The notes beneath the pieces are model-generated. The model saw nothing but the letters and a program-made list of their open reading frames with translations. It made no database searches and was not told where the DNA came from. The position numbers were made by a program, and so were the translations under genes. A stretch of DNA of 64,000 nucleotides from Pseudoxanthomonas sp. X-1 (lineage in GTDB: Bacteria; Pseudomonadota; Gammaproteobacteria; Xanthomonadales; Xanthomonadaceae): positions 2,268,001 through 2,332,000 of the forward strand of contig NZ_CP083376.1 of the NCBI RefSeq assembly GCF_020042665.1, in the 5' to 3' direction. Shown in pieces: positions 1 through 64,000 of this stretch. Each line of letters starts with the position of its first letter. Within the stretch, counting starts at the first letter, position 1.

Positions 1-243
1 CACCAGGGTGCCGGTGGCGATCACCGCGCAGCCGGCGGTCAGGTGCTTCACCTCGGATTCGTAGTTGGGCAGGGTGTTGGGCGCCACGACCTGAATGGGG
101 GCGAAGCACGAACCGTCGCTGACGTTGACGAAGGACAGGCCGGCCTTGGAGTCGCGCCGCGTGCGCACCCAACCGCGTACCGTCACCTCGCCGCCGGCCG
201 GGAGCTTGCCCGCCAGCGCATGTTCGACGCTCACCACCGTCAT
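1..243 (-). CDS. asnS: Asparagine--tRNA ligase, N-terminal part (runs off the window)
   Basis: The minus strand from an ATG at 243 encodes 81 residues beginning [12 protein letters not shown], with the motif [22 protein letters not shown]. This is the OB-fold anticodon-binding domain at the start of class IIb asparaginyl-tRNA synthetases, which charge tRNA-Asn in the cytoplasm. The catalytic domain lies outside the window. The gene diverges from the Fe-S protein gene at 396, with about 150 bp between their starts. AspS shares the same fold, but the short N-terminus and the [10 protein letters not shown] signature favour AsnS. Confidence 0.88.
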
Positions 244-361
244 GTCTTGAATCCCGGCCCGTTCGGCTCGATCTGAATGAACGGGCAAGTCTACCGTTTG
301 CCGCACGCGCCGGGCACGCTCCGTTCGCTCCTTGGCGCGTTCGGCGCCGCAGGCACCGCCT

Positions 362-367
362 TATAAT
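362..367 (+). promoter_or_regulatory. Candidate -10 box (TATAAT) for the A-type Fe-S protein gene
   Basis: A perfect TATAAT lies 29 bases before the ATG at 396. No convincing -35 hexamer sits 16 to 18 bases upstream, so this is a partial promoter call. Confidence 0.4.
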
Positions 368-395
368 TCCAGTCCGCAGCATCGCAGGCATCGCC

Positions 396-734
396 ATGGC
401 CATCACCCTCACGCCTCTTGCCCACCAGCGCATCCAGCGCTTCGTCCAGTCCACGCCCGGCGCGCTGGGGCTGCGTTTCGGCGTGACCCGCACCGGCTGC
501 TCCGGCTGGGGCCATGTGACCGACCTGGCCCGCGAGCAGCGCGAGGGCGACACCGTGTTCGAGCAGGACGGCGTGCGGATCTATGTCGATGCGGACAGCC
601 TGCCGCTGGTGGACGGCACCCGGATCGACTTCGGCAAGCGCGGGCTGGGCGAGGAATTCCTGTTCGCCAACCCCAATGCGACGGCCGAATGCGGCTGCGG
701 CGAGAGCTTCACCACCGACGCCAACGCGGCCTGA
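396..734 (+). CDS. HesB/IscA (A-type) iron-sulfur carrier protein
   Basis: This 112-residue protein is a full-length member of the IscA/ErpA/SufA family, which holds and passes Fe-S clusters or iron to apo-proteins in the cytoplasm. The three conserved cysteines are visible: one in RTGCSGWG near residue 35 and two in ECGCGESF near residues 98-100. The N-terminus ITLTPLAHQRIQRF is typical of the family. It stands alone here, with no iscS, iscU or suf genes beside it, as is common for stand-alone IscA or ErpA proteins; which subgroup it belongs to cannot be settled by eye. Confidence 0.9.
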   Translation: MAITLTPLAHQRIQRFVQSTPGALGLRFGVTRTGCSGWGHVTDLAREQREGDTVFEQDGVRIYVDADSLPLVDGTRIDFGKRGLGEEFLFANPNATAECGCGESFTTDANAA

Positions 735-858
735 GGCATCAGGGAGCGCCAGGCGGGGCAGGGGGCAAACGCGTCGCTGACGCTACCTGCGCAGTCCTGG
801 TGCCGGACTCAGGGTGCCGGGCAGGCGGCCGCCCGAATCGCACCCCATCTCCGCACGA

Positions 859-887
859 TTGCGCGCAACCCCTTGACCTGACATAAT
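859..887 (+). promoter_or_regulatory. Candidate sigma-70 promoter of the rpsF-rpsR operon
   Basis: TTGCGC (859-864) and CATAAT (882-887) are separated by exactly 17 bases, 113 bases before the rpsF ATG. The long GC-rich leader that follows (about 890-990) contains several complementary G/C blocks and could hold the S6:S18-binding autoregulatory leader known in front of rpsF in many bacteria. I did not fold it, so that part is inference. Confidence 0.5.
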
Positions 888-999
888 TTCCTGCTCCCTG
901 CCGGCCGCCAGGCCGTCGGGGCTCTTGCTCCACCGCATCCGCGGGGGGCTGTCCGGCCGGCGGCACGCGCCTTCGGCCATCATCCGAAAGGGAACGACA

Positions 1000-1428
1000 A
1001 TGCGTTTTTACGAAATCGTGTTCCTGGTCCACCCGGACCAGAGCGAGCAGGTGCCGGCCATGGTCGAGCGCTACAAGGGCATCATCGAGAACGGCAACGG
1101 CAAGATCGTGCGCCTGGAAGACTGGGGCCGCCGCCAGCTGGCCTATCCGATCCAGAACCTGGTCAAGGCCCACTACGTGCTGATGAACGTCGAAGTCGAC
1201 CAGGCCACCCTGGCCGAGCTGACCGAGACCTTCCGCTTCAATGACGCCATCCTGCGTCACCTGATCATGAAGCGCGACGGCGACGTGGCCGACACCGAGA
1301 TGTCGATCATCATGAAGAGCAAGGACGAGAAGGGCGACAAGCCCGAGCGCGGCGAGCGCCGCCGTCGCGACGACGATGGCGACAACGCCAAGTCCGACGA
1401 CGATTCCGACTCCGCCGAAGCCGCCTAA
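1000..1428 (+). CDS. rpsF: 30S ribosomal protein S6
   Basis: S6 binds the central domain of 16S rRNA together with S18. The 142-residue protein opens [18 protein letters not shown] and contains the conserved [13 protein letters not shown] segment. After residue 105 it ends in a long charged tail of alternating Lys/Glu/Arg/Asp, which is the usual variable acidic tail of proteobacterial S6. I chose the ATG at 1000, preceded by a GAAAGGGA ribosome-binding site, over the in-frame upstream start at 925 because family members begin at MRFYE. rpsR follows 12 bases later. The priB gene that separates these two in enterics is absent. Confidence 0.97.
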
Positions 1429-1440
1429 GGAACCCTGACC

Positions 1441-1671
1441 ATGTCCAAGTTCTTCCGTCGCCGCAAGTTCTGCAAGTTCACGGCCGAAGGTGTCAAGGAG
1501 ATCGACTACAAGGATCTCAACACCCTGCGCCAGTACCTGACCGAGACCGGCAAGATCGTCCCCAGCCGCGTCACCGGCACCAAGGCGCGCTACCAGCGCC
1601 AGCTGCAGACGGCCGTCAAGCGCGCCCGTTTCCTGGCCCTGATCCCGTACACCGACAACCACGACGTCTGA
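1441..1671 (+). CDS. rpsR: 30S ribosomal protein S18
   Basis: This 76-residue basic protein starts [13 protein letters not shown] and carries the conserved [27 protein letters not shown] block, diagnostic of S18, which dimerises with S6 on the 30S platform. Its length matches the family. It lies 12 bases behind rpsF, in the same operon, and the next gene (rplI) starts 172 bases downstream after a leader region. Confidence 0.98.
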
Positions 1672-1843
1672 GTGCGGAAGTGAGTGGCGGCTAGCGCCGC
1701 AAGATGGTGCGAAGTGAGAGAAGCCTCGGCTGTCGCTCACTTCTCACTCCTCTCCACTCACTCCTGCTTCAACGACACCCGTCCTATTCGGACAGCAACC
1801 GTTGCGGCGCTCCTGCGCCGCTAACGAATAACGGAGCAAAGAA

Positions 1844-2293
1844 ATGGATCTGATCCTCCTGCAGAAAGTGACCAACCTGGGCGTCCTGGGCGACAAGGTC
1901 AGCGTCAAGCCGGGCTACGGCCGCAACTACCTGGTGCCGCAGGGCAAGGCCGTGCCGGCGACCGCCGCCAACGTGGCCGAGTTCGAGGCCAAGCGCGCCG
2001 AGTACGAAGCCAAGGCCAAGGCCATCCACGACGAGGCTTCCGGCCGCGCCGGCAAGTTCGAAGGCGCCAGCGTGACCGTCAAGGCCAACGCCTCGACCGA
2101 AGGCAAGCTGTTCGGCTCGGTCGGCCCGCGCGACATCGCCGAGGCCTTCACCGCCGCCGGCCTGCCGCTGGAGAAGAGCGAAGTGGTCATGGGCGAAGGC
2201 CCGCTGCGCAACATCGGCGAGTACGACGTGCTGCTGAAGCTGCACGCCGACGTGGAAACCACCGTCAAGGTGGTGGTCGAAGCCGAAGCCTGA
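1844..2293 (+). CDS. rplI: 50S ribosomal protein L9
   Basis: L9 binds 23S rRNA near the L1 stalk and helps maintain reading frame. The 149-residue protein shows the N-terminal RNA-binding domain ([13 protein letters not shown], with the signature [13 protein letters not shown] near residues 25-37), the long connecting helix rich in Ala/Lys/Glu, and the C-terminal domain with [12 protein letters not shown]. Length and both domains are complete. A strong intrinsic terminator follows 28 bases after the stop, so rplI closes the ribosomal operon and dnaB is transcribed separately. Confidence 0.98.
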
Positions 2294-2320
2294 TCGCTCA
2301 GGCAACGCGGTTCGATAAGA

Positions 2321-2349
2321 CGGGCGCCGCGAGGCGCCCGTTTTGTTTT
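2321..2349 (+). terminator. Rho-independent terminator after rplI
   Basis: An 8-bp perfect stem (CGGGCGCC / GGCGCCCG) with loop GCGA is followed directly by TTTTGTTTT. Confidence 0.9.
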
Positions 2350-2396
2350 GCGTTCTCTCACGAGCGAAGAATGCGACCCCTAGTCGTTGCGGGCTC

Positions 2397-2418
2397 CGGA
2401 AGGGCAGCGGTCCGGCGG
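2397..2418. repeat. Copy 1 of a 22-bp exact repeat (second copy at 15837-15858)
   Basis: The 22 bases starting CGGAAGGGCAGCGG here are identical to 15837-15858, and about 8 further bases upstream are similar (TGCGGGCTC versus TGCGGCCT). Both copies lie in non-coding DNA shortly downstream of an intrinsic terminator (after rplI and after fur). Function unknown; it may be the core of a dispersed intergenic repeat. Confidence 0.6.
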
Positions 2419-2503
2419 CCACTGCCTGCCGAAGCGATGCCGCCCGAAGCCAGAACGCGCGCTCGCAGCCGCTGAGACGCGCAACGCACATCTTCTCCAC
2501 CAC

Positions 2504-2512
2504 TTGTCCACA
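2504..2512 (+). promoter_or_regulatory. DnaA-box-like nonamer upstream of dnaB
   Basis: TTGTCCACA differs at one position from the consensus TTATCCACA, 84 bases before the dnaB start. A single near-consensus box is weak evidence. Confidence 0.25.
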
Positions 2513-2595
2513 GCCTTATGCATATCCGTCCCGCGGCTGGCTGACTAACATGGCCGTGCGCGTCGGCGCGTTCGTTCTTCGAGACCTGAAACCCC

Positions 2596-4002
2596 ATGGC
2601 TGCACCCCGTCGCGATCGCGAGTTCCGTAACGATCCCACCGATGCGCGCATCGAACAGCTGCGCATGCCGCCGCACTCGATCGAGGCCGAGCAGGCGGTC
2701 CTGGGCGGGCTGATGCTGGTACCCGAGGCCTATGACCGGGTCAACGACAAGCTCACCCCGAACGACTTCTACCGCCGCGACCACCAGCTGATCTATCGCG
2801 CCATCAGCGAGCTGGCCGAGCGCAGCCGCCCGTTCGACGCGGTGACCCTGGGCGAATGGTTCGAAGGGCAGGGCCAGTCGGACCTGATCGCCGGCGGCGC
2901 CTACCTGATCGAACTGGCCAGCTCCACGCCCTCGGCCGCCAACATCACCGCCTACGCCGAGATCGTCCGCGACAAGGCGGTGATGCGCCAGCTGATCGAC
3001 GTGGGCACCGAGATCGTCAACAACGGCTTCCAGCCCGAAGGCCGCGAGAGCGCCGAGCTGCTGGCCGCGGCCGAGCAGAAGGTGTTCGCCATCGCCGAGG
3101 CCGGCGCGCGCGGGCGCAGCGACTTCGTGGCCATGCCCAACGCGTTGAAGGACGCGTTCTCGGTGCTGCAGGACCGCTACAACAACGGCGGCACCATCAC
3201 CGGCCTGCCCACCGGCTATACCGAGTTCGACGGCATGACCGCCGGCCTGCAGCCGACCGACCTGATCATCCTGGCCGCGCGTCCGGCCATGGGCAAGACC
3301 ACCTTCGCGCTGAACATCGCCGAATACGCGGCGATCAAGTCGAAGAAGGCCGTGGCCGTGTTCTCGATGGAAATGTCCTCGGCGCAGCTGGCCTTGCGCC
3401 TGATCTCCTCCAACGGGCGCATCAACGCCCAGCGCCTGCGCAACGGCCAGCTGGAGGACGAGGACTGGAGCCGGGTCACCGCGGCCATCCGCATGCTCAA
3501 GGAGACCAAGATCTTCATCGACGACACCCCGGGCCTGTCGCCCGAGGTGCTGCGCTCCAAGTGCCGCCGGCTCAAGCGCGAGCACGAGCTGGGCCTGATC
3601 GTGATCGACTACCTGCAGCTGATGAGCGTGCCGGGCAACAGCGAGAACCGCGCCACCGAGATCTCCGAGATCAGCCGCTCGCTCAAGGGCCTGGCCAAGG
3701 AACTCAACGTGCCGGTGATCGCCCTGTCCCAGCTCAACCGCTCGCTGGAAACGCGCACCGACAAGCGTCCGGTGATGGCCGACCTGCGCGAATCCGGCGC
3801 CATCGAGCAGGACGCGGACATGATCGTGTTCATCTACCGCGACGACTACTACAACAAGGAAAATTCGCCGGACAAGGGCCTGGCCGAGATCATCATCGGC
3901 AAGCACCGCGGCGGCCCGACCGGCTCGTGCAAGCTGAAGTTCTTCGGCGAGTACACCCGCTTCGACAACCTCGCGCACGACTCGGTGGGCAGCTTCGAGT
4001 AA
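2596..4002 (+). CDS. dnaB: Replicative DNA helicase DnaB
   Basis: DnaB is the hexameric helicase that unwinds DNA at the replication fork. The 468-residue protein has the N-terminal DnaG-binding domain (PPHSIEAEQAVLGGLML, about residues 20-125) and the RecA-like C-terminal motor, with Walker A ARPAMGKTT (Lys about 234), Walker B LIVIDYLQLM, the ALSQLNRSLE arginine-finger region and DLRESGAIEQDADM. No intein interrupts the motor. The ATG at 2596 is the first start in frame after a region free of coding potential and fits family N-termini. The gene follows the ribosomal block but is separated from it by the rplI terminator. Confidence 0.98.
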   Translation: MAAPRRDREFRNDPTDARIEQLRMPPHSIEAEQAVLGGLMLVPEAYDRVNDKLTPNDFYRRDHQLIYRAISELAERSRPFDAVTLGEWFEGQGQSDLIAGGAYLIELASSTPSAANITAYAEIVRDKAVMRQLIDVGTEIVNNGFQPEGRESAELLAAAEQKVFAIAEAGARGRSDFVAMPNALKDAFSVLQDRYNNGGTITGLPTGYTEFDGMTAGLQPTDLIILAARPAMGKTTFALNIAEYAAIKSKKAVAVFSMEMSSAQLALRLISSNGRINAQRLRNGQLEDEDWSRVTAAIRMLKETKIFIDDTPGLSPEVLRSKCRRLKREHELGLIVIDYLQLMSVPGNSENRATEISEISRSLKGLAKELNVPVIALSQLNRSLETRTDKRPVMADLRESGAIEQDADMIVFIYRDDYYNKENSPDKGLAEIIIGKHRGGPTGSCKLKFFGEYTRFDNLAHDSVGSFE

Positions 4003-4083
4003 CACCGTCGGCGCGCGGCTTCACCGCCCCGCGCCGGCCGGGTGTGCACCATCGCGGCCTTCTCCTTCCGCCCCAAGGCCCGC

Positions 4084-5499
4084 ATGCCCGCCGCACTGGT
4101 CTGGTTCCGCAACGATCTGCGCCTGGCCGACAATCCAGCCCTGCACATGGCGCTGGAGGCCGGCTTCGATCCGGTTCCGGTCTACATCCACGCCCCGCAC
4201 GAGGAAGGCCGCTGGGCGCCCGGCGCGGCGTCCAATGCCTGGCGCCACCGCTCGCTCAAGGCGTTGAGCGCCGATCTGCACGCACGCGGCTCGCGCCTGG
4301 TCGTGCGCCAGGGCGACAGCAGCCGGGTGCTGGAGGCGCTGATCGCGCAGAGCGGGGCGCAGGCGCTGTTCTGGAACCGCAAGTACGAGCCGGTCACCCA
4401 GCCACGCGATGCGGCGATCAAGCAGGCATTGAAGGATCAGGGCTTCGATGCGCGCAGCTGCAACGCCGCGCTGCTGGCCGAGCCCTGGGACGTGACCACC
4501 AAGAGCGGCGGGCCGTACAAGGTGTTCACCCCTTACTACCGCAGCGTGCTGGCCGCGCTGCCGCGGCGTGCGCTGCAGGACGCGCCGCGCACGCTGCCGC
4601 CGGTGCCCGCCGCCATCGGCAGCGAAGGCGTCGACGCGCTCGGCCTCAAGCCGCGGCTGGGCTGGGATGCGGGCTTCTGGGCGCAGCACCAGCCCGGCGA
4701 AGCCGGCGCGCACGAGGCACTGGAGGTCTTCGTCGACGGGGCGCTGTCGGGCTATCTCGACCAGCGCGACCTGCCGGACCGGACCGGCACCTCGCAGCTG
4801 TCGCCGCACCTGCACTTCGGCGAGATCGCGCCCTGGCGGGTGGTCGCGCGGCTGGAGCAGGTGCGCAGCGCCAGGCTGGAGCGCGACATCGAGGGCTTCA
4901 TCCGCCAGCTGGTGTGGCGCGAGTTCGCCTACCACCTGATGCACCACTTCCCGCACACGATCGAGGACAACCTCAATCCGCGCTTCGACGGCTTCCGCTG
5001 GGCCAGGGTCGATGCCAGCCGCATGCAGGCCTGGCAGCGCGGCCGCACCGGCGTGCCCATCGTCGATGCCGGCATGCGCCAGCTGTGGCAGACCGGCGTG
5101 ATGCACAACCGCGTGCGCCTGCTCGTGGCCAGCTATCTGACCAAGCACCTGCGCGTGCACTGGCTGGAAGGGGCGCGCTGGTTCTGGGACACGCTGATCG
5201 ATGCGGACCTGGCCAACAACACGCTGGGCTGGCAATGGGTGGCGGGCACCGGCGCCGACGCCTCGCCGTACTTCCGCATCTTCAATCCGGTGACCCAGGC
5301 GCAGAAGTTCGACCCGAAGGCGCGCTACATCACCCGCTGGGTGCCGGAACTCGAAGCGCTGCCGCTGCAGGCGCGTTTCGCCCCGTGGGAATCGCCCGAC
5401 CTGCTCGAACGCCTGGCACCGGACTATCCGCGCCAGCCGCTCGTCGACCTGTCCGAAGGGCGCGAGGCCGCGCTGGCGGCCTATGCGGCGACGCGTTGA
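4084..5499 (+). CDS. phr: Deoxyribodipyrimidine photo-lyase (class I)
   Basis: This FAD enzyme splits cyclobutane pyrimidine dimers using light. The 471-residue protein has the N-terminal Rossmann antenna domain (LVWFRNDLRLADNPAL) and the helical FAD domain with TGTSQLSPHLHFGEI (about residues 235-250), WREFAYHLMHHFPH, the signature GRTGVPIVDAGMRQLWQTG, and NNTLGWQWVAGTGADASPYFRIFNP. All are hallmarks of CPD photolyases rather than cryptochrome-DASH. I prefer the ATG at 4084 (MPAALVWFRND) because the in-frame upstream ATG at 4042 adds 14 residues outside the domain. It lies 81 bases after dnaB, in the same direction. Confidence 0.95.
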   Translation: MPAALVWFRNDLRLADNPALHMALEAGFDPVPVYIHAPHEEGRWAPGAASNAWRHRSLKALSADLHARGSRLVVRQGDSSRVLEALIAQSGAQALFWNRKYEPVTQPRDAAIKQALKDQGFDARSCNAALLAEPWDVTTKSGGPYKVFTPYYRSVLAALPRRALQDAPRTLPPVPAAIGSEGVDALGLKPRLGWDAGFWAQHQPGEAGAHEALEVFVDGALSGYLDQRDLPDRTGTSQLSPHLHFGEIAPWRVVARLEQVRSARLERDIEGFIRQLVWREFAYHLMHHFPHTIEDNLNPRFDGFRWARVDASRMQAWQRGRTGVPIVDAGMRQLWQTGVMHNRVRLLVASYLTKHLRVHWLEGARWFWDTLIDADLANNTLGWQWVAGTGADASPYFRIFNPVTQAQKFDPKARYITRWVPELEALPLQARFAPWESPDLLERLAPDYPRQPLVDLSEGREAALAAYAATR

Positions 5500-5630
5500 A
5501 CCTGACAGGAATTTCGCGCCGCTGAACCGGTCCGGGCTCACCGGCGTGCGATTCATCGGAGTTTGTCGCCGTTGGCGTTAGCGTGCGCACACCGCAACAA
5601 CCCGGACCACCCCCGGAAAGGCCTCTTACC

Positions 5631-6320
5631 GTGAACACTTCCAAGCTGCTGTCCCGCACGCTGCTGTGCGGCGTCCTGTCCGCCACCGTGCTGACGGGCT
5701 GCGCCACCTACACCGGCCAGACCAGCGATCCCAACGATCCCAACCGCACCCGCAACAACGCGCTGATCGGCGCCGGCATCGGCGCGGCGGTGGGCCTGCT
5801 CAGCGGCCACGACGCGACCTCGCGCCGCCAGCACGCGTTGATCGGCGCCGGCGTCGGCGGCCTGACCGGTGGCGCGATCGGCGTCTACCAGGATCGCCAG
5901 GAAGCCGAGCTGCGGCGCCAGACCGCCGGCACCGGCATCGACGTCAGCCGCAACGGGGATGTCATCAAGCTCAACCTGCCGGACGGGGTGACCTTCGACT
6001 TCGGCAAGTCCGCGCTCAAGCCGCAGTTCTATCCGGCGCTGAACAATGTCGCCGCCACGCTGAAGGAGTTCAACCAGACCATCGTGGAGGTCAGCGGGCA
6101 CACCGACAGCGTGGGCAGCGATGCGGTCAACCAGACCCTGTCCGAGGCGCGCGCCAATTCGGTCGCCGACTACCTGATCGGCCAGGGCCTGATGCGTCAG
6201 CGCTTCGAGGTGATCGGCATGGGCAAGCGCTATCCGATCGCCAGCAACGATACCGACGCCGGTCGCGCGCAGAACCGTCGCGTCGAGATCCGCGTGCTGC
6301 CGGTCGAGCAGGGCGGCTGA
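5631..6320 (+). CDS. OmpA-family outer-membrane lipoprotein with glycine-zipper segment
   Basis: The 229-residue protein has a lipoprotein signal peptide ending in the lipobox LTGC (Cys about residue 23), two glycine-zipper stretches (GAGIGAAVGLL and GAGVGGLTGGAIG, residues 40-85) and a C-terminal OmpA-like peptidoglycan-binding domain (VSGHTDSVG ... NRRVEIRV, about 120-225). This matches the YiaD-type arrangement: anchored in the outer membrane and bound to peptidoglycan. I chose the GTG at 5631, with GGAAAGG upstream, because it places a clean positively charged signal peptide at the N-terminus; the in-frame ATG at 5583 would add 16 proline-rich residues. A strong hairpin follows. Confidence 0.9.
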   Translation: MNTSKLLSRTLLCGVLSATVLTGCATYTGQTSDPNDPNRTRNNALIGAGIGAAVGLLSGHDATSRRQHALIGAGVGGLTGGAIGVYQDRQEAELRRQTAGTGIDVSRNGDVIKLNLPDGVTFDFGKSALKPQFYPALNNVAATLKEFNQTIVEVSGHTDSVGSDAVNQTLSEARANSVADYLIGQGLMRQRFEVIGMGKRYPIASNDTDAGRAQNRRVEIRVLPVEQGG

Positions 6321-6348
6321 CGCGCGAACTTCCGCACGCATTGCTGGA

Positions 6349-6383
6349 CACAACGGGCCGCGCACGCGGCCCGTTGTGCTTTG
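6349..6383 (+). terminator. Terminator hairpin after the OmpA-family lipoprotein gene
   Basis: A 14-bp perfect inverted repeat (6349-6362 with 6365-6378, starting CACAACGGGC) is followed by only a weak T run (CTTTGG). The stem strength supports termination despite the poor U tract. Confidence 0.7.
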
Positions 6384-6503
6384 GATGCCGCGGCCGCCGG
6401 CGCTTTTGGTGGCGCCATCCACGCGATGGAAAACAGCGTGCGACCAGTTCGATGTTGCGGCGCGTCATAATGCACGGCCTTCCGCATCCGCCCAGGCATC
6501 TCC

Positions 6504-7733
6504 ATGGCCTCCACGCCCAGGCCCGGCGCCGCGCCGGCCGCGCCCGTGTCCCGCCGCGTCTACGTGCTGATCCTCTTCGCCCTGTCGATGGGCGGCTTTG
6601 CGATCGGCGTGGGCGAGTTCGCCTCGATGGGCCTGATGCCGCATATCGCCCGCGGCCTGTCGATCAGCGAGCCGCAGGTCGGCCATCTGATCAGCGCCTA
6701 TGCGCTGGGCGTGGTGGTGGGCGCGCCGGTGCTGGCGATCCTGGGGGCGCGCCTGCCGCGACGCACGCTGCTGCTGCTTCTGATGGGGTTCTACGCCTTG
6801 GGCAACCTGGCCAGCGCGCTGGCGCCGAACTATGGCGTGGGGCTGGTGTTCCGCTTCATCGCCGGGCTGCCGCATGGCGCCTACTTCGGCGTGGCGGCGC
6901 TGGTGGCCGCCTCGATGAGCCCGGCCGACCGTCGCGCGGCCGCGGTCAGCCGGGTCATGCTCGGCCTGTCGGTGGCGATGCTGGTCGGCAACCCGCTGGC
7001 GACCTGGCTGGGCCAAGTGCTGAGCTGGCGCTACGCCTATGGGCTGGTGGGCGCGCTCGCGTTGCTGACCGTGGCGCTGGTCGCGGCCCTGCTCAAGCCG
7101 GATCCGAACGAACCGCGGCAGGACCCGCTGCGCGAGCTGCGCGATTTCCATCGTCCGCAGGTCTGGTACGCACTGGCGATCGGGGCGATCGGCTTCGCCG
7201 GCATGTTCTGCGTGTTCTCCTACTTGGCGCCGACGCTGCTCGAGGTGACCCGCCTGGACGAGCGCTGGGTGCCGGTGGCAATGATGGCCTTCGGCGTCGG
7301 TGGCATCCTCGGCAACGTCGGCGGCGGCTGGCTGTTCGACCGGCTGCAGTTCCGCGCCACGCCGGTGGTGCTGGCCTGGTCGACGGCGGTGCTGCTGCTG
7401 TTCCCGGCCAGCGCGCATTCGGTCTGGACGCTGCTGCCGGCGGTGGTCGCCGTCGGCACGATGGTCAGCCTGGCGCCCGTGCTGCAGACCCGGCTGATGG
7501 ACGTGGCCTCCAGCGCGCAGACCCTGGCGGCCGCGTCCAACCACGCCGCCTTCAACGTCGCCAACGCGCTGGGGCCGTGGCTGGGCGGCCTGGCGATCGG
7601 CGCCGGGCTGGGCTGGACGGTGACCGGTTACGTCGGCGCGGCGACCGCGGCCGCCGGCCTGGTGCTCTACGGGCTGGCGCGCCGGTCCGAGCGGCGTGAG
7701 GCGGGCGGGGCGACGGCGGACATGCCGTGCTGA
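6504..7733 (+). CDS. MFS transporter, AraJ/DHA1-type sugar or drug efflux permease
   Basis: This 409-residue integral inner-membrane protein has about 12 hydrophobic segments. Its first helix region, ALSMGGFAIGVGEFASMGLMPHIARGL, and the loop ILGARLPRRTLLL are typical of the arabinose/purine efflux permeases (AraJ, NepI, PbuE) of the DHA1 branch of the major facilitator superfamily. GNPLATWLGQVLSWRYAYGLVG is the motif-C-like region of antiporters. The substrate cannot be inferred. The gene stands alone; a CATAAT at 6466-6471 could be its -10 box, without a clear -35. Confidence 0.88.
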   Translation: MASTPRPGAAPAAPVSRRVYVLILFALSMGGFAIGVGEFASMGLMPHIARGLSISEPQVGHLISAYALGVVVGAPVLAILGARLPRRTLLLLLMGFYALGNLASALAPNYGVGLVFRFIAGLPHGAYFGVAALVAASMSPADRRAAAVSRVMLGLSVAMLVGNPLATWLGQVLSWRYAYGLVGALALLTVALVAALLKPDPNEPRQDPLRELRDFHRPQVWYALAIGAIGFAGMFCVFSYLAPTLLEVTRLDERWVPVAMMAFGVGGILGNVGGGWLFDRLQFRATPVVLAWSTAVLLLFPASAHSVWTLLPAVVAVGTMVSLAPVLQTRLMDVASSAQTLAAASNHAAFNVANALGPWLGGLAIGAGLGWTVTGYVGAATAAAGLVLYGLARRSERREAGGATADMPC

Positions 7734-7838
7734 GGCCTGCGCAGCCGACCCTGCGCCACCGCAACGCCGCAGCACGCGCGTCCGAAACGACCGCGGTGCT
7801 GCGCTGCGGGATGCAATCCGTCATCCGGTATGCGAAAT

Positions 7839-7862
7839 TTCAATCGATCTAAATCGGTTGAA
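7839..7862. promoter_or_regulatory. Operator-like dyad upstream of the fructokinase/mannose isomerase operon
   Basis: TTCAATCGAT and ATCGGTTGAA form a dyad with one mismatch across a 4-base centre (CTAA). It lies 143 bases before the fructokinase start. AT-rich dyads of this size with a CG near the centre of each arm are typical of LacI/GntR-family sugar regulators, but no regulator gene is adjacent. The rest of 7734-8004 shows no gene. Confidence 0.45.
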
Positions 7863-8004
7863 CAGGGCCAGATGGCGATTCAGAACCATGTCCTCGGCGG
7901 CAGCGCGCACATCCGTGCCGCAACCTGCGCGCCGCTTGCGCCGCCGACGCGCACGGCCATCATGAAAGCCCGTATCGTGCCGTCTCCTTCCGCGGACCAC
8001 CCGC

Positions 8005-9000
8005 ATGCCGCATGACGTCCCACCCGGCCGCCCGGCCGCGCTTGTCTGCTTCGGTGAAGTGCTGATCGACCTGCTGGCCCAGCCGCCGGTCGAAGGCCAG
8101 CCCCGTGCCTTCGAACAGTACGCCGGCGGCGCACCCGCGAACGTGGCCGTCGCCGCGGCGCGTCTGGGCGCGGACAGCCAGTTCGTGGGCATGCTCGGAC
8201 AGGACATGTTCGGCGATTTCCTGCACGAGGCGCTGGCGGGCTTCGGCGTGGGCGTGGCGCACACCGTGCGCACCGCACAGGCCAAGACCGCGCTGGCCTT
8301 CGTGGCGCTGGACGAATCCGGCGAACGCAGCTTCAGCTTCTACCGCCCGCCGGCGGCGGACCTGCTGTTCCGCGCCGAGCACTTCGACGCCGGCTGCCTG
8401 GCGCGCGCCGATGTCTTCCACTTCTGTTCCAACAGCCTTACCGATGAGGACTGCGCGCAGGCCACCTTCGCCGGCGCGCGGCGCGCGGGCGAGGCCGGCG
8501 CAGTGGTGAGCTTCGATCTCAACCTGCGTCCGGCTCTGTGGCCGGAGGCGGTCGATCCGACACCCACGCTGTGGGAAGGCCTCGCGCTGGCGCAGGTCGT
8601 CAAGCTCTCGCGCGAGGAGCTGCAGTTCCTCGCCGGCCACGATGCGCAGGCCGAAACCGGCGTCATCCAGCGCCTGCTGGCCGGGCGCACCGAGCTGCTG
8701 GTGATCACCGACGGCCCGGGCGAGGTGGTGTGGACCACGCGCCATGCGCAGGGCCGGGTGTCCGGTTTCACCGTGCAGGTGCGCGACACCACCGCCGCCG
8801 GCGACGCCTTCGTCGGCGGGCTGCTGGTGCGGCTGGTCGAACTGGGCGGAGCGGGGGAGGGCTTCACCGCGTTCTGCGCCGACCCGACGCGCGTGGAGGA
8901 AGCCGTGCGCTTCGGCACCGCCACCGGCGCGCTGGCGGTCACGCGCAAGGGCGCGTTCGCGGCCATGCCCACGCGCGCCGAAGTCCTGTCTTTGCTGTGA
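8005..9000 (+). CDS. PfkB-family carbohydrate kinase, probable fructokinase
   Basis: The 331-residue protein is a complete PfkB/ribokinase-fold kinase. GEVLIDLL near residue 17, the substrate-binding AGGAPANVAVAAARLG (about 41-56) and the anion-hole/catalytic-base signature DTTAAGDAFVGG (about 258-269) are all present. VSFDLNLRPALW and KLSREEL are typical of bacterial fructokinases. It overlaps functionally with the next gene, an AGE-type isomerase starting 8 bases after its stop with its ribosome-binding site at the stop codon. Together they would turn mannose into fructose and then fructose 6-phosphate. A 2-keto-3-deoxygluconate or ribose specificity is less likely given this partner. Confidence 0.88.
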   Translation: MPHDVPPGRPAALVCFGEVLIDLLAQPPVEGQPRAFEQYAGGAPANVAVAAARLGADSQFVGMLGQDMFGDFLHEALAGFGVGVAHTVRTAQAKTALAFVALDESGERSFSFYRPPAADLLFRAEHFDAGCLARADVFHFCSNSLTDEDCAQATFAGARRAGEAGAVVSFDLNLRPALWPEAVDPTPTLWEGLALAQVVKLSREELQFLAGHDAQAETGVIQRLLAGRTELLVITDGPGEVVWTTRHAQGRVSGFTVQVRDTTAAGDAFVGGLLVRLVELGGAGEGFTAFCADPTRVEEAVRFGTATGALAVTRKGAFAAMPTRAEVLSLL

Positions 9001-9008
9001 GGAATCCG

Positions 9009-10262
9009 ATGGACGCTGCCCCCGTACCCGACTTCCGCTCCACCGAATTCCTGCGCGGCCACATCGCGCAGACGATGGCCTTCTACCACCCGCGCGCGAT
9101 CGATCCGGCCGGCGGCTTCTTCCAGTACTTCAAGGACGACGGCACCGTCTACGACGCCGGCCATCGCCACCTGGTCAGCAGCACGCGCTTCGTCTTCAAC
9201 TACGCCATGGCCTGGCGCGAGTTCGAGCTTCCCGAGTACCGCGAGGCGATGCTGCACGGCCTGCGCTACCTGCGCCAGGTGCACCGCAACCCGGCCAACG
9301 GCGGCTATGTCTGGACCCTGCGCGACGGCGTGCCGGAGGACACCACCAACCACTGCTACGGCGTGGCCTTCGTGCTGCTGGCCTACGCCTGCGGGCTGAA
9401 GGCCGGCGTGGAAGAGGCGCGTGGCTGGATGGACGAGACCTGGGACCTGCTCGAGCAGCGCTTCTGGGAGGCCGGCCCCGGCCTGTACCGCGACGAGGCC
9501 GACGCCGACTGGAACTTCAGCCCATACCGCGGCCAGAACGCCAACATGCACATGTGCGAGGCCATGCTCGCCGCCTGGCAGGCCAGCGGCGAGCGCCGCT
9601 ACCTAGACCGCGCCCTGCTGCTGGCCGACCACATGACCCGCCGCCAGGCGGCCAAGGCCGGCGGCCTGGTGTGGGAGCACTACGACACCGACTGGAACGT
9701 GGACTGGGAATACAACAAGGACAATCCCAAGCACCTGTTCCGCCCCTGGGGCTTCCAGCCCGGCCACCAGACCGAATGGGCCAAGCTGCTGCTGATCCTG
9801 GACCGCGAGCTGGACGGCGGCATCGACTGGCTGGTGCCGACCGCGCGCCACCTGTTCGACACCGCCGTGGCGCGCAGCTGGGACGATAAGCGCGGTGGGC
9901 TGTACTACGGCTTCGCGCCCCTGGTGACGCCGCTGCCCGCCGACAGCGGCGACATCGCACAGCAACCCACCCAGGTCTGCGACGACGACAAGTACTTCTG
10001 GGTGCAGGCCGAAAGCCTGGCCGCCGCCGCCCTGATCGCCCTGCGCACGGGCGATGCGAGCTACTGGGACTGGTACGACCGCCTGTGGCGGTTCTCGTGG
10101 GCGCACATGATCGACCATGCCTATGGCGCCTGGTACCGCATCCTGGATGCGGACAACCGCAAGTACAGCGACGAGAAGAGCCCGGCCGGCAAGACCGACT
10201 ACCACACCATGGGCGCCTGCTACGAAGTCATGGACCAGCTGCGCACCCACGGCGCCGGCTGA
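9009..10262 (+). CDS. AGE-family epimerase/isomerase, probable D-mannose isomerase
   Basis: This 417-residue protein belongs to the N-acylglucosamine 2-epimerase ((alpha/alpha)6-barrel) family, whose members interconvert GlcNAc/ManNAc, cellobiose epimers, or mannose/fructose. Visible motifs are the STRFVFNYA helix near residue 58, NHCYGVAFVLLAYA (about 115-128), QNANMHMCEAMLAAW (about 177-191), FRPWGFQPGHQTEWAKLLL (about 247) and DYHTMGACYEVM at the C-terminus, which contain the conserved catalytic histidines. The WGFQPGHQTEWAKL and KSPAGKTDYH forms resemble bacterial mannose isomerases more than renin-binding-protein-type epimerases. The upstream fructokinase, with 8 bp between the genes, supports a mannose to fructose-6-phosphate route. 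No transporter is linked. Confidence 0.85.
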   Translation: MDAAPVPDFRSTEFLRGHIAQTMAFYHPRAIDPAGGFFQYFKDDGTVYDAGHRHLVSSTRFVFNYAMAWREFELPEYREAMLHGLRYLRQVHRNPANGGYVWTLRDGVPEDTTNHCYGVAFVLLAYACGLKAGVEEARGWMDETWDLLEQRFWEAGPGLYRDEADADWNFSPYRGQNANMHMCEAMLAAWQASGERRYLDRALLLADHMTRRQAAKAGGLVWEHYDTDWNVDWEYNKDNPKHLFRPWGFQPGHQTEWAKLLLILDRELDGGIDWLVPTARHLFDTAVARSWDDKRGGLYYGFAPLVTPLPADSGDIAQQPTQVCDDDKYFWVQAESLAAAALIALRTGDASYWDWYDRLWRFSWAHMIDHAYGAWYRILDADNRKYSDEKSPAGKTDYHTMGACYEVMDQLRTHGAG

Positions 10263-10282
10263 TCCGCGGCCGGGTCGCTTCC

Positions 10283-10477
10283 CTAGCGCTCGCAGAAGCC
10301 GGTCGGATGCCAGGCGCCGCCCGGGACGATGGCCGGCGCACCTTGCGGCGCCAGAATGAGGACCAGGTTGCGGCGTCCATGTGGCATGGCCTGCAGATGC
10401 GGGCCCGCGGTCACGATGTAGGTCTGCCCCGCAGCGAGCACCCGTCGATCAGTCGGCGTTTCAATGCGATGGCCCGG
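10283..10477 (-). pseudogene. C-terminal gene fragment abutting the ssrA 3' end
   Basis: On the minus strand 64 codons are open and end at TAG (10285-10283). They read with natural-protein composition (RRVLAAGQTYIVTAGPHLQ ... PGGAWHPTGFCER at the very end). No start codon with a ribosome-binding site precedes it. Upstream lies only the tmRNA terminator and then the tmRNA 3' end at 10533, so if it was a gene its N-terminal part is missing. I do not recognise the family. The position next to the ssrA 3' end, a common integration site, suggests a remnant left after insertion or excision. It could also be a chance open frame. Confidence 0.35.
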
Positions 10478-10480
10478 AAA

Positions 10481-10507
10481 CGAAGAAGGCCGCCCTCGCA
10501 GGCGGCC
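10481..10507 (-). terminator. Terminator of tmRNA transcription (minus strand)
   Basis: A 7-bp stem GGCCGCC/GGCGGCC (10488-10494 with 10501-10507) lies 26 bases beyond the mature tmRNA 3' end. On the minus strand it is followed by TTCTTCG. Confidence 0.75.
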
Positions 10508-10532
10508 CGACTCGTTGAATCCTTCAAGTGTT

Positions 10533-10886
10533 TGGTGGAGGTGGGGGGAATTGAACCCCCGTCCGAAGGCACTCCATGCCCGGTACTACATGCTTAGCTC
10601 ACCGTTGGATCTCGCCCCGGAGCAGCACGGCGTGCGAAGCGCACCCCAGGACCAGCCTGTTTTGGTTAAGCGATGACTGACAGGCAGCCGTCAACGCCGG
10701 TTCCGTGATAATGACCCTACATCCACGAGCACGGGCACAAGTGGGTTCGGGGCTTACGCCTTAAGCGGCGAGAGCGTAGTTGTCGTCGTTGGCAACTATG
10801 ATTTTGCCGCTGGATTTACGAGGAAAGCTGCCCCCTCGGCATGCACCAGACAATTTCGCAACCCCCGTCGAAGCCAGTGCACCCCC
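10533..10886 (-). ncRNA. ssrA: Transfer-messenger RNA (tmRNA)
   Basis: The minus strand encodes a one-piece tmRNA of about 354 nt, which rescues stalled ribosomes by trans-translation with SmpB. The 5' end (GGGGGTG at 10886-10880) pairs with CACCTCC next to the encoded ACCA 3' end (10543-10533), giving the 7-bp acceptor stem. A T-arm GGGTTCAATTCCC-type sequence lies just inside. The conserved 5' stretch GGCTTCGACGGGGG is present. The tag frame sits at 10793-10761. smpB lies 2.7 kb away on the same strand, separated by one plus-strand gene. Confidence 0.96.
10761..10793 (-). other. tmRNA proteolysis-tag reading frame (ANDDNYALAA)
   Basis: Within ssrA the resume codon GCC at 10793 starts A-N-D-D-N-Y-A-L-A-A followed by TAA (10763-10761). 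The LAA end is the degron read by ClpXP and ClpAP. Confidence 0.95.
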
Positions 10887-11043
10887 GGTTCGAACTGGGT
10901 CGGAAGATCGTTCCGATGCATCCAGTGTAGGGGCGCAGGACACCGGTCACAAGGCGTGCGACGCGGCCCGGTTAGCCTGCGGTGGCCTGACCGCACCGGC
11001 CCAGCGCCGGCGTTGGCATGGAAATCCCCGGCAGGAGACGCGC

Positions 11044-13488
11044 ATGGCCCGCAAGCCCCCGGCCCGCAAGGCCGCCCCGTCCACGTCCTCGACCCGGCGC
11101 AAGGGCGCCGCCGCCAGCAAGGCCGCGGCCGCCCCGCCGGAGACGCCGCTGGCGCGCAGCGGCTACATGGCCGGCGCCCAGGGCAAGGCGATGACCGTGG
11201 TCTACATCCACGGCATCGGCAACAAGCCGCCGGCCGAGGTGCTGCGCTGCCAGTGGGACCAGGCCCTGTTCGGCCGGGCGATGGGCGAGCGCACGCGCAT
11301 GGCCTACTGGGTGGACCGCAAGCGCTATCCGGTGCCCGAGGCCGGCACCTGCAGCGATCGCGACGAGGGCCCGACCATCAGCCAGGCCGAGCAGCGCGTG
11401 CTGTCCGCCTTCGGCCTGCCGCCGGCCGGGGGCGATCTGCATGCGCTGGTCGATGCGCTGGCGCAGACCCCGCAGCAGCGCGCCCAGCTGGAAGCGGTGC
11501 TGGACCAGGTCCAGGACGGTGCGGCGCTCGAGGCCACCGCCGGTCCCGGCGCGCGCGGCCTGTGGTCGGGGCTGAACGAGATCCTGCTGCGGCTGGTCTC
11601 GGCCGCGCTGCTGCAGGATGTGCACGATTTCTTCTTCGTCCCGGCGCGGCGCGCGGCGATGGAGGACAGCCTGCGCGAGCGGCTGCTGTCCGGCGGCGGG
11701 CCGTTCGTCGTGGTGGCCCACAGCCAGGGCTCGATGATCGCCTACGAGGTGCTGCGCAAGCTCAAGGCCAGCCAGTGCGATGTCGCGCTGCTGCTGACCA
11801 TCGGCTCGCCGCTGGGGCTGCCGGCGGTGCGCAGCATGTTCAAGCAGGACATCAAGCAGAAGAAGCTGCCGTTCCCGCCGTGCGTGCGCGCCTGGTTCAA
11901 TGTCGCCGACCGCCGCGATCCGGTCGCGCTGGATGCCGACCTGTCCGACGACATCGCCGGCGCCGACGGCCGCTTCAGCAACTACGCCGCGCCGGGCATC
12001 AACCCGGACGGGCCGCGCAATCCGCATTCGGGCTCTGGCTACCTGTCCATCGCGCAGGTGCGCAGCCGGGTCCGCGACGTGGTGGGGGCCGGCTTCGACC
12101 AGCCGGTGACCAGCACCGTGGTGCTCAAGGACCTGTCCGACCGGATGGAGGCGAGGGGTGGGGCGACGCGGCACGAGGTGCTGATCGAACTGGACCAGCT
12201 GCCCTCCGGCCTGCGCCCGGCCGAGGTCAAGGCGGACCTGGTGGCGCGGATCCGGGCGCTCGCCGGCCCGCAGACCGGGCTGTCGGGGGAGGCACTGGAC
12301 GAGAAGCTCGTGCTGGAGGACACGCTCGACCGCTTCGTGTCGGCGCAGCTGACGCGTTTCGAGATCGAATCGCTGCGCAACGACTTCAAGGCGCTGAGCT
12401 TCAAGCGGCTATGGCGCGACGCGGGCAAGCGGGCGCTGCTGGACCGCTCGCGCAGCGTGATCCAGGCCGACGCCGCGCAGAGCGCCTATCACGCGCTGGG
12501 GCAAGGCATCGGCTGGGCGGTGCTGGACACCGGGATCGCCGCCGGCCATCCGCACTTCTACCAGGCCGGCAAGCGCGACCTGGTGCCGGCGCAGTGGGAC
12601 TGCACGGTGCGCGGCGCGCCGAAGCTGTTGCGGCGCGCGGACGGACGCGCCTTCACCCACATGGACCGCAGCGGGCACGGCACGCATGTGGCCGGCATCA
12701 TCGCCGGGCAGTGCAGCGCGCCGTATCCGGGGCAGGACGGTGGAGCGAAGGTCGCGTTCACCGCGATCGCGCCGCAGGCGCAGCTGTACGGCTTCAAGGT
12801 GCTCGACGATGAAGGACGCGGGCGCGATTCGTGGATCATCAAGGCGATCCAGCAGGTCGCCAGGATCAACGACGAGGCCGGGCAGCTGGTGATCCACGGC
12901 GTCAACCTGAGCCTGGGCGGCTGGTTCGATGCAGAAAGCTATGGCTGCGGCTTCACCCCGCTGTGCAACGAGCTGCGCCGGCTGTGGCGGCAGGGCGTGG
13001 TGGTGGTGCTGGCGGCCGGCAACGAGGGCCTGGCCTGGCTGGTCCAGCAGGACGGCGTGCCGCTGGCGGCCAACATGGACATGACCATCGGCGACCCGGC
13101 CAACCTGCAGGAGGCCATCGCGGTGGGATCGGTGCACAAGACCAATCCGCACAGCTACGGCGTGTCGTACTTCTCCTCCAAGGGCCCGACGGCCGACGGG
13201 CGCTGCAAGCCGGACGTGGTGGCCCCGGGCGAGAAGATCATCTCGGCGCACTACGACTACCGCCTGCGCGAGCCGTCCACCTGGATGCTGGAAATGAGCG
13301 GCACCAGCATGGCCGCCCCGCACGTGTCCGGGCTGGTGGCCGGCTTCCTGTCGGTGCGGCGCGAGTTCATCGGCGCGCCCGACCGGGTCAAGGCGCTGCT
13401 GATGGCGCACTGCACCGACCTCGGACGCGATCGCTACATGCAGGGCTGCGGCGTGCCCAACCTGGTCAAGATGCTGGCGGCGACCTAG
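11044..13488 (+). CDS. Fusion of an alpha/beta hydrolase with a subtilisin-like (S8) serine protease
   Basis: This 814-residue protein has two complete serine-hydrolase modules. After an Ala/Lys/Pro-rich tail (residues 1-45) comes an alpha/beta hydrolase with oxyanion motif IHGIGN (His about 56) and nucleophile elbow AHSQGS (Ser about 227), where a later NVADRRDPV and NPHSGSG could give the acid and His. A charged linker (about 330-485) leads to a peptidase S8 domain with Asp495 (AVLDTGI), His545 (SGHGTHVAG), Asn660 (LAAGNEG) and Ser755 (SGTSMAAPH), the full catalytic set. There is no signal peptide, so it is probably cytosolic. I chose the ATG at 11044 (GGAGACG upstream); the longer frame would run into ssrA. 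The substrate is unknown. Confidence 0.85.
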   Translation: MARKPPARKAAPSTSSTRRKGAAASKAAAAPPETPLARSGYMAGAQGKAMTVVYIHGIGNKPPAEVLRCQWDQALFGRAMGERTRMAYWVDRKRYPVPEAGTCSDRDEGPTISQAEQRVLSAFGLPPAGGDLHALVDALAQTPQQRAQLEAVLDQVQDGAALEATAGPGARGLWSGLNEILLRLVSAALLQDVHDFFFVPARRAAMEDSLRERLLSGGGPFVVVAHSQGSMIAYEVLRKLKASQCDVALLLTIGSPLGLPAVRSMFKQDIKQKKLPFPPCVRAWFNVADRRDPVALDADLSDDIAGADGRFSNYAAPGINPDGPRNPHSGSGYLSIAQVRSRVRDVVGAGFDQPVTSTVVLKDLSDRMEARGGATRHEVLIELDQLPSGLRPAEVKADLVARIRALAGPQTGLSGEALDEKLVLEDTLDRFVSAQLTRFEIESLRNDFKALSFKRLWRDAGKRALLDRSRSVIQADAAQSAYHALGQGIGWAVLDTGIAAGHPHFYQAGKRDLVPAQWDCTVRGAPKLLRRADGRAFTHMDRSGHGTHVAGIIAGQCSAPYPGQDGGAKVAFTAIAPQAQLYGFKVLDDEGRGRDSWIIKAIQQVARINDEAGQLVIHGVNLSLGGWFDAESYGCGFTPLCNELRRLWRQGVVVVLAAGNEGLAWLVQQDGVPLAANMDMTIGDPANLQEAIAVGSVHKTNPHSYGVSYFSSKGPTADGRCKPDVVAPGEKIISAHYDYRLREPSTWMLEMSGTSMAAPHVSGLVAGFLSVRREFIGAPDRVKALLMAHCTDLGRDRYMQGCGVPNLVKMLAAT

Positions 13489-13509
13489 GCTGCCGGAAGC
13501 GCTCGCTTG

Positions 13510-13540
13510 GCGAAAAGAGCGGGGCGGAACACCGCCCCCG
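13510..13540 (-). terminator. Candidate terminator of smpB (minus strand)
   Basis: Stem GGGGCGG/CCGCCCC (13521-13527 with 13532-13538), followed on the minus strand by GCTCTTTT. It lies between the convergent stops of the hydrolase-protease gene and smpB. Confidence 0.6.
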
Positions 13541-13551
13541 GCTGCCGGGCC

Positions 13552-14046
13552 TCAGGCGTCGCGGTTGTGCCGGCGCATCACGCGCTGCTTGTCGCGCGCC
13601 CACTCGCGGTCCTTCTCCGAGGCGCGCTTGTCGTGGGTCTGCTTGCCCTTGGCCAGCGCCAGCTCCAGCTTGACCTTGTTGCCCTTCCAGTACATCGCGG
13701 TGGGGATCAGGGTGTAGCCGTCGCGCTCGACCTTGCCGATCAGCGAATCGATCTCGCGCCGATGCAGCAGCAGCTTGCGGGTGCGGCGGTCGTCGGCGAC
13801 GACGTGGGTGGAGGCCTGGATCAGCGGGGTGAACTGCGCGCCGAACAGGAACAGCTCGCCTTGACGCACCACCGCGTAGCTTTCGCCGATGTTGGCGCGG
13901 CCGGCGCGGATCGATTTCAGCTCCCAGCCCTGCAGCGACAATCCGGCCTCCATGCGCTGTTCGAGGTGGTACTCGTGGCGCGCGCGCTTGTTCAGCGCGA
14001 TGGTGCCCGTGCTGTTTGCTTTATCCTTGTCCGACTTCTTTGCCAT
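13552..14046 (-). CDS. smpB: SsrA-binding protein SmpB
   Basis: SmpB binds the tRNA-like domain of tmRNA and delivers it to stalled ribosomes. The 164-residue protein shows the OB-fold motifs [32 protein letters not shown] and NIGESYAVV, then [14 protein letters not shown], and the basic C-terminal tail [23 protein letters not shown] that inserts into the mRNA channel. Length is normal. The start at 14046 (MAKKSDKDK) fits the family; longer in-frame starts lie inside the divergent ratA gene. It points away from ratA, with 72 bp between their starts. Confidence 0.97.
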
Positions 14047-14118
14047 CCGTCCATTGTCGCCGATGGAGCCGGTCGGGGCGAGCCCGCCCCGTTCTCCGCT
14101 CCTCGCACCCCCTACACG

Positions 14119-14547
14119 ATGCCCACCATCCGCCGCAGCGCCCTGGTCGAACATCCGGCCGAGTACATGTTCGATCTGGTCAACGACGTCCGCGCGTATC
14201 CGCGCCGCTTCAGCTGGTGCGACCGGGCCGAGGTGATTTCCGCCGACGAGGACCACATGGTGGCGCGGCTGGACCTGGGCCTGGGCGCGCTGCGCACCTG
14301 GTTCACCACCGAGAACACGCTCGAGCGCCCGCGGCGCATCGACATGCAGCTCAAGGATGGTCCGTTCCGCAGGCTGCACGGGCTGTGGGAGTTCCAGGCG
14401 CTGGGCGAGGGCACCAGCAAGGTCAGCCTGACGCTGGAGTTCGAACCGTCCAGCCGCCTGCTGGGGCCGGCGTTCACGCTGGGGTTCCAGAGCCTGGCCG
14501 ATCGCATGGTGGACGATTTCGTGCGCACCGCCGACCGCGGCGATTGA
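14119..14547 (+). CDS. ratA: RatA/Coq10-type START-domain protein
   Basis: This 142-residue protein is a complete member of the polyketide cyclase/START family that includes E. coli RatA and mitochondrial Coq10. It begins [34 protein letters not shown], the typical start with the ligand-gate motif, and ends [15 protein letters not shown]. Family members are linked to ubiquinone function; E. coli RatA has also been reported as an inhibitor of 70S ribosome assembly. It sits between smpB (divergent) and ratB (4 bases downstream), the standard order in gammaproteobacteria. Despite the Rat name it is probably not a true toxin. Confidence 0.93.
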
Positions 14548-14551
14548 GGCG

Positions 14552-14806
14552 ATGAAGATCGAGGTGGTGCTGGCCTGGCCGCGGCATTACCGCGCCGCGA
14601 CGCTGGACCTGCCCGAGGGCGCCTGCGTGGCCGATGCGCTGCGCGAGGCCCGGCTACAAGGCCAGGACCAGGCCACGGGCGTGGCGGTGTTCGGCGTGCA
14701 GGCCACGCCGCAGACGCCATTGCACGCGGGCGATCGGGTGGAGCTGCTGCGCCCGCTGCAGGTCGATCCGAAGGACGCCCGCCGGCGCCGCGCGGCGACG
14801 CCCTAG
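14552..14806 (+). CDS. RnfH/RatB ubiquitin-fold protein
   Basis: This 84-residue protein of the RnfH family (beta-grasp, ubiquitin-like fold, UPF0125) starts [33 protein letters not shown] and ends with the family's [24 protein letters not shown]. Its role is not established; it is nearly always next to ratA. The start codon follows the ratA stop by 4 bases, so translation is probably coupled. It converges on bamE, with a 21-bp gap between stops. Confidence 0.93.
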
Positions 14807-14827
14807 GGCGATGCGCTCAGGCGCGGA

Positions 14828-15223
14828 TCAGCCGCCGCCTTTCTTCTTCTTGTCCTTGGCCAGGTTGGGGCCGAACTGGCGCATGCTGTTGCGGGCCAGT
14901 TCCTCGTCCTGGTTGGGGAAGTAGTCGCCTTCCCACTTGCTGACCGCATCGCCATCGAAGAACACGGTGAAGTTCTTCATCTGGGTGCGGCCCAGGCGGT
15001 CGGTGCGCTCGGTGGCGGTGTAGTCCCAGCGCTGGGCATGGAAGGGGTCGGCCACCGACGGGGTGCCCAGCAGGGCCAGGACCTGCTGCTTGCTCTGGCC
15101 CACGGCCAGCTTGTCCACGTCCTGCTGGCGCAGCAGGTTGCCCTGGTAGATCGGCTGCTTGTAGATGATGCCGCAACCGGAAGTGGCCAGGCCAAGGGCG
15201 GCGATAAGCAGGAATTTGCGCAT
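14828..15223 (-). CDS. bamE: Outer membrane protein assembly factor BamE (lipoprotein)
   Basis: BamE is the small lipoprotein of the BAM complex that folds beta-barrel proteins into the outer membrane. The 131-residue precursor has a signal peptide with lipobox ATSGC (Cys about 17), then YKQPIYQGNLLRQQDVDKLAVGQSKQQVLALLGTPSVADPF, the SmpA/OmlA fold signature. A Lys-rich tail KDKKKKGGG ends it. I use the ATG at 15223 because it yields a short normal signal peptide; the frame extends upstream to 15280 but into the fur promoter region. It diverges from fur, as in other gammaproteobacteria. Confidence 0.95.
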   Translation of the reverse strand: MRKFLLIAALGLATSGCGIIYKQPIYQGNLLRQQDVDKLAVGQSKQQVLALLGTPSVADPFHAQRWDYTATERTDRLGRTQMKNFTVFFDGDAVSKWEGDYFPNQDEELARNSMRQFGPNLAKDKKKKGGG

Positions 15224-15339
15224 GAAGGACGGGTCTGCGAAGGTCGGGAACAAGCACGCCGATGATACACTGCGCCGCATCGCCGCGACCCAACCGCAAG
15301 GCAGCTGGCGTTAAACCGCCAATGAATGGGAGCCCTACG

Positions 15340-15744
15340 ATGGAATCGCTCGATCTGCGCAAGGTCGGCCTGAAGGTCACGCATCCGCGCCTGCGCATCC
15401 TGGCGCTGCTGGAAGAAGCCAAGCCGCGCCACATGACCGCCGAGGACATCTACCGCGCGCTGATGGGCGTGGGCGATGAGATCGGCCTGGCCACGGTCTA
15501 CCGGGTGCTGACCCAGTTCGAGGCCGCCGGCCTGGTGCTGAAGCACAACTTCGAGGGCGGCCAGGCCGTCTACGAGCTGGACCGCGGCGAACACCACGAC
15601 CACATGGTCGACATCGATACCGGCAAGGTCATCGAGTTCTCCAGCGACGAGATCGAGGCGCTGCAGGAGAAGATCGCCGCCGAGCACGGTTACGAGATCG
15701 AGGAACACTCGCTGGTGCTGTACGTGCGCAAGAAGCGCAAGTAA
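15340..15744 (+). CDS. fur: Ferric uptake regulator Fur
   Basis: Fur represses iron-acquisition genes when loaded with Fe(II). The 134-residue protein has the N-terminal winged helix (LRKVGLKVTHPRLRILALLEEA, then DIYRALMGVGDEIGLATVYRVLTQFEAAGLV) and the dimerisation/metal domain with the His-rich GEHHDHMVDIDTGKVIEF (about residues 86-103). Lengths and spacing match gammaproteobacterial Fur rather than Zur or PerR. The CXXC motif seen in E. coli Fur is not present, as in other xanthomonad Fur proteins. The ATG at 15340 follows GGGAGCC; the 26-residue upstream extension is not family-like. A strong terminator follows. Confidence 0.95.
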   Translation: MESLDLRKVGLKVTHPRLRILALLEEAKPRHMTAEDIYRALMGVGDEIGLATVYRVLTQFEAAGLVLKHNFEGGQAVYELDRGEHHDHMVDIDTGKVIEFSSDEIEALQEKIAAEHGYEIEEHSLVLYVRKKRK

Positions 15745-15765
15745 GCCGCCTGCGGGATGGGTTTG

Positions 15766-15793
15766 AAGGCCGGGGCATCCCGGCCTTTTTTTT
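15766..15793 (+). terminator. Rho-independent terminator after fur
   Basis: Perfect 9-bp stem AAGGCCGGG/CCCGGCCTT with loop GCAT, followed by a run of T. Confidence 0.95.
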
Positions 15794-15836
15794 GGTCGTT
15801 CTCGATTGGGGGCGCCTCTCCCGGGCGCTGCGGCCT

Positions 15837-15858
15837 CGGAAGGGCAGCGGTCCGGCGG
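15837..15858. repeat. Copy 2 of the 22-bp repeat (copy 1 at 2397-2418)
   Basis: Exact 22-base match to the copy after rplI, again shortly past an intrinsic terminator, in the same orientation. Confidence 0.6.
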
Positions 15859-16119
15859 GCGGCGTCCGTTTTTCCCTCCATCAGGGCATCCTGACCCGAT
15901 TAGGGCGCTCGGCGTCCTGTCTCGCTCGTCACGGTCACCGCCTGCCGGCCCGCTGCCGCGCACTTCATGTCGGGGACTTCGGGTCGAACCCCGAACGGAG
16001 TCCTGCTTCGTCAGCCGCTGGCCTCGGCCTGGCCGGTTAGGTCGAGCGCGAGCCTGGACGGTGCGCGTGCCGCGTCAGGTGCAATCAGTCCTTGCGGAAT
16101 GCCGACCCCATTCTCCCGG

Positions 16120-16182
16120 GGGAGCCGCCATGGCGGCGATGGGCTCTACCGGGAAGGCCTCATCGCCGCCATAGGGGCTCCC
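16120..16182. repeat. Palindromic intergenic repeat (long-stem hairpin)
   Basis: Two 22-base arms (16120-16141 and 16161-16182) are inverted repeats. The inner 12 bases ATGGCGGCGATG and CATCGCCGCCAT are perfectly complementary, and the outer GGGAGCC/GGCTCCC also pair. The loop region GGCTCTACCGGGAAGGCCT resembles the centre of the GGGAGCG...CGATG-type palindromes that I recall as highly repeated between genes of Xanthomonas and Lysobacter relatives. It is a stem-loop repeat, not a terminator (no T tract). Confidence 0.75.
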
Positions 16183-16380
16183 ACCGAAGCATGAGGTGCG
16201 GTCAAGCCGCTTCCAGCCCGGAGCCAGCCGTAGGTGGGGACCTGGCCGAGACGCCGCGCCCGGCGGGGGGCGACTGGTCGGCGGAGTCGGCTTTTCGCCA
16301 CGCCGGCTCATCGCGTCGATCAGCCCGCGCCCTCACTTAAGGCGAAGAACCCACTTTTCCTGGCCGCATCCAGGGGCGCG

Positions 16381-18048
16381 TCAGTCGACCGCTTCGAGCA
16401 GCTTGCCGGCGGCGGCGCGCGCCTCGGCGCTGACCTGGACGCCGCCGAGCATGCGGGCGAGCTCTTCGCGGCGCGCGTCGGCGTCGAGGGACTCAACCGA
16501 GGACTGGGTCATGCCGTCCACCGGCGCCTTGCTGACGCGGTAGTGGGCGTGGCCCTGGGCGGCGACCTGCGGCTGGTGGGTCACGCACAGCACCTGGCGC
16601 GCGCGGCCCAGGTCGCGCAGCTTCTTGCCGACGATGTCGGCCACCGCGCCGCCGATGCCCGAGTCGACCTCGTCGAACACCATGGTCGGCACCGCGTCGG
16701 AGCCCAGCGCGGCCACCTCGATGGCCAGCGAGATGCGCGAGAGCTCGCCGCCGGAGGCCACCTTGCGCAGCGGCCGCGGCGGCTGGCCGGCGTTGGCCGC
16801 CACCAGCAGTTCGACCCGCTCGGCGCCCTGGGCGTCGGGGCGCTCGGCGTCGACGGGTTCGAGCTGGACCTCCAGCTTGCCGCCGCCCATGCCCAGTTCG
16901 CCGATCAGGGCGCTGGCCTGCCTGGCCAGGCTGGCCGCGGCCTTGGTGCGGACCTTGGTCAAGGCCGCGGCGGCGGCCTTCCAGGCCTGGCGGGCGGCTT
17001 CGATCTCGGCGTTCAGGCCGGCCAGGCGCTCGCCGGCGCCGCGCAGGCCGTCCAGTTCCTGTTCGATGCGGGTGGCGACCTCGTCGAGCTGTTCGGGCGC
17101 GACGCGGTGCTTGCGGGCCAGGTCGTGCAAACGGCCCAGGCGGCGCTCGGCGCGCTCGAACTGGACCGGGTCCACGTCCAGGTCGTCGCGGACCTGGTTG
17201 AGCAGGGCGAGGGCTTCCTGCAGCTGGATCTGGGCGCTGTCCAGCAGGCTGTCGACCTCGCCCAGGCGCGGTTCGTGGCTGAGCACGCGCGCCAGTTCGG
17301 CGCGGGTCTGCAGCAGCAGGCGGCTGGCCGAGGGGCCCTCGTCGCCCGACAGCCGTGCCAGGCCGTCCTCGCAGGCCTGGATCAGGCTGGAGGCGTGGGC
17401 CTGGCGGCGGTGCTGCTGGGACAGGGCCTCGATGGCCTCCAGGCCGAGGTCCTCGGCGCGCAGCTCGTCGAGCTGGTGCTGCAGGTAGTTGAGCCGGTCG
17501 GAGACATCGCCCTGCGCGGTCAGCCGCTCGCGCTCGGCCAGCAGCGCCGACCAGGCGGCCGCGGCCTGGCGCACCTTGGCCAGCTGCGGCGCGCTGCCGG
17601 CGAAGGCGTCCAGCAGGTCCAGCTGGCGCGGCTTGGACAGCAGCGCCTGGTGCTCGTGCTGGCCGTGGATCTCCACCAGCAGGCCGGCCAGTTCGGCCAG
17701 CTGCGAGACCGGCACCGCGCGGCCGTTGATCCAGGCGCGCGAGCCGCCGTCGGCGCGCAGGACCCGGCGCAGCTGGCAGGCGCCGGCCTCGTCCAGGGCG
17801 TGCTCGGCCAGCCAGTGCAGGGCAGGGGCGGCCGGCGCCAGGTCGAACTCGGCCGACAGCTCGGCGCGCTGGGCGCCGTGGCGGACCACGCCGGCGTCGG
17901 CGCGCGCGCCGGACAGGAAGCCCAGCGCGTCGACCAGCAGCGACTTGCCGGCGCCGGTCTCGCCGGAGATCACCGTCATGCCGGGGCCGAATTCCAGGTC
18001 CGTGGCGCGCACCACGGCGAAGTCCTTGATGGTCAGGTGTCGGAGCAT
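16381..18048 (-). CDS. recN: DNA repair protein RecN
   Basis: RecN is an SMC-like ATPase acting in double-strand break repair. The 555-residue protein begins MLRHLTIKDFAVVRATDLEF and has Walker A SGETGAGKS (about residues 29-37), the Q-loop/HGQHEHQALL segment (about 140), a long central coiled coil rich in Ala/Glu/Arg/Leu, the ABC signature ASGGELSRISLAIEVA, and Walker B TMVFDEVDSGIGG followed by CVTHQPQVAA. I chose the ATG at 18048 over 18060 because family members begin at MLxxLxIxNF. It diverges from hrcA with 91 bp between the starts. Confidence 0.97.
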   Translation of the reverse strand: MLRHLTIKDFAVVRATDLEFGPGMTVISGETGAGKSLLVDALGFLSGARADAGVVRHGAQRAELSAEFDLAPAAPALHWLAEHALDEAGACQLRRVLRADGGSRAWINGRAVPVSQLAELAGLLVEIHGQHEHQALLSKPRQLDLLDAFAGSAPQLAKVRQAAAAWSALLAERERLTAQGDVSDRLNYLQHQLDELRAEDLGLEAIEALSQQHRRQAHASSLIQACEDGLARLSGDEGPSASRLLLQTRAELARVLSHEPRLGEVDSLLDSAQIQLQEALALLNQVRDDLDVDPVQFERAERRLGRLHDLARKHRVAPEQLDEVATRIEQELDGLRGAGERLAGLNAEIEAARQAWKAAAAALTKVRTKAAASLARQASALIGELGMGGGKLEVQLEPVDAERPDAQGAERVELLVAANAGQPPRPLRKVASGGELSRISLAIEVAALGSDAVPTMVFDEVDSGIGGAVADIVGKKLRDLGRARQVLCVTHQPQVAAQGHAHYRVSKAPVDGMTQSSVESLDADARREELARMLGGVQVSAEARAAAGKLLEAVD

Positions 18049-18139
18049 AGTGACCGGCATTGTAGGGGCAGCCGGCGCACCGGTTGAGACGCGCGCGCGC
18101 CGGTTGCAAGGCAGGCGGCGGGGCGCTATCTAACGCCTC

Positions 18140-19216
18140 ATGAAGCCCTCAAGTCCGGACCTCGATGCGCGCTCGCGGCAGCTGCTGCGCACCCTGATCG
18201 CCCGCTACATCCAGGATGGCGAGCCGGTCGGCTCGCGCACGCTGGCCCAGCACGCCGGGCTGGACGTCAGCCCGGCCACGATCCGCAACATCCTGGCCGA
18301 CCTGGAGGACGCCGGGCTGCTGGCCTCGCCGCATACCTCGGCCGGGCGCATTCCCACCCCGCAGGGCTACCGGGTGTTCGTCGACAGCCTGGTGCAGATG
18401 CAGCCGCTGGCCGAGCGCGAGGTCGCGCGCCTGCGGGCCGAGCTGCCGGCCGGCACCGGGACCCAGGCGCTGCTGGGCAACGCCTCCGAGCTGCTGTCGG
18501 CCATGACCCGCTTCGTCGGCGTGGTCGGGGCGCCGCGGCGCGAGCAGTTCGCCTTCCGCCACATCGACTTCGTGCCGCTGGACGGGCGCCGGGTGCTGGC
18601 GATCGTGGTGTTCGCCGACAGCGAGGTGCAGAACCGGGTGATCGAGCCGCGGCGCAGCTTCGACCCGTCCGAGCTGGAGCGCGCGGCCAACTACCTCAAC
18701 CACCATTTCGCCGGCCGCCCGATCGCCGACATCCGCGCCACGCTGCTGCGCGAACTGCGCGCGGCGCGCTCGGAGATGGAGGGCCTGCTGGCCCACGCGG
18801 TCGAGCTGGCCGACCATGCGCTGACCCCTTCCGACGACGACATGGTGCTGGCCGGGCAGACCCGGCTGATGGGCGTGCAGGACCTGTCCGACCTGGACCG
18901 CCTGCGCGAGCTGTTCGAAGCCTTCGCCCGCAAGCGCGAGATCCTGCAGCTGCTGGAGCGCACCATGAACGCGCCGGGCGTGCGCATCTTCATCGGCGAG
19001 GAGACCGGCCTGGCGCCGCTGGATGGCATGTCGCTGGTGGCCGCCCCGTACCGGGCCCAGGCCAGCGGCCAGGTGCTGGGCGTGCTGGGCGTGATCGGGC
19101 CCTCGCGCATGGCCTACCAGACCGTGATTCCGGTGGTGCAGGCGGCGGCCGATGCGCTCGGCGCGGCAATGCTGCGTCCCGGCGATGACTTGAATCCGTC
19201 CGCGCCGACCCCATAG
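18140..19216 (+). CDS. hrcA: Heat-inducible transcription repressor HrcA
   Basis: HrcA represses chaperone operons by binding the CIRCE element, helped by GroEL. The 358-residue protein shows the winged-helix N-terminus (DARSRQLLRTLIARYIQDGEPVGSRTLAQHAGLDVSPATIRNILADLEDAGLL), the linker SPHTSAGRIPTPQGYRVFVD, the GAF-like middle domain, and the C-terminal GVLGVIGPSRMAYQTVIPVVQ. Length is normal. It heads hrcA-grpE-dnaK-dnaJ. No CIRCE inverted repeat (TTAGCACTC-N9-GAGTGCTAA) was seen in 18049-18139 or before grpE or dnaK, so its target is probably elsewhere, such as groESL. Confidence 0.96.
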   Translation: MKPSSPDLDARSRQLLRTLIARYIQDGEPVGSRTLAQHAGLDVSPATIRNILADLEDAGLLASPHTSAGRIPTPQGYRVFVDSLVQMQPLAEREVARLRAELPAGTGTQALLGNASELLSAMTRFVGVVGAPRREQFAFRHIDFVPLDGRRVLAIVVFADSEVQNRVIEPRRSFDPSELERAANYLNHHFAGRPIADIRATLLRELRAARSEMEGLLAHAVELADHALTPSDDDMVLAGQTRLMGVQDLSDLDRLRELFEAFARKREILQLLERTMNAPGVRIFIGEETGLAPLDGMSLVAAPYRAQASGQVLGVLGVIGPSRMAYQTVIPVVQAAADALGAAMLRPGDDLNPSAPTP

Positions 19217-19264
19217 GTGGGGCTTGCGGCGGACATGCGACCGCCAGGACGGAAAACGAGAGAC

Positions 19265-19792
19265 ATGACTTCCAACGAACATCCGGGCGGCGACCAGGCC
19301 GCCGCGCACCCCGACGCCCAGGCTTCCACCGAGGAGCTGCTGCAGGCCGAACTGCAGACCCTGCGCAACGAACTGGACCAGCTGCGCGCTTCGGTCCTGC
19401 TTGAGCGCGCGGACCTTGAGAACCAGCGCAAGCGCGTGGCCCGCGACGTCGACAACGCCCGCAAGTTCGCCAACGAGAAGCTGCTGAACCAGCTGCTGCC
19501 CGTGTTCGACAGCCTGGACGCCGGCCTGACCGCCGCAGGCACCGAGCCCAGCCCGCTGCGCGACGGCCTGGAGCTGACCCAGAAGCAGCTGCTCAAGGTC
19601 GCCGACGACAACGGCCTGACCGTCCTCGACCCGGTCGGCAAGCCCTTCGATCCCGAGCACCACCAGGCCATCAGCCAGGCCGATGCCAACGGCGCCGCGC
19701 CGGGCAGCGTGCTGCAGGTGTTCCAGAAGGGCTACCTGCTCGGCGGCCGCCTGCTGCGCCCGGCCCTGGTGGTCGTGGCGCGCCACGACTGA
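19265..19792 (+). CDS. grpE: Nucleotide exchange factor GrpE
   Basis: GrpE releases ADP from DnaK. The 175-residue protein has an acidic disordered N-terminus, the long dimerising helix ([51 protein letters not shown], residues 25-75) and the C-terminal beta domain ending [21 protein letters not shown], the family signature. The ATG at 19265 follows hrcA by 48 bases; the in-frame start directly after hrcA (19217) would add 16 atypical residues. It belongs to the heat-shock cluster, with dnaK 141 bp downstream. Confidence 0.96.
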
Positions 19793-19837
19793 CCCCGTCC
19801 GGCCCTGTCCGGATCGAGATTTTGTGTTCCATGGGCG

Positions 19838-19865
19838 CTTGAAGCCCACCATCACATCCCTATAT
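19838..19865 (+). promoter_or_regulatory. Predicted sigma-32 (heat-shock) promoter of dnaK
   Basis: CTTGAAG (19838-19844) and CCCTATAT (19858-19865), separated by 13 bases, match the sigma-32 consensus (CTTGAAA and CCCCATNT with 11-16 spacing) closely. It lies 69 bases before the dnaK ATG, giving dnaK its own heat-shock start besides read-through from hrcA-grpE. Confidence 0.75.
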
Positions 19866-19933
19866 CGGGTTCATCGGCAGGCGCGATCCGCCCGCCACAC
19901 CCCGACAACCACGCTTCCTAACGGAGTCACATC

Positions 19934-21859
19934 ATGGGCAAGATCATCGGCATCGACCTCGGCACGACCAACTCGTGCGTGGCGATCATGGAGGGCGGCA
20001 AGGCCCGCGTCATCGAGAATTCCGAGGGCGACCGCACCACGCCTTCGATCGTGGCCTACACCAAGGACGGCGAAGTCCTGGTCGGCGCCTCGGCCAAGCG
20101 CCAGGCGGTCACCAATCCCAAGAACACCTTCTACGCGGTCAAGCGCCTGATCGGCCGCAAGTTCACCGACGCCGAAGTCAAGAAGGACCTAGACCTGGTG
20201 CCGTACACCATCCTGGCCCACGACAACGGCGATGCCTGGGTGGCCACCGCCGACGGCAAGAAGATGGCCCCGCAGGAGATCTCCGCCCGCGTGCTGGAGA
20301 AGATGAAGAAGACCGCCGAGGACTTCCTGGGCGAGAAGGTCACCGAGGCGGTCATCACCGTGCCGGCCTACTTCAACGACAGCCAGCGCCAGGCGACCAA
20401 GGACGCCGGCCGCATCGCCGGGCTGGACGTCAAGCGCATCATCAACGAGCCCACCGCCGCGGCCCTGGCCTACGGCCTGGACAAGGGCGACACCAAGGAC
20501 CGCAAGGTTGCCGTGTACGACCTGGGCGGCGGCACCTTCGACGTGTCGATCATCGAGATCGCCAACGTCGACGGTGAGAAGCAGTTCGAAGTGCTGGCCA
20601 CCAACGGCGACACCTTCCTGGGTGGCGAGGACTTCGACGCGCGCGTCATCGACTATCTGGTGGACGAGTTCAACAAGGACCAGGGCATCGACCTGCGCAA
20701 GGACCCGCTGGCTCTGCAGCGTCTGAAGGACGCCGCCGAGCGCGCCAAGATCGAGCTGTCCTCCTCGCAGCAGACCGAGGTCAACCTGCCGTACGTCACC
20801 GCCGATGCCTCCGGTCCCAAGCACCTGAACATCAAGCTGACCCGCGCTAAGCTGGAGGCCCTGGTCGACGACCTGATCAAGAAGTCGATCGAGCCGTGCC
20901 GCACCGCGCTCAACGACGCCGGCCTGCGTGCCAGCGACATCAGCGAGGTGATCCTGGTCGGCGGCCAGACCCGCATGCCCAAGGTGCAGTCGGCCGTGGC
21001 CGAGTTCTTCGGCAAGGAGCCGCGCAAGGACGTCAACCCCGACGAGGCCGTGGCGCTGGGCGCCGCGATCCAGGGCGGCGTGCTGGCCGGCGACGTCAAG
21101 GACGTGCTGCTGCTGGACGTGACCCCGCTGTCGCTGGGCATCGAGACCCTGGGCGGCGTGTTCACCAAGATCATCGAGAAGAACACCACCATCCCGACCA
21201 AGGCCTCGCAGACCTTCTCCACCGCCGAGGACAACCAGTCGGCCGTGACCGTGCACGTGCTGCAGGGTGAGCGCGAGCAGGCCCGCTTCAACAAGTCGCT
21301 GGCCCGCTTCGACCTGTCCGGCATCGAGCCGGCCCCGCGCGGCCTGCCGCAGGTGGAGGTGTCCTTCGACATCGACGCCAACGGCATCCTGCACGTGTCG
21401 GCCAAGGACAAGAAGACCAACAAGGAGCAGAAGGTCGAGATCAAGGCCGGTTCGGGCCTGTCCGACGAGGAGATCCAGCGCATGGTCGCCGATGCCGAGG
21501 CGCATCGCGACGAGGACAAGAAGTTCCAGGAGCTGGTCGGCGCCCGCAACCAGGCCGACGCGCTGATCCACGCGACCCGCACGGCGATCACCGAGCACGG
21601 TGCCAAGGTCGGCGGCGATGTGATCGGCAAGGTCGAGGCCGCGCTGGCCGACCTGGAAACGGCGATGAAGGGCGACGACAAGGCCCAGATCGAGGCGCGC
21701 TCCAAGGCGCTGGAAGAGGCCGGGCAGTCGCTGTACGCCGCCGCCGCGGCGGGCGAGCAGGGTGCTCCGGGTTCGGACGCCGGTGCCCAGCAGGCCCGCG
21801 GTGCGGCCGACGACGTGGTCGACGCCGAGTTCACCGAGGTCAAGGACGACAAGAAGTAA
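19934..21859 (+). CDS. dnaK: Molecular chaperone DnaK (Hsp70)
   Basis: DnaK is the ATP-driven Hsp70 chaperone. The 641-residue protein has the nucleotide-binding domain ([13 protein letters not shown] at residue 6, [16 protein letters not shown] near 195, LVGGQTRMP near 342), the interdomain linker [15 protein letters not shown] (about 388-402), the substrate-binding beta domain, the helical lid and the C-terminal charged tail ending [16 protein letters not shown], the EEVD-like bacterial DnaK end. It is complete. A sigma-32 promoter lies upstream, and a hairpin plus inverted heptamer repeats lie between it and dnaJ. Confidence 0.99.
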
Positions 21860-21860
21860 G

Positions 21861-22019
21861 CCGGGATTCGGGATTGGGGATTGGGGATTCGCAAAGGCCT
21901 TGGCCTGCGGATCCCCGCCTGCCGATCCTTGTCCCATCTGCGGTGCATAAAAGCGGAAGAGACAGGATCTCTCCGCTTTTGCCTTTAACGAATCCCGATT
22001 CCCGAATCCCCGATCCCCG
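21861..22019. repeat. Paired inverted GGGATTC heptamer repeats between dnaK and dnaJ
   Basis: A left arm of tandem GGGATT(C/G) units (21861-21891) and a right arm of GAATCCC/GATTCCC units in inverse orientation (21989-22019) bracket about 97 bases. The arms can pair over most of their length. The same design recurs at 43871-44013 and 45530-45615, with a half copy at 23416-23446. Such GGGATTC arrays are, to my knowledge, a common intergenic repeat of xanthomonads. The right arm ends 3 bases before the dnaJ start codon. Confidence 0.8.
21949..21986 (+). terminator. Terminator/attenuator hairpin between dnaK and dnaJ
   Basis: AAAAGCGG(A)AGAG (21949-21961) pairs with CTCTCCGCTTTT (21969-21980) with one bulged A, ending in a T-rich stretch TTTTGCCTTT. 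It sits inside the inverted heptamer element and would lower dnaJ transcription relative to dnaK. Confidence 0.75.
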
Positions 22020-22022
22020 CCT

Positions 22023-23150
22023 ATGAGTAAGCGTGACTATTACGAAGTCCTGGGCGTGGCCCGCAACGCCAGCGACGAGGAACTGAAGAAGGCCTATCGC
22101 CGCTGCGCGATGAAGTACCACCCCGACCGCAATCCCGGCGACCACACCGCCGAGGTGATGTTCAAGGAGTGCAAGGAGGCCTACGAGGTGCTGTCCGACG
22201 GCGGCAAGCGCCGCCTGTACGACCAGCATGGCCATGCGGCCTTCGAGCATGGCATGGGCGGCGGCGGTGCCGGCTTCGGCGGGCCGGACATGGGCGATAT
22301 CTTCGGCGACATCTTCGGCAACATCTTCGGTGGCGCCGGCGGCGCGCGGCAGGCCCGTCGCGGCGCCGACATCGGCTATGTGATGGAGCTGGACCTGGAA
22401 GAGGCCGTGGCCGGGGTCGAGAAGCGCATCGAGATCCCGACCATGGCCGTGTGCGAGCCCTGCCACGGCAGCGGTTCGGAAGACGGCAAGGTCGAGACCT
22501 GCACCACCTGCGGCGGCCGCGGCCAGGTGCGCATGCAGCGCGGCATCTTCACCATGCAGCAGGCCTGCCCGCACTGCGACGGCCGCGGCCAGATCATCCG
22601 CAACCCCTGCCGCGTCTGCCATGGCGCCGGGCGCGTGGAGGAGGAGCGCGTGCTGTCGGTCAAGATCCCGGCCGGCGTGGACACCGGCGATCGCATCCGC
22701 CTGGCCGGCGAGGGCGAGGCCGGCCCGACCGGCACCCCGCCGGGCGACCTGTACGTGGAGGTGCGCGTGCGCGAGCACGCCATCTTCCAGCGCGACGGCG
22801 ACGATCTGCACTGCGACGTGCCGATCCGCATCTCGCAGGCCGCGCTGGGCGACACCGTGCGCGTGCCGACCCTGGGCGGCGAGGCCGAAATCCGCGTCCC
22901 GGCCGAGACCCAGACCGGCAAGCTGTTCCGCCTGCGCGGCAAGGGCGTCAAGTCGGTGCGCAGCCGCGCCACCGGCGATCTGTTCTGCAAGGTCGTGGTC
23001 GAGACCCCGGTCAACCTGACCGCGCGGCAGCGCGAGCTGCTCGAGCAGTTCGAGGCCACCTTCGTCGGCGAGGACGCGCGCAAGCATTCGCCCAAGTCGG
23101 CGACGTTCCTGGACGGCGTCAGAGGGTTCTGGGACCGGATGACGTCCTGA
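22023..23150 (+). CDS. dnaJ: Molecular chaperone DnaJ (Hsp40, type I)
   Basis: DnaJ delivers substrates to DnaK and stimulates its ATPase. The 375-residue type I protein has the J domain with HPD motif (KYHPDRNPG, about residues 33-41), a Gly/Phe-rich linker ([26 protein letters not shown]), four zinc-finger CxxCxGxG repeats ([32 protein letters not shown], about 141-205) and the C-terminal peptide-binding domains. All elements are intact. The repeat arm immediately before its ATG leaves no clear ribosome-binding site, which together with the upstream hairpin suggests low expression. Confidence 0.98.
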
Positions 23151-23237
23151 GCCTGGAGTCCTGAGTCGGCTCGCCGACGCAGCGCTTCCGCGCCATCCCT
23201 GCATCCATCGGAACCCGCAAAGCGCCCTGATCCGCCC

Positions 23238-23386
23238 CCCTCCTTGCGCGCAGCGCAGGGGAGGGCCGGGGAGGGGTGCTTTTGCTTTTGCCTTTCCGCA
23301 AAAGCACAGGCGACAGCGAAAGCACCCCCCCCCTCAAGCGCTAGTCGCGCGCTCGAGCTCCCCTGCGCTGCGCGCAAGGGAGGGAG
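23238..23386. repeat. Large inverted-repeat element after dnaJ
   Basis: Near 23240-23266 and 23358-23386 two arms (CTTGCGCGCAGCGCAGGGGAG and its reverse complement) are perfect inverted repeats of at least 21 bases. A second nested pair (GGTGCTTT near 23275 and AAAGCACC near 23318) surrounds a T/C-rich stretch. It could act as a bidirectional terminator. Together with the heptamer array at 23416-23446 it fills most of the 321-bp gap between dnaJ and pdxY; nothing else was seen in the gap. Confidence 0.7.
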
Positions 23387-23415
23387 CAGGAGCTGGCGAT
23401 GCGTGGGGGACGCTT

Positions 23416-23446
23416 CAATCCCGAATCCCGAATCCCGAATCCCCAC
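23416..23446. repeat. Single array of GAATCCC heptamers upstream of pdxY
   Basis: About four tandem AATCCCG units lie 26 bases before the pdxY ATG. No GGGATTC partner arm is found upstream, so this is a half element of the family described at 21861-22019. Confidence 0.75.
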
Positions 23447-23471
23447 CCCACCACCCACTTACAATGCGCGC

Positions 23472-24383
23472 ATGACCCAGAACACGCGCGAAAGCCACCT
23501 GGTCCACGGCCGCCGCCAGCGCCCGGAAGGGCCGGCGCCGGTCGATGTCCTGACCGTGCAGTCACAGCTGGTCTACGGCCATGCCGGCAACAGCGCCGCC
23601 GCGCCGCCGCTGCGCGCGCTCGGCCTGCGGGTGGCCGAGGTGCCGACCACGCTGCTCAGCAACACGCCCTTCTATCCGACCCTGCGCGGCCACATACTGC
23701 CGGCGCAGTGGTTAACCGATCTGCTGCTCGGCGCCAGCGAGCGCGGCCTGCCGCAGCGCGCCCGCGCCCTGGTGTCGGGCTACTTCGGCAGCCTGGCCAA
23801 CGGTGTGGTCTTCGCCGATTGGTTGGAGCGCACGCAGGCGCAGGCCCCGGCGCTGCGCTACGTGCTCGATCCGGTGATCGGCGACACCCATACCGGCCCT
23901 TATGTCGAACCGGCGCTGGAGACGGTCTTCGTCGAACGCCTGCTGCCACGCGCATGGCTGGTCACGCCCAACGCGTTCGAGCTGGGCCGCCTGACCGGGC
24001 TGCCCAGCCTGGCGCAGGACGATGCGCTGGCCGCTGCGCGCCAGCTGCTGGCGCGCGGGCCGCAATGGGCGCTGGTGCACAGTGTCGAGGGCGCGCCGGG
24101 CGAGCTGGTCACGCTGTTGGTCGGGCGCGAGGCGGTGTATCGCTGGGCCACGCCGTGGCTGCCGGTGGACGTGGCCGGCACCGGCGATGTGCTGGTCGCG
24201 CTGACCCTGGGCCTGCATCTGCGCGGCGAGCCGCTCGAGCACGCGATCGGCAGCGCGCTGGCCGGCGTGCATGCCGCGCTGGAGGCCACCCTGGCCGCGG
24301 GCGTGGAGGAACTGGACGTGCACGTCGCCGCGCCCGCGGCGCTGGCCACCCCGGCGCGCTTCCCCGCGCAGCGGCTGGCATGA
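23472..24383 (+). CDS. pdxY: Pyridoxal kinase PdxY
   Basis: PdxY phosphorylates pyridoxal in the vitamin B6 salvage route. The 303-residue protein is a PdxK/PdxY-type ribokinase fold: VLTVQSQLVYGHAGNSAAAPPLRALGLRV (residues 25-53), TTLLSNTPFYPTLRG, VSGYFGSL, the YVLDPVIGD motif (about 126-134) and the catalytic/anion-hole segment PVDVAGTGDVLVALTLGLHL (about 233-252). The ATG at 23472 starts close to the kinase core; longer starts run into the repeats upstream. Its TGA overlaps the next ATG (ATGA), so it is coupled to the TyrA-like gene. Confidence 0.9.
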   Translation: MTQNTRESHLVHGRRQRPEGPAPVDVLTVQSQLVYGHAGNSAAAPPLRALGLRVAEVPTTLLSNTPFYPTLRGHILPAQWLTDLLLGASERGLPQRARALVSGYFGSLANGVVFADWLERTQAQAPALRYVLDPVIGDTHTGPYVEPALETVFVERLLPRAWLVTPNAFELGRLTGLPSLAQDDALAAARQLLARGPQWALVHSVEGAPGELVTLLVGREAVYRWATPWLPVDVAGTGDVLVALTLGLHLRGEPLEHAIGSALAGVHAALEATLAAGVEELDVHVAAPAALATPARFPAQRLA

Positions 24384-25966
24384 GCGCGGTGTCCTGCGTC
24401 GGCATCGTCGGCAGCGCCGGCGCCTACGGCCGCTGGCTCGGCGCCTTCCTCGAGCGGCACCTGGGCGTGCGCGTCATCGGCCAGGATCCGGCCGATCCCG
24501 CCTCGCACACGCCGCAGGCGCTGATCGAACAGGCCCAGGTGCTGGTGTTCAGCGCGCCGATCCGCATCACCGAGCAGGTCATCGGCGACTACGTGCGCCT
24601 GGCGGGCGGGCGCGAGGCCGGGCAGCTGTGGATCGACCTGACCTCGATCAAGACCGGCCCGGTCGCCGCGATGCTCGCCTCGCGGGCCGAGGTCGTCGGC
24701 CTGCACCCGATGACCGCGCCGCCCAAGTCGCCCACGCTCAAGGGGCGGTCGATGGTGGTGTGCGAGGCGCGCCTGCAAGCCTGGCGGCCCTGGCTGCAGC
24801 GGCTGCTCGACGCGCTGCAGGCCCAGTGCGTGCGCACCACGCCCGAGCACCACGATCAGGTCATGGCGCTGGTGCAGGCGCTCGTCCACGCCACCCACCT
24901 GGCCCAGGCCGGCGTGCTGCGCCGCCATGCCGAACACGTGGGGTCGCTGGCCGACCTGTTCCCGTATCGCTCGGCGTCCTTCGAGATGGACGGCGCGATG
25001 ATCGCGCGCATCCTGGCGCTCAATCCGGCCATCTACGAGGACATCCAGTTCGGCAACCCCCACGTGCCGCAGGTGCTGGACACGCTGGTCGAGGAGGTCA
25101 CGCGGTTGCGCGATCTGGTCGGGCAGGGCGATGAGGCCGCGCGCGGCGGGTTCCGCCAGGACGTGCTGGCCGCCAACAAGGCCGCCATCGGCGCCACGGC
25201 GCTGGCCGAGGGCAACTACCGCTTCGAGCGCATCGGCTATCTGCTGGCCGACCTGGCCGAGGCGCGCAGCCTGTCGGTGCATCTGCCGCTGGACCAGCCC
25301 GGCTCGCTGCGGGCGCTGCTGCACGTGTTCGAGCGCCACGGGGTGAGCATCGCCTCGCTGCATTCGCTGCGCAATCCGGCGGGCGAACTGCACTTCCGGC
25401 TCGGCTTCGACGCGGACGTCGACCTGGGCGCGCTGGCGCGGGCGGCGGCCGAGGTCGATGCCAGCGGCATCGGCCGCGTGCTCGACGCGGCGTCGTCGAT
25501 CCCGGCGCTGTCGCCGGCGCGGCGCCTGGCCGCCTCGCTGCAGCGGCGCGCGGCCACGCCGGACGACGTGCCGGCGCTGCTGGCCCTGCGCGAGGCGACC
25601 ATGCGCGAGCACATGCGGGCCTCCGGCGCGGACACCTCGCCCGGCAGCATGCTGGCCCGCCTGTTGAATGGCTACCAGCATGCGCAGGTGCTGCTGCGCG
25701 AGGGGCGCCTCGTCGGCCTGCTCAAGCTCGATCGCAGCGGGCCGGACTATGTGGTGATGCAGATCCAGCTCGCGCCCCAACTGCAGGGGCAGGGCCTGGG
25801 CCGGGCGCTGCTGGAGGAGTACATCGAGCAGGCGCGCGCCGCCGGCAAGGACGTCACCCTGCATGTGCTCAAGGCCAATCCGGCGCGCGGCCTGTACGAA
25901 CGGCTGGGCTTCGTGGTCGAGGGTGAGGACGCGCACGAGTTCCACATGCGCCTGCCGCACGGCTGA
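24380..25966 (+). CDS. Prephenate dehydrogenase-ACT domain protein fused to a GNAT acetyltransferase
   Basis: This 528-residue open frame joins three modules. Residues 1-290 are a TyrA-type prephenate dehydrogenase: Rossmann motif GIVGSAGAYGRWL, then DLTSIKTGPV, GLHPMTAPP, ALVHATHLAQAG and FGNPH; it would make 4-hydroxyphenylpyruvate for tyrosine. About 295-375 is an ACT-like regulatory domain (PLDQPGSLRALLHVFERHGVSIASLHSLRN). About 385-528 is a GNAT domain (RRAATPDDVPALLALREAT, QLQGQGLGRALLEEYIEQA, LYERLGFVVEGED). No chorismate mutase part is present. The frame is continuous. It overlaps pdxY by 4 bases. Why an acetyltransferase is attached is unknown. Confidence 0.85.
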   Translation: MSAVSCVGIVGSAGAYGRWLGAFLERHLGVRVIGQDPADPASHTPQALIEQAQVLVFSAPIRITEQVIGDYVRLAGGREAGQLWIDLTSIKTGPVAAMLASRAEVVGLHPMTAPPKSPTLKGRSMVVCEARLQAWRPWLQRLLDALQAQCVRTTPEHHDQVMALVQALVHATHLAQAGVLRRHAEHVGSLADLFPYRSASFEMDGAMIARILALNPAIYEDIQFGNPHVPQVLDTLVEEVTRLRDLVGQGDEAARGGFRQDVLAANKAAIGATALAEGNYRFERIGYLLADLAEARSLSVHLPLDQPGSLRALLHVFERHGVSIASLHSLRNPAGELHFRLGFDADVDLGALARAAAEVDASGIGRVLDAASSIPALSPARRLAASLQRRAATPDDVPALLALREATMREHMRASGADTSPGSMLARLLNGYQHAQVLLREGRLVGLLKLDRSGPDYVVMQIQLAPQLQGQGLGRALLEEYIEQARAAGKDVTLHVLKANPARGLYERLGFVVEGEDAHEFHMRLPHG

Positions 25967-25968
25967 GG

Positions 25969-26015
25969 TTTTCCACATCGCCTGTGGATGACCGGCGGCA
26001 CAACCCTGTGGACAA
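25969..26015. promoter_or_regulatory. Cluster of three DnaA-box-like nonamers
   Basis: TTTTCCACA (25969-25977, plus), TCATCCACA (25991-25983, minus) and TTGTCCACA (26015-26007, minus) each differ at one position from TTATCCACA. They are packed in 47 bp in the gap between the TyrA fusion gene and the aminotransferase. DnaA titration or regulation of the downstream gene is possible, as is chance. Confidence 0.35.
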
Positions 26016-26150
26016 CTGGCGCCCAGGCGCGCCGCGCAAGGCGCGCTCCCGCATTGGCGGATTTTTCGCCAGCCTGAAGGCCCGCGCCCGCCAGCGCCTT
26101 CCCGCGCCGCAGCGGGATGCGGCGGTGGCGCGCGCGGTATCCTTGGCGGC

Positions 26151-27356
26151 ATGAGCACCCAGATCACCCTGTCCAAGCGCGCCCTGGCCCTGACCAGCTC
26201 GGCGATCCGCGAAATCCTCAAAGTGACCGAGCGCCCGGAGGTCATCTCCTTCGCCGGCGGGCTGCCGGCAGCGTCGACCTTCCCGGTCGAGCGCATGCGC
26301 GCGGCCACAGACAAGGTGCTCACCGAGGCGCCGCAGGCCGCGCTGCAATACGGCCCGACCGAGGGCTACGGACCGCTGCGCGAGTGGGTGGCGCAGCGCC
26401 TGGCCGCCGCCGGCGCGCCGGTACCGGCCAGCCGCGTGCTGATCGTCACCGGCTCGCAGCAGGGCCTGGACCTGCTCGGCAAGACACTGATCGACGAGGG
26501 CAGCAAGGTGCTGGTGGAAACGCCCAGCTACCTGGGCGCGCTGCAGTCCTTCTCGCTGTTTGCCCCGGCCTTCGCCGGCATGCCGTCGGACGAGGACGGC
26601 ATCGATGTCGACGCGCTCACGCCCGCGCTGCTGGACGGCGCGCGCTTCATGTACTGCCTGCCCAACTTCCAGAACCCCACCGGCAAGCGCCTGCCGCTGG
26701 CCCGGCGCAAGGCGCTGGTCGCCACCGCGCTGGCCGCCGGCGTGCCGGTGGTCGAGGACGATCCCTACGGCGAGCTGAGCTACGGCGGCGAGCACCTGCC
26801 CAGCCTGCTTTCGCTCAACCCCGAGGGCGGGATCTACATGGGCTCGTTCTCCAAGGTGCTGGCCCCGGGCCTGCGCCTGGGCTATGTGGTAGCGCCCGAG
26901 CCGCTGTTCGCCAAGCTGGTCCAGGCCAAGCAGGCCGCCGACCTGCACACGCCGTCCTTCAGCCAGCGCATCGTCTATGAGACCGTCCGCGATGGCTTCC
27001 TGGACGAGCACATCCCGACCATCCGCGACCTCTACGCGCGCCAGTGCCAGCTGATGCTCGATGCGCTCGATCGCTACTTCCCGGCGCAGGCGCACTGGAC
27101 GCGGCCGCAGGGCGGCATGTTCGTCTGGGTGACCCTGCCGCACGGCATCGACACCACCGCGCTGCTGGCCAAGGCGATCGCGCGCAACGTCGCCTTCGTG
27201 CCGGGCGCGCCGTTCTACGCCACCGATCCGCAGATCAACACGCTGCGCCTGTCGTTCGTGACTGTCCCGGGCGAGAAGATCGAGGCCGGCATGAAGATCC
27301 TGGGCGAACTGGTGTCCGAGGCCATCGCCGCGCTGCCGGCCGCCGCGGCGGCATGA
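26151..27356 (+). CDS. PLP-dependent aminotransferase, class I (2-aminoadipate/LysN-like)
   Basis: This 401-residue fold-type I enzyme shows the subgroup Ib/MocR-like aminotransferase signatures: ISFAGGLPAASTFPVE (about residues 31-46), LQYGPTEGYGPLREWVAQRL, IVTGSQQGLDLLGKTLID, the active-site block PNFQNPTGKRLPL, VVEDDPYGELSY, and the Schiff-base lysine in GSFSKVLAPGLRLGYV (about 230). Close relatives are annotated as 2-aminoadipate or aromatic/branched-chain aminotransferases; the amino acid used cannot be fixed by eye. There is no GntR DNA-binding domain. Its stop overlaps the dapB start (ATGA), which hints at a link to lysine metabolism, for example N-succinyl-diaminopimelate transamination, though that step normally uses DapC/ArgD. 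Confidence 0.9.
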   Translation: MSTQITLSKRALALTSSAIREILKVTERPEVISFAGGLPAASTFPVERMRAATDKVLTEAPQAALQYGPTEGYGPLREWVAQRLAAAGAPVPASRVLIVTGSQQGLDLLGKTLIDEGSKVLVETPSYLGALQSFSLFAPAFAGMPSDEDGIDVDALTPALLDGARFMYCLPNFQNPTGKRLPLARRKALVATALAAGVPVVEDDPYGELSYGGEHLPSLLSLNPEGGIYMGSFSKVLAPGLRLGYVVAPEPLFAKLVQAKQAADLHTPSFSQRIVYETVRDGFLDEHIPTIRDLYARQCQLMLDALDRYFPAQAHWTRPQGGMFVWVTLPHGIDTTALLAKAIARNVAFVPGAPFYATDPQINTLRLSFVTVPGEKIEAGMKILGELVSEAIAALPAAAAA

Positions 27357-28087
27357 CGGTGAAGGGCGATCGCACGAGCCCGCCGCTGCGGGTGCTGATC
27401 CACGGTGCGTCGGGCCGCATGGGCCAGGCGCTGCTGCGGCTGGCTGCCGGCGAGCCCGCGCTGCAGGTCGTGGCCGCGGTGACCCATCGCCCGCCGACCA
27501 CGCGCGTGGTCGACGGCGTGGCGTACTTCGCCGCCAGCGAGCTGTCCGGCACGCCGGTGTTCGACGTGGCCATCGACTTCAGCCTGCCGGAAGGGTTCGA
27601 CCCGATCCTGGCGCTGTGCGTGGAGCGCAGGGCGGCGCTGGTTTCGGGCACCACCGGGCTGTCCGAGGGCCAGCGCGCCGCGCTGCAGCAGGCCGCCGGC
27701 GTCATCCCCGCGGTGTGGGCCTCCAACTTCAGCCTGGGCGTGGCCGTGCTGGCCGAACTGGTCGAACGCGCCGCCGCCGCGCTGCCCGGCTGGGACTGCG
27801 ACATCGTCGAGTCCCACCACATCCACAAGCAGGACGCCCCGTCCGGCACCGCGCTGACCCTGGGGCAGGGCGCCGAACTGGCCGGCGCCACGCCGCGCTA
27901 CGCCAGCCTGCGCGCCGGCGACATCGTCGGCGAGCACCTGGTCCAGTTCACCGGCCTGGGCGAGCGGGTGGAACTGACCCATCGCGCCACCAACCGCGAC
28001 ATCTTCGCCCGCGGCGCGCTGCATGCCGCGCAGCGGCTCAACGACCGGCCGCCGGGGCTGTATCGCGTGCGCGATCTGCTGGACTGA
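27353..28087 (+). CDS. dapB: 4-hydroxy-tetrahydrodipicolinate reductase
   Basis: DapB makes tetrahydrodipicolinate in the lysine/diaminopimelate pathway using NAD(P)H. The 244-residue protein has the nucleotide-binding GASGRMGQALLRLA (about residues 19-32), DFSLPEG, SGTTGLSEGQ, SNFSLGVAVL and the catalytic motif ESHHIHKQDAPSGTAL (about 144-159), where the two His and Lys are the conserved active-site residues. It ends FARGALHAAQRL as usual. Translation is coupled to the upstream aminotransferase by a 4-base overlap. Confidence 0.96.
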   Translation: MTVKGDRTSPPLRVLIHGASGRMGQALLRLAAGEPALQVVAAVTHRPPTTRVVDGVAYFAASELSGTPVFDVAIDFSLPEGFDPILALCVERRAALVSGTTGLSEGQRAALQQAAGVIPAVWASNFSLGVAVLAELVERAAAALPGWDCDIVESHHIHKQDAPSGTALTLGQGAELAGATPRYASLRAGDIVGEHLVQFTGLGERVELTHRATNRDIFARGALHAAQRLNDRPPGLYRVRDLLD

Positions 28088-28112
28088 AGCGGTGCCGCGG
28101 CCGCCGCGTCGC

Positions 28113-28304
28113 TCAGTTGCTCATCGCGATCATGCCGAAGCACGCCGCCGCCAGCAGGATCGTCAGGCCGCCGATCGTGGCCAGGATGCCGATGATGACC
28201 TTGGCCCAGATCGGCAGCCCGCCGCGCTGCGGCTCGGGTACGGGCGGAAGTTCAGGCGGTCGTGCCTGCGAGGGGGAGGTGTCGTCTTGGTCCGCGGTGT
28301 TCAT
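28113..28304 (-). CDS. Small single-pass membrane protein of unknown function
   Basis: A 63-residue protein with a Pro/Gln/Asp-rich N-terminal half (residues 1-31) and one hydrophobic helix (WAKVIIGILATIGGLTILLAAACFGMIAM, about 33-60) that ends at the C-terminus. It overlaps the upstream radical SAM gene by 4 bases (ATGA), so it is translated from the same message. I do not recognise the family. Coupling to the radical SAM and Lgt-like genes suggests a membrane role in that system, possibly as an anchor. Confidence 0.7.
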   Translation of the reverse strand: MNTADQDDTSPSQARPPELPPVPEPQRGGLPIWAKVIIGILATIGGLTILLAAACFGMIAMSN

Positions 28305-29734
28305 GCCGTTGCGTCCTTGAGCGGGGTGCCGTCGACCCAGGCGCGCAGCGCTTGCAGCTGCTGACGCCGGTCGTCACGGTAGAACAGGTTGAAGGTGTCG
28401 AACGGCACGATCGTGCCATCGGGCTGGGCGATATGGACGCAACTCTTCTTCACCGAGCGCAGGTCGAAGCCCTCGGCGTCGATGAAGGCCATGATCAGCA
28501 CGCGGAAGACGTTGCGGTAGTCCAGCCCCTGGGGGGCCTGCACCTGCGGCAGACAGCACAGCAGGTCGGACAGTGAGCAGGCCTGCGACTGCGGCGAATG
28601 GTTGGTGGCGAACAGCTTGAACACGGCCTCGCGCAGCTGGTCGTCCTTCTCCACCACGATGCTGTTGCGGCCGCCCTCGATCAGCACCTCCGGCGGGATC
28701 AGGCCGGTCAGTGGCACCACGCGGTCCTCCAGCTTCAGCGCGTACGCCATCGCCAGCGCATCGGGATGGCAGGGAACCGGGATCAGGTCCTCGGGCCGGA
28801 ACAGCGTGCTCTGCTCGAGGATGCCGCGGCGCACCTCGGTCAGCGTCAAACGGTCGCGCGCCGGGTCATAGCCCTGGGTACGGCCTGCGTGCTGGATCGG
28901 CTGGAAGGTGACCCCGCGCACGCAGGGCTGGCGGCGGGCGAAGTCGATGATCTCGCCCAGCTCGCCGTCGTTGAGTCCCTTCTTGACCGTGACCACCAGC
29001 GTGGTCGAGATGCCGAGCCGATTGAGCGCCTCCAGCGCCCGGCGCCGGACCTCCGCCAGGCGCGCGCCGCGCAGCTCCTGGTGGACCTCGTCGCGCAAGG
29101 AATCGAACTGCAGGTACAGCTCGAAGCCGGGCATGTAGCCGGCCAGGCGCTCGACGAACGCCGGGTCCTTCGCGATCCGCAGCCCGTTGGTGTTGACCAT
29201 CAGGTGACGGATCGGACGGGCCTTGGCCGCATCGAGGATCTCGAAGAACTGCGGGTGCAGGGTCGGCTCGCCGCCGGAGATCTGCACCACGTCCGGTTCG
29301 CCCTCGTTGGCGACCACCGCATCGAGCATGCGCTCGATCGTGGCCAGGTCGCGAAAGCCGGGGCGATGCGGGCCAGAATCGGCGTAGCAGATCGGGCAGC
29401 GCAGGTTGCAGTGATCGGTGACCTCGATCAGGGTCAGGCAGCTGTGCTGCATGTGTTCCGGGCACAGCCCGCAGTCGTAGGGGCAGCCCCAGCGGCGCTC
29501 GGTGTTGAAGCGCTGCGGCAATTCGGGTGGCTTGATGAAGCGCTCGCGGCACAGGCGGTAATACGCGATGTCGTCGGCCATCAGCACGCGCTCGCGGCCA
29601 TGCTGCGGGCACCACTTCTCCAGGTAGACGCCGCCGTCCTTGAACAGGATGGTCGCCTCCACCCGCCGCAGGCAGGTCGAGCACACCGACACCGCGGTGT
29701 CGTAGAACAGGTAGGGCCTTACTTTTGCCGCCAT
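28301..29734 (-). CDS. Radical SAM protein with tetraether-lipid-synthase-like (Tes/MJ0619-type) cysteine layout
   Basis: The 477-residue protein has, in order, a rubredoxin-like site (C18/C21 and C42, with H45), a CPYDCGLC cluster (C84, C88, C91), and the radical SAM cluster CNLRCPIC (C109, C113, C116), then SGGEP (about 147-152), NTNGLRI and a Cys-rich C-terminal stretch (ACSLSDLLCC). This N-terminal order and the phrase GCPYDCGLCPEH followed by a VT(D/N)xCNLRCPIC core match the archaeal tetraether lipid synthase family and its bacterial homologues, which join lipid tails by C-C bond formation. The start at 29734 overlaps the Lgt-like gene by 16 bases; the ATG at 29746 is an alternative. 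Substrate is inferred only from family. Confidence 0.8.
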   Translation of the reverse strand: MAAKVRPYLFYDTAVSVCSTCLRRVEATILFKDGGVYLEKWCPQHGRERVLMADDIAYYRLCRERFIKPPELPQRFNTERRWGCPYDCGLCPEHMQHSCLTLIEVTDHCNLRCPICYADSGPHRPGFRDLATIERMLDAVVANEGEPDVVQISGGEPTLHPQFFEILDAAKARPIRHLMVNTNGLRIAKDPAFVERLAGYMPGFELYLQFDSLRDEVHQELRGARLAEVRRRALEALNRLGISTTLVVTVKKGLNDGELGEIIDFARRQPCVRGVTFQPIQHAGRTQGYDPARDRLTLTEVRRGILEQSTLFRPEDLIPVPCHPDALAMAYALKLEDRVVPLTGLIPPEVLIEGGRNSIVVEKDDQLREAVFKLFATNHSPQSQACSLSDLLCCLPQVQAPQGLDYRNVFRVLIMAFIDAEGFDLRSVKKSCVHIAQPDGTIVPFDTFNLFYRDDRRQQLQALRAWVDGTPLKDATA

Positions 29735-30459
29735 GCAGGGGTCCATGCGATGCGTGGAAGGTCGCGCACATGGTAGGCCACGCCCAGGACGCACAGCAGC
29801 TGCAGGCCGGACAGCAGGCCGAAGTAGTACAGCGGGATCGGCCGGATCGACTCGACGGCCAGCCGGTAGAGCAGGTAGCCGACCAGGAACAGCTTGAAGC
29901 GATCGCCCGAACGCGGCAGGCGGTTGCCATAGCGGGTCAACAGCCCGCCCCACAGCGCGACGAAGGCGATCTCGTAGAGCTGGGTCGGGTGGCGCGCGAT
30001 GCCATCGCCGAAGTCCACACCCCAGGGCAGGGTGGTGGGATTGCCGTAGGTATGGTCCGCCAGCCCGCCCAGGAAACAGCCGATGCGCCCGATGATCATG
30101 CCCACCGTCAGCGGCAGGACGAAGGCATCGCCGGTCGAGCCGCGGATCCCCGCCAGGCGCTTGGCGAGCTCGACGCCGGCCCAGCCACCCAGCAGCCCAC
30201 CGATGATGGACTTGCCCTCCAGCAGGCGACGGAACGAGGGGAAGTCGGCGAAGGCGTAGGCAGGATCGTAGAGCCAGTAGGCGATCTTGCTGCCGACGGC
30301 CGCGCCCAGCACGGTGCCGGCGACCAGCAGCAGCGCCTGGACCCGGTCGGTCTGCCCGGGGTAGGGCAGGCGGCGGCGCTCGCGCAGATAGAGCTGGAAG
30401 CCCACCGAATAGGCGGCCGCCTCCATGAGGGTGTGAAGCCAGTAGGCGTTCAGCGTCAT
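29719..30459 (-). CDS. Prolipoprotein diacylglyceryl transferase-like membrane protein, active site diverged
   Basis: This 246-residue inner-membrane protein has about seven hydrophobic segments and the Lgt core GRIGCFLGGLADHTYG ... LPWGVDFGDGIARHPTQLYE (about residues 122-160), including the RHPxQLYE motif. Compared with true Lgt, the essential His of the HGGL motif is replaced (SIIGGLLG, about 89-96) and the Asn of GRxGNF is Cys. It is therefore unlikely to be the cell's housekeeping Lgt and may use phosphatidylglycerol or another lipid differently. I chose the ATG at 30459; a TTG three bases upstream is in frame. It is the first gene of the operon with the radical SAM protein. Confidence 0.82.
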   Translation of the reverse strand: MTLNAYWLHTLMEAAAYSVGFQLYLRERRRLPYPGQTDRVQALLLVAGTVLGAAVGSKIAYWLYDPAYAFADFPSFRRLLEGKSIIGGLLGGWAGVELAKRLAGIRGSTGDAFVLPLTVGMIIGRIGCFLGGLADHTYGNPTTLPWGVDFGDGIARHPTQLYEIAFVALWGGLLTRYGNRLPRSGDRFKLFLVGYLLYRLAVESIRPIPLYYFGLLSGLQLLCVLGVAYHVRDLPRIAWTPAWRQK

Positions 30460-30766
30460 CAAGGCCAGTGTAGCCGTCGGCGCGGCGTGCCGAGCTCCCG
30501 ATCGCCGCGCGAATCACGCCACCTCCCGCGGCCTTGCGGGGCAGGCGAGGGGGCTGCCCGCCCTGCCGCAACGTTGAGCGAATTTCGTCAGGCCTGGAGG
30601 CGGGTGGGAAAAAGCGGCTGGCGCGGGGGGCGCCGGGTCCGTACAATTCGCACTCGCCTGTTAACCCACATCGCCTCGGACCGGAGAAGCGCCGCGTCCG
30701 CGGTTTCTTGCAGCCGCAAGTTGGACGTGGGCGCAGGGTTCCTCCCATCCCCAAGGCGAACCTGCA
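30460..30766. other. Divergent intergenic region between the Lgt-like gene and carA
   Basis: No gene seen. It contains an imperfect hairpin with arms TTGCGG(G)GCAGG and CCCTGCCGCAA near 30533-30571 and a TACAAT at 30642-30647 that could be a -10 box for carA, about 120 bases before its GTG start. The leader between them could hold pyrimidine or arginine control of carAB, but I see no ArgR box or PyrR-type structure by eye. Confidence 0.4.
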
Positions 30767-31897
30767 GTGACCCAACCCGCAATCCTGGTCCTCGAAGACG
30801 GCACCGTATTCGAGGGTGAATCGGTCGGCGCGAACGGCCTGTCCGTCGGCGAAGTGGTGTTCAACACCGCCATGACCGGCTATCAGGAGATCGTCACCGA
30901 TCCGTCCTACGCCCGTCAGCTCGTCACGCTGACCTATCCCCATATCGGCAACACCGGCTGCACCGACCAGGACGACGAGGCCGCCAAGGTCTGGTCGGCC
31001 GGCCTGATCGTGCGCGACGTGCCGCGCCGTCCCAGCAACTGGCGCAGCCAGGTCTCGCTGCAGGACTGGCTGGCCGCGCGCGGCGTGGTCGCCATCGCCG
31101 GCATCGACACCCGCAAGCTCACGCGCATCCTGCGCGAGAAGGGCGCGCAGAACGGCGCGCTGATGGCCGGGCAGATCGATGTCGAGCAGGCGCTGGAAGC
31201 CGCGCGCAAGTTCCCGGGCCTCAAGGGCATGGACCTGGCCAAGGTGGTGTCCACCGACAAGACCTACGCATGGACCGATGGCCAGCTGGACCTCGACACC
31301 GGCAAGCCGGTCCAGGCCGCCGCCAAGTTCAAGGTCGTGGCCTACGACTACGGCGTGAAGCTCAACATCCTGCGCATGCTGGTCGAACGCGGCTGCGAGG
31401 TGACCGTGGTGCCGGCGCAGACGCCAGCGGCCCAGGTGCTGGCGCTCAATCCGGATGGCGTGTTCCTGTCCAACGGCCCGGGCGATCCGGAGCCGTGCGA
31501 CTACGCCATCGAAGCGATCAAGGAATTCGTCGCAAAGAAGGTGCCGACCTTCGGCATCTGCCTGGGCCACCAGCTGCTGGCGCTGGCCGCCGGGGCGAAG
31601 ACGGTGAAGATGGGGCACGGCCACCACGGCGCCAACCATCCGGTCATCGACCTGGACTCGGGCCGGGTGATGATCACCTCGCAGAACCACGGCTTCGCGG
31701 TCGACGAGGCCAGCGTGCCGGCCAATGTGCGCGTGACCCATCGCTCGTTGTTCGACGGCACCAACCAGGGCATCGCGCTGACCGATGCGCCGGCGTTCTC
31801 CTTCCAGGGCCACCCGGAAGCCTCGCCCGGCCCGCACGACGTCTCGCCGCTGTTCGACCGGTTCGTCGAGCTGATGGAAACCCAGGCGCGCGGCTGA
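30767..31897 (+). CDS. carA: Carbamoyl-phosphate synthase small subunit
   Basis: CarA hydrolyses glutamine to feed ammonia to CarB for carbamoyl phosphate, used in arginine and pyrimidine synthesis. The 376-residue protein has the N-terminal CPSase domain ([33 protein letters not shown]) and a C-terminal class I glutamine amidotransferase domain with [11 protein letters not shown], the nucleophile in [13 protein letters not shown] (about 263-275) and the catalytic His in [13 protein letters not shown] (about 349). The start is GTG at 30767 ([12 protein letters not shown]); no ATG fits the family. carB follows after 95 bp. Confidence 0.97.
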
Positions 31898-31992
31898 GTC
31901 CGCGCACCTGACCGCCTTGTCGGCATGGTCGCGGCCATGCCTTCCGATTCCAGCGTCGCCGCCGCCTGCGCGACGCCAACACGAGTAGCGAA

Positions 31993-35231
<3,239 letters not shown>

Positions 35232-35235
<4 letters not shown>

Positions 35236-35708
35236 GAGCCCCCATCACCAAGCAGGGCGCCCAGCGCCTGCGTGACGAGCTCGACCACCTCAAGTCGGTC
35301 AAGCGTCCGGAAGTGATCGCCGCCATCGCCGAGGCGCGTGCGCATGGCGACCTGAAGGAGAACGCCGAGTACCACGCCGCCCGCGAGCAGCAGGGCTTCA
35401 TCGAAGGCCGCATCAACCAGCTGGAGAGCGAGCTGTCCACCGCCGAGGTGATCGACGTGGCCGCGCTCAACGCCGGGACGCGCGTGGTGTTCGGCGCCAC
35501 CGTGGTGCTGGCCGACGTCGACACCGACGAGGAGAAGAAGTACCAGATCGTCGGCGACCTGGAGGCGGACATCAAGCAGTCGCTGATCGCCATTTCCTCG
35601 CCGATCGCACGCGCGCTGATCGGCAAGAACGAAGGCGACAGCGTCACCATCCAGGCGCCCGCGGGCGAGCACGAGTACGAGATCGTCAGCGTCTCCTACG
35701 GCGCCTGA
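35232..35708 (+). CDS. greA: Transcription elongation factor GreA
   Basis: GreA rescues backtracked RNA polymerase by stimulating transcript cleavage. The 158-residue protein has the N-terminal coiled coil ([53 protein letters not shown], residues 13-65), with the acidic DLKENAEY tip, and the C-terminal FKBP-like domain ending [32 protein letters not shown]. The ATG overlaps the carB stop (ATGA), so it is coupled to carAB, an order also found in other gammaproteobacteria. Confidence 0.98.
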
Positions 35709-35854
35709 GCGCGTGGGCCTGCGGATGCGCGCCATCGATCGCCGGCCGTGCGCAGGCGCGATCGCGCGCGACGGCTTCGGCCGGGCGCTGAAGCACGCCG
35801 GGCATCGTCGCGCGCCGCGTCACGCGCGCCTCGGCCCTGGTCCGTCGCACTAGC

Positions 35855-36772
35855 ATGGCGTCGGCGACCTTGCTGCTGCCGGCGCGCGCCCAGCTCGCCG
35901 GCGAACTGCCGGAACCGGCCGGCAAGGCCCTGGCGCGTGCCGACCGCGACCAGGGCGAGGCGGGCGAGCGCGCCCAGCTGCGCCGCCATTTCCGCCTGGT
36001 CCCCGATCACTGGCCGGTCGCGGCGCTCACCCGGCAGCTCGACGCCGGCGATGCCGCCCAGGCGCGCTGGCTGCGCGCCGACCCCGCCTTTCTGGCCCCC
36101 GACATGACCGGCGCACGGCTGCTGGCGCACGGGCCTGCGCTGGGCCTGGAACAGGCCGATGTCGATGCACTGCTGCCGGCGCTCAAGCCGCTGTTCGGCG
36201 ATGCCGGTTTCCTGCTGGACGCGCCGACGCCGGCGCGCTGGTATCTGCGCCTGCTGAGCGACACGCCGCTGCCGGAGTTCGCCGCGCCCGAGCAGGTGCT
36301 GGGCGACGACCTGTTCGGCCATCTGCCGCATGGCGATGCCGGGCGCCGCTGGCGCGCCCTGTTCACCGAGGCCCAGGTGCTGCTGCACCAGCATCCCTGG
36401 AACGCGCAGCGCATCGCCCAGGGCAAGCCGGCGGTCAACGCGCTGTGGTTCTGGGGCCCGGGCGTGCTGCCGCAGACGGTGAGCACCTCGTACCGTCAGG
36501 TCCGCAGCCGTGACGAACTGCTGCAGGCGCTGGCACGCCAGGCAGGCGTGGCCGAGGCGATCGAACAGGGCGTCGATGCGCTGGTCGACCTGCGCCACCT
36601 CAAGTCGCCGGCGATGTTCACCGAGCAGGTGCTGGCGCCACTGCTGGCCGAACTGCGCCGCGGCGAGCTGGCGCGCGTGGTGCTGGATTTCCAGGACGGG
36701 GCGCGCTTCACGCTGACCGCCGCGCAGCGCTGGCGCCTGCTGCGCCGTGCCTTGAAGCGCCTGGACGCATGA
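35855..36772 (+). CDS. Conserved protein of unknown function (relatives annotated as phosphoglycerate mutase)
   Basis: A 305-residue soluble protein, Ala/Leu-rich, with the recognisable stretches RHFRLVPDHWPVAALTRQLDAGDAAQARWLRADPAFL, HPWNAQRIAQGKPAVNALWFWGPGVLP and ARVVLDFQDGARFTLTAAQRWRLLRRALKRL. Similar proteins upstream of recJ in xanthomonads carry names such as phosphoglycerate mutase or regulatory protein, but I see neither the RHG motif of the dPGM family nor the metal ligands of iPGM, so that name is not supported here. Its stop overlaps the recJ start by 4 bases, implying co-expression with recJ. Function unknown. Confidence 0.75.
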   Translation: MASATLLLPARAQLAGELPEPAGKALARADRDQGEAGERAQLRRHFRLVPDHWPVAALTRQLDAGDAAQARWLRADPAFLAPDMTGARLLAHGPALGLEQADVDALLPALKPLFGDAGFLLDAPTPARWYLRLLSDTPLPEFAAPEQVLGDDLFGHLPHGDAGRRWRALFTEAQVLLHQHPWNAQRIAQGKPAVNALWFWGPGVLPQTVSTSYRQVRSRDELLQALARQAGVAEAIEQGVDALVDLRHLKSPAMFTEQVLAPLLAELRRGELARVVLDFQDGARFTLTAAQRWRLLRRALKRLDA

Positions 36773-38553
36773 GGCCGGCCACCCGCATCACCCGCCGCAG
36801 CCTCGTCGAGGGCGGACCGTGGTCCAGCGCGGTGCCGCCGCTGCTGCAGCGGATCTACGCCGGGCGCGGCGCCGGCGACGAGGCAGGCGCGCGCCCGCGC
36901 CTGGCGCAGCTGCATCCGCCGCACCTGCTCAGCGGCATGGACGCGGCGGTGACGCTGCTGGCCGAGGCCATCGCGCAGGACCGGCACATCGTCGTGGTCG
37001 GCGACTTCGACTGCGATGGCGCCACCGCCTGCGCGGTCGCCGTGCGCGGGCTGATCCTGCTCGGCGCGCGCCACGTCACCCCCGCGGTGCCCAACCGCGT
37101 GACCCACGGCTACGGACTATCGCCTTCGCTGGTGTCCGAACTGGCCGCGCTCAAACCGGACCTGCTGGTCACCGTCGACCACGGCATCGCCTGCCATGCC
37201 GGCATCGCACAGGCGCGCGCGCTGGGCTGGCAGGTGCTGGTCACCGATCACCATCTGCCCGGCGCCGCGCTGCCGCCCGCGCACGCCATCGTCAATCCCA
37301 ACCTGGCCGGCGACGGCTTCCCGAGCAAGGCACTGGCCGGGGTCGGGGTGATGTTCTACGTGCTGCTGGCGCTGCGCCGCAGGCTTTATGGCGATCATCC
37401 TTCGAGCGAGTCGAGGGCAGGCGCTGATCGCGAGCATCAGACGGCGGACCTCCATGGCCGCGGTCCTCCGAAAAACCGGCCCGATCTGACTGCACTGCTC
37501 GACCTGGTCGCCGTCGGCACCATCGCCGACCTGGTGCCTCTGGATGCCAACAACCGTGCGCTGGTCGCCGCCGGCCTGCGCCGGCTGCGGGCGGGGCAGG
37601 GCTGCGCCGGCCTGCGGGCGCTGATCGAGGTCTGCGGCCGCCGCGCCGAGACGCTCAGCGCCGCTGATGTCGGCTTCGCCGTCGCACCGCGTCTGAACGC
37701 CGCCGGCCGGCTGGAGGACATGGCGCTGGGCATCGCCTGTTTGCTGTGCGACGAGGACGGCCCGGCGCGCGAGATGGCCGGCGTGCTGCACGCGATCAAC
37801 GCCGAACGCCGCGGCGTGCAGCAGCAGATGACCGATGCGGCCGAGGCCGCGCTGTCCAAGGTCGCCACACTCGATGGCGAGGTGCCGATCGCGGTGTGCC
37901 TGTTCGATGCCGACTGGCATCCGGGCGTGGTCGGCCTGGTCGCCTCGAAGATGAAGGATCGCGTACATCGCCCGGTGATCGCCTTCGCCCCGGCCGAGCC
38001 CGGCAGCGACGCGCTACGCGGGTCGGCGCGCTCGATCCCCGGCTTCCATATCCGCGATGCGCTGGCCGCGGTCGATGCCCGGCAGCCGGGACTGATCCAG
38101 AAGTTCGGCGGTCACGCGATGGCCGCCGGCCTGAGCCTCGAACGGGCCCAGCTGCCCGCGTTCGAGGCCGCCTTCCGCGCGCATGCCGCCGCCACGCTGG
38201 ACGCCGCGCTGCTGCAGGCCGAACTGCTCAGCGACGGCGAACTGCTGCCGCACGAGTTCGACCGCGCCCACGCCGAGGCCCTGCGGGACGGCGGGCCCTG
38301 GGGGCAGGGCTTCGCCGAGCCGCTGTTCGACGGTGTGTTCGAGGTGATCGACTGGCGCCCGATCGGTGAGCGCCATCGCAAGCTGGTGCTGCGCTGCCCG
38401 CAGCGTCCCAGGCCGCTGGACGCCATCCACTTCAACGGCCTTACCCCCGAACCGCCCGCGCCCCGGCTGCACATCGCCTACCGCCTGGCGCCCGACGACT
38501 ACCGCGGCGGCGACGCGATCCAGCTGATCGTCGAGCACTGCGTTCCGGCCTGA
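36769..38553 (+). CDS. recJ: Single-stranded-DNA-specific exonuclease RecJ, with an in-frame insertion
   Basis: RecJ degrades single-stranded DNA 5' to 3' in recombination and mismatch repair. The 594-residue protein carries the DHH phosphoesterase motifs VVVGDFDCDGATACAVA (about 73-89), TVDHGIACH, VTDHHLPG, NPN, AVGTIADLVPLD, and the DHHA1 part with FGGHAMAAGLSL. All metal-binding residues are present. Between LRRRLYG and RPDLTALLDLVAVGT (nt about 37391-37480) lies a linker of about 30 polar residues where relatives I know have about 10; its codons look unlike the flanks. The start overlaps the upstream gene (ATGA). A degraded second 3' end follows the stop. Confidence 0.96.
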   Translation: MRPATRITRRSLVEGGPWSSAVPPLLQRIYAGRGAGDEAGARPRLAQLHPPHLLSGMDAAVTLLAEAIAQDRHIVVVGDFDCDGATACAVAVRGLILLGARHVTPAVPNRVTHGYGLSPSLVSELAALKPDLLVTVDHGIACHAGIAQARALGWQVLVTDHHLPGAALPPAHAIVNPNLAGDGFPSKALAGVGVMFYVLLALRRRLYGDHPSSESRAGADREHQTADLHGRGPPKNRPDLTALLDLVAVGTIADLVPLDANNRALVAAGLRRLRAGQGCAGLRALIEVCGRRAETLSAADVGFAVAPRLNAAGRLEDMALGIACLLCDEDGPAREMAGVLHAINAERRGVQQQMTDAAEAALSKVATLDGEVPIAVCLFDADWHPGVVGLVASKMKDRVHRPVIAFAPAEPGSDALRGSARSIPGFHIRDALAAVDARQPGLIQKFGGHAMAAGLSLERAQLPAFEAAFRAHAAATLDAALLQAELLSDGELLPHEFDRAHAEALRDGGPWGQGFAEPLFDGVFEVIDWRPIGERHRKLVLRCPQRPRPLDAIHFNGLTPEPPAPRLHIAYRLAPDDYRGGDAIQLIVEHCVPA

Positions 38554-38562
38554 ACCAAGCCG

Positions 38563-38765
38563 GACGCCTGCCTCGGCGGTGTTGCCCCGTTCGATTGGCG
38601 CCGGCCATTCGTGCGCACGGTCCGCATGTGCCTGAGGATGCGATCACTGGGGTGTCTGGCGCGTCGATCCGCCACCGTCACGCCTGTGGATCGCCTATCG
38701 GCATGCCGGACGCCTATCGCGGCGTCTCGGCGATTCAACCGATCATCGAGCACGTCGAAGCCGCT
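38563..38765 (+). pseudogene. Degenerate second copy of the recJ 3' end
   Basis: The DNA after recJ resembles its own last 200 bases. By hand alignment 38690-38753 matches 38473-38538 at about 49 of 64 aligned positions with one 2-base gap. The remnant still reads DAYRGVSAIQPIIEHVEA against DDYRGGDAIQLIVEHCVPA in RecJ, and many differences are third-position changes. Weaker similarity extends upstream (GATTGGCGCC near 38592 against GACTGGCGCC near 38350). It is frameshifted and has no start. It looks like the tail of a related but different recJ allele left by recombination. Confidence 0.65.
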
Positions 38766-39828
38766 CGGACAGCGTTCCCCGCTGAGGTTTGACGTTGGTC
38801 ACGATGGTCGGCATTTCCCACGCGCCGCCAGCGGCGACCAGTCGGCACAGGCCGTTGCTGGCCTCGCTGGTCTTCACGAATGCGTCGCCGTTCCAGCCCC
38901 AGGAAGCGGTCGACCAGCAATCGCCCAGCCCGCGGTCCTTCAGGGCTGAACGGATCGTGCGGCCGTCTTCATCGTCCGTTCCGAGGGTGGTGACCAAGGT
39001 GGGCTCGTAGGGCGCGCGATCATGGATCACCCAGTAGCCGAAACCTTCGTTGTAGGCCGCGCGCCAGCAAAGCGTCGATACCAGCAGCTTGTCCTGGTTG
39101 AGCCGGGTCACCCGCAGCGCCTGCCGTTCGTCGCCAAGCATCGGGCTTGGCTCCGGACTGAGCGCGTCGCAGTCGTCTGCACCGGACGCCGCTTGCAGCG
39201 CGGTGCGCAAGGCCGGCGATTTCGCCAGCGCGATGTCGCCGGACTTCGTTGGCGGCAGGGGCGCCAGCACCACGGTCGGCATCGGCACGGGCGGCAGCAC
39301 ACGGCTTTCGCTGCGATCGCCCTTGCGGACCAGTGCGCCGGGCGTGCCCAGTCGACCCTGGAACTCGTCCATCTTCAACAGGATCGCGGATGCGCCCTGA
39401 TCGGACAGCGTCCAGCGCTTTCCGTTGTCGCCCACGGCGACGATGTCGCTGTCGCGTCGCAGCGCCGCGAGCAAGGCGCTGGTCTGGGAGGCCGAGAGCG
39501 TGGCGCTGCCACCGTCCAGCGGAAGCGCGCCCAGGTCGGTGCCGTCGATCCGCAGACGCAGGTGGCGCGGCAGGTCGGCATCGCCATCGTATTGTCCCAG
39601 CATCAGCTGCGCATCGACCCGCGTGCCGGCGCCGGCCTTGCGCGTCAGCAGCACCGACACCGGTAGGCGGTCGCCCTGGTCGGCCTGATAGCCGGCGGCA
39701 CGACAGGTGCGGGTGTTGTCGCAGGCAAGCATCCAGTCCTGATGCTCGAAGCTGATTCCGCCTGGCACCTCTGCGGCCAAGGTGCCTGCGGCGATCGCCA
39801 GGAGGATCGTCAAAGACCAGAAACGCAT
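38743..39828 (-). CDS. DUF1176 domain protein, exported
   Basis: This 361-residue protein starts with a cleavable Sec signal peptide (MRFWSLTILLAIAAGTLAAEV) and then shows DUF1176 features: WMLACDNTRTCRAAGYQAD (two Cys that may form a disulfide), the middle LLKMDEFQGRLGTPGALVRKG and a C-terminal CWRAAYNEGFGYWVI ... GLGDCWSTASWGWNGDAFVKTSEASNGLCRLVAAGGAWEMPTIVTNV. Periplasmic; function not known. Its last codons run into the recJ remnant, so the C-terminal 10 or so residues may be unusual. Confidence 0.85.
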   Translation of the reverse strand: MRFWSLTILLAIAAGTLAAEVPGGISFEHQDWMLACDNTRTCRAAGYQADQGDRLPVSVLLTRKAGAGTRVDAQLMLGQYDGDADLPRHLRLRIDGTDLGALPLDGGSATLSASQTSALLAALRRDSDIVAVGDNGKRWTLSDQGASAILLKMDEFQGRLGTPGALVRKGDRSESRVLPPVPMPTVVLAPLPPTKSGDIALAKSPALRTALQAASGADDCDALSPEPSPMLGDERQALRVTRLNQDKLLVSTLCWRAAYNEGFGYWVIHDRAPYEPTLVTTLGTDDEDGRTIRSALKDRGLGDCWSTASWGWNGDAFVKTSEASNGLCRLVAAGGAWEMPTIVTNVKPQRGTLSERLRRAR

Positions 39829-39942
39829 GGGCAGCCCTGCCTACTCCCTGAAAGGGCGTCCATGATCCCGTGGCCTCCGTGCTACGCCAAGGCCTCCGTC
39901 TTGCTTGGAAGCTCAGGCAGCCTCCGCGGGTGTCGGTGGCGC

Positions 39943-41496
39943 TCAACCGAAGCGAGGCTTGCTGCCCCAGATCTGCGGCCAGATCGGTGGGATGTCGCGG
40001 CAGACGAAGATCGCGTAATCGTTCGCCGATTCCTCGTTGGCCACCCCCTCGCGGTTGCGGAAGACGCCGTGCGAGGTGCACCTGGCGACGCTGCCGCGCT
40101 GGTCCTCGGCAGTGTTGCCCAGTTCGATGATCACGCCAGGCGGCGGATTGCCATAGCCGCGATACCAGGCCGAGTTGGTCCGGCTGATCACCGGCGGCAG
40201 GCCGAGCGCCGGACCGTACAGCGCCATGGCGCCGGCTTCGCCGTAGTTGTTGGCCAGGATGGCGGTGCGGGCCCGCTCGGCCTCGGGCAAGGCGTGGTAG
40301 ATCGAGGCCACGCGCTGGGCGAGCTCCTGCCAGCCCACCTGCTCGGCGTAGTCGCCGTGCAGGCGCTGGTTCAGATGCCAGAGCGGCGAGTTGATCGGCG
40401 CGATCGGCAGGTGCAGCGCCGCGCCCAGCGGCAGGCCGACCGCCAGCAGCGCACCCACCGCGATGCGAAGTCCGCGCGCGCGGCCCGCCGGCATGGAGGC
40501 GCACCAGCGCTCGATGGCCACATAGCCGGCCGCCAGCAGCATGGGGTAGCCGGGCGCCATGTAGTAGCCACGCCCACGCGAGAGCGCGAACAGCAGCAGC
40601 GGCACCGCATACATCCAGGCCAGCACGCGGTAACGGCGCATCGAACCGGCCAGCGTCACGAACCCCAGTCCCGCCAGCCAGACCGGCAGGGTCAGCAGGC
40701 TCGCATTGGCGTACAGCTGCTCGGGGAAGAACAGGTCCGTGCGGCCGATGGCCACATCGCGCGCATGGATATGAGCGACGAAGTCCAGATAGATGAAGTC
40801 GTGCCGCACCTGCCAGACCAGGTTGGGCAGGAAGATCGCGAACGCCACGCCCACCCCCAGCCAGGGCCAGCGCGTGCGCAGCTGCGCGCGCATCGGTCCG
40901 GCCAGCACGCCCGCGGCCAGGCCGATGGCCCAGTACACGATGGTGTAGCGCGTCATCAGGCCGAGGCCGAAGACCGCGCCGAGCGCCAGCCACAGGCGCA
41001 GATCGCCGCCCTTGGCCAGCCGCAGCACCAGCCACGCGGCCGCCACCGCCCACAGCAGGTCAGGACCGCAGTACATGAGGATGCTGCTGTTGACCAGGCC
41101 GAAGGGCATGCACGCGGTGGCGAGCGCGGCGCAGACCTGGGCGAAGCGCCGGCCGCCGAGCTCCCGGGCGATCATCCCGGCCAGCACCATGGCGCCGCAC
41201 TGGGACAGCGCGGCGACCACGCGGAAGCCGGGGAGCCATGTCCCGAACACGGCCAGCTCCAGCCGCGCCAGCCATGGCACCAGCGGCGGGTAGGGCACAT
41301 AGCCCCAATCCAGATGCCGGGCGTCGTCCAGCACCTGCAGTTCGTCCCGATGGAAGCCGTAGGCGCCGTTGAGCCACAGATGGACGAGGAAGCGCACGAG
41401 CGCCAGGGCGAGCAGCAGGGCCATGCCGGAGCGGTCGCTCCGTGCGCTGGCCGGGGCGGCGGTGTCGGAGAAGGGCGCAGACAGGGACGTGGTCAT
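39943..41496 (-). CDS. GT39-type (ArnT/PMT-like) membrane glycosyltransferase
   Basis: This 517-residue integral membrane protein has about 10-12 hydrophobic segments and the family signature YGFHRDELQVLDDARHLDWGYVPYPPLVPWLARL (first periplasmic loop, with the conserved acidic pair). Such enzymes (PMT_2, glycosyltransferase family 39) use polyprenyl-phosphate sugars to glycosylate lipids or proteins on the periplasmic side. VNSSILMYCGPDLLW and FALSRGRGYYMAPGYPMLLAAG are typical of the subfamily annotated as hypothetical glycosyltransferases. I chose the ATG at 41496 before the first helix; the 42-residue extension to 41622 looks non-native. The acceptor is unknown. Confidence 0.88.
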   Translation of the reverse strand: MTTSLSAPFSDTAAPASARSDRSGMALLLALALVRFLVHLWLNGAYGFHRDELQVLDDARHLDWGYVPYPPLVPWLARLELAVFGTWLPGFRVVAALSQCGAMVLAGMIARELGGRRFAQVCAALATACMPFGLVNSSILMYCGPDLLWAVAAAWLVLRLAKGGDLRLWLALGAVFGLGLMTRYTIVYWAIGLAAGVLAGPMRAQLRTRWPWLGVGVAFAIFLPNLVWQVRHDFIYLDFVAHIHARDVAIGRTDLFFPEQLYANASLLTLPVWLAGLGFVTLAGSMRRYRVLAWMYAVPLLLFALSRGRGYYMAPGYPMLLAAGYVAIERWCASMPAGRARGLRIAVGALLAVGLPLGAALHLPIAPINSPLWHLNQRLHGDYAEQVGWQELAQRVASIYHALPEAERARTAILANNYGEAGAMALYGPALGLPPVISRTNSAWYRGYGNPPPGVIIELGNTAEDQRGSVARCTSHGVFRNREGVANEESANDYAIFVCRDIPPIWPQIWGSKPRFG

Positions 41497-41680
41497 GGCG
41501 GAGCGTCGGCCGGGATTCCGCGCAGTGTTCCCGCTGTGCCGCGCCCGGACCAGCCGAAAGTGACCACTCCACGCAAGTCTGGGACCAGCCGCGGGCCCGC
41601 AGGGACATAAGCGGTCATGCACGTGCAGCGCCTGGCGCCGCGATGGGGCGGCGCGGCCGGGCAGCCCGTAGAATTGGCCG

Positions 41681-42562
41681 ATGCCTGCACCCGCACCGAC
41701 CGCCTACGAACGCTTCCTGCCGTGGAAGCGCTGGTTCGAGATCGGCTTCTGGGGACTCAACGCGGTGGTGGGCGCGATCTTCAGCAGCGTCACCGTGGTC
41801 ATGGACATCCACAAGGTCGGGCTGCATTTCGCCGACTGGGAGCCGGTGGTCTGGGAGTGCTCGAGCCATCTGATGTGGCTGGCGATGGTCTGGCCGATCG
41901 CCTGGTTCACCCGCCGCTATCCGTTCCACTGGGACACCTGGCGCCGGCAGCTGCCGCGGCATCTGCTGTTCAGCGTGGCGGTCTCGGTCATGCACGTGTC
42001 GGGCATGGTCGGCCTGCGCATGCTGGCCTACCGCTGGATGGGGAGCCACTACGATTTCGGCGACTGGCCCAAGGGCCTGTTCTACGAGTACCTCAAGGAC
42101 GTGCGCGGCTACTTCTGGTGCGTCCTGCTGATCGAGCTCTACCGCCTGGCCATGCGCCGCCTGCAGGGCGAGGCCAGCCTGCTGGCCCCGCCCGACGAGG
42201 GCCAGCCGCTGGAGTCGGTGGACCGGCCGGAGCGCTTCCTGGTGCGCAAGCTCGGGCGCGACTTCCTGGTCGCCACCGATGAGGTCGAATGGATCCGCGC
42301 GGCGGGCAACTACGTCAACCTGCGCGTGCGCGGCCACGACTACCCGCTGCGCAGCACCATGACCGAGATCGCCGCCAGGCTGGACCCGGACCGCTTCGCG
42401 CGCATCCAGCGCAGCTATATCGTCAACCTGGCCCAGGTGGCCTCGATCGAACCCATCGACGGGGGCGAGGCCCGCATCCACCTGAAGGACGGCACCACGC
42501 TGCCGTGCAGCCGTACCTATCGCGCCGCGCTGCGCGAGAAGCTGGGCGTGGGCGAGGCCTGA
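41681..42562 (+). CDS. Membrane-bound LytTR-family transcriptional regulator
   Basis: This 293-residue protein has four predicted membrane helices (about residues 20-45, 58-78, 90-112 and 140-160), a short linker, and a C-terminal LytTR DNA-binding domain (ERFLVRKLGRDFLVATDEVEWIRAAGNYVNLRVRGHDYPLRSTMTEIAARL ... FARIQRSYIVNLAQVASIEP, about 185-290). No receiver domain is present, so the signal is presumably sensed in the membrane. It diverges from the GT39 glycosyltransferase across 184 bp, which makes that gene a possible target. Confidence 0.9.
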   Translation: MPAPAPTAYERFLPWKRWFEIGFWGLNAVVGAIFSSVTVVMDIHKVGLHFADWEPVVWECSSHLMWLAMVWPIAWFTRRYPFHWDTWRRQLPRHLLFSVAVSVMHVSGMVGLRMLAYRWMGSHYDFGDWPKGLFYEYLKDVRGYFWCVLLIELYRLAMRRLQGEASLLAPPDEGQPLESVDRPERFLVRKLGRDFLVATDEVEWIRAAGNYVNLRVRGHDYPLRSTMTEIAARLDPDRFARIQRSYIVNLAQVASIEPIDGGEARIHLKDGTTLPCSRTYRAALREKLGVGEA

Positions 42563-42566
42563 GCAG

Positions 42567-42604
42567 GCGCCCCGGCGGCGCGGCGCCGGGGCGCGCGCTT
42601 CGTT
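42567..42604 (+). terminator. Candidate terminator after the LytTR regulator gene
   Basis: A 10-bp perfect stem (GCGCCCCGGC at 42567-42576 with 42585-42594) is followed by a weak T-containing tail (CTTCGTTG). Confidence 0.5.
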
Positions 42605-42661
42605 GTGGGTGCGGCCGGGGTGGGGCGCATCTCCGGAAGGCGAGGGCGCCCGCGGCCGGCT

Positions 42662-42958
42662 TCAGCCGTGCCGCTTGCGCGCCGCCTCGAACGCGGCCAG
42701 CTGCTCGGCGGTGGCCTCGGGCTGGTGCCGGGCCTTCCACTCGGCGAAGGGCATGCCGTAGACCGCCTCGCGGGCCTGGTCCTTGCTCATCGGCGTGCCG
42801 GCGGCCTCGGCCGCTTCGCGGTACCAGTCCGACAGGCAGTTGCGGCAGAAGCCGGCCAGGATCATCAGATCGATGTTCTGCACGTCCGGCCGTTCGACGT
42901 TGAGATGCTGCAGCAGGCGTCGGAAGGCGGCGGCCTCGAGGTGCGTGGTGTCGGTCAT
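42662..42958 (-). CDS. DUF1244 family protein
   Basis: A 98-residue protein of the DUF1244 family: [42 protein letters not shown] near residues 9-50 contains the conserved FCRNCLxxWY motif, followed by [23 protein letters not shown]. The two cysteines suggest metal or redox chemistry, but the function is unknown. Start at 42958 (MTDTTHLE); the alternative at 42976 adds six residues. It diverges from folD, with 49 bp between starts. Confidence 0.92.
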
Positions 42959-43007
42959 GGTGCCAATCGGGGACAATAGGGGGCCTGCACTCTATACCGC
43001 GCCTTCG

Positions 43008-43904
43008 ATGACCGCTTCCGCCCCCGCCCGCATCCTCGACGGCCGTCGCATCGCCGAGGACCTCCTGGACCAGCTCAAGCAGCGGGTCGATGCGCGCGTG
43101 GCGGCCGGCAAGGGCGCCCCCGGCCTGGCCGTCGTGCTGGTGGGCGGCGACCCGGCCAGCACGGTCTACGTGCGCAACAAGCGCCGCGCCGCCGAGAAGG
43201 TCGGCATCGTCGCCCACGACTACGACCTGCCGGCCGGCACCACGGAAGGCCAGCTGCTGGCCCTGATCGACCAGCTCAACGCCGACCCACAGATCCACGG
43301 CATTCTGGTGCAGCTGCCGCTGCCGGGCATCCCCGACGCGCGCCGGTTGATCCACCGCATCGACCCGCGCAAGGACGTGGACGGCTTCCACCCGGAGAAC
43401 GTGGGCCACCTGGCCCTGCGCGAGTTCGGCCTGCGCCCGTGCACGCCGCGCGGCATCGTCACCCTGCTGGGCCACACCGACCAGCCGGTGCGCGGGCGCA
43501 ACGCCACCATCGTCGGCGTGTCCAACCACGTGGGCCGGCCGATGGCGCTGGAACTGCTGATCGCAGGCTGCACGGTGACCTGCTGCCACAAGTTCACCCC
43601 GGCCGACGTCCTGGAGGCCAGCGTGCGCAACGCCGACATCCTGGTGGTCGCGGTCGGTCGCCCGCAGCTGATCCCGGGCGAGTGGGTCAAGCCCGGCGCG
43701 GTGGTGATCGACGTGGGCATCAACCGCCTGGACGATGGCCGCCTCACCGGCGATGTGGGCTTCGAGGCGGCCGCCCAGCGCGCCAGCTGGATCACCCCGG
43801 TGCCCGGCGGCGTGGGCCCGATGACCGTGGCCACGCTGATGCAGAACACGATCGAGGCTGCTGATGCGGCGGGGATTGGGGATTCGGGATTCGGGATTGG
43901 CTAA
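43008..43904 (+). CDS. folD: Methylenetetrahydrofolate dehydrogenase/cyclohydrolase, with repeat-encoded C-terminus
   Basis: FolD interconverts methylene-, methenyl- and formyl-tetrahydrofolate with NADP. The 298-residue protein has the catalytic Lys in [14 protein letters not shown] (about 43-56), [23 protein letters not shown], the NADP motif [15 protein letters not shown] (about 166-180) and the [16 protein letters not shown] end signature (about 266-281). After that the native end is replaced by a repeat-derived tail: the last ten residues, [10 protein letters not shown], are translated from the left arm of a heptamer repeat that provides the reading frame to the TAA at 43902. The core enzyme looks intact. 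Confidence 0.95.
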
Positions 43905-44013
43905 AAGCAACGGCAAAGGGCATGTGTCGGCCGATGCCTCTACGTCGGAGATTGGCCGGCAGCGGGACGCTTTGTTGTGGCCAATCCCCAATCCCGAATC
44001 CCCAATCCCCGCC
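43871..44013. repeat. Paired inverted GGGATTC heptamer repeats between folD and guaB
   Basis: Left arm 43871-43900 (tandem GGGATTG/GGGATTC) and right arm 43981-44013 (AATCCCC/GAATCCC units) are inverted copies around about 80 bases. The left arm overlaps the folD coding end; the right arm ends 10 bases before the guaB -10 box. Confidence 0.8.
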
Positions 44014-44022
44014 CCAAATACG

Positions 44023-44029
44023 TTAAAAT
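44023..44029 (+). promoter_or_regulatory. Candidate -10 box of guaB
   Basis: TTAAAAT lies 33 bases before the guaB ATG. The matching -35 position falls inside the right arm of the heptamer repeat, so the element may have placed itself in, or supplied part of, the promoter. Confidence 0.45.
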
Positions 44030-44044
44030 GTCGCGCTTCCCTAG

Positions 44045-45520
<1,476 letters not shown>

Positions 45521-45529
45521 TGGCCGTCC

Positions 45530-45615
45530 GGGAATGGGGAATCGGGAGTCGGGAATCGATGAACCAGCGCCTTCACTGCTTTGCCCATTCCCGATTCCCC
45601 GTTCCCGATTCCCGG
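45530..45615. repeat. Paired inverted GGGAATC heptamer repeats between guaB and guaA
   Basis: Left arm 45530-45558 (GGGAATG, GGGAATC, GGGAGTC, GGGAATC) and right arm 45584-45615 (CCATTCCCGATTCCCC ...) can pair as a long hairpin around a 25-base centre. The unit here is GGGAATC, not the GGGATTC of the other two elements. It fills the whole guaB-guaA gap and leaves 5 bases before the guaA ATG. Confidence 0.8.
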
Positions 45616-45620
45616 CCCCG

Positions 45621-47186
<1,566 letters not shown>

Positions 47187-47297
47187 TCGCGGGTCTCTTG
47201 GAGATCAGCGCCAGCGATCGAACAAGCAGCGCGATGTAGCCACGGGCGGCCGGAACGGGAACAGGCGAGCGGCTGTGCCGCCAGCGTTCCGGTCGAC

Positions 47298-48305
47298 TCA
47301 GGTTCCCGGATGGCCGGCCGGGCTGTGAACGCGCCTTCCGCGCGGCGATTCGCCCGAGAAGCGCCGGAAGACGCGCCGGAATGCCGCCGGATCGGCATAG
47401 CCGACACGCGCCGCGATGTCGTCGACCCGGAGATCGCTGGTTTCTAGAAGGTGTGTGGCGTAGGAAATGCGCAACCGCTGCACCCATTCGTTCGGGGTCA
47501 TGCCGAGTCCGGCATGCAGGCGCCTGGCGAGCGTGCGTGGAGAAACGGCGGCGACGTCGGCCAACTCCTTCAGCAGGATCTGCCGGTCCAGGTTGTCGAT
47601 GATGAAGCGCTCGACCTTCTCGAACGCCGGATCGGCCACGCGCAGGTGTTCCATCACCATGTAGCGGGACTGCGAGGACCGGCTATCGAGCACCAGATAG
47701 CGGGCGACCCACTGCGCCAAGGTGGGGCCGGCGATGCGCGAGACGACGGCCAGCATCAGGTCGGCGTGCGCGAATGCCGAGCCTGCCGTGAGCACGCCTG
47801 GCGCCTCGACCACCATGCGGTCCGCCGCCAGGGAAACCGCGGGGAAGCGGCGAGCGAAAGCCGCCGCGAGCCACCAGGTCGTCGTCGCCCGCTGCCCGTC
47901 CAAGACGCCCGTTCCGGCCAGCAGGAACGTCGCCGAGCAGGACGCGCAGAGCAGGGCGCCTTGGGCGGCCGCGCGCTCCAGCGCCAGGATTCCACGTTGG
48001 GCCTGGTCTCTGGACAGCAACTGCTCGATCGAGGCCTCGGTGGCGGAGAACCAGCCGGGCACCACCAGCACATCCGACGCGCCCATGCCGCGCAGGTCGA
48101 AGGCGCCATCGACGGCGATGGCGCGTCCCGCCCCCGATCGCACAGGTTGGCCGTCGACGGACACCACGCGTTGGCTCAACCGCCGGGTCGCGTGCGGCAC
48201 ATCGACCAGGCCTCGGCCGGCCAGGCGCGCAGCCGCGCCCACGATGTCGATCCCCACGCCCAATGAACTTTCCGCGACGCCTTCCAGGATGAGATGGGTA
48301 ATCAT
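47298..48305 (-). CDS. GlxA-type AraC-family transcriptional regulator (DJ-1/PfpI plus AraC HTH)
   Basis: This 335-residue regulator has an N-terminal DJ-1/PfpI-like domain (MITHLILEGVAESSLGVGIDIVGAAARLAG; ALLCASCSATFLLAGTGVLDGQRATTTWW with the nucleophile-elbow position, about residues 120-148) and a C-terminal AraC DNA-binding domain (DRQILLKELADVAAVSPRTLARRLHAGLGMTPNEWVQRLRISYATHLLETSDLRVDDIAARVGYADPAAFRRVFRRFSGESP, about 245-325). Members often regulate a divergent gene; here that is the thioesterase, with 73 bp between starts. Start at 48305 is preferred to 48338 because family members begin with the beta strand. Confidence 0.9.
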   Translation of the reverse strand: MITHLILEGVAESSLGVGIDIVGAAARLAGRGLVDVPHATRRLSQRVVSVDGQPVRSGAGRAIAVDGAFDLRGMGASDVLVVPGWFSATEASIEQLLSRDQAQRGILALERAAAQGALLCASCSATFLLAGTGVLDGQRATTTWWLAAAFARRFPAVSLAADRMVVEAPGVLTAGSAFAHADLMLAVVSRIAGPTLAQWVARYLVLDSRSSQSRYMVMEHLRVADPAFEKVERFIIDNLDRQILLKELADVAAVSPRTLARRLHAGLGMTPNEWVQRLRISYATHLLETSDLRVDDIAARVGYADPAAFRRVFRRFSGESPRGRRVHSPAGHPGT

Positions 48306-48311
48306 CCTGGC

Positions 48312-48327
48312 TATTCTGGACCGAATA
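48312..48327. promoter_or_regulatory. Dyad in the AraC-regulator/thioesterase divergent region
   Basis: TATTC and GAATA are inverted around a 6-base centre (TGGACC). Its place between the two divergent starts makes it a candidate operator. Confidence 0.35.
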
Positions 48328-48378
48328 AAGTCAATCATGCCACTTCTAGGTGTGCGGACCGCGCCCTAGGCTGGGTGC

Positions 48379-49182
48379 ATGACGACCTTTGCTGCCAATG
48401 CGCCCATCGCCCGGATCCACGAGGCCTGCGCGCCCGGCGTGCAGCTGGAGCTGGACGCTTCGTGGTGGGGATTCGGCGGCCTCCATGGGGGACTGGCACT
48501 GAGCCTGTTGACCGCCGCGATGTGCAAGCAACTCCCCGGGCTGGTCATGCAGCAGGTGTCGGCGCAGTACCGGCGTGCCCTGCGCAAGCCCTTCACCTTG
48601 GACGTGTCGGCCTCTACCGCCGGCAGGACGGTGTCTTGGCTGGACGCGCGCGCGGTCGAGGACGGGCGCGTGGCCCTCTCGGCCAGCGCGCTGTTCACCA
48701 ATCCAGGCCAGGAGAGCGGACCTGTCATCTCGCCACCCAGACCCGCCGCGCCGCCGCCATCGCAGTGCCCGGTGTTCACGATTCCCACGGAATTCGTGCC
48801 GTTCGCCCACCGGACCGAGATCCGGCCCGTGGGAAAGGTGCGTCCCTTCAGCGGTGCCGCCGAGCCCGAACTCATCGCCTGGCTGCGCCTGGTCGAGGAC
48901 GACCTGCCGCCCGATAGCGCCCGGCTGATCGTGCTGATGGATGCACTCGCGCCGTCCTACTCGGCGGTGCTCCACACGCCCGTGGCGCTACCCACCGTCA
49001 CATTCACGGTCACGCCGGGCAGCGGCCTGGCCCAGGCAAGTTCGCCCTGGGTACTGCTGCGCGCGCGCACCGACAGCCGCCGGCGGGATGGCTGGCTGCT
49101 GGAACGCCTGGATGCATGGACGCCGGAAGGGGCGCATCTGGGATCGGCCGAGCAGATGCGCGTGGCCGTATCGCGGGACTGA
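48379..49182 (+). CDS. Acyl-CoA thioesterase-like hotdog protein
   Basis: A 267-residue double-hotdog protein. WWGFGGLHGGLALSLLTAAMCKQLPG (about residues 29-54) has the GGxxGG substrate-binding turn of TesB-like thioesterases. VSAQYRRALRKPFTLDVSASTAGRTVSWLDARAVEDGRVALSASALF (about 61-107) is the strand array of the first hotdog, and the second follows (PSYSAVLHTPVALPTVTFTVTPG, about 191-214). Such proteins hydrolyse or bind acyl-CoA. It is divergent from the GlxA-type regulator. Substrate not inferable. Confidence 0.75.
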   Translation: MTTFAANAPIARIHEACAPGVQLELDASWWGFGGLHGGLALSLLTAAMCKQLPGLVMQQVSAQYRRALRKPFTLDVSASTAGRTVSWLDARAVEDGRVALSASALFTNPGQESGPVISPPRPAAPPPSQCPVFTIPTEFVPFAHRTEIRPVGKVRPFSGAAEPELIAWLRLVEDDLPPDSARLIVLMDALAPSYSAVLHTPVALPTVTFTVTPGSGLAQASSPWVLLRARTDSRRRDGWLLERLDAWTPEGAHLGSAEQMRVAVSRD

Positions 49183-49250
49183 GGGCGCGCGGAATCCACG
49201 GCAGGCCATCGGCATCCGCTCCGCACGCATGGCCCGGCCTTGGAATACCG

Positions 49251-49601
49251 TCACCCTTTGGACGACAGAAGATCGATCAGTTGCTTCACCCGATAGGGCT
49301 TGGGAAGGAAGCTGATGCGCTTGGGCAGCGGCGGGAAATGCGAGAGCGGGTGGCCCGACGTCAGGATGACGCGAACGGCGGGATGGCGTTCCGCCACCTC
49401 GCGCGCGACATCGATACCGGAGGCGCTGCCTGGCATGGCGATGTCCGAGATCACGATGTCGAACGGGGGCTCCCGGCGGAGAATCTCGATCGCCTTCTCT
49501 CCCGTCTGCGCTTCGGTGACGGCCATGCCATGGAGATCCAGGGCTTCCGACACCATCGCCAGCAGATCGGCCTCGTCTTCGACCAGGAGAATCCTAGTCA
49601 C
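49251..49601 (-). CDS. Single-domain response regulator (receiver only)
   Basis: The 116-residue CheY-like receiver starts with GTG at 49601 (VTRILLVEDEADLL). It has the acidic pocket ED (about 8-9), phospho-acceptor Asp53 (DIVISDIAMPG) and Lys101 (FLPKPY). There is no output domain. The start overlaps the kinase stop by 8 bases, so the two are a cognate pair. It may act as a phosphate sink or by protein contact. Confidence 0.93.
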   Translation of the reverse strand: MTRILLVEDEADLLAMVSEALDLHGMAVTEAQTGEKAIEILRREPPFDIVISDIAMPGSASGIDVAREVAERHPAVRVILTSGHPLSHFPPLPKRISFLPKPYRVKQLIDLLSSKG

Positions 49602-50760
49602 GGTGTTCCGCTCTCATCGGCAGGCAGATGAGCACGGAAGTCCCTTGACCGGGGGTGCTCTTGAGTGATGCCTGCCCACCCGACTGCTTTGCGAAACCGA
49701 AGATCTGGCTCAGTCCGAGACCGCTGCCCTTGCCGACCCCTTTGGTGGTGAAGAAGGGCTCGAAGACCCGTTCCTGGATCTCCAGGGGAATGCCCGGCCC
49801 GTTATCGGCGATACACACGCACACCATTTCCTTCGCCGGCGCGTGGGGATCTGTCGCATCCAGGACATGCTGCAGGGACGTGGTGATGGAGATGTCGCCA
49901 CCCTCAGGCATGGCGTCGCGGCTGTTGACCACCGCATTCAGGACCGCCGCCTCGAACTGCGGTTTGTCCACCTCGACCTCGGGCAGGTCCGCGGCGAGGT
50001 CGAAGTTCAGGCGGATGTTATCCGAGCAGCTCCGGCGAATGAGATCCTGGATATCCCGGATGGACTGATTGACGTCCAGGCGCTGGGGAACGAGGTTCTG
50101 GCCCCGTCCGAAGGTGAGCAGCTGCCGGGTCAGCAGCGCTCCCCGCTCCGCGGCCCGCAGCGCCGCTTCCACGTTGCGGGTCGCGCGCGGGTCGTCCGTG
50201 ACGCGGATGGCGATGAGATCCAGTGCATTGATGACCACCGCCAGCAGGTTGTTGAAGTCGTGGGCCAAGCCCAACGTCAGTCTGCCGACCGCCTCCAGCT
50301 TCTGGGCCTGCAGCAGAGATGTCTGCGCGTCCTCCAGGCGGCGCTGCGATTCGAAGCGCTCGGTGATATCGCGCGTGACCTTGGCGTAGCCGATGAGCTC
50401 GCCCTCGGCCCAGATCGGATCAATGACCACGCTGGCGAAGAAACGGCTGCCGTCCTTGCGGATACGCCAGCCCTCGGCGGAAAAACGTCCTTGCTCGCGT
50501 GCGATGTTCAAGCTCCGCTGGGGCGCGCCTGCCGCCACGTCTTCGGGCGTGTAGAACCTCGAGAAATGCGAGCCGACGATCTCGTCCCGGCTGTATCCCT
50601 TGATGCGCTCTCCGCCCTGGTTCCAGGTCTTGACCCGCCCGTCGGGATCCAGCAGGTAGATGGCGTAGTCCGTTACACCGTTCAGCAGAAGCCGGAACTG
50701 CTGCGCCTCATCCAGGAGATCGTTGCCCTTGTCGTGATCCGCCTGTTCCGTAACGTGCAT
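49594..50760 (-). CDS. PAS-domain sensor histidine kinase
   Basis: This 388-residue cytosolic kinase has no membrane segment. An N-terminal PAS domain (FRLLLNGVTDYAIYLLDPDGRVKTWNQGGERIKGYSRDEIVGSHFSRFYTPEDV, about 22-75, with PAC ITERFESQRRLEDA) precedes a HisKA-type box with His167 (GLAHDFNNLLAVV) and the HATPase_c domain (NAVVNSRDAMPEGG N-box, ADNGPGIP, TTKGVGKGSGLGLSQIFGFAKQSGG). The HDFNN form is that of PAS/FixL-like kinases paired with receiver-only partners. The ATG at 50760 has a GGAGGTG site upstream. Confidence 0.93.
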   Translation of the reverse strand: MHVTEQADHDKGNDLLDEAQQFRLLLNGVTDYAIYLLDPDGRVKTWNQGGERIKGYSRDEIVGSHFSRFYTPEDVAAGAPQRSLNIAREQGRFSAEGWRIRKDGSRFFASVVIDPIWAEGELIGYAKVTRDITERFESQRRLEDAQTSLLQAQKLEAVGRLTLGLAHDFNNLLAVVINALDLIAIRVTDDPRATRNVEAALRAAERGALLTRQLLTFGRGQNLVPQRLDVNQSIRDIQDLIRRSCSDNIRLNFDLAADLPEVEVDKPQFEAAVLNAVVNSRDAMPEGGDISITTSLQHVLDATDPHAPAKEMVCVCIADNGPGIPLEIQERVFEPFFTTKGVGKGSGLGLSQIFGFAKQSGGQASLKSTPGQGTSVLICLPMRAEHRD

Positions 50761-51262
50761 GACACCTCCCCACAGCGGCCGAAAACCTAATGGACAAGAT
50801 GTCAAGAATTTGTTTGTTCGAGATGAAGTTACAGCGGAGCAAGTGACCTCCCACTTTCCCACCGAAAGGCCGCAAGGGCAGGGGATCGCGAGGATTCCAG
50901 GCGCGGAACGAGCTTCGCCCATATGACTTCGAAAGCATGGCAGGCCGGGCCGGCTGGTCTAGCGGCCGGACTTGGCCCATCCGCAAGGCGGCACAGGCCA
51001 TCCGCTGATGGCGCTCCCGTTCGCGGTCGCTTCAAGCTCCTCGCTGGCGAGCGGGACGGTCATGGCGCTACGCTGGCCAGGCACTGGGACATCGACCCAC
51101 AACTGGCGAGGCCGCTCAAGGTGAGCTATGACCTGCTTACACTCGACCTCGACGATCGCACTGGGCCGGCAAAGGTCACCGCTGGGTTGACGCCCATCGG
51201 CGTTCGTTGTGCCATGTCATCGGATCGACGCGGGCGCCTCACCAAAGTTTGAGAGGTCTCTC
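50761..51262. other. 502-bp region without a recognised gene
   Basis: Between the divergent kinase and PrpD-family genes. One open frame (50923-51252, plus, 109 codons) has residues such as LARHWDIDPQLARPLKVSYDLLTLDLDDRTGPAKVTAGLTPIGV that look mildly protein-like, but it has no ribosome-binding site, a low-complexity start and no known domain. It may be a decayed gene fragment. No promoter, repeat or RNA was recognised. Confidence 0.35.
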
Positions 51263-52726
51263 ATGCCGGTAGATCGCCGCACCCTCGTCAAATCCGCTGC
51301 CCTGACCCTTGGCGCCGCCGTCTACGGCCCGTCGGTGGCGGGCCAGCAGGCCAGCATCGCCGACCGGCCCGCTGCGTCCGCGCCGCCCCCGGTGACGCGG
51401 ATCCTGGCGGAATGGATCCTGGGTTCGTCCTACGAAAGCCTGCCGGAGAATGTCCGCCGCGAAGGCGTGCGCAGTTTTCTCAACTGGGTGGGCGTGGCGA
51501 TCGGCGGTTCGCAGCATGAGACCGTGGGGATCGCCGTCTCGGCCCTGCAGCCGTTCTCGGGGCCGCCGCAGGCCGGCCTGTTCGGTCGCGCCGAGCGGTT
51601 CGACATCATGAACGCAGCCTTCCTCAACGGTGTCGCGAGCCACATCTTCGACTTCGACGATACCCACCTGAAGACCGTCATCCATCCTGCCGCGCCGGTC
51701 GCCTCGGCGATCCTCGCCTATGCCGCAATGAAGCCTGTCAGCGGTCGAGACTTCCTCGATGCGCTGGTGGTGGGGATCGAAACCGAGTGCCGGATCGGCA
51801 ATGCCGTCTACCCGGACCACTACGATGCCGGCTGGCACATCACGGGCACCTGCGGACCATTTGGCGCTGCCGCGGCCGCGGGCAAGCTGATGGGTCTTTC
51901 CCAACAGCAGATGGTGTACGCGCTTGGACTGGCCGCTTCGCAGCCGGTAGGCCTGCGCGAGTCCTTCGGCTCGATGAACAAGAGCTTCAACCCGGGCCGG
52001 GCGGCCTCCAACGGCCTGTTCGCAGCGATCCTGGCGGCGAAGAGCTATACCTCGTCGGAGCAGATGATCGAGGCCAAGCGCGGCTGGGCCAACACGATCT
52101 CCACCAAGCAGGACTGGTCGCAGATCGTCGACGGCCTGGGCAACCGCTACGAGTCGCTGCTCAACACCTACAAGCCCTTCGCCTGTGGCATCGTCATGCA
52201 TCCCACGATCGATGCCGCCATCCAGATCCGCGACGAGGACCATGTCAGGCCAGAGGACATCAGACGCGTGGACCTCAAGGTCCATCCCCTGGTGCTGGAA
52301 CTGACCGGCAAGACCGCGCCGAAGACGGGGCTGGAGGGCAAGTTCAGCATCTACCACGCCGCCGCCGTCGCCCTGGTGGAAGGGGCGGGCGGCGAGAAGC
52401 AGTTCAGCGACCGGGCGGTGGACGACCCGCGTGTGGTGGCGCTGCGACAGAAGGTCGTGCCAGTGGTGACGCCGGGCATCGAGGCTGCGCAGGTCGACAT
52501 GACCGTGACGCTGAAGGACGGTCGCAGCTTCCACCGCTTCATCGAGCACGCCATCGGAAGCATCGAGAAGCCGATGTCAGACGCGCAGCTGCAGGCCAAG
52601 TTCGCCGATCTCGCCACCGGCGTGCTGCCCAGGTCGCAGGCCGATCAAGTGATGCAGCTGTGCCGGTCGCTGCCCGAACTGAAGGATGCGGGAGACGTGC
52701 TGCGGGCGGGTGCGCGGAAGGGCTGA
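51263..52726 (+). CDS. MmgE/PrpD-family protein with a Tat signal peptide
   Basis: The 487-residue protein begins MPVDRRTLVKSAALTLGAAVYGPSVAGQQA: a twin-arginine (DRRTLVK) signal with a hydrophobic stretch and an AxA-like cut site. The mature part is a complete MmgE/PrpD fold (FLNWVGVAIGGSQHETVGIAV, FLNGVASHIFDFDDTHLKTVIHPAAPVASAILA about 112-145, GWHITGTCGPFGAAAAAGKLMGLS, GIVMHPTIDAAIQI), the family of 2-methylcitrate dehydratase, cis-aconitate decarboxylase and related lyases. Most members are cytosolic, so export is unusual. Its substrate is unknown. The start at 51263 is the only one giving the signal peptide. Confidence 0.85.
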   Translation: MPVDRRTLVKSAALTLGAAVYGPSVAGQQASIADRPAASAPPPVTRILAEWILGSSYESLPENVRREGVRSFLNWVGVAIGGSQHETVGIAVSALQPFSGPPQAGLFGRAERFDIMNAAFLNGVASHIFDFDDTHLKTVIHPAAPVASAILAYAAMKPVSGRDFLDALVVGIETECRIGNAVYPDHYDAGWHITGTCGPFGAAAAAGKLMGLSQQQMVYALGLAASQPVGLRESFGSMNKSFNPGRAASNGLFAAILAAKSYTSSEQMIEAKRGWANTISTKQDWSQIVDGLGNRYESLLNTYKPFACGIVMHPTIDAAIQIRDEDHVRPEDIRRVDLKVHPLVLELTGKTAPKTGLEGKFSIYHAAAVALVEGAGGEKQFSDRAVDDPRVVALRQKVVPVVTPGIEAAQVDMTVTLKDGRSFHRFIEHAIGSIEKPMSDAQLQAKFADLATGVLPRSQADQVMQLCRSLPELKDAGDVLRAGARKG

Positions 52727-52872
52727 GTTGAACAGGATCGCGAAATCGCGAAGTGGCCGCCTAGGTTGAGGACCGGCTCAATGCCCCCGCGCCGTAGAGC
52801 TGGAACGCGCTGAAGACGGCCTCGCGTGGTGCCTTCTTCTTGCTTGGGTGGGAGCGTCAGGCGCTTGCGCGG

Positions 52873-53310
52873 TCATTCACCATGTTTCAGGTGGAGCAGC
52901 GGGTAGGGCCTGCCTTGCCCGTCGAGCGGCGAACGGCCGGTGGCGGTGAATCCCATTTTCTTGTAGAAGCCCACGGCTTGGCCGTTCTGTTCGTTGACGT
53001 CTGTCGTCATGTGGGGATGAAGCGCCAGGCCGTGGCGTACCAGCGCGGCGCCGACTCCCGTTCCCCGACACTCGGGATCGACGAACAGCGCCTCCATGTG
53101 GCCATCGTCGATCAGCATGAAGGCCAGCGGATGGTCATCGGCATCGACGGCAAGCCAAAGCGGCGCTTGCGGTAGAAAGCCGCATACCAGCTCCTCGATG
53201 GCCAGGCGATCCTCCGGCGAAAGAAAGTCATGTGTCGCATCGACAGCGCCACGCCAGATCTCGACCACGCGATCGCCGTCGTCCGTACGCGAACGTCTGA
53301 TCGTCACCAC
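52873..53310 (-). CDS. GNAT acetyltransferase, YjaB-like
   Basis: The protein aligns end to end with E. coli YjaB by memory: TIRRSRTDDGDRVVEIWRGAVDATHDFLSPEDR, APLWLAVDADDHPLAFMLIDDGHMEALFVDPECRGTGVGAALVRHGL (acetyl-CoA loop, about residues 65-95) and NEQNGQAVGFYKKMGFTATGRSPLDGQGRPYPLLHL. I used the GTG at 53310 with a GAGTGAGG site, which gives the usual 145 residues. An in-frame TTG at 53376 has a stronger GGAGGAG site and lies just below a TATACT -10-like box (53390-53395, minus), so a 22-residue extension is possible. Substrate not known. Confidence 0.88.
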   Translation of the reverse strand: MVTIRRSRTDDGDRVVEIWRGAVDATHDFLSPEDRLAIEELVCGFLPQAPLWLAVDADDHPLAFMLIDDGHMEALFVDPECRGTGVGAALVRHGLALHPHMTTDVNEQNGQAVGFYKKMGFTATGRSPLDGQGRPYPLLHLKHGE

Positions 53311-53389
53311 TGCAACCTCACTCTGTTCTTCAATGACCGAGCACTGCCGTACCGAAGCGTCAGGCCGATCCTCCAACGCGTCTCCTCCC

Positions 53390-53395
53390 AGTATA
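53390..53395 (-). promoter_or_regulatory. Candidate -10 box (TATACT) for the YjaB-like gene
   Basis: TATACT on the minus strand, followed by GGGAGGAG. It lies 80 bases upstream of the chosen GTG start. A CTGACC element upstream has only a 15-base spacing. Confidence 0.35.
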
Positions 53396-53738
53396 AGGCG
53401 GCGGACCTGAGGTCAGTCTTTCGCGCCTGTGGCGCGGAACGCGAGACCCGGCATCCGGCTGGACTTCTCCGCCGACGGCGGGCGGGATGCGCCACCGACT
53501 GGACAACAGCACCAGCACGTCGTCCGCCAGGTTGCAGGGGGCAACTCGCCAGACCTTTTGCGAGCCGCGGTGAGCGTTCCGACAGCGGCCACCGCACGGG
53601 CTTCAGTGCCAACGCCAAGATCCCGCGGCCGGAGCAGTAGGCCAGCCAGCGGGGGAAACGCGGCAGGATGCTTCCGGCTTGCGGCAAGCTGGAGCTCCGC
53701 TCGATGTTGCCCGCCCGAGGAAGTCCCGCCGACCTTCG
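53396..53738. other. Gene-free gap between the YjaB-like gene and dabA
   Basis: Two mutually overlapping open frames on each strand (for example minus 53304-53687) are rich in Arg, Pro and Ser, have no ribosome-binding sites and show no family. Nothing else was recognised. Confidence 0.4.
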
Positions 53739-56132
53739 CTATTGAAACGCCTCCCAGCGCAGGCCGCCGGCATAGCGCCGCGCCATTCGGCCGGCGTCGT
53801 CCAAGGCGAACAGATGCAGCCAGCGATTGTCGAACAGCGCGCGGACCTGCGGGCGACGTTCGAGGACGCCGGCGATCGCCTCCGGCGGCGCCTCGATCAG
53901 GACGGACAGGCGCAGCGGTTCGTGGATCAGCCGTTCGCCGTCGTGCACCGACTGCCAGGGCAGGCCGCCGCGCAGCAGGCCGCCGTTGCCCTCGACCACG
54001 CCGATGCCGCCGGTCACGTTGTGCAGCAGCTTGTTGCCCGCGCCGAAGACCTCGGGCGCGACGGTCGATCCGTAGTACTGCAGGCTGATCCAGCTGGCGA
54101 CGACCACCGGCGCGGTCAGGATCAGCTCCAGCACGCCGAAGCCGTCGTCGCGCCGCCAGTCGTAGTCGTGGAGAAAGGTCCGTCCGGCCAGGTCGCGTCC
54201 CGCGGTGCGGGTCCGCGGCGCCGCGATGAAGGCCTGGCAGCCTGCCAGCCCCCACTCGGGGCGAAGCTCGGCCCAGTCGCGGGCGCGACGGGCGATGTCC
54301 TCACTGCGATGGGCGCGTGGCAGGCGCAGGGCCCGCTCGCTCCGCGCCAGCACGCCCGCCGATTGCAGCCAACGCTCCGCCTGCTCGACCTCGGCTGCGT
54401 GGTCGGGCGAGGGCGGGTCGGCGGGGTAGAGCCTGACCGCGTCGGTGGTGGTGTCGTGCAGCGCCGCCAGGAACACGGTGTCGGCGGGAATCGCGATGCC
54501 GCGCTCGGCAAGACCGGTCCGCACCTCGCCATCGTTGAGCAGGCCGACCAGCAGCCGCGCGTTCACCTCGCCCGGGTAGCCGCCGCAGGCGCCGCAGTGC
54601 AGCGCGCCGGCATGCGGGTTGTTGACCACCTTGGCGCCATGGCCTGCGAGCACCACCAGCCTAGCGAAGCCGGTGGTGAGCGACATCGCCCCGAGGACGC
54701 GCGCGGCCAGCGCCAGCCGCGTCTCGAGGTCGAGCGGATCGACCGGACGCGGCGCGGGATCGGCCGGCGTGCGACGCCGCGTCAGCCCCAGCCCGTCGCG
54801 CAGAAGCTTGGCGGCGTAGACCGGGCCCGTGGCCTCGACGAAGGCGAACGAGGAGATCGCGGCCAGCTTGAAGCGCCCCCAGGCGCGCTTCGCACGGGCC
54901 GCGATGCGTGCGCGCAGGTCCAGCGCGGTCACCGAGGGCGTCGCCTCTCCCGAGCGCGTGAAAAGCGCCGGCGCCAGCAGCACGGGAAGGCGTGCCTCGA
55001 CCACGTCCGAGGCGAAACGCCGATGACCGAGGCCCAGCCCGAAAAATCCCGCGAAGCCCAGCGTCTGGATTCCCGGATCGAGGCTTTCCAGGGCGCGCCG
55101 GAACACTTCGGAGCGCACGTCGATGCAGAAGGCCATCTGCAGCGTCGGACGGGTGGGCGCGACCTGGGCCGGAGAGCCTCCGGCAAGCACGGCGTCGAGC
55201 CGCCGCTGCGCCGCATGTTCCGCAGCCTCCTGGAGCAGGCCGTCGACGATGTCTTCCGACGTCGCGGCGATCGGCGCGGCGTGGGCTGCGATCGCCGCCT
55301 TCCAACGCGGTGCGAACGCGGAACCGAACCTGTGCAGCAACGCCGCCTCCCAGGTCATGCCGATGGCGAGCAGGCCGATGACGCAGGTATCGGTGCCACC
55401 GCCCAACTCCGCCTGCCAGAGCCGGTACCGGGCGAGCTGACTCCAGCCGCCGAGCGTCACCAGCAACCGGTGGAAGTAGCCGTCCAGCGCGTCCCGGGAA
55501 AGCCCCAGGTGGGCGACGCACGCGACGATCGCCTCCTCGGCGTCCGCCGGTGCATCCGCCACCCGCTGCGCGAAACCGGACAGGCCGGCGATGTCCGGCG
55601 TCAGATCGTGGGTTGCCACGATCCGCCACGCGGCGTAGGCGCTGTCCGCCGATGCGCTGGCCCAGAGCGCCTGGCCCTGGTCGAAGTAACTCGACGCCCA
55701 ATGGCCGATGCGCTGGCTCACGATGCCCGGCCAGTCGATCGCGGTGGCATCGCAAGCCAGTTCGGCGACGGTCGGGATCGCCCGCGGGGCAGGGCGTGCG
55801 GTCTGGACCGCCTGCCTGAGCGCGGACAGGCTCGCCGGCCGTAACGCCGCAGGGGCGCGCTGGAACGCGGCCTGCAGGTCCTCCTCGGCGATCTCGCCGG
55901 CACGCAGCCGCTCCGCGTACCAGCTCCGCGGCATCGTCAGCGCGATGCCGGCCACGCGGCGCAGGCGCGCCGCCGCCGTCGCCAGCGGCTCGCCGGTCTG
56001 GCCCAGGAAAGGATTGACCGCCACGCTCGAGGCCAGCGGCCAGAGCGGGGGAACGGCGCGTACCGCGCGCTGGGCCGCCTCGAGAATCGCGTCACGGGAC
56101 AGCGGTGGCGATGGTGGGCTGGTCATCGGCAT
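53739..56132 (-). CDS. dabA: Inorganic carbon transport protein DabA (DUF2309)
   Basis: DabA is the zinc-bearing, carbonic-anhydrase-like subunit of the DAB inorganic carbon pump. The 797-residue protein has the conserved zinc-site pattern: C336 and D338 (FCIDVRSE), H498 ([15 protein letters not shown]) and C513 (LHCGACGG). The 15-residue H-to-C spacing equals that of characterised Dab[49 protein letters not shown] near the C-terminus is typical of DUF2309. It overlaps dabB by 41 bases, so the pair is one transcription unit. It supplies bicarbonate to the cytoplasm together with DabB. Confidence 0.95.
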
Positions 56133-57729
56133 GGGGGTTGTCCTGACGCGGGTTGATGGAAGGCGTCCTGGGCACCGACCAGCCGCCGAGCAGGCGGTCG
56201 ATCGCGGCGTTGACGTACAGACCGTTGGAGAGATGGACGCGAAGTCCGGCGGCCGCGGGGTGCGAGGCCCAGCGCGGGAACAGCGCCTGCGCCACCGCCA
56301 CCAGGCCGAAACTCGGCACCGCCAGCGCCATGAGCGTCCACTCCAGCCGTCCGGGCGCCGGCGTCGGCGGCAGCACGCCGGCGGTCAGCCATTCGGCCGC
56401 GGTCTGCAGCGCGAAGTAGCCGATCGCCGCGGCGCAGGCGTAGCTGACCGTCCTGCGCGTGAGCGGGCGGGGCGCCGCATCGGCCAGCCCCTGGGCCAGC
56501 AGATAGGCGACGCCGAAGATCAGGATCGCGCCCAGCGCCAGCGCCTGCGGCGACTTGTGCCCGAAGCCGAACGCCAACCCGAAGGCGGCGCCGGTCCCGG
56601 CATAGATCGCCAGGGCGATCAGAAAGGCGCGGCCGACCGCCGCCCCGCCGGGAACGGCGACCGGCCCGGGCCGGCGGATGGCCGCCACCTGCTCGACGGC
56701 GCCGCCGGAGGCGAGGAACGCGTGCGCCTTGTAGAGCGAGTGCGCGACGATGTGCAGCAGCGCCAGCGGGAACAGGGCAAGGCCGCACTGGAGGATCATG
56801 AAGCCCATCTGCGCCACCGTGGACCAGGCCAGCGAGGTCTTGACCGCCGGCTGGGTCAACATCACCAGCGCGCCGAACAGGGCGGTGAATCCGCCCAGCA
56901 TCGCCAGCACGGCCAGCACCCCAGGGGCGGCCAGCATCAGGTCGGCGAAGCGGATCAGCAGGAAACCGCCGCCATTGATCACCCCGGCATGCAGCAGCGC
57001 CGAGACCGGCGTGGGCGCCTCCATCACCTCAGTCAGCCAGCCCTGGGTCGGGAACTGCGCCGACTTCAGCACCGCGGCCAGCGCGAGCAGGGCCGCCGCC
57101 GCGACCAGCAGCCAGGAGCGCTCGCCCGCTCGGACCATCGCGTTGATCGTGGCGATGTCGGTCGTGCCCAGGCGCATCCAGACCAGCACGGCCGCGCCGC
57201 CCAACGCGAGCGTGCCGATCGTCGAGAACAACCGCTTCTTGCGTGCGGCGCGTTGCGCGGCCACGCGCTCGGGATAGAACAGCAGCAGGCGATGCAGCGC
57301 GACGCTGGTCGCGACCCAGGCGAGCACCAACTGGAGCAGATTGCCTGACTGCACCAGCAGCAGCACCGCCGCAAGCGCCGTGCAGAGCCCGCCGGTGAAG
57401 CGGCCCTGCCGCGCCTCGCCGTCCAGCGCGGTGCGCGTGTAGCGCAGCACGATCCAGCCGACGAAGGCCACCAGCAGCAGCATCGTCGCGCTCACCGCGT
57501 CCAGCCGTACCGACAGGCCCAGGCCGCCCCATCCGATCAGCACGCTGGTGCCCGCGCCCCGGGAGATCAGCAGCGCGAGCGAGGCCGTTGCGACGACCAG
57601 CGCCCCGAAGGCGGCCCCTTCGGCGAACACCGGCAGCACGGGAGGGCGCCGGCCGCGGCGCGCGGCGCCGAGCAGGGCCGCGGCAAGCAGGAGAAGGGGG
57701 GCGGACAGCGGCAGCAGATAGAGCGGCAA
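56092..57729 (-). CDS. dabB: DAB inorganic carbon pump membrane subunit DabB (NuoL-like)
   Basis: DabB is the cation-coupled membrane partner of DabA, related to NuoL/MrpA. The 545-residue protein has about 12-14 membrane helices and the proton-channel motifs of the family: [61 protein letters not shown] (about residues 216-260), [42 protein letters not shown] (about 300-342). The conserved Lys and His of the antiporter half-channels are present. The C-terminus overlaps dabA. It diverges from the LysR gene; a nearby inverted repeat is the likely control site. Confidence 0.95.
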
Positions 57730-57817
57730 GGTGGTCCCCTGGATCGAGCGCGGCGGCGAGCGGAAGCCACCTTAGGGAGCGACGGGACCGAATAAAAATT
57801 CATTGTCTTGGCAACAA

Positions 57818-57836
57818 CGTTCGTTAATATCGAACG
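57818..57836. promoter_or_regulatory. LysR-type operator in the dabB-lysR divergent region
   Basis: A perfect inverted repeat CGTTCG-N7-CGAACG (centre TTAATAT) ends two bases before the LysR ATG and 89 bases before the dabB start. It contains a TTC-N11-GAA arrangement that fits the T-N11-A rule of LysR-family sites. It replaces any visible ribosome-binding site of the LysR gene, so the regulator could repress its own expression. Confidence 0.6.
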
Positions 57837-57838
57837 AT

Positions 57839-58729
57839 ATGGCCGCCTTGAACTACAACCACCTGCGCTACTTCTGGGCCGTTGCGCACGATGGCAACCT
57901 CACCCGGACCGCGGAACGGCTACACCTCACCCAGTCGGCCCTGTCGGTGCAGATCCGCAAGCTCGAGGAGCGTCTGGGACATGCGTTGTTCGAGCGGCGA
58001 GGGCGGCAGCTGCACCTGACCGAGGCCGGGCAGATCGTCCTCGACCACGCCGATGCGATCTTCGCCACCGGTGATGAACTGCTGGGCACGCTGCGGCAGA
58101 CCGGTGCGGCCCGGCAGGCGCTGCGCGTGGGCTCGCTGGCCACGCTGTCGCGCAACTTCCAGATGGAGTTCCTGCGCCCGGTGCTGGGCCGCACCGACAT
58201 CGACCTGATTCTTCGCTCGGGCAGCGCGGGCGAACTGCTGCGGGCGCTGGAGGTGCTCAACCTGGACGTCGTGCTGCTCAACCAGGCGCCGCCCGGCGAC
58301 GCGCTGACCCCGTTCGTCACCCATCGGCTCGCGCAGCGCCCGGTCAGCCTGGTCGGCACGCCGGACCGGCTGGGCCATGCCGCGCGTCTCGCCGACCGCC
58401 TGCGCCGCCACCCGATCATCCTGCCGACGCTGGACAGCAGCGTGCGCACCGGCTTCGACGCCCTGGCCGATCGCCTCGGCGTGCGGCCGCAGATCGTGGC
58501 CGAAGTGGAGGACATGGCGATGATGCGCCTGCTCGCGCGCGAGGACATCGGCCTGGCCGTGCTCCCCCCGATCGTGGTCAAGGACGAGATCGCCACCGGC
58601 GTGCTGGTGGAAGGCGATCAGCTCCCCGACATCGTGGAGACCTTCCACGCCGTCACCATGTCGCGGCGCTTCCCCAATCCGCTGGTGCGGCTGTTGCTCC
58701 AGCCCTCTGCCGCAGCCACGGAGCCGTAG
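57839..58729 (+). CDS. LysR-family regulator divergent from dabBA
   Basis: This 296-residue LysR-type protein has the N-terminal winged helix (LNYNHLRYFWAVAHDGNLTRTAERLHLTQSALSVQIRKLEERLGHALFERRGRQLHLTEAGQIVLDHA, residues 4-70) and a periplasmic-binding-protein-fold effector domain. The start at 57839 is the first in frame after the operator-like repeat. Resemblance of LRYFWAVAHDGNLTRTAERLHLTQSALS to NhaR/CbbR-like proteins is noted, but the effector is unknown. Its position makes it the probable regulator of the carbon pump operon, responding to CO2, bicarbonate or a metabolite. Confidence 0.93.
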   Translation: MAALNYNHLRYFWAVAHDGNLTRTAERLHLTQSALSVQIRKLEERLGHALFERRGRQLHLTEAGQIVLDHADAIFATGDELLGTLRQTGAARQALRVGSLATLSRNFQMEFLRPVLGRTDIDLILRSGSAGELLRALEVLNLDVVLLNQAPPGDALTPFVTHRLAQRPVSLVGTPDRLGHAARLADRLRRHPIILPTLDSSVRTGFDALADRLGVRPQIVAEVEDMAMMRLLAREDIGLAVLPPIVVKDEIATGVLVEGDQLPDIVETFHAVTMSRRFPNPLVRLLLQPSAAATEP

Positions 58730-58870
58730 CGCCGCTTCGTGACGCCGGCAGCGCGGCGGCGGACATCGCGACCGTTCGCCCCGCCGCGGTCGGTCGCCAG
58801 CGCCGGGCCTGATGCCTTTGCTGCGGTCGGCGGGACGCGCTCGCCGGCGCGAGCGACACCATCGGCGCGG

Positions 58871-59761
58871 CTACGACGCGTAACGCGCCCGGTCGAGATC
58901 GGCGATCAGCGTCGGCCCCTTCGGACGCCAGTCCAGCCGCGTCTGCGTGAGGGTGCTGGAGGCCGGCATGTCCATGCCGGCGAAATGGATCAGCCATCCG
59001 AAGTAGGCCGGCGCTTCTTCCTGCGCGATCGACCTCACCGGCAGTTTCAGCCCGCGGCCGAGGGCTTCGGCGATCTCGCGGCTGCTGACGCCTTCCTCGC
59101 CGACCGCGTGATAGCGCGCGCCGCGCGCGGCCGCCTCCACGGCCAGCCGATACAGGCGCACGGCATCGTAGAGGTGCCCGGCCGCCCACCGGTTGCGGCC
59201 ATCGCCGACATAGGCCACGAAGCCCTTCTCGCGGGCAACGGCGATGAGCGGTGAGATCAGGCCCTGCTTGAGCGGCGTGTGGACCTGCGGCAGCCGCACC
59301 ACCGAGACGTTCACCCCCGCCTCCAGCAGGGCGTGGCCGGCCAGTTCGGACGCGATGCGCGGATTGGGATGATCGGCATTGAAGACCTCCTCGCTCGCCG
59401 GTTCACCGGGCCGGGCGATGCCGATGCCTGTCCCCGAGGTGATGACCAGGGGCCGGTCGGAACCCGCAAGCGCCGCGCCCAGCGCCGCGATGACGCGCCC
59501 GTCCTTCTCGCAGTTCTCGACGAAGCGGGAGAAATCGTGGTCGAAGGCGGTGTGGATCACGGCGTCGGCCTGGGCGGCACCGGCACGCAGGCCGTCCGGG
59601 TCCTCGAGCGTGCCGCGATGAACGTCGGCGCCCGCGTCGAGGAGCGCCTGCGCGCCCGCGTCGGAGCGGCTGACGCCGATGACCTGGTGGCCCGCGCCGA
59701 CGAGTTCGGGAACGAGGGCCGAACCGATGAAGCCCGTCGCGCCGGTCAGGAAGATGCGCAT
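58871..59761 (-). CDS. NAD-dependent epimerase/dehydratase family (extended SDR) protein
   Basis: A 296-residue extended short-chain dehydrogenase: MRIFLTGATGFIGSALVPELVGAGHQVIGVSRS carries the GxxGxxG dinucleotide motif (about 7-13), and DAVIHTAFDHDFSRFVENCEKDGRVIAAL and WAAGHLYDAVRLYRLAVE follow. The usual YxxxK pair is not obvious: the expected position reads NPRIASELAGHALLEAG, so the catalytic Tyr may be missing, as in NmrA-like or atypical SDRs. It is divergent from an MmyB-like regulator, a frequent pairing of SDR genes with their repressor. Substrate unknown. Confidence 0.88.
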   Translation of the reverse strand: MRIFLTGATGFIGSALVPELVGAGHQVIGVSRSDAGAQALLDAGADVHRGTLEDPDGLRAGAAQADAVIHTAFDHDFSRFVENCEKDGRVIAALGAALAGSDRPLVITSGTGIGIARPGEPASEEVFNADHPNPRIASELAGHALLEAGVNVSVVRLPQVHTPLKQGLISPLIAVAREKGFVAYVGDGRNRWAAGHLYDAVRLYRLAVEAAARGARYHAVGEEGVSSREIAEALGRGLKLPVRSIAQEEAPAYFGWLIHFAGMDMPASSTLTQTRLDWRPKGPTLIADLDRARYAS

Positions 59762-59820
59762 GATGAAAGGTCCGTAGGAAGCGGTCCCGGCACTATCTGC
59801 GCATTCGCCATACCGTTAAA

Positions 59821-59850
59821 TTAGTGAGCTCATCCTAGTAAAGCCACTAA
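59821..59850. promoter_or_regulatory. Inverted repeat in the SDR/MmyB-type divergent region
   Basis: TTAGTG (59821-59826) and CACTAA (59845-59850) are perfect inverted copies 18 bases apart, between the two divergent starts and 11 bases from the regulator ATG. This is a likely operator of the adjacent regulator. Confidence 0.5.
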
Positions 59851-59860
59851 CAGGCTCACC

Positions 59861-60691
59861 ATGTCCCTCACCGCGGCCAAGTCGCTCGGCGAGTTCCTAA
59901 GAAGCCGCCGCACACGCCTGGATCCGGCCAGCTTCGGGTTCACCGGTCGCAGGCGGACACCCGGGCTGCGCCGGGAAGAGGTGGCGCAGCGCGCCCACAT
60001 CAGCCCGACCTGGTACACCTGGCTCGAGCAGGGCCGCGGCGGCGCGCCCTCGGCCGAGGTCCTGGACCGCGTGGCCGGCGCGCTGATGCTCACCGAGGCC
60101 GAGCGCGAACATCTGTTCATGCTCGGACTGGGGCGGCCGCCCGAGGTCCGCTACAAGGCGGTGGACAGCGTCAGCCCCCGGCTGCAACGGCTGCTCGACC
60201 TGCTCGATGCGAGCCCGGCGATCATCCGCACGGCCACCTGGGAAATCGTGGCCTGGAACCGGGCCGCGGCGGTCGTGCTGACCGACTACGGCGCACTGCC
60301 GGTGGGCCAGCGCAACATCCTCTACTTCCTGTTCCGCGATCCGGCCGCGCGCGCCAAGCAGCACGACTGGGACAGCGTGGCCCGCTTCGTGGTGGGCGGC
60401 TTCCGCGCCGACGTGGCGCGTGCCGGCCTGGCCTCCGAAGTCGGCGAGCTGGTGGACGAACTCAGCCGCCTCAGCCCGGAGTTCGAAGCGCTGTGGCGCG
60501 ACAACGAGGTGCTCGACGCCGGCGGCGGCGAACACCTCAAGCGCCTGCTGCACCCAAAGCTGGGCCCCATCGAACTGGAGTACTCGGCGTTCGCGGTCGA
60601 TGGCCGGCCGGACCTGAGCATGATCGTCTACAACCCGACCGATCCCGGAGTCGCGCAGCGCATCAGGACGCTGGCCACCGCGTCCGGCTGA
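59861..60691 (+). CDS. MmyB-type helix-turn-helix transcriptional regulator
   Basis: This 276-residue protein has an N-terminal XRE HTH (SLGEFLRSRRTRLDPASFGFTGRRRTPGLRREEVAQRAHISPTWYTWLEQGRGGAPSAEVLDRVAGALMLTEAEREHLFML, residues 8-88) and the PAS-like MmyB ligand-binding domain (PRLQRLLDLLDASPAIIRTATWEIVAWNRAAAVVLTDY, and LEYSAFAVDGRPDLSMIVYNP). The RRRTPGLRREEVA phrase is diagnostic. Such regulators usually control a divergent oxidoreductase gene, here the SDR. Ribosome-binding site not prominent. Confidence 0.93.
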   Translation: MSLTAAKSLGEFLRSRRTRLDPASFGFTGRRRTPGLRREEVAQRAHISPTWYTWLEQGRGGAPSAEVLDRVAGALMLTEAEREHLFMLGLGRPPEVRYKAVDSVSPRLQRLLDLLDASPAIIRTATWEIVAWNRAAAVVLTDYGALPVGQRNILYFLFRDPAARAKQHDWDSVARFVVGGFRADVARAGLASEVGELVDELSRLSPEFEALWRDNEVLDAGGGEHLKRLLHPKLGPIELEYSAFAVDGRPDLSMIVYNPTDPGVAQRIRTLATASG

Positions 60692-60816
60692 CGCCGACCG
60701 AGGACCAGATCAGTCCGGCTGTCCCGTTGTCCGGAAGCTGCGCGACGGTTCCCTGCACGCTTTCCAGACACGGCCGATTCCTAGGATGGAGCCCCCCACA
60801 CCTTTGGATCACCGCC

Positions 60817-61635
60817 ATGGCCGAACCGGTCGCGGAGCTGGACAACGTCCGCGAGGAAGAGCTCGAGGAACGCGCGCCGTCCAAGGCGGCCGCGGTGCAC
60901 GAGCGCATCAGCCGGCAGGGCGAGAAGGAACTGGCGCGCGAGTTCTTCGCGCTGTTCTGGTCGGCCATCGCCGCGGGCATGACGATGAGCATGTCCTTCC
61001 TTGGCCGGGCGCTGCTGCAGGCCTATCTGCCGGACGCGCCGGCCGCGTTCCTGATCGAGGCCGCCGGCTATGCGCTGGGCTTCGTGTTCGTCATCAGCGC
61101 CGGGCAGCAGCTGTTCACCGAGAACACCATCACCCCGGTCCTGCCGGTGATGCGCAACTTCAGCCTGTACAGCCTGGGCCGGCTGCTGCGGCTGTGGGGC
61201 ATCGTGCTGCTGGGCAATCTGGTGGGCGGCTTCATCGCCGCGGCCGTATTCGCCTGGCTGCCGATGTTCACGCCCGAGGTGGACAAGGCGCTGCTGGAGA
61301 TCGGCCTGCACCTGGGCCAGGTGCCGCTGTCCACCACCTTCGGCACCGCGGTGCTGGCCGGCTGGCTGATCGCCACGCTGGTGTGGATGCTGCATGCGAT
61401 CGAGCAGAACAAGCTGGCGATGATCGTGATCGTGACCTGGCTGATGGGCGTGGCCGGCGTGGCCCACGTCGTGGTGGGCACCATCGAGGTGATGTACGTG
61501 ATCCTGCTCGGTCAGGCGCAGGTCTGGCCTTCGCTCGTCGGCGTGGTGCTGCCGGCCCTGATCGGCAACGTGCTCGGCGGCACCTTCATCTTCGCGCTGA
61601 TGAGCCACGCGCAGGTCAAGGCGGACGTGGAGTAG
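60817..61635 (+). CDS. Formate/nitrite transporter family channel, YfdC-like
   Basis: This 272-residue protein matches E. coli YfdC in its cytosolic acidic N-terminus (VREEELEERAPSKAAAVHERISRQGEKELAREFFALFWSAIAAG) and six membrane helices of the FNT aquaporin-like fold. AGQQLFTENTITPVLPVMRNFS (about residues 103-124) and LGNLVGGFIAAAVFAWL (about 138-154) are FNT motifs, and it ends LGGTFIFALMSHAQVK, nearly identical to YfdC. The ion carried by this subgroup is not established. Start at 60817 by family length. Confidence 0.92.
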   Translation: MAEPVAELDNVREEELEERAPSKAAAVHERISRQGEKELAREFFALFWSAIAAGMTMSMSFLGRALLQAYLPDAPAAFLIEAAGYALGFVFVISAGQQLFTENTITPVLPVMRNFSLYSLGRLLRLWGIVLLGNLVGGFIAAAVFAWLPMFTPEVDKALLEIGLHLGQVPLSTTFGTAVLAGWLIATLVWMLHAIEQNKLAMIVIVTWLMGVAGVAHVVVGTIEVMYVILLGQAQVWPSLVGVVLPALIGNVLGGTFIFALMSHAQVKADVE

Positions 61636-61732
61636 CAAGCCGCCTGGCGGGTGCGGGGCGCGACCGGGCTGCGTCACACACCACGCGATGCGAGCGGCGG
61701 GCGGGCCATCACGGCGCGCCCACCTCGAGGAC

Positions 61733-62347
<615 letters not shown>

Positions 62348-62678
62348 GGTGCCTCCGTTGGGTGGATGGTCGGGAAGGCAGGCCGGATCGAGCGGACCGG
62401 CCGAGGCCACGTTGCCGCGCATTGGCCAGGCCAAAGGCGGATGCCCGGCATGCCGGGGTCAACGAGGTGGAGGACATGAGCTGCTCGATCATGACGCTGC
62501 GCTATGGGGCCGCGCGTGGGCGGCGTTCGCGTTGCGTCTGCGGCGGGCCGTTGCCCGGGACCGCACGTCAGCGTGTGGGTACAGGCCCGATTGTCGCCGC
62601 TTCCCGGTAGGCTGGCGTGAACGCTGCAAAGGCCGCGCGTAGAATCGCGCGCTGGTTCCCTCAGGAGGCTGCGTTGCC
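62348..62678. other. Intergenic region between sod and tadA
   Basis: No gene recognised. TAGAAT (62640-62645) may be a -10 box of tadA, and AGGAGG (62661-62666) is its ribosome-binding site, 12 bases before the ATG at 62679. Short open frames in this stretch overlap in several frames and lack start signals. Confidence 0.45.
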
Positions 62679-63188
62679 ATGGATCCCGCCGCCGAGGCCG
62701 TCGCCCGCGCGCCCGACGCCCAGGACGAAGCCTGGATGCGTCAGGCCTTCGCCGTGGCCGATCGCGCCCAGCACGAGCTGGACGAGATCCCGGTCGGCGC
62801 GCTGCTGGTCGACGCGCAGGGCCATTGCATCGGCCAGGGCGGCAACCGCAACCGCTGCGATCACGACCCGACCGCGCATGCCGAGATCGTCGCCATGCGC
62901 CAGGGCGGGGCGCATCTGCGCAACCATCGGCTGGTGGGCTGCACGCTCTACGTCACGCTCGAACCCTGCGCGATGTGCGCCATGGCCATGGTCCACGCCC
63001 GTCTGGCGCGCGTGGTCTATGCGGCGTCCGACCCCAAGACCGGCGCGGCCGGCAGCGTGTTCGATCTGCTCGCCGACCCGCGCCACAACCACCGCGTGCA
63101 GGTCACCGGCGGCGTGCTGGGAGAGGAGGCCGGTCGGCGACTGACCAACTACTTCCGCGCCAAGCGCGGCCGTCCGCTGCTGGAGTGA
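62679..63188 (+). CDS. tadA: tRNA-specific adenosine deaminase TadA
   Basis: TadA converts A34 to inosine in tRNA-Arg(ACG). The 169-residue protein shows the cytidine-deaminase zinc site: H and catalytic Glu in [10 protein letters not shown] (about 67-72) and the two Cys in [37 protein letters not shown] (about 101-104). [13 protein letters not shown] is the typical start of the domain. The first 15 residues are a non-conserved extension. ATG at 62679 with AGGAGG upstream. Confidence 0.96.
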
Positions 63189-63392
63189 GGTTGCCGGCCG
63201 CCGTGATGAGGGCAGCGCGCGGGGCGCCATGTTCGTCACGGCTGCAGGAGGACAGGTTCCGCCTGCGCGACGCCGTGAGGTAAGCCGATCCGTGACATCG
63301 CACGACCGCGCCGATACGCCGGAACGCGGTCGGCGACGGCCGCGCCGGAGCGCTGCGTTATGATGAACGACTGTTCCGCTCTGCCGCTCGCC

Positions 63393-63962
63393 ATGACCAA
63401 AAGCCTCAACGCCAGCCATTTGATCTGGATCGACCTGGAAATGACGGGTCTGGACACCGACCGCGATTCGATCCTGGAAATCGCCACGGTCGTGACCGAT
63501 TCCCAGCTCAATGTGCTGGCCGAAGGCCCCGAGTTCGCCATCGGCCATCCGCTCGACGCGCTGCAGCGCATGGACGAATGGAACCGCAACCAGCACCGGC
63601 GCTCCGGGCTGTGGGACCGCGTGGTGGCCAGCACCGTGACCCTGGGGCAGGCCGAAGCGGCGACGGTGGAGTTCCTGGCGCAGTGGGTGCCGGCCAACGC
63701 CTCGCCGATGTGCGGCAACTCGATCTGCCAGGACCGCCGCTTCCTGCACCGGCTGATGCCGCGCCTGGAGCGCTATTTCCATTACCGCAACCTGGACGTG
63801 AGCACGCTCAAGGAACTGGCGCGACGCTGGGCGCCGCAGGTGCTGGAGGGCGTCAAGAAGCAGTCCTCGCACACCGCGCTCAGCGACGTGCACGACTCGA
63901 TCGCCGAACTGCGCCATTACCGCCGCTACCTGGCGCAGCTGGCGCTGCCGCAGCAGGGCTGA
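63393..63962 (+). CDS. orn: Oligoribonuclease
   Basis: Orn degrades 2-5 nt RNA fragments, and pGpG from c-di-GMP breakdown, to mononucleotides. The 189-residue DEDDh exonuclease has D and E in [27 protein letters not shown] (residues 10-36), [41 protein letters not shown] (Asp about 118) and [21 protein letters not shown] (His and Asp about 164-169). I chose the ATG at 63393 ([17 protein letters not shown]) rather than 63360, which adds 11 residues. A TATGAT near 63359-63364 may be its -10 box. It is the last gene in the window. Confidence 0.96.
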
Positions 63963-64000
63963 GCACGCTGCGATCTCGCGGCGAACTTGGCTCGGTGGAA

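Follow-up and report, generated by a model that had tools for sequence, protein, structure and literature searches.

The window analysed here, a 64,000-nucleotide stretch of the Pseudoxanthomonas sp. X-1 genome, contains a module of three minus-strand genes located between dapB and carA, two flanking genes named by a look at their sequences. The features are as follows.

30767..31897, plus strand: carA, left flank of the module
29719..30459, minus strand: Lgt-like integral membrane protein of 246 aa, starting at the ATG at 30459, with the Lgt fold
28301..29746, minus strand: Tes-like radical SAM enzyme of 477 aa (ATG 29734) or 481 aa (ATG 29746, P0002)
28113..28304, minus strand: small single-helix membrane protein of 63 aa with a Pro-rich N-terminus and an AACFG motif in its last helix
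27353..28087, plus strand: dapB, right flank of the module

The three genes overlap by 16 bp (29719-29734) and then by 4 bp (28301-28304), in agreement with the first-pass annotation. All three are under purifying selection, with dN/dS values of 0.03-0.06 for the radical SAM gene and 0.12-0.16 for the Lgt-like gene against two genus mates, and 0.28 for the small gene in a single genus-mate comparison, the other pair containing a gap. In a same-genus survey with CarA, 21 genomes were searched, 20 matched, and the 12 loci returned were examined. The module lies beside carA in three of these loci, while in seven it is absent and dapB lies 163-227 bp from carA; in the remaining two, the 1.5-kb flanks of carA contain no dapB and no module. 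Species of the genus therefore differ in whether this site carries the module. Genes resembling carA and dapB also flank the module at several loci in another family of the order. Four loci from another family of the order (L030, L031, L032 and L035) have two extra same-strand genes, encoding proteins of ~230-290 and 250 aa, before the Lgt-like gene.

The first protein had been read as an Lgt with an altered active site, and comparison with E. coli Lgt bears this out. The SIIGGLLG and GRIGCF motifs are present, in which the HGGL His has given way to Ile and the GRxGNF Asn to Cys (catalytic His103 and Asn146 in E. coli Lgt numbering). Features shared with Lgt (PDB 5azb; TIGR00544) are the fold, a near-constant RHP motif, and the equivalents of Arg143, Tyr235 and Arg239, which are R125, Y195 and R199 in the window protein. 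The Pfam LGT model matches at 85.3 bits (cut-off 24.9). Unlike Lgt, the protein stays below the equivalog thresholds, scoring 44 bits with TIGR00544 (cut-off 118.9) and 54.8 of 334 bits with NF000778, and a canonical lgt is encoded elsewhere in the genome (262.6 bits vs 84.4 bits for the window copy). A single-sequence PDB search with P0001 gave no match.

The same departures from Lgt run through the 72 Lgt-like proteins compared. The His103 position is occupied by Val in 63, Ile in five and Leu in four, Asn146 is Cys in every sequence, and Glu97, Lys100 and Asp152 are newly invariant. R125 and R199, corresponding to Arg143 and Arg239 of the phosphatidylglycerol centre, and Cys128 are likewise identical in all 72. 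In E. coli Lgt, His103 is essential, and the Arg143/Arg239 centre has been proposed to activate the phosphatidylglycerol ester.

Tes joins lipid tails through sp3 C-C bonds. The first-pass annotation had linked the middle protein to this enzyme on the basis of a rubredoxin-type site, a CPYDCGLC cluster, a CNLRCPIC cluster and further C-terminal Cys, all of which are present, and the relationship holds at the level of profile, fold and ligands. The window enzyme and Tes (GDGT-MAS; MJ0619; PDB 7tol, 7tom; NF045702) have the same domain order, a common fold over 421 residues, and 11 ligands in common (C9 C12 C33 H36, C73 C77 C80 H83, C98 C102 C105). Among 98 members of the Tes-like family, the Cys residues of the rubredoxin-type CX2CX20CX2H site are identical in all and its His in 97; the corresponding ligands of Tes are named in a section of PMC9433317. 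The N-terminal auxiliary cluster (C73 C77 C80 and a His, which in our reading of the alignment would be His83) and the radical SAM CX3CX2C are found in all 98.

Identity with Tes itself did not hold. The family forms its own clade, separate from Tes, and falls below the NF045702 cut-off of 450 bits (255.6 bits for the window enzyme and 251.7-298 for six family members). The C-terminal Cys set also differs. Cys338, Cys455 and Cys470, which are probably cluster ligands judging from 22 aligned Tes sequences, occur in all 22 of these, whereas Cys455 and Cys470 are found in none of the 98 Tes-like proteins and Cys338 in 33. Four other residues, Cys326, Cys397, Cys398 and Cys436 (window numbering), are identical in all 98 family members, and of the 22 Tes, eight also have Cys326 and two Cys436. 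Two residues reported as completely conserved across archaeal Tes are changed as well: the Met439 position, mostly Met or Val, is Met in 53 of the 98, and Tyr459 is Tyr in none, with Ile, Phe, Met or Leu in its place. We considered these losses as proof against Tes chemistry and dropped the argument, since the M439A and Y459F/L variants of Tes stay active according to a section of PMC9433317 and residue loss is thus no exclusion of that chemistry.

These comparisons bear on the idea that the enzyme is a true bacterial tetra-ester or tetraether (diabolic-acid-type) synthase, which would join the omega ends of two phospholipid chains, the Lgt-like protein only feeding in phosphatidylglycerol. 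The full-length Tes fold, the 11 shared ligands and the continued activity of Tes after loss of Met439 or Tyr459 are in its favour, as is the proposal of Zeng et al. that bacterial Tes homologs make brGDGTs (PMC8941075, in part), and a density in the Tes active site is interpreted in a passage of PMC9433317 as bacterial phosphatidic acid. Against these points stand the separate clade, the score below the Tes cut-off, and the replacement of the Tes C-terminal Cys by four other invariant ones. Archaeal Tes, moreover, is active without a partner, having been expressed alone in M. maripaludis and purified according to part of the published account, and the activity of bacterial Tes homologs is described as unconfirmed in a passage of PMC11868695. 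We regard such a synthase as unlikely, if still worth serious consideration.

A further enzyme to be considered is Mss, the bacterial membrane-spanning lipid synthase of Sahonero-Canavesi et al. 2022 as described in parts of PMC13274423 and PMC11868695, which is assigned to the coupling of bacterial acyl chains. Models of Mss are reported to have the catalytic architecture of Tes, and it is treated as distinct from Tes homologs in a passage of PMC11868695.

The profile search that the first-pass annotation had proposed placed TrsS and Tes as the best families, with no unrelated maturase on top. TrsS (NF045646, radical SAM (seleno)protein) is the top NCBIfam model for the window enzyme, aligning over nearly the full length at 319.8 bits, and its cut-off of 490 bits is reached neither by this enzyme nor by six family members (284.3-337.8 bits). 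Full-length matches to viperin were not found, the PADLOC pVip models giving 49.9 bits over residues 108-225 and 43.9 bits over residues 109-255. The ranking of families also argues against a peptide-modifying (RiPP-type) maturase acting on a membrane precursor and unrelated to lipids. Such a reading would fit the small protein encoded next door, but peptide-modifying radical SAM families match the core only, at far lower scores than TrsS and Tes, no SPASM or RRE domain was detected in the window enzyme (Pfam, E <= 0.1), and the constant partner has the Lgt fold. We consider a maturase very improbable.

Four relatives with 30-39% identity (L045-L048) form a separate Tes/TrsS-related radical SAM group without an Lgt-like neighbour. 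The TrsS label was tried for them and dropped, as all four lie below the TrsS cut-off, and they are also below that of Tes. At three of these loci a downstream ORF has a CCSAFYE motif and is presumably a methyltransferase. At another locus (L044, G263) two neighbouring ORFs together make up the radical SAM gene, which looks broken by a frameshift.

A check of gene-neighbourhood conservation across the Xanthomonadaceae had been proposed, and the operon proved to be a unit kept far beyond them, across the order, the phylum and other bacterial phyla. Among 299 genomes of the order, 24 encode the radical SAM protein (E <= 1e-60), 19 at >= 50% identity and five at 32-39%. All 19 genomes with the closer match, and none of the remaining 280, score more than 140 bits with the Lgt-like profile. 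Six further places in the order genomes score 111-138 bits, and the remaining matches (<= 77.1 bits) are presumably canonical Lgt. In 398 genomes of the phylum, a sample that overlaps with the first (the window's genome and some others being common to both), 12 encode the enzyme and the same 12 exceed 140 bits with the Lgt-like profile; a single additional genome has just an Lgt relative at 109.9 bits. Nine of up to 40 Lgt-like candidates were scored per genome in the order and six in the phylum, so absence of the protein in these counts is no proof that it is lacking. Seventeen regions from the 19 order genomes, the window included, were read with their flanks, and the other two (G189 and G259) were judged by coordinates. 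The Lgt-like gene adjoins the enzyme gene in 15 of the 16 regions besides the window, the 16th stopping at a contig edge, and the two genes are adjacent in G189 and G259.

A scan of 84,980 species genomes gave at least 576 radical SAM relatives. The best-scoring 80 of these, a selection that leans to close relatives, are placed by their record titles in Proteobacteria, Acidobacteria, Bacillota, Cyanobacteria, Bacteroidota, Planctomycetes, Spirochaetes and further groups. In 71 of the 80 loci the Lgt-like gene is upstream of the enzyme gene on the same strand, with a gap of <= 100 bp or an overlap in 55 of the 71 (flanking genes were called with a simple script and not an annotation pipeline), and in two more it is divergently upstream. 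For the other seven it is found elsewhere in the assembly in six and was not seen in one MAG. A genome search thus found an Lgt-like gene (>= 146.8 bits) in eight of the nine genomes without a same-strand copy, while the best Lgt match in the ninth, the MAG, was only 76 bits. The Lgt-like protein and the Tes-like enzyme are almost certainly fixed partners, and this constant partner is a further difference from Tes.

Several individual loci deserve mention. In one natural protein of 705 aa (P0066) the Lgt-like and radical SAM parts are fused, the sole such case among the best 120 matches listed; its value as a Rosetta-stone fusion was downgraded to weak evidence, since its second half also exists as identical, unfused radical SAM proteins. 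Of two other records with the pair, one bears the title of a marine archaeal MAG (L113) and may be a mis-binned bacterial contig, and the other is titled Bacillus subtilis (L110) and may come from an unusual strain or be mislabelled. Lgt relatives of a second class, scoring 110-138 bits with the Lgt-like profile and thus between the module partner and presumed canonical Lgt, were seen in G015, G052:C28, G038:C241, G003:C1:1082806, G152 and G076 in the order and in G316 in the phylum. These occur in genomes both with and without the Tes-like radical SAM gene.

In 11 of the 80 loci, a same-strand upstream gene ending 37-584 bp before the Lgt-like gene encodes a protein related to an MFS transporter and an acyltransferase, domains assigned by Pfam from the L094 copy (the L127 copy matches in the transporter part only). 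We take these domains to be LplT and PlsC. A neighbour of this kind may point to a link with lysophospholipid turnover in these 11 loci.

The third protein had been described as a single membrane helix, which is true of the window copy; counterparts elsewhere are mostly longer (median 101 aa for script-called ORFs beside the pair), very divergent, and in many cases equipped with several hydrophobic segments. The window protein is a short form in which the final, AACFG-bearing helix is retained, and in gammaproteobacterial and bacilli loci the downstream small protein usually ends in such a helix. Neither the window copy nor any of eight counterparts tested reached a Pfam cut-off. In 42 of the 80 loci, the enzyme gene is followed immediately by a small ORF whose product has a Cys within or next to a hydrophobic segment; the same features were seen in seven of 91 control ORFs (other ORFs called by the script at 35 of the 80 loci). 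Under a wider criterion, used without a control, such an ORF is found downstream, upstream or between the genes in 64 of the 80. At L037 and L062 the radical SAM gene is followed by genes for two small membrane proteins in tandem. A reading of the small protein's AAC as a lipobox was not supported, the Cys lying in a late helix in many copies and an early helix in others, with unfit flanking residues.

This association raises the possibility that the Lgt-like protein is an active transferase, placing a diacylglyceryl or phosphatidyl group on the small-protein Cys or on its own Cys128, with the radical SAM enzyme acting on the protein-bound lipid. Both the frequent small Cys-containing ORF, by either criterion, and the invariance of Cys128 would fit, as would the retained Arg143/Arg239 centre. 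The residue that Lgt requires at position 103 is nevertheless Val, Ile or Leu in all 72 sequences, and the Cys of the small protein, whose place varies between lineages, is outside the standard lipobox by the usual rule. Active transfer is, in our view, quite improbable.

The reading that we prefer, at slightly better than even confidence on the sequence comparisons, is that the genes form a conserved membrane-lipid modification module of an Lgt-like protein and a Tes-like enzyme, often accompanied by a small Cys-containing membrane protein. The Lgt-like protein would still bind, and perhaps polarise, a phosphatidylglycerol-type lipid through its Arg143/Tyr235/Arg239 centre, and without His103 it would not lipidate lipobox peptides. 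It may deliver this lipid to the radical SAM enzyme or keep it in place there; the enzyme would act from the cytoplasmic side. A 5'-deoxyadenosyl radical would take a hydrogen atom from an acyl chain lying in a hydrophobic pocket like that of Tes. The chain would then be joined to another carbon or to sulfur, or modified in some other way, and the altered auxiliary site at the C-terminus may serve as the radical or electron partner. A lipid acyl chain is the probable substrate; C-C coupling is a possible reaction, one we hold to be rather less probable than otherwise. The C-terminus of Lgt is cytoplasmic. Topology would accordingly both help and hinder this arrangement, placing that terminus on the side of the soluble enzyme and the active site towards the periplasm, and our overall confidence was lowered because the lipid site of Lgt is described as periplasm-facing.

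The acyl chains might also be altered without two being joined, through sulfur insertion from an auxiliary cluster, desaturation or cyclisation. Tes itself yields a sulfur-bearing lipid under limiting SAM, as stated in a passage of PMC9433317, and the changed C-terminal Cys set would allow a different fate of the lipid radical; the sequence, on the other hand, singles out no such outcome and none has direct support, and we consider this course fairly unlikely. The lipid-modification reading of the first-pass annotation thus remains plausible, with the Tes relationship, the altered Lgt and the operon supported and the identity of the lipid and the reaction still conjectural. Where observations that it had named as counting against this reading were checked, none came out that way.

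The family is best filed as new and unnamed, standing beside Tes with an Lgt-derived partner, and not as a Tes, Mss being known here by description only. In the matches listed from openly licensed PMC papers, none joined an Lgt-like protein with a Tes-like enzyme; an EVE-domain paper contains both 'radical SAM' and 'diacylglyceryl transferase' for unrelated loci, and a lipocone paper mentions Lgt and not radical SAM. On TrsS and TrsM, the matches were a selenoprotein review, a paper about mercury methylation and one unrelated paper. Bacterial Tes homologs have been counted repeatedly. Sections of the papers concerned report 456 homologs with a proposed role in brGDGT synthesis (Zeng et al.; PMC8941075), homologs in bacteria from which such chains are not known (Lloyd et al.; PMC9433317), and 281 bacterial MAGs with homologs in a Black Sea survey (PMC11868695). 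With limits of E < 1e-50 and > 30% identity to one or more of 22 archaeal Tes, 96 of the 98 family members qualify as such homologs (e-values were set for a nominal 1e11-residue database, and the published counts were based on single queries). Homology searches run with these limits therefore merge the Tes-like family and Tes, which can be told apart by the clade, by the Lgt-like partner and by the changed set of C-terminal Cys.

The spread of the pair through many bacterial phyla points to bacterial membrane-lipid modification. Tentatively, and at a little under even confidence, we propose an unrecognised lipid machine of many phyla in which a re-tooled Lgt would activate or covalently hold phosphatidylglycerol, possibly via Cys128 or the small-protein Cys, and pass this lipid on to a Tes-like enzyme, which would form a new type of bond on the acyl tails. 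Bacterial Tes homologs are proposed sources of the branched tetraether lipids that serve as climate proxies, according to parts of PMC8941075 and PMC11868695. If this proposal is true, much of what has been counted as bacterial 'Tes' would belong to a pathway other than archaeal tetraether synthesis.
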